A stretch of 12,203 nucleotides of DNA, taken from contig MFXJ01000020.1 of assembly GCA_001787465.1 (NCBI GenBank), forward strand, positions 1 through 12,203, written 5' to 3'. Below, in pieces: positions 1-12,203 of the stretch; position 1 is the stretch's first letter, and each line of letters opens with the position of its first letter. This DNA comes from Candidatus Peregrinibacteria bacterium RIFOXYB2_FULL_32_7 (GTDB lineage Bacteria > Patescibacteriota > Gracilibacteria > UBA1369 > GWF2-33-10). A program made the translations under genes and the position numbers. Under the pieces are notes generated by a model. It did not search any database. It was not told where the DNA came from and worked only from the letters and a program-made list of their open reading frames with translations.

Positions 1-2
1 CT

Positions 3-2969
3 GGTAGATTATCCGTTACTGTTTTAAAACAAAATATTGATCACTCAAATCTTGTTAATATCAGTTTCTTCGATGTTACTACTAATTCTGAAATCTTTGC
101 TTGTAAAAATACTAATGGCTGTTCTTTAACTTTTGATCAAGACGATTCAAAAGAAAATATCTTAATCAAAATCTCTGGCGTTGAAGCCGAAGATTATATT
201 AACATCTCAACTTCTGATGCTAATGACGATAACATCTGTTATTTCGAAGAAAATATCCCTGCTCTTGCTCCGATTTGCGAAGAACTTAATATCGAAATTA
301 TCGATAATGAGGTGATTTCAAATTCTTCAGTTTCTTATCAATTAAATTCTATTGATCCAAAAGGATGGGAAGGCGATTTCTGGATTAATATTCTTCAACA
401 AAATCCAAATGATCCTTCAAATTCAACCACAGCTTTTGTTCATTCTATTTCTCTAACTGACAATAACGATGTTGAACTTGTTGAATGTATTTATGTAGAA
501 ACAATACCTACATCACAATCTAGTTATTTAAATGCTATTAATTCTTGCCATACTAATATCTCAAAAAACAGTGCTTTTCCTATAACTATCACGATTAATG
601 ACATAAAGCCAAGTTATACAATAGAAATGTACACTTCTGACACTAATCCAGATTATGTACAAACTGAAAATCCTTTATTATATGACAAAACTGGACCTTG
701 TTATTTTACCGATACTATCCCTGAAATCCCTACCTTTTGCGAAGATTTATTAATTTCCAAACCAATAGCACAAATTTCATCTTCTCCAGCAACTACACCC
801 GTAAATATTTCTTTTGATCTTGTGGTTGATAGTTCAAAATGGAGCGGAACAGTAGTTTTTGAATCCTCAAATCCAAATGGAGAATTTCATAATATAACTG
901 AACTCAATACTGCTCAAACTTATTTCTCAAATCAAACAAATCCAGTTTCAATTGAAATTCCAGGCAATCAAGGAACTGCACTTTATACATTTGTTTTTGA
1001 ATATAATAATGCGAAGAAAGACGATGTAATTAGCATCTATGTTTTAGATGAAAAAGAAGCATGTAGCGACACTTATACCATTACAGAAGAAGAACATGGC
1101 GGTGGAGGGAATCCTCCTGGCGGAGGTGGTCCCGGAGTTTCTTGTGGCGATGGAAAAATAAATCAAATTTGGGAAACTTGTGATGATGGAGTTTTAAACG
1201 GCACTAGTCAAAGTTCATGCACAACTGGATGTAAAATCCCAAGCGGAGGCGGAGGCCCTGGAGTTAAACCTTTTTGTGGTGATGGCATTATCAACCAACC
1301 AGATGAAAAATGTGATGATGGAGCTTTAAATGGCACTAGCCAAAGTTCATGCACAACTGGATGTAAAATCCCAAGCGGAGGCGGAGGTGAAGAAGAAAAA
1401 TTTCCTTTACTTGAAAAAACTGCTCACATGAATTTAAACAAAGAAAGCCAAACCGCTTATTTCCCTTATCCAAATGACCATGCGAATTATTATATTACTT
1501 ACAACAATAATGGTTCAAAATATACTGAAGTAGTAATCACAGATGAATTAGGTCTAACTTGCGAAAACGAAAACGAATGCGAATGGCATGAAGATGAAAA
1601 TGGAAATTTTTATATGAATGCTAATGGAAAAATTTACGGCATCAGCAACGGCAAAGAAACAGGAGATTACATTCGTCCATGGCCTTACTACCGAAGCGAA
1701 TATTACTTTCACAACAAATATATTTACAATGATTTTGAAAGTAAAAGCAATCAAATAGAAGATTGTCCAGAAGACATGACAGACTATGAGAAACTTTGCC
1801 ATGTTCCAGGAACAACAATTTTTTCTCCAAGAGGTGTGCAATTTAAGAACATTGCACCTAACGATAAAATCATTATTGCTTATCAAGGAGAATTTATTGT
1901 CGGAGAATATGTTTGCCAAGATAAAAATTGTGGCGCTGAAGAGTTTATAAATGATGCGGAATCAGAATCAACCGGCAAAAATTTAAATCCTGTTTATAGA
2001 ACTGATGATGCCGTACTTTATGGACTTTGTAAATATTTTATAACTAGAAATAGTGGCGATGTACTTCTTTATACTCCGCTCATTGAAGGCGCTGATCTTT
2101 CATGTTTAACTAATGATGAAATAAGAAATACAACTGGTCTTGCTATCATTCCCCTTAAAGAAAAAGACCAAGCTTTACCTTCTACAGGAATAGATTCACT
2201 ACAAAAAACCGCTTCATTATGCGATAGTTATAAACAAAACAATGATGTAATTGATAATTTTTCAAGTTTTATTTGCGAATTAGCAATTGACCTACTTGAC
2301 AAATGGGAACCTGAACAGATTTCAGAAGACATGAAGCAAAATATTGAAATAGAAGCAAAAAACAACAGCAATCTAGATCAAATCAACACTAAAGTAAATA
2401 AAAACATTATAATAACAAACGTAAATGACTTAAGATTTTGGGATGCTTTTAATCCAAATCCAGATAAGAAAATTTATCGAAAAACTGATGGTGGAGACTT
2501 AATATTTGGAACAGATAAAATTAACTCTGCTTCAGATATATTGATTGAAGGAGGCGCTTATACATTTATTATTGAAAATGGCGGAGATTTAATTATTCAT
2601 GATAATATTAAATTCAAAGACAATTCATATGAATATGGAAAAATTTCCTCAGCCGCTTTCATAGTCATTGGTGGAAATATTTTAATCGACCAAGATGTTA
2701 CTGACCTTTCAGGCGTATTTTATACAGAATCAAAAAATGGAATTGGAGGTAAACTTGATAGTTACTCAGGCGATTCTAAAAAACAATTAAGAATTTCAGG
2801 ATCAGTATTCGGAGACATCCAGAATCTGCTTAACGACAGAAATTACATTGGCGACCCCTTCAAAGATGGAGCTAATGTAAAAATCATTTACGACAACAGA
2901 ATTCATCTAAACACTCCTCCAGGATTATCAGAGTTTGTAGATGTAGAAGTAATGGAAACGGTTCGATAA
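3..2969 (+). CDS. Large modular cell-surface protein, 5'-partial
   Basis: The frame is open from the left edge with no stop, so 988 residues are visible and the true start, with any signal peptide, lies outside. The GTG at 312 is not the start: the same Ig-like repeat runs across it. Visible order: about three beta-rich Ig-like domains (residues 1-360; the conserved Cys-Tyr-Phe positions at residues 79 and 233 are 154 residues apart), a Gly/Pro linker (366-379), two Cys-rich repeats of the DUF4215/Myxococcus disulfide-repeat type (381-462), a DUF11-like segment (NYYITYNNNGS, VITDELG, about 490-520), a Cys-poor middle, and a beta-rich C-terminus with repeated GGD/GGN strands (about 830-930) ending in an NTPPGLSEF-type tail. 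There is no C-terminal membrane anchor and no sortase tail. Paired Cys and Gly-rich linkers imply an extracellular, disulfide-stabilised protein, possibly adhesive; that role is inference. holA follows after 67 nt. Confidence 0.85.
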   Translation, partial: GRLSVTVLKQNIDHSNLVNISFFDVTTNSEIFACKNTNGCSLTFDQDDSKENILIKISGVEAEDYINISTSDANDDNICYFEENIPALAPICEELNIEIIDNEVISNSSVSYQLNSIDPKGWEGDFWINILQQNPNDPSNSTTAFVHSISLTDNNDVELVECIYVETIPTSQSSYLNAINSCHTNISKNSAFPITITINDIKPSYTIEMYTSDTNPDYVQTENPLLYDKTGPCYFTDTIPEIPTFCEDLLISKPIAQISSSPATTPVNISFDLVVDSSKWSGTVVFESSNPNGEFHNITELNTAQTYFSNQTNPVSIEIPGNQGTALYTFVFEYNNAKKDDVISIYVLDEKEACSDTYTITEEEHGGGGNPPGGGGPGVSCGDGKINQIWETCDDGVLNGTSQSSCTTGCKIPSGGGGPGVKPFCGDGIINQPDEKCDDGALNGTSQSSCTTGCKIPSGGGGEEEKFPLLEKTAHMNLNKESQTAYFPYPNDHANYYITYNNNGSKYTEVVITDELGLTCENENECEWHEDENGNFYMNANGKIYGISNGKETGDYIRPWPYYRSEYYFHNKYIYNDFESKSNQIEDCPEDMTDYEKLCHVPGTTIFSPRGVQFKNIAPNDKIIIAYQGEFIVGEYVCQDKNCGAEEFINDAESESTGKNLNPVYRTDDAVLYGLCKYFITRNSGDVLLYTPLIEGADLSCLTNDEIRNTTGLAIIPLKEKDQALPSTGIDSLQKTASLCDSYKQNNDVIDNFSSFICELAIDLLDKWEPEQISEDMKQNIEIEAKNNSNLDQINTKVNKNIIITNVNDLRFWDAFNPNPDKKIYRKTDGGDLIFGTDKINSASDILIEGGAYTFIIENGGDLIIHDNIKFKDNSYEYGKISSAAFIVIGGNILIDQDVTDLSGVFYTESKNGIGGKLDSYSGDSKKQLRISGSVFGDIQNLLNDRNYIGDPFKDGANVKIIYDNRIHLNTPPGLSEFVDVEVMETVR
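1143..1388 (+). repeat. Two tandem 132-nt units coding Cys-rich repeats
   Basis: Two in-frame units begin at Cys codons 1143 and 1275, exactly 132 nt (44 codons) apart. Each encodes CGDGxINQxxExCDDGxLNG followed by a TSQSSCTTGC segment and an IPSGGGG linker, the DUF4215/Myxococcus cysteine-rich repeat pattern. The second half of each unit (1200-1255 and 1332-1387) matches at 55 of 56 bases by direct comparison; the only difference is the synonymous AGT/AGC. The first halves are more diverged, which suggests recent partial duplication or gene conversion within the gene. Confidence 0.9.
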
Positions 2970-3003
2970 ATCGGATCATCACTTGTTTCTTCTTCTCAAA
3001 CAC

Positions 3004-3019
3004 GCTAGATTATTCTAGC
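3004..3019 (+). other. Small perfect hairpin between surface gene and holA
   Basis: GCTAGA (3004-3009) and TCTAGC (3014-3019) pair perfectly around a TTAT loop. The hairpin lies 34 nt after the surface-protein stop codon and 17 nt before the holA ATG. No T run follows on the plus strand, so it is not a canonical intrinsic terminator. It could be a weak terminator, a processing site, or chance. Confidence 0.4.
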
Positions 3020-3036
3020 CTGCTACTAAAACACAT

Positions 3037-4005
3037 ATGCAAAACATCATTCTTTTTCACGGTCCCAACACTTTTAATCTTGAAAAAACTCTTAAATCTT
3101 GGATAAAAGCTTTTTATGATAAATATAATGGCGATTTAAATATTGAAATTCTTGATAGCCAAAACTTACAAATGCAGGAAATTTTAAAAAAAGCTGGAAC
3201 TATGCCTTTTTTAGCTGAAAAAAGAATGGTAGTAATAAAAAATTTTCTTTCTGAAAGTGATAAAGATGAACAAAAAAAACTAATTGAAAATCTAAACGAA
3301 ATTCCTGATTTCACAATTTTAATCTTTGCAGAATCCTCCCCTCCAGACAAAAGAACCTCGCTCTACAAAAAACTTGAAAAAGACTGCCGAGTAGAATTTT
3401 TTGAGGAACTAGAAGGACTAACTTTAACAAACTGGATTTTAGAACAAATTAAAAAACATGAAGGAAAAATTTCATCCACCAATGCGAACTATCTCAGTCT
3501 GTATGTGGGAAATGACACTTGGCAACTCTCTCAAGAGATTCAAAAACTTTGCCTTTTTGCTAGTGAGAAAGAAATTACTAAAGAAGATATTGAAAAACTA
3601 TCAACTCCCCTGCTCTCAACTTCAATTTTTAAACTAACAGACGCTATTGGTTTCAAAAAACAAAAAGAAGCTTTAAATTTACTTGAAAGAATCATTCAAA
3701 GTGGAGAAGAACTACCAATGATTTTTCACATGCTTGTCCGGCAATTTCGTTTAATTATAATGATAAAAGAATGTTATGAACAGGGCATACCAGCAAACAC
3801 AATTGCTAAAACCTTAAAACAACATCCTTTCGCGGTTTCAAATATTTTAAAACAATGTCAAACCTACAATTTTGATGAATTAAAGAAAATCTACAAAAAA
3901 CTCCTCGATATAGAAATTGCTTTTAAAACAGGCAAAATCTATATTACTACAGACGATAAAAGAGATTTTGTTTTAGCGCTAGAAAAATTTGTAATGACAA
4001 GCTAA
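3037..4005 (+). CDS. holA: DNA polymerase III subunit delta
   Basis: HolA is the clamp-loader delta subunit that opens the beta sliding clamp during replication; it acts in the cytoplasm within the DnaX complex. The 322 residues match the usual length. Family marks seen are the N-terminal FHGPNTF (the FxGxxxF region that replaces a Walker A motif in delta), MPFLAEKRMVVIKNF in the AAA-like domain, NDTWQLSQEIQKL where delta has its conserved helix between domains, and the C-terminal signature IFKLTDAIG, MLVRQFRLI and HPFAVSNI followed by KTGK near the end. The ATG at 3037 gives the standard N-terminus. No Shine-Dalgarno sequence is visible upstream (CTACTAAAACACAT). rmuC follows after 32 nt, so the two are probably co-transcribed. 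Housekeeping gene with no missing segment. Confidence 0.92.
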   Translation: MQNIILFHGPNTFNLEKTLKSWIKAFYDKYNGDLNIEILDSQNLQMQEILKKAGTMPFLAEKRMVVIKNFLSESDKDEQKKLIENLNEIPDFTILIFAESSPPDKRTSLYKKLEKDCRVEFFEELEGLTLTNWILEQIKKHEGKISSTNANYLSLYVGNDTWQLSQEIQKLCLFASEKEITKEDIEKLSTPLLSTSIFKLTDAIGFKKQKEALNLLERIIQSGEELPMIFHMLVRQFRLIIMIKECYEQGIPANTIAKTLKQHPFAVSNILKQCQTYNFDELKKIYKKLLDIEIAFKTGKIYITTDDKRDFVLALEKFVMTS

Positions 4006-4011
4006 CTTTCC

Positions 4012-4032
4012 ATAATTTAAAATTTAAAATTA
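4012..4032 (+). repeat. Short period-7 AT repeat in holA-rmuC gap
   Basis: Three consecutive heptamers, ATAATTT, AAAATTT and AAAATTA, fill most of the 32-nt gap between the holA stop and the rmuC ATG. They share the 7-nt period of the larger arrays at 6054-6158, 6282-6321, 7121-7140 and 9684-9711 but differ in sequence. No ribosome binding site can be seen in the gap. Confidence 0.5.
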
Positions 4033-4037
4033 ACAAA

Positions 4038-5129
4038 ATGGAAACTCTCCTCCTTATTCTCGGCTTAATCGGAATCGCTTATTTGATTTATTTACTGCAA
4101 CAAAATAGTAAAGCTAAAGAAGATCCAGTGCAAAAACTTATGTTTGATATGGTGGAGAACCTACGCAAAGAACTAAATGAAAGCTCAGGCAGACAAAGAA
4201 TTGAATTACAACAACGGCTTGATAAAATTCATGAACAAATTTCCAAACATCAAACCGATTCCTCAGAAACAATGCGCAAACAATTTGTGCAAAGCGCAAC
4301 AATTATAAAAGACGTAACTGAAAGACTCACAAAACTTGATGAAACTAACAAACAAGTAATTGGATTTGCTGAGCAAATGAAAAGTTTAGAAAATATTTTA
4401 AAAAATCCAAAACAAAGAGGAATTTTGGGCGAATATGTCTTGGAAGCTCTACTTGGAAATGTACTTCAACCAAATCAATACAAAATGCAGTATAAATTTG
4501 AAAATGGAGAAATTGTTGATGCTGTAGTGTTTTTTAAAGATAAAATTATTCCGATTGATGCGAAATTCTCACTTGAAAAATACAATATGATTATGGAAGA
4601 ACATGATAAAAGCAAGCGCGACCAACTTGAAAAAGAATTTAAAAATGATGTAAAAATTCGTATCGACGAAACTTCCAAATATATTCGACCAAACGAAAAC
4701 ACCACCGAATTTGCTTTTATGTTTATTCCGGCAGAAGGGATTTATTATAATTTACTTATTTACAATGTTGGAGCGATTGACGTCAATCAACAAAATTTAA
4801 TTGAATATGCTTTTAAGAAAAAAGTTATCATTGCTTCCCCTACTTCATTTTTCGCTTATTTATCAACCGTTTTACAGGGGCTTAAGGCCTTAAAAATGGA
4901 AGAATCAGTCCGTGAAATTATTAAAAAAGTAGGCGAACTTGGCAAACATATCAATGCGTACGATCAATATATGGGAGAGTTAGGAAAAACTCTATCTACC
5001 ACAGTAAATAAATACAATTCAGCTTCTAGGGAATTCAAAAAAATTGATAAAGATGTTTATAAAATTACAGATGGGGAAGAAGGCGGGAAAATAGAATTTT
5101 TGGAATTAGAAAAACCAAATGTCGAATAA
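4038..5129 (+). CDS. rmuC: DNA recombination protein RmuC homologue
   Basis: RmuC proteins have a nuclease-like fold and limit recombination between inverted repeats; the biochemical activity is poorly defined. The 363-residue protein has the family layout: an N-terminal membrane segment (about 3-20), a charged coiled-coil stretch (about 30-120), then the RmuC core. Core marks are KNPKQRGILGEYVLEALL (conserved Glu132), VDAVVFF with Asp161, PIDAKFSLEKY (Asp174 and Lys176, the PD-(D/E)xK-like centre) and FMFIPAEGIYYNLL (227-240). The acidic tail is not conserved in type. The ATG at 4038 starts directly before the membrane segment. It sits 32 nt after holA on the same strand. No clear terminator follows: the nearest hairpin (5194-5206) has a 5-bp stem. 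Confidence 0.92.
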   Translation: METLLLILGLIGIAYLIYLLQQNSKAKEDPVQKLMFDMVENLRKELNESSGRQRIELQQRLDKIHEQISKHQTDSSETMRKQFVQSATIIKDVTERLTKLDETNKQVIGFAEQMKSLENILKNPKQRGILGEYVLEALLGNVLQPNQYKMQYKFENGEIVDAVVFFKDKIIPIDAKFSLEKYNMIMEEHDKSKRDQLEKEFKNDVKIRIDETSKYIRPNENTTEFAFMFIPAEGIYYNLLIYNVGAIDVNQQNLIEYAFKKKVIIASPTSFFAYLSTVLQGLKALKMEESVREIIKKVGELGKHINAYDQYMGELGKTLSTTVNKYNSASREFKKIDKDVYKITDGEEGGKIEFLELEKPNVE

Positions 5130-5281
5130 AATTCGAAACAAAAAAACTCCCCAAAAGCAAATCCATATCCTTCATAAATTTGTATAAATAGACAACGATT
5201 CTCGTTTACTGATTTTTAAACCTGCCATTGACTAGCTAAAACAAGAAGTCCTAACTAGTTAGCAAGCAAGAATCAGAGGTC

Positions 5282-5299
5282 ATAAAGCAAAAGCTTTAT
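5282..5299 (+). other. 7-bp hairpin with AAAA loop
   Basis: ATAAAGC (5282-5288) and GCTTTAT (5293-5299) are perfect complements around AAAA. Two further pairs, 5279-5280 with 5301-5302, are possible across one mismatch. No T tract follows. The hairpin lies about 280 nt upstream of the unrecognised gene, and its role is unknown. Confidence 0.45.
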
Positions 5300-5393
5300 A
5301 ACTTACTTTTCAAACTTAAGTTGCCTTAAATTTAAAAGAGTAAAGAATATATTATCTAAAAACAAAAATATAAAAAATATTTCATTACTTTCA

Positions 5394-5441
5394 GGGAGGC
5401 AGTCATCCTTTGAACATAAATTTCAAAGGAGCCTGTCTCCC
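5394..5441 (+). other. Strong 48-nt imperfect hairpin
   Basis: The outer arms GGGAGGCAG (5394-5402) and CTGTCTCCC (5433-5441) pair over 9 positions with one G-T wobble. The inner arms 5406-5414 (TCCTTTGAA) and 5422-5430 (TTCAAAGGA) pair over 9 positions. Only a small internal loop separates the stems, and the apical loop is CATAAAT. The outer stem is GC-rich in otherwise very AT-rich DNA. The right inner arm contains AAAGGAG, but no start codon with an ORF sits at a useful distance. No T run follows on either strand, so it is probably not an intrinsic terminator. A structured RNA, a cis-regulator of the gene at 5564, or a REP-like palindrome are all possible. Confidence 0.7.
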
Positions 5442-5563
5442 AAAAAGTTGTTTTAAATCTATTTGTAAAAGATCTTTTTTATTGTTTTCAAATTATTATA
5501 GCAAAAATTTCTTATAAATTCAAACATTTTCAATAGTTTTTCTTAAATAAAGATAAAAAAATC

Positions 5564-6025
5564 TTGACGAAATTATGTTTTGATGTAAAATTAAATCCTT
5601 TTTTACCACTAAAACCTATGCAAGAAAATTTAAACAGTCCATCATGTTATTTAATTTTTACAGCTTCTGAGGCAAAAACGATTACAAACAAAGCTTTAAC
5701 AGAAAAAATCACAGAAAAACTAAAACCAGAAATTGATCAAAACGAACCAACATTAAGAGGAATAAAAACTACTGTAAAAATGATTCGTCAAGCTATACAA
5801 ATTTTATTACCACTATGTAATAATGATAGTTTTATCGTTGTGCCCTTAAATGATGTCAATCCAAATAAAATTAAAGCAGAGGATATAGATATATTTATGT
5901 TTGATAATTCATCCTCTGCTTTATCTGCTGGCTTCATACATCGACGAATGTGCGGAACAATGGCTTTAGAACCGATGATAGAAATTTCTACATCTTTAGG
6001 AGTTTACAATATATTAAGATCATAA
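5564..6025 (+). CDS. Hypothetical protein, family not recognised
   Basis: This 153-codon frame follows an in-frame stop at 5534. The first candidate start is TTG 5564; the first ATG is at 5618 (residue 19, MQENLNSPSCYLIF), which would give 135 residues. Neither has a Shine-Dalgarno sequence. Since the other starts in this window are ATG, 5618 is a serious alternative. The protein has no clear signal peptide or membrane segment. Visible parts are a lysine-rich stretch (about 38-56, with EKITEKLKPEID), a helix-like segment TTVKMIRQAIQILLPLC (about 69-85), a short beta-like FIVVPL, and a C-terminal half with FMFDNSSSALSAGF, IHRRMCGTMALEP and a hydrophobic end. It is the only gene between the 434-nt structured gap and the heptamer-rich convergent junction. 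I do not assign a function. Confidence 0.6.
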   Translation: MTKLCFDVKLNPFLPLKPMQENLNSPSCYLIFTASEAKTITNKALTEKITEKLKPEIDQNEPTLRGIKTTVKMIRQAIQILLPLCNNDSFIVVPLNDVNPNKIKAEDIDIFMFDNSSSALSAGFIHRRMCGTMALEPMIEISTSLGVYNILRS

Positions 6026-6041
6026 TATTTTACGTAAAATA
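6026..6041. other. 16-nt perfect palindrome just after the stop codon
   Basis: TATTTTACGTAAAATA is perfectly self-complementary and begins on the base after the TAA of the upstream gene. As RNA it could form a 6-bp AT stem with an ACGT loop. As DNA it could be a dyad binding site, and it may help end transcription from the plus strand. It is too AT-rich to be sure it is functional. Confidence 0.35.
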
Positions 6042-6053
6042 AATGATCTATTT

Positions 6054-6158
6054 TCATTCACAATTCACAATTCACAATTCATAATTCATAATTCATAATT
6101 CATAATTCACAATTCACAATTCATAATTACCCATTCCCAATCCCTAATTACTAATTGC
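6054..6158. repeat. Heptanucleotide tandem array, 15 units
   Basis: The array is read in exact 7-nt steps. TCATTCA at 6054-6060 is followed by nine units of CAATTCA or TAATTCA (6061-6123), then five diverged units that keep the period: TAATTAC, CCATTCC, CAATCCC, TAATTAC and TAATTGC (to 6158). That makes 105 nt in all. It lies in the convergent junction between the unrecognised gene and pyrK. Such heptamer arrays are known as short tandemly repeated repetitive sequences in cyanobacteria and other bacteria. The unit carries TAA on the plus strand and TGA on the minus strand. Confidence 0.9.
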
Positions 6159-6255
6159 TCAAAATTACAGATTCCCGCCCACACTCTTTGATGAAACTAA
6201 CGTAAATATATACAGGTGCGCGAATGACATTTGTTCCCACCTTATTCCCAACTTG

Positions 6256-6281
6256 CCCGTCCGTAGTGAAACGAAGGCGGG
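6256..6281. other. GC-rich hairpin in the convergent junction
   Basis: CCCGTC (6256-6261) pairs with GGCGGG (6276-6281), with one G-T wobble. Inside that, CGT (6262-6264) can pair with ACG (6271-6273), leaving an AA bulge and an AGTGAA loop. It lies in the non-repeat core between the two heptamer arrays, 38 nt past the pyrK stop as read on the minus strand. It could slow polymerase coming from either side, but neither strand has a following T run. It may instead be part of a dispersed repeat. Confidence 0.5.
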
Positions 6282-6321
6282 TTACCCATTCCCTCATTCA
6301 TAATTCATAATTCATAATTCA
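6282..6321. repeat. Second heptanucleotide array, reaching the pyrK stop
   Basis: TTACCCATTCCC (6282-6293) is an exact copy of 6127-6138 in the first array. It is followed by TCATTCA and three TAATTCA units (6294-6321). The last three bases, 6319-6321, are the TGA stop codon of pyrK on the minus strand. The array therefore touches the gene, and its outermost unit supplies the stop. Confidence 0.85.
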
Positions 6322-7116
6322 CAACTTCACCTTCATCCCCTCCTCATCCCGATGATACTGCCCAAAATCTTTTAATTTTCTTACTTCCTCATTACTCATT
6401 ACCGGTCCTTTTTTGCAACTTGGTGCGCCAGTCCCGTCATTTACACAATTACCGCAAATCCCAAAACCGCACTTCATATATCTCTCAACACTAATTTGCG
6501 CTGGAATGTTTTTTTCAAAAGCCATTTCAGAAACTTTTTTCATCATTATTTCTGGTCCACAAGTGTAAATATGATCAATTTTTTTGTTCAATAAAATCTC
6601 TTTCAAAACTTCAATATTATATCCACGATATCCCTTTGATCCATCATCAGTGGCTATATGCAAATGCACGTTCTTTAACTTCTTTATTTTATCAATATAC
6701 AACAATAGATTCTCAGACCGCGCGCCAACAATAAATTCAATCTCACAACCATCCTCCCCTGCTTGGCGCGCTAAAAAATAAAGCGGCGCCGCTCCATATC
6801 CACCAGCAAGAAAAACTAAATGTTCGCCTTTCTTATACTCAAAACCTTTACCATAAGGCCCACGAATACCAACCTTGTCTCCTACTTTCTTTTTTGCTAA
6901 TTCTTGTGTAAAAGGACCAATTTCAGCAATTGAAAATTTCATCACCTTTCCATCGTCATCAGCCACACTAAAAGGCTTTTCATTAAGTCTAGGAATCCAA
7001 ATATTACAAAACTGTCCAGGCTTGCCATGAAGACTAATATCCAAAGTATAAGTTTTTACAAGACTATTTTCTTGAACAATATCAAGAATTTTAACGGATT
7101 TTGGAATATCAGACAT
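6319..7116 (-). CDS. pyrK: Dihydroorotate dehydrogenase electron-transfer subunit
   Basis: PyrK is the FAD and 2Fe-2S subunit that passes electrons from the class 1B dihydroorotate dehydrogenase PyrD to NAD+ in pyrimidine synthesis, in the cytoplasm. The 265 residues are the usual length. Seen in order: the flavin-binding KPFSVAD (47-53, with Lys where many relatives have Arg), GPYGKGF (87-92), the NAD-binding LAGGYGAAPLYFLARQ (103-118), YTCGPEIMM (184-192), and the 2Fe-2S cluster cysteines 216, 221, 224 and 234 (C-x4-C-x2-C-x9-C) followed by KKGPVM. The ATG at 7116 gives the standard N-terminus; the 27-nt gap after pyrD is mostly heptamer repeat and has no Shine-Dalgarno. The stop is TGA, which shows TGA is not recoded here. 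pyrD lies directly upstream, so the pair forms the heterotetramer genes in one transcript. Confidence 0.93.
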   Translation of the reverse strand: MSDIPKSVKILDIVQENSLVKTYTLDISLHGKPGQFCNIWIPRLNEKPFSVADDDGKVMKFSIAEIGPFTQELAKKKVGDKVGIRGPYGKGFEYKKGEHLVFLAGGYGAAPLYFLARQAGEDGCEIEFIVGARSENLLLYIDKIKKLKNVHLHIATDDGSKGYRGYNIEVLKEILLNKKIDHIYTCGPEIMMKKVSEMAFEKNIPAQISVERYMKCGFGICGNCVNDGTGAPSCKKGPVMSNEEVRKLKDFGQYHRDEEGMKVKL

Positions 7117-7120
7117 AAAA

Positions 7121-7140
7121 ATTATGAATTATGAATTGTA
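7121..7140. repeat. Inverted heptamer repeat in the pyrD-pyrK gap
   Basis: ATTATGA, ATTATGA and ATTGTA(A) on the plus strand are the reverse complement of the TAATTCA-type units at 6054-6158 and 6282-6321. Eighteen bases match CAATTCATAATTCATAAT of the first array in inverted orientation. pyrK is thus bracketed by heptamer arrays in opposite orientation. The repeat replaces any ribosome binding site before pyrK. Confidence 0.75.
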
Positions 7141-7143
7141 AAT

Positions 7144-8061
7144 TTATAAATGCACAGCTCCGATAATTTCTTCAATATTTTTAACTCCTTCATTTTTACA
7201 CCATTCTTTCATTTCCTTAACCGCTAATCCAAAAACTTCTGCTCCTCGATAATATACCGCAGTTCCAATACCAACCAAAGTTGCTCCAGCCATCATCATT
7301 GCAATCGCATCACGACCAGTCAAAACTCCTCCAGTTCCAATAATTGGAATTTTTACTGCTTTATAAATATCAAAAACTGCTTTAATTGCCAAAGGTTTAA
7401 TTGCCGGTCCAGAAAGTCCACCAACTCTATTTGCCAAAACTGGCGTACGCATATCAATATCAATTTCCATTCCTGGTCCAACCGTATTAATAGCAGTAAT
7501 AGCATCAGCCCCAGCAGATTCAACTGCTTTAGCAATTTCAGCAATATTTGAAACATTAGGCGATAATTTAACAGAAATCGGCAATTTTGTTCTTTTCTTA
7601 ACTTCTTCAACAACTTTAGCGGCATCAATAGTTGAGCAAGCAAAAGGTTTTCCGAACTCATCGTCAACATTCGGACAAGAAATATTTATCTCCAAAATAT
7701 GCGGATTAATTTTTGAAACCTCTTCAGCCACATCTCCAAAATCAGACTGTTTCCCAGCCACAATACTAGCAATTAAAGGGGCTGAACCTTCCTTTAAGAA
7801 CTTTCCAAGTTCATCTTTAGCTTTCTCAATTCCAGCATCAGGCAAACCAACGGCATTAAGCATGTAATATTCATTAGCAATAATCACTGGGTTGGGATGA
7901 CCTTTGTGCCGTTTTAGCCAAACAGATTTAGAAGTAACTCCGCCAGCACCGCACTGCACCACATATCTTAAAGAATCTCCAGTCACCCCAAGAATTCCTG
8001 ATGCTAAAACTAAAGGATTTTTAAAATCTACTCCGCAAAATTTAACATTCAAATTTACCAT
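7144..8061 (-). CDS. pyrD: Dihydroorotate dehydrogenase, class 1B catalytic subunit
   Basis: PyrD oxidises dihydroorotate to orotate with FMN, the fourth step of pyrimidine synthesis. The 305 residues form one TIM-barrel domain with no membrane-binding N-terminal extension, so this is a soluble class 1 enzyme. The catalytic base is Cys129 in INISCPNV, typical of class 1; neighbouring pyrK makes it class 1B (NAD-linked). Other marks are LASGILG (19-25), TSKSVW (43-48), the FMN-binding Lys164 in SVKLSPNV, INTVGPG (191-197), NRVGGLSGPAIKPLA (211-225), GTGGV (242-246) and MAGATLVGIGTAVYYRG (257-273). The ATG at 8061 lies about 26 nt downstream of a good promoter (8087-8115). GC content in sampled lines is about 40-47%, well above the arg genes upstream. 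Confidence 0.95.
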   Translation of the reverse strand: MVNLNVKFCGVDFKNPLVLASGILGVTGDSLRYVVQCGAGGVTSKSVWLKRHKGHPNPVIIANEYYMLNAVGLPDAGIEKAKDELGKFLKEGSAPLIASIVAGKQSDFGDVAEEVSKINPHILEINISCPNVDDEFGKPFACSTIDAAKVVEEVKKRTKLPISVKLSPNVSNIAEIAKAVESAGADAITAINTVGPGMEIDIDMRTPVLANRVGGLSGPAIKPLAIKAVFDIYKAVKIPIIGTGGVLTGRDAIAMMMAGATLVGIGTAVYYRGAEVFGLAVKEMKEWCKNEGVKNIEEIIGAVHL

Positions 8062-8086
8062 AAAAAAATTCTTAAATTGCCAAAAA

Positions 8087-8115
8087 ATTGTACATCAAAA
8101 ATTGGAAAAATTCAA
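8087..8115 (-). promoter_or_regulatory. Predicted housekeeping-sigma promoter for pyrD-pyrK
   Basis: On the minus strand TTGAAT (8115-8110) and TACAAT (8092-8087) are separated by exactly 17 nt. Each matches the TTGACA/TATAAT consensus at four or five of six positions. It sits in the 70-nt argH-pyrD gap and would give a leader of about 20 nt. This suggests pyrDK can be transcribed apart from the arg genes. AT-rich DNA produces such matches by chance, so confidence is moderate. Confidence 0.5.
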
Positions 8116-8131
8116 AAAACTCTTTTTTCGA

Positions 8132-9442
8132 TTAAAAATTAATTATTTCGTTACAGTTTTTAAGTAATTCCTTTTCATAGAAATTTAATCCCAAATTTCC
8201 TGGTGCGCCAAGGCTTATTTTAGATTTAAGATTTTTTTGAAGATCAGGAATCTTTATTTTGTTTAAATTTTCTCCAACTTGTTTATATGCTTCTCTAAAA
8301 GGAATTCCTTTCGAAACCATTTCATTTGCTAAATCTGTTGCAAATATATCTTTTGAAAAAGACTTCTTTAATTTATTTATATTTGGTTTTATTTTTTTAA
8401 ACACTGTTTCAATCACATTGATACTATTTAAAGTTATATTAAAGGATTCAATTAAAGCATGTTTTGAAATCTTGAGGTCTTTGTTATAACCAGAAAATAA
8501 GTTGTGATAGGCGGTCTTGATCTGGAAGTCATAGGACATTATTACGCTTACATTTGCCCTTAAAACCTCTAATATGTCAAGATTCTGTTTCTGTGGCATT
8601 ATTGAAGAACCAGTTGTAAGCGATTTATCGATCTGAAAAAAATTGAATTCATAACTTGTAAACCAAATAATGTCATTTGCAATTTTGCCAAGCGTCATCA
8701 TTAACTGTGATAAAGAGCTTATTGTAAAACTTTCAAATTTACCTCTCGAGTTTTGACAATATAGGCTATTTACCTGAGTTTTTGCAAAATTTAAAAGTTT
8801 TGTTGTTTCTTCCCTATCGATATTTATACTTGTACCAAATCCTGAAGCGGATCCAAGAGGATTTTGATCGTTTAAACTAAAAGCACATTGTAAAAGTTTT
8901 AAATCATCAAGCAAAGCTTCTATGAAATTTCCTGCCCATTGACCAACGCTAGAAGGCATAGCTTGCTGTGTATGCGTATAACCTGGCATTGCTACGAATT
9001 CATATTTTTTTGAAAACTTTAAAATCTGTTTTGCTAGACTCAAACTCGCTTTTTCAAGCCCTTTAATTTTATCTTTTGTATAAAGCCTTATTGCTACCAA
9101 AATCTGATCATTTCTTGATCTTCCTGTATGGATTTTCTTCCCTATATCACCTAATTTTTCAATCAAAAAATTCTCTATCGCGCTATGACAATCTTCATAT
9201 TTACCAGCAAGTTGAAAATTCCCCATTTCATTTAACTTATAAATCTCTTTCAAGCTTCCAATAATATTACTTACTTCTTTATCATTTAAAATTTTTATTT
9301 TGTTTAACATTTTTACATGTGCGATTGAAGCTATTATGTCATACGGAAGAAGTATTTGATCCTCTGTCAGATTTTCACTGATAATATATTTATGAACTAT
9401 TTTTGCTGTTTTAGTTCCAGTTTTTTGCCAAAGTTTTTTCAT
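8132..9442 (-). CDS. argH: Argininosuccinate lyase, divergent
   Basis: ArgH splits argininosuccinate into arginine and fumarate, the last step of arginine synthesis. The 436 residues are slightly shorter than the common 450-470. Family marks are the start KLWQKTG, EDCHSAIE (83-90), the signature HTGRSRNDQ (105-113), PGYTHTQ with catalytic His157, NPLGSASGFG (194-203), GSSIMPQK with catalytic Ser279/280, ATDLANEMVSKGIPFREAYKQVG (as ATDLANEM, 368-375, and GIPFREAY, 379-386). Departures: the superfamily signature reads MPQKQNLD rather than MPQKKNPD, and THTQQAMPSSVGQW replaces THLQRAQPVT, so it belongs to a divergent branch. The key catalytic residues are present, so it should be active. It begins 19 nt after the argB-fusion stop, with no Shine-Dalgarno, and is clearly in the same operon. 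Confidence 0.92.
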   Translation of the reverse strand: MKKLWQKTGTKTAKIVHKYIISENLTEDQILLPYDIIASIAHVKMLNKIKILNDKEVSNIIGSLKEIYKLNEMGNFQLAGKYEDCHSAIENFLIEKLGDIGKKIHTGRSRNDQILVAIRLYTKDKIKGLEKASLSLAKQILKFSKKYEFVAMPGYTHTQQAMPSSVGQWAGNFIEALLDDLKLLQCAFSLNDQNPLGSASGFGTSINIDREETTKLLNFAKTQVNSLYCQNSRGKFESFTISSLSQLMMTLGKIANDIIWFTSYEFNFFQIDKSLTTGSSIMPQKQNLDILEVLRANVSVIMSYDFQIKTAYHNLFSGYNKDLKISKHALIESFNITLNSINVIETVFKKIKPNINKLKKSFSKDIFATDLANEMVSKGIPFREAYKQVGENLNKIKIPDLQKNLKSKISLGAPGNLGLNFYEKELLKNCNEIINF

Positions 9443-9461
9443 AATAGTAAATTTAGTGATT

Positions 9462-11078
9462 TTAAATAGGTACCGCGAAATATCCTGCAGTTTTATTTAT
9501 ATAAAATTCTTTTTTGGGAAAAATTATAAACAAATCTTTTGGAGCAATAATCTTTTTATGTTTATCAAAAGCTATTAGTTCCCCATTTTTAATAATATCA
9601 AAATTCGAAAAATTTTTTGCAAATTTAAAATCATTTGTTTTTGGCTTTATTGAATCAACTATTTCTAAATGAATCTTAGAAAATTTTTCATTTTTCATTT
9701 TTAATTTTTCATTAAAAAAAGCTGATTTAACTTTTTTTAAAAAAAGCTTTGTTTTTAAATACACATTTTGAAAATCTGAAAAATCTTTATGAAAACCTGT
9801 TTCAAAAGTTAACCCATATCTACCATTTGAATTAATGAAACTATCAGTTGAGCATATTAAATCTTTTTCTTTAAAATTCTGACCTAACGAAACTAAATAT
9901 TTTGTATGAAAAAATTTTGCAAGCTTAATATGCTTCTTAGAATTTTCTAAATATACAAAAGCTTTAGAGGGTTTTAAGGTTGAATGAATATCCAGACAAT
10001 AATCAGTTTTTTTTAAAATTTTAGCAATTTGAAGAGCTCTTAATTGCTCGTTATTTAAAATTACTTTTAAAGATAGTTTTTTAAAAATTTCTTTATCAAA
10101 TAACCTATTCAAATCTTCATTTATAAATCTTAAATTTTGCTTATAAGCCTTCGGATTGCCAAAAATAAGAAATATTTCTCCATAAATGCCTTCTTTTTTC
10201 AGATCTTGTCTCAAATTATCAATCAATTTTTTACCTATTTTCTCATTTCCATGAATAGATCCTATGATTGTAGTAATAGGTCCTTTATTATTACCAATAA
10301 AATGATCGATATAAACTGGATAATTTTTTGTTATGGTGGTCCCAGAACTTTGTTTGTTAGGATTTAGGATCTGAATTTCTTTTACTCCGCTTTTTAAGCT
10401 ATCGATAATATTTTGAACTTTAACAAGCATCCCATCTTGCACAAACTTTTCTTTTATCAAATTTTTGCATTCAGTAATATCTAAATTTTTGATCAAATTT
10501 TCATTTTTATAAATACCATCAACATTTGTAAAAAATATCAATTTTTCAACTTTTAAAGACTTAGCAATTTCCTTAGCAATGGTGTCAGCATTAATGTTTA
10601 GGATTTGTCCTTTTTTATCACAAGCAAGAGGTGAAACTATTGGAATGATATTCTTATTCAGTAAATGTAAAAGAATATCTGGATTAACTTTTTCTATGTC
10701 CCCCACAAATCCAAAATCAAATTCTTTTTTTGATCTTATTTTAACTTGTAACAAATTCCCATCAATTCCTGAGACTCTTATGCCATGAAGTGCAAATTTC
10801 TTCATAAAACTTAGAATTTCCAAATTCAGACTACCCCCATATAGCATCTTTATAATTTCCAAATCTTTATCACTTGTAACTCTTCTGCCATTAATTTTGA
10901 TTGGATTATGATTTAAAAGTTTTGATAATTCATCAGCCTGTTGCCCACCTCCATGCACAATAATTACTTTAATTTTTTGTTCATGAAGTTTTTTTGTATA
11001 TTTCAAAACATTTTCCAAAGATTTCTTTGATTTAATGATTTCACCACTAATTTTAATTATATAAATTAAATTTTTCAT
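9462..11078 (-). CDS. argB: ArgB acetylglutamate kinase fused to M14-type deacylase
   Basis: One open frame of 538 residues holds two enzymes. Residues 1-250 are an amino-acid kinase of ArgB type: IIKISG (Lys9), VHGGG (41-45), NGRRVT (Arg66), LNINADTIA (160-168), FFTNVDGIY (182-190), DGMLVK (Lys220) and SGTTI. Residues about 265-455 are a succinylglutamate desuccinylase/aspartoacylase (M14) domain: zinc ligands His276 and Glu279 in SIHGNE, NPKA (308-311), Arg317, DLNR (322-325), zinc ligand His365 in LDIHST and catalytic Glu426 in TFETG. A beta-rich C-terminal domain (about 468-538) completes the deacylase. No Met and no obvious start codon lies near the junction, so the deacylase exists only as a fusion. 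The ATG overlaps the argD stop (ATGA). Context suggests it phosphorylates acylglutamate and deacylates acylornithine or acylcitrulline, replacing ArgE/ArgJ. Substrate choice is inference; LysZ-like use in a LysW pathway is less likely beside argH. Confidence 0.9.
   Translation of the reverse strand: MKNLIYIIKISGEIIKSKKSLENVLKYTKKLHEQKIKVIIVHGGGQQADELSKLLNHNPIKINGRRVTSDKDLEIIKMLYGGSLNLEILSFMKKFALHGIRVSGIDGNLLQVKIRSKKEFDFGFVGDIEKVNPDILLHLLNKNIIPIVSPLACDKKGQILNINADTIAKEIAKSLKVEKLIFFTNVDGIYKNENLIKNLDITECKNLIKEKFVQDGMLVKVQNIIDSLKSGVKEIQILNPNKQSSGTTITKNYPVYIDHFIGNNKGPITTIIGSIHGNEKIGKKLIDNLRQDLKKEGIYGEIFLIFGNPKAYKQNLRFINEDLNRLFDKEIFKKLSLKVILNNEQLRALQIAKILKKTDYCLDIHSTLKPSKAFVYLENSKKHIKLAKFFHTKYLVSLGQNFKEKDLICSTDSFINSNGRYGLTFETGFHKDFSDFQNVYLKTKLFLKKVKSAFFNEKLKMKNEKFSKIHLEIVDSIKPKTNDFKFAKNFSNFDIIKNGELIAFDKHKKIIAPKDLFIIFPKKEFYINKTAGYFAVPI
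9684..9711 (-). repeat. Heptamer repeat inside the fusion gene
   Basis: On the plus strand TTTTTCA, TTTTTCA, TTTTTAA and TTTTTCA follow each other in 7-nt steps. Read in frame they encode the Lys/Asn/Glu-rich stretch NEKLKMKNEKF (residues 456-466). The stretch falls between the catalytic and C-terminal domains of the deacylase, a place where inserted residues would be tolerated. The period is the same as in the intergenic arrays, though the sequence differs. Confidence 0.75.
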
Positions 11079-12202
11079 ATAAGTACTGATTTTAAAATTT
11101 TTATAAATTGGTCAATCTCGCCAAACGTTACTGTTAATGGTGGCATAAGCCTAAAAACGTCTTTTTTATACGAAGGACCCAAAATCAGCCCTTTTTCCAG
11201 ACAAAGTTTTACAAAATTTAGTTTAACTTCTTTAAACTTAATGCCAATCAAGAACCCTTTGCCTAAAACTTGATCTATTTGATTTATCTCCTTAAGCTTT
11301 TTAATCAAATAAAAACTTTTTTGTTTAACTTTTTTCAAAAAATTTTTTCTAAGAATATAATTAATATTTGCATATCCAGCACTACACACAAGTGGTCCGC
11401 CACCAAAAGTTGTGGCATGCTCTCCAGTTTTAATTGTTCTTGAAATCTTTTCTTTAAGCAAAACTGCTGATATTGGAAGCCCTCCTGCAATACCTTTTGC
11501 AGATGTGATTATGTCAGGATAAATTCCAATCTGTTCGCAGTACCAAAAAGTACCAGTTCTTCCAAGTCCTGTTTGGACTTCATCAAAAATAAGTAAAATA
11601 TTATTCTCATCACAAAATTCTCTTAACTTTTTGTAAAACTCAAAATCAACTTCATTAATGCCACCTATGCTCTGAATTGCTTCACAAATTATTGCGGCAA
11701 TATTCGCATTACAAAGTTCTTTTACGCTATCCAAATTTCCAAATTCTGCAAATGAAGTGTATTGATCAAGATTTGGTTCAAATTGGTGATAGCTATCAAT
11801 ACCAGTAATCCCTAAAGATGTAATAGATCTGCCATGAAAAGATTTTTTAAAAGAAATAATATGATTTTTGTTTGTAAATTTTCTTGCCATTTTGATAGCT
11901 GTTTCATTTGCTTCTGAACCAGAATTAGCAAAGAAAACCTGATATTTTTCTGGTAGCAAAGTCTCACAAAGCTTCTTACCAAGCTTAAAAGAGGGTTCTG
12001 TGAAAAAAATATTTGAATAAAAAATCAATTTATCACTTTGTTTTTTTATAGCTTTTACTATCGTAGGATTACAATGTCCTGTTATACAAACTGCATGGCC
12101 ACCATAGAAATCTAGGTACTTTTTGCCACTTTTATCCCAAATATAAGTTCCCTTGGCTTTAACAATTTCAACTTCGAATTGCTCATAAGTTTGTAGCAAA
12201 TA
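11075..12202 (-). CDS. argD: Acetylornithine-type aminotransferase, 5'-partial
   Basis: ArgD is a class III PLP aminotransferase that makes N-acylornithine from the acylglutamate semialdehyde with glutamate as donor. The frame is open to the right edge. The TTG at 12199 is probably not the start, because the codon before it (Tyr) continues the family N-terminus YLLQTY, and a few residues should lie outside. Numbering from that TTG, marks are GSEANE (94-99), FHGRSITSLG (121-130), FDEVQTGLGRTG (205-216, Asp206), the PLP lysine 235 in TSAKGIAGG and TTFGGGP (263-269). The loop usually reading QGEGG is QSIGG (176-180): the gating Glu is Ile178. Length otherwise fits the family. Its TGA overlaps the next ATG by 4 nt, so translation is probably coupled. 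Another acylornithine or omega-amino-acid aminotransferase remains possible. Confidence 0.88.
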   Translation of the reverse strand, partial: YLLQTYEQFEVEIVKAKGTYIWDKSGKKYLDFYGGHAVCITGHCNPTIVKAIKKQSDKLIFYSNIFFTEPSFKLGKKLCETLLPEKYQVFFANSGSEANETAIKMARKFTNKNHIISFKKSFHGRSITSLGITGIDSYHQFEPNLDQYTSFAEFGNLDSVKELCNANIAAIICEAIQSIGGINEVDFEFYKKLREFCDENNILLIFDEVQTGLGRTGTFWYCEQIGIYPDIITSAKGIAGGLPISAVLLKEKISRTIKTGEHATTFGGGPLVCSAGYANINYILRKNFLKKVKQKSFYLIKKLKEINQIDQVLGKGFLIGIKFKEVKLNFVKLCLEKGLILGPSYKKDVFRLMPPLTVTFGEIDQFIKILKSVLI

Positions 12203-12203
12203 T

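Follow-up and report, generated by a model that had tools for sequence, protein, structure and literature searches.

The argB gene is fused to a zinc deacylase gene between argD and argH

The DNA analyzed here (the window, 12,203 bases) is a whole contig of the 1.11-Mb, 116-contig, 74% complete assembly (G000) of an uncultured, small-genome bacterium. An earlier note had placed in it a gene joining argB to a deacylase gene, and its coordinates proved correct (Table 1): the plus-strand reading contains 42 stops, and the minus strand is a single open frame of 538 amino acids. Matches of the neighboring genes to argD and argH bear out the position between these 2 genes, and the spacing of the 3 genes (ATGA overlap and 19-base gap) is as in an operon. 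Elsewhere in the window, positions 3-2969 encode an open-ended 988-amino-acid protein with cysteine-containing repeats (CGDG...CDDG), for which Pfam gave no match at E 0.01; it is perhaps a surface protein. Heptamer tandem repeats (ATTCACA, ATTCATA, ATTTTTC) occur at 6056-6149, 6296-6321, and 9683-9748; the last of these and a 25-base repeat lie inside the fusion gene, around NEKLKMKNEKF, between the catalytic and C-terminal domains.

Table 1. Positions of the fusion gene, its parts, and its neighbors in the window
Feature	Position	Strand	Remarks
argD, acylornithine aminotransferase	11075..12203	minus	runs off contig end; ATGA overlap with argB
argB::AstE-like deacylase fusion gene	9462..11078	minus	538 aa + stop
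ArgB (N-acylglutamate kinase) part	10323..11078	minus	residues 1-252 (boundary ~252)
11-residue gap relative to unfused relatives	10356..10361	minus	between residues 240 and 241; helix H region
AstE/AspA-type zinc deacylase part	9465..10322	minus	residues 253-538
Zinc motif HGNE (His276, Glu279)	10242..10253	minus	H, G, E invariant in alignment A4 (88 sequences)
D-I-H-S-T-L-K-P-S, residues 363-371	9966..9992	minus	zinc ligand His365, basic Lys369
Catalytic Glu426	9801..9803	minus	invariant in A4 (88 sequences)
argH, argininosuccinate lyase	8132..9442	minus	19 bases downstream of fusion

The protein belongs to the ArgB family by its score with the argB model TIGR00761 (206.8 bits, cut-off 151.3, residues 6-237), and AA_kinase (PF00696) matched it with 149 bits. 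AstE_AspA_cat (PF24827) matched residues 266-432 with 63.4 bits (cut-off 25), and the C-terminal AstE_AspA_hybrid (PF04952) matched residues 484-534 below its cut-off (17.6 versus 25). Peptidase_M20 (PF01546) was not listed for the fusion protein at E 0.1, which places it outside the ArgE/DapE-type M20 family. No stop separates the 2 domains, both align without frameshift, and the kinase and zinc motifs are intact. Residues 217-285 contain no in-frame ATG, GTG, or TTG codon, and there are many stops in the other 2 frames; the deacylase part therefore lacks a usual start codon, but it may alternatively be translated from Met217, which lies inside ArgB, or from a rare codon. The protein search returned the identical fusion protein on 4 contigs, possibly from dependent assemblies. 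The fusion is thus real as sequence, the evidence coming from assembled contigs. Both ArgB and AstE_AspA_cat were over cut-off in the domain search that the note had proposed, and with the unbroken frame and a second such fusion (P0002, see below) this bears out an in-frame fusion of ArgB to an AstE/aspartoacylase-type deacylase.

The deacylase part is placed by profile and fold in the AstE/AspA superfamily

The predicted structure of the deacylase part (mean pLDDT 96.9) aligned end to end with AstE structures, and the alignment (model residues 1-287) takes in the C-terminal hybrid domain. Both profile and fold are closest to AstE, the nearest solved relative by profile. The residues described as intact in the note (His276, Glu279, His365, the DLNR motif with Asn324 and Arg325, and Glu426) were all found in place, Arg317 is also present, and Lys369 occupies the place of an AstE arginine. 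The catalytic-domain match over cut-off, the zinc ligands, the catalytic glutamate, and the fold make the deacylase part a member of the AstE/AspA superfamily, as the note had proposed. It scored 43.1 bits with the AstE equivalog TIGR03242 (cut-off 305.65) and 68.8 bits with the aspartoacylase equivalog NF002601 (cut-off 180), and judged by these profiles it is a superfamily member outside both equivalogs.

The clade to which it belongs, the edge of which was drawn where match scores drop from 226 to 190 bits, contains 94 proteins (P0005 and P0121-P0213) among the 120 listed of 133 matches. Where these proteins have a name, it is that of the superfamily or succinylglutamate desuccinylase. The motif D-x-H-x(3,4)-[KR]-x-S was present in 87 of the 94, in the AstE of 3 PDB entries, and in 3 of the 26 other listed matches. 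The genome collection contained 8 deacylase loci, assigned by title to Peregrinibacteria (2), Peribacteria (2), Gracilibacteria (1), Patescibacteria group (1), bacterium (1), and alphaproteobacterium (1).

Relatives carry argB and the deacylase gene as separate neighbors

The fusion was searched against 118 genomes (G000 included) and 353 genomes of the class. Ten genomes had an ArgB match of at least 200 bits (hereafter, the ArgB genomes): G000 and 9 relatives; G331 (127 bits, 32% identity) was not counted. In 8 of the 9 relatives the deacylase gene lies immediately downstream of argB on the same strand, and in the ninth (G087), where the contig ends approximately 70 bases after argB, the last 22 codons are those of a deacylase start up to HGN. 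In all 9, argB ends in a stop codon and the deacylase gene begins with a separate start codon; the genes overlap in G087 and G113. Open frames of 572-604 amino acids were given in the search table for G007, G057, G076, and G114, yet the DNA shows a stop, and among the 10 ArgB genomes only G000 carries the fusion. In 19 more of the 118 genomes, AstE-like proteins (23-34% identity) occur without this ArgB, which indicates that membership of the superfamily does not in itself imply a link to arginine.

A protein search with the fusion, in which the 7,998 likeliest candidates were scored, gave 270 matches, of which 120 were listed. Among the matches listed, P0002 (574 amino acids, source name Candidatus Peregrinibacteria) is an ArgB-AstE fusion with a full ArgB tail. 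P0001 and P0002 occupy different places in both trees, and the P0002 fusion is apparently independent of that in G000. Two other proteins contain ArgBs related to that of G000: in P0003 ArgD is fused to ArgB, and in P0004 ArgB is joined to an M20 (ArgE/DapE-type) deacylase, which sits in the slot held elsewhere by the AstE-type domain.

The gene pair lies in an arginine operon with an acylornithine-type carbamoyltransferase

Six genomes (G007, G012, G025, G032, G076, and G114) share the gene order argG, acylornithine carbamoyltransferase, P-loop protein, argC, argD, argB, deacylase, and argH. The argG, carbamoyltransferase, P-loop, argB, and deacylase genes are search matches in all 6; argC was tested with a model in G025 only, and argC elsewhere, argD, and argH were assigned by likeness of their starts. 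G057 has the eight-gene set on 2 contigs, G087 and G055 have parts of the operon up to contig ends, and in G113 the P-loop gene (its end only), argC, argB, and the deacylase are present, with no argD between. The relatives that carry this operon are metagenome-assembled genomes of Peregrinibacteria, Peribacteria, and Gracilibacteria. An acylornithine-type carbamoyltransferase, argG, and the P-loop gene were not found in a search of the 74% complete G000 assembly, where the contig ends in argD. The conserved P-loop protein of approximately 342 amino acids between the carbamoyltransferase and argC (L036:12402-13427; homologues in L033, L034, L035, L037, L038, and L040) resembles DUF1611/DgcN, among other P-loop enzymes, in its fold, occurs also in genomes without this ArgB, and is a candidate N-acylglutamate synthase.

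The acylornithine-type carbamoyltransferase was present in 8 of the 10 ArgB genomes, in the same operon in 6, and was not found in G113, though the argB-deacylase pair is present there. An excerpt of PMC4581275 gives a rule for recognizing N-succinylornithine carbamoyltransferases (SOTCases) by the residues at the Glu92, Asn185, and Lys302 positions. SOTCase residues occupied all 3 positions in 9 of the 9 genomes in which the carbamoyltransferase was found (Q, S or A; P; and V, E or I, respectively); Gln at the Glu92 position (4 of 9) is in the review's list and outside the S, P, A or V of the GapMind excerpt. These residues back the guess in the note that the pathway is succinylated. With the N-acetylornithine model NF003384 (cut-off 288) the carbamoyltransferase scored above cut-off, 363 in G025 and 401 in G007, and the G025 enzyme scored 247 bits with the Xanthomonas N-acetylornithine carbamoyltransferase (AOTCase) versus 162 with the B. 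fragilis enzyme.

The note had also proposed the deacylase as the candidate for a missing step of arginine synthesis and suggested a survey for argE and argJ. We found argJ in 2 of the 118 genomes and in none of the 10 ArgB genomes, and M20 proteins in 38 of the 118 and, among the 10, only in G007, G012, and G113; neither was found in the 74% complete G000 assembly, in keeping with the proposal. The G007 M20 protein fits [LysW]-lysine hydrolase best, under its cut-off, and is over that of TIGR01902 (N-acetyl-ornithine/N-acetyl-lysine deacetylase), so it could in principle act on acylornithine. The G012 match is a partial DapE-like one in a 710-amino-acid protein, under every cut-off, and the G113 protein fits an amidohydrolase best, over the TIGR01891 cut-off.

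The ArgB half lacks 2 segments present in relatives

The G000 ArgB lacks an 11-residue segment before the last strand that the other 24 aligned sequences have, and most of an N-terminal extension that the 9 related genomes have. By the alignment, and by the NAGK (ArgB) topology that we assume, the missing pieces lie on helix H and the N-helix. An excerpt of PMC3329491 describes the arginine-inhibition site of yeast NAGK, in which the N-helix and helix H flank the bound arginine, and states that arginine-insensitive NAGKs exist; the missing segments therefore bear on regulation and not on being ArgB. The G000 protein does not fit the arginine-inhibited subtype, and the fused ArgB is predicted to be a kinase without arginine inhibition; alternatively, without the helix H segment the kinase might be impaired or inactive. 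Both segments are present in the 9 relatives, P0003, and P0004, and also in P0002, so an ArgB-deacylase fusion need not lack them.

A predicted role of the fusion in a succinyl-type arginine pathway

We consider it rather likely that the fusion serves a succinyl-type arginine pathway as a two-domain enzyme, the C-terminal domain of which would desuccinylate N-succinylcitrulline. The ArgB domain would phosphorylate N-succinylglutamate (step 2), ArgC and ArgD would lead on to N-succinylornithine, and the acylornithine carbamoyltransferase, presumably the same enzyme in G000, would convert this to N-succinylcitrulline. The AstE-clade domain would then release citrulline and succinate using one zinc (His276, Glu279, His365), and ArgG and ArgH would complete the pathway. 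If the roles that we take to hold in the aspartoacylase family apply, Glu426 would be the general base and Arg317 would polarize the carbonyl; Lys369 probably holds the succinyl carboxylate. Because SOTCase residues are present in all 9 carbamoyltransferases, the most likely substrate of the deacylase is N-succinylcitrulline, so that deacylation would follow carbamoylation instead of releasing ornithine. In this respect we depart from the earlier note, which had assigned to it the ornithine-releasing step 5: the acylornithine carbamoyltransferase of the relatives would put deacylation on citrulline, and the fusion would join step 2 to acylcitrulline deacylation. The fusion would have arisen by loss of the ArgB tail, the ArgB stop, and the deacylase start, joining the neighboring genes.

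An acetyl route, in which the domain would be an N-acetylcitrulline deacetylase acting with AOTCase as in Xanthomonas, fits the NF003384 scores, the best PDB match of the carbamoyltransferase (AOTCase), and the presence of deacetylases (aspartoacylase, EutE/DoeB) in the AstE/AspA fold. We regard it as unlikely, since the residues that mark AOTCases are replaced by SOTCase-type ones in 9 of 9 and AstE is the nearest solved relative of the domain. A quite improbable reading is that the domain does the work of ArgE, freeing ornithine from N-acylornithine for an ordinary ornithine carbamoyltransferase (OTC). EutE/DoeB, titled N-acetyl-L-2,4-diaminobutyric acid deacetylase, has the same fold and a substrate close to acetylornithine, and an alphaproteobacterium has the deacylase beside argH and carbamoyltransferases whose scores place them outside the acylornithine type; but that genome has argJ and one M20 protein, hence no need for a new ArgE, and the ArgB genomes have the acylornithine-type enzyme as described.

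Least of all do we expect that the genes are really separate and joined by an assembly or base-calling artefact, or that the gene is decaying and its kinase half dead. The missing 11 residues would suit such an explanation, as would the origin of the sequence (a metagenome-assembled genome, with a GC content of 22-28% over the gene) and the separate genes of the relatives. Splitting in relatives, which the note had named as a sign of assembly error, is indeed what the 9 show, but the open frame, the intact motifs, and the 4 identical contigs speak against an artefact, and the constant argB-deacylase pairing and the second fusion indicate that the fusion is genuine and no assembly error.

As in the Bacteroides succinyl pathway, N-succinylcitrulline desuccinylation would follow carbamoylation of an acylated ornithine by an enzyme with SOTCase-type residues; the synthase candidate differs, and an AstE-type enzyme, fused to ArgB in G000, would replace the Bacteroides enzyme BT3549, whose succinyl-diaminopimelate desuccinylase family we take to be M20. 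BT3549, the proposed N-succinylcitrulline desuccinylase, is described in an excerpt of PMC7311316 as distantly related to succinyl-diaminopimelate desuccinylase. The acetylcitrulline pathway of Xanthomonas resembles the one proposed here in route and overall carbamoyltransferase sequence and differs in the 3 specificity residues and in the deacylase family. The Xanthomonas acetylcitrulline deacetylase is of the M20 ArgE type. AstE itself, the succinylglutamate desuccinylase of arginine catabolism, shares the fold, the zinc site, and the basic residue after the second zinc ligand, whereas the fusion domain is far under the AstE cut-off and is encoded in an operon for biosynthesis. Among known ArgB fusions, the NAGS-kinase of X. 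campestris (PMC1865377) and the ArgB-ArgC of fungi likewise join ArgB to a pathway enzyme, whereas the partner here is a deacylase. A prior description of an ArgB-deacylase fusion or of such a pathway was not found in the open-licence literature, judged by title and start of abstract, and the excerpts of PMC9166423 concern the Tat system.

More tentatively, and with considerable doubt, we propose a succinyl arginine pathway that combines a P-loop DUF1611/DgcN-like N-succinylglutamate synthase with an AstE-clade desuccinylase fused to an ArgB without arginine-inhibition site. Both enzyme types (the P-loop synthase and the AstE-clade N-succinylcitrulline desuccinylase) would then be unrecorded, and the pathway unlike those known to us. 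The committed and deprotection steps would be made at one ratio, without feedback. The domain is a concrete candidate for a deacylase that these genomes would otherwise lack for arginine synthesis, at a step for which other organisms use an unrelated family. The carbamoyltransferase residues are evidence, at the sequence level, that Patescibacteria make arginine by the succinyl route, which the GapMind excerpt describes for Bacteroidetes. The slot after argB offers a natural experiment, with an AstE-type gene in 9 relatives, a fused domain in 2 proteins, and a fused M20 domain in one.

Two minor observations concern other loci. On the alphaproteobacterial contig (L080:9001-11166), in the genome with argJ, the deacylase adjoins an argH that is Patescibacteria-like by its start, possibly through transfer or a binning error. 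In 5 relatives without a close ArgB (G009:C201, G034:C101, G041:C2, G051:C11, and G073:C114), an ordinary-type OTC match lies next to argG, and it is possible that these make citrulline and arginine from outside ornithine.
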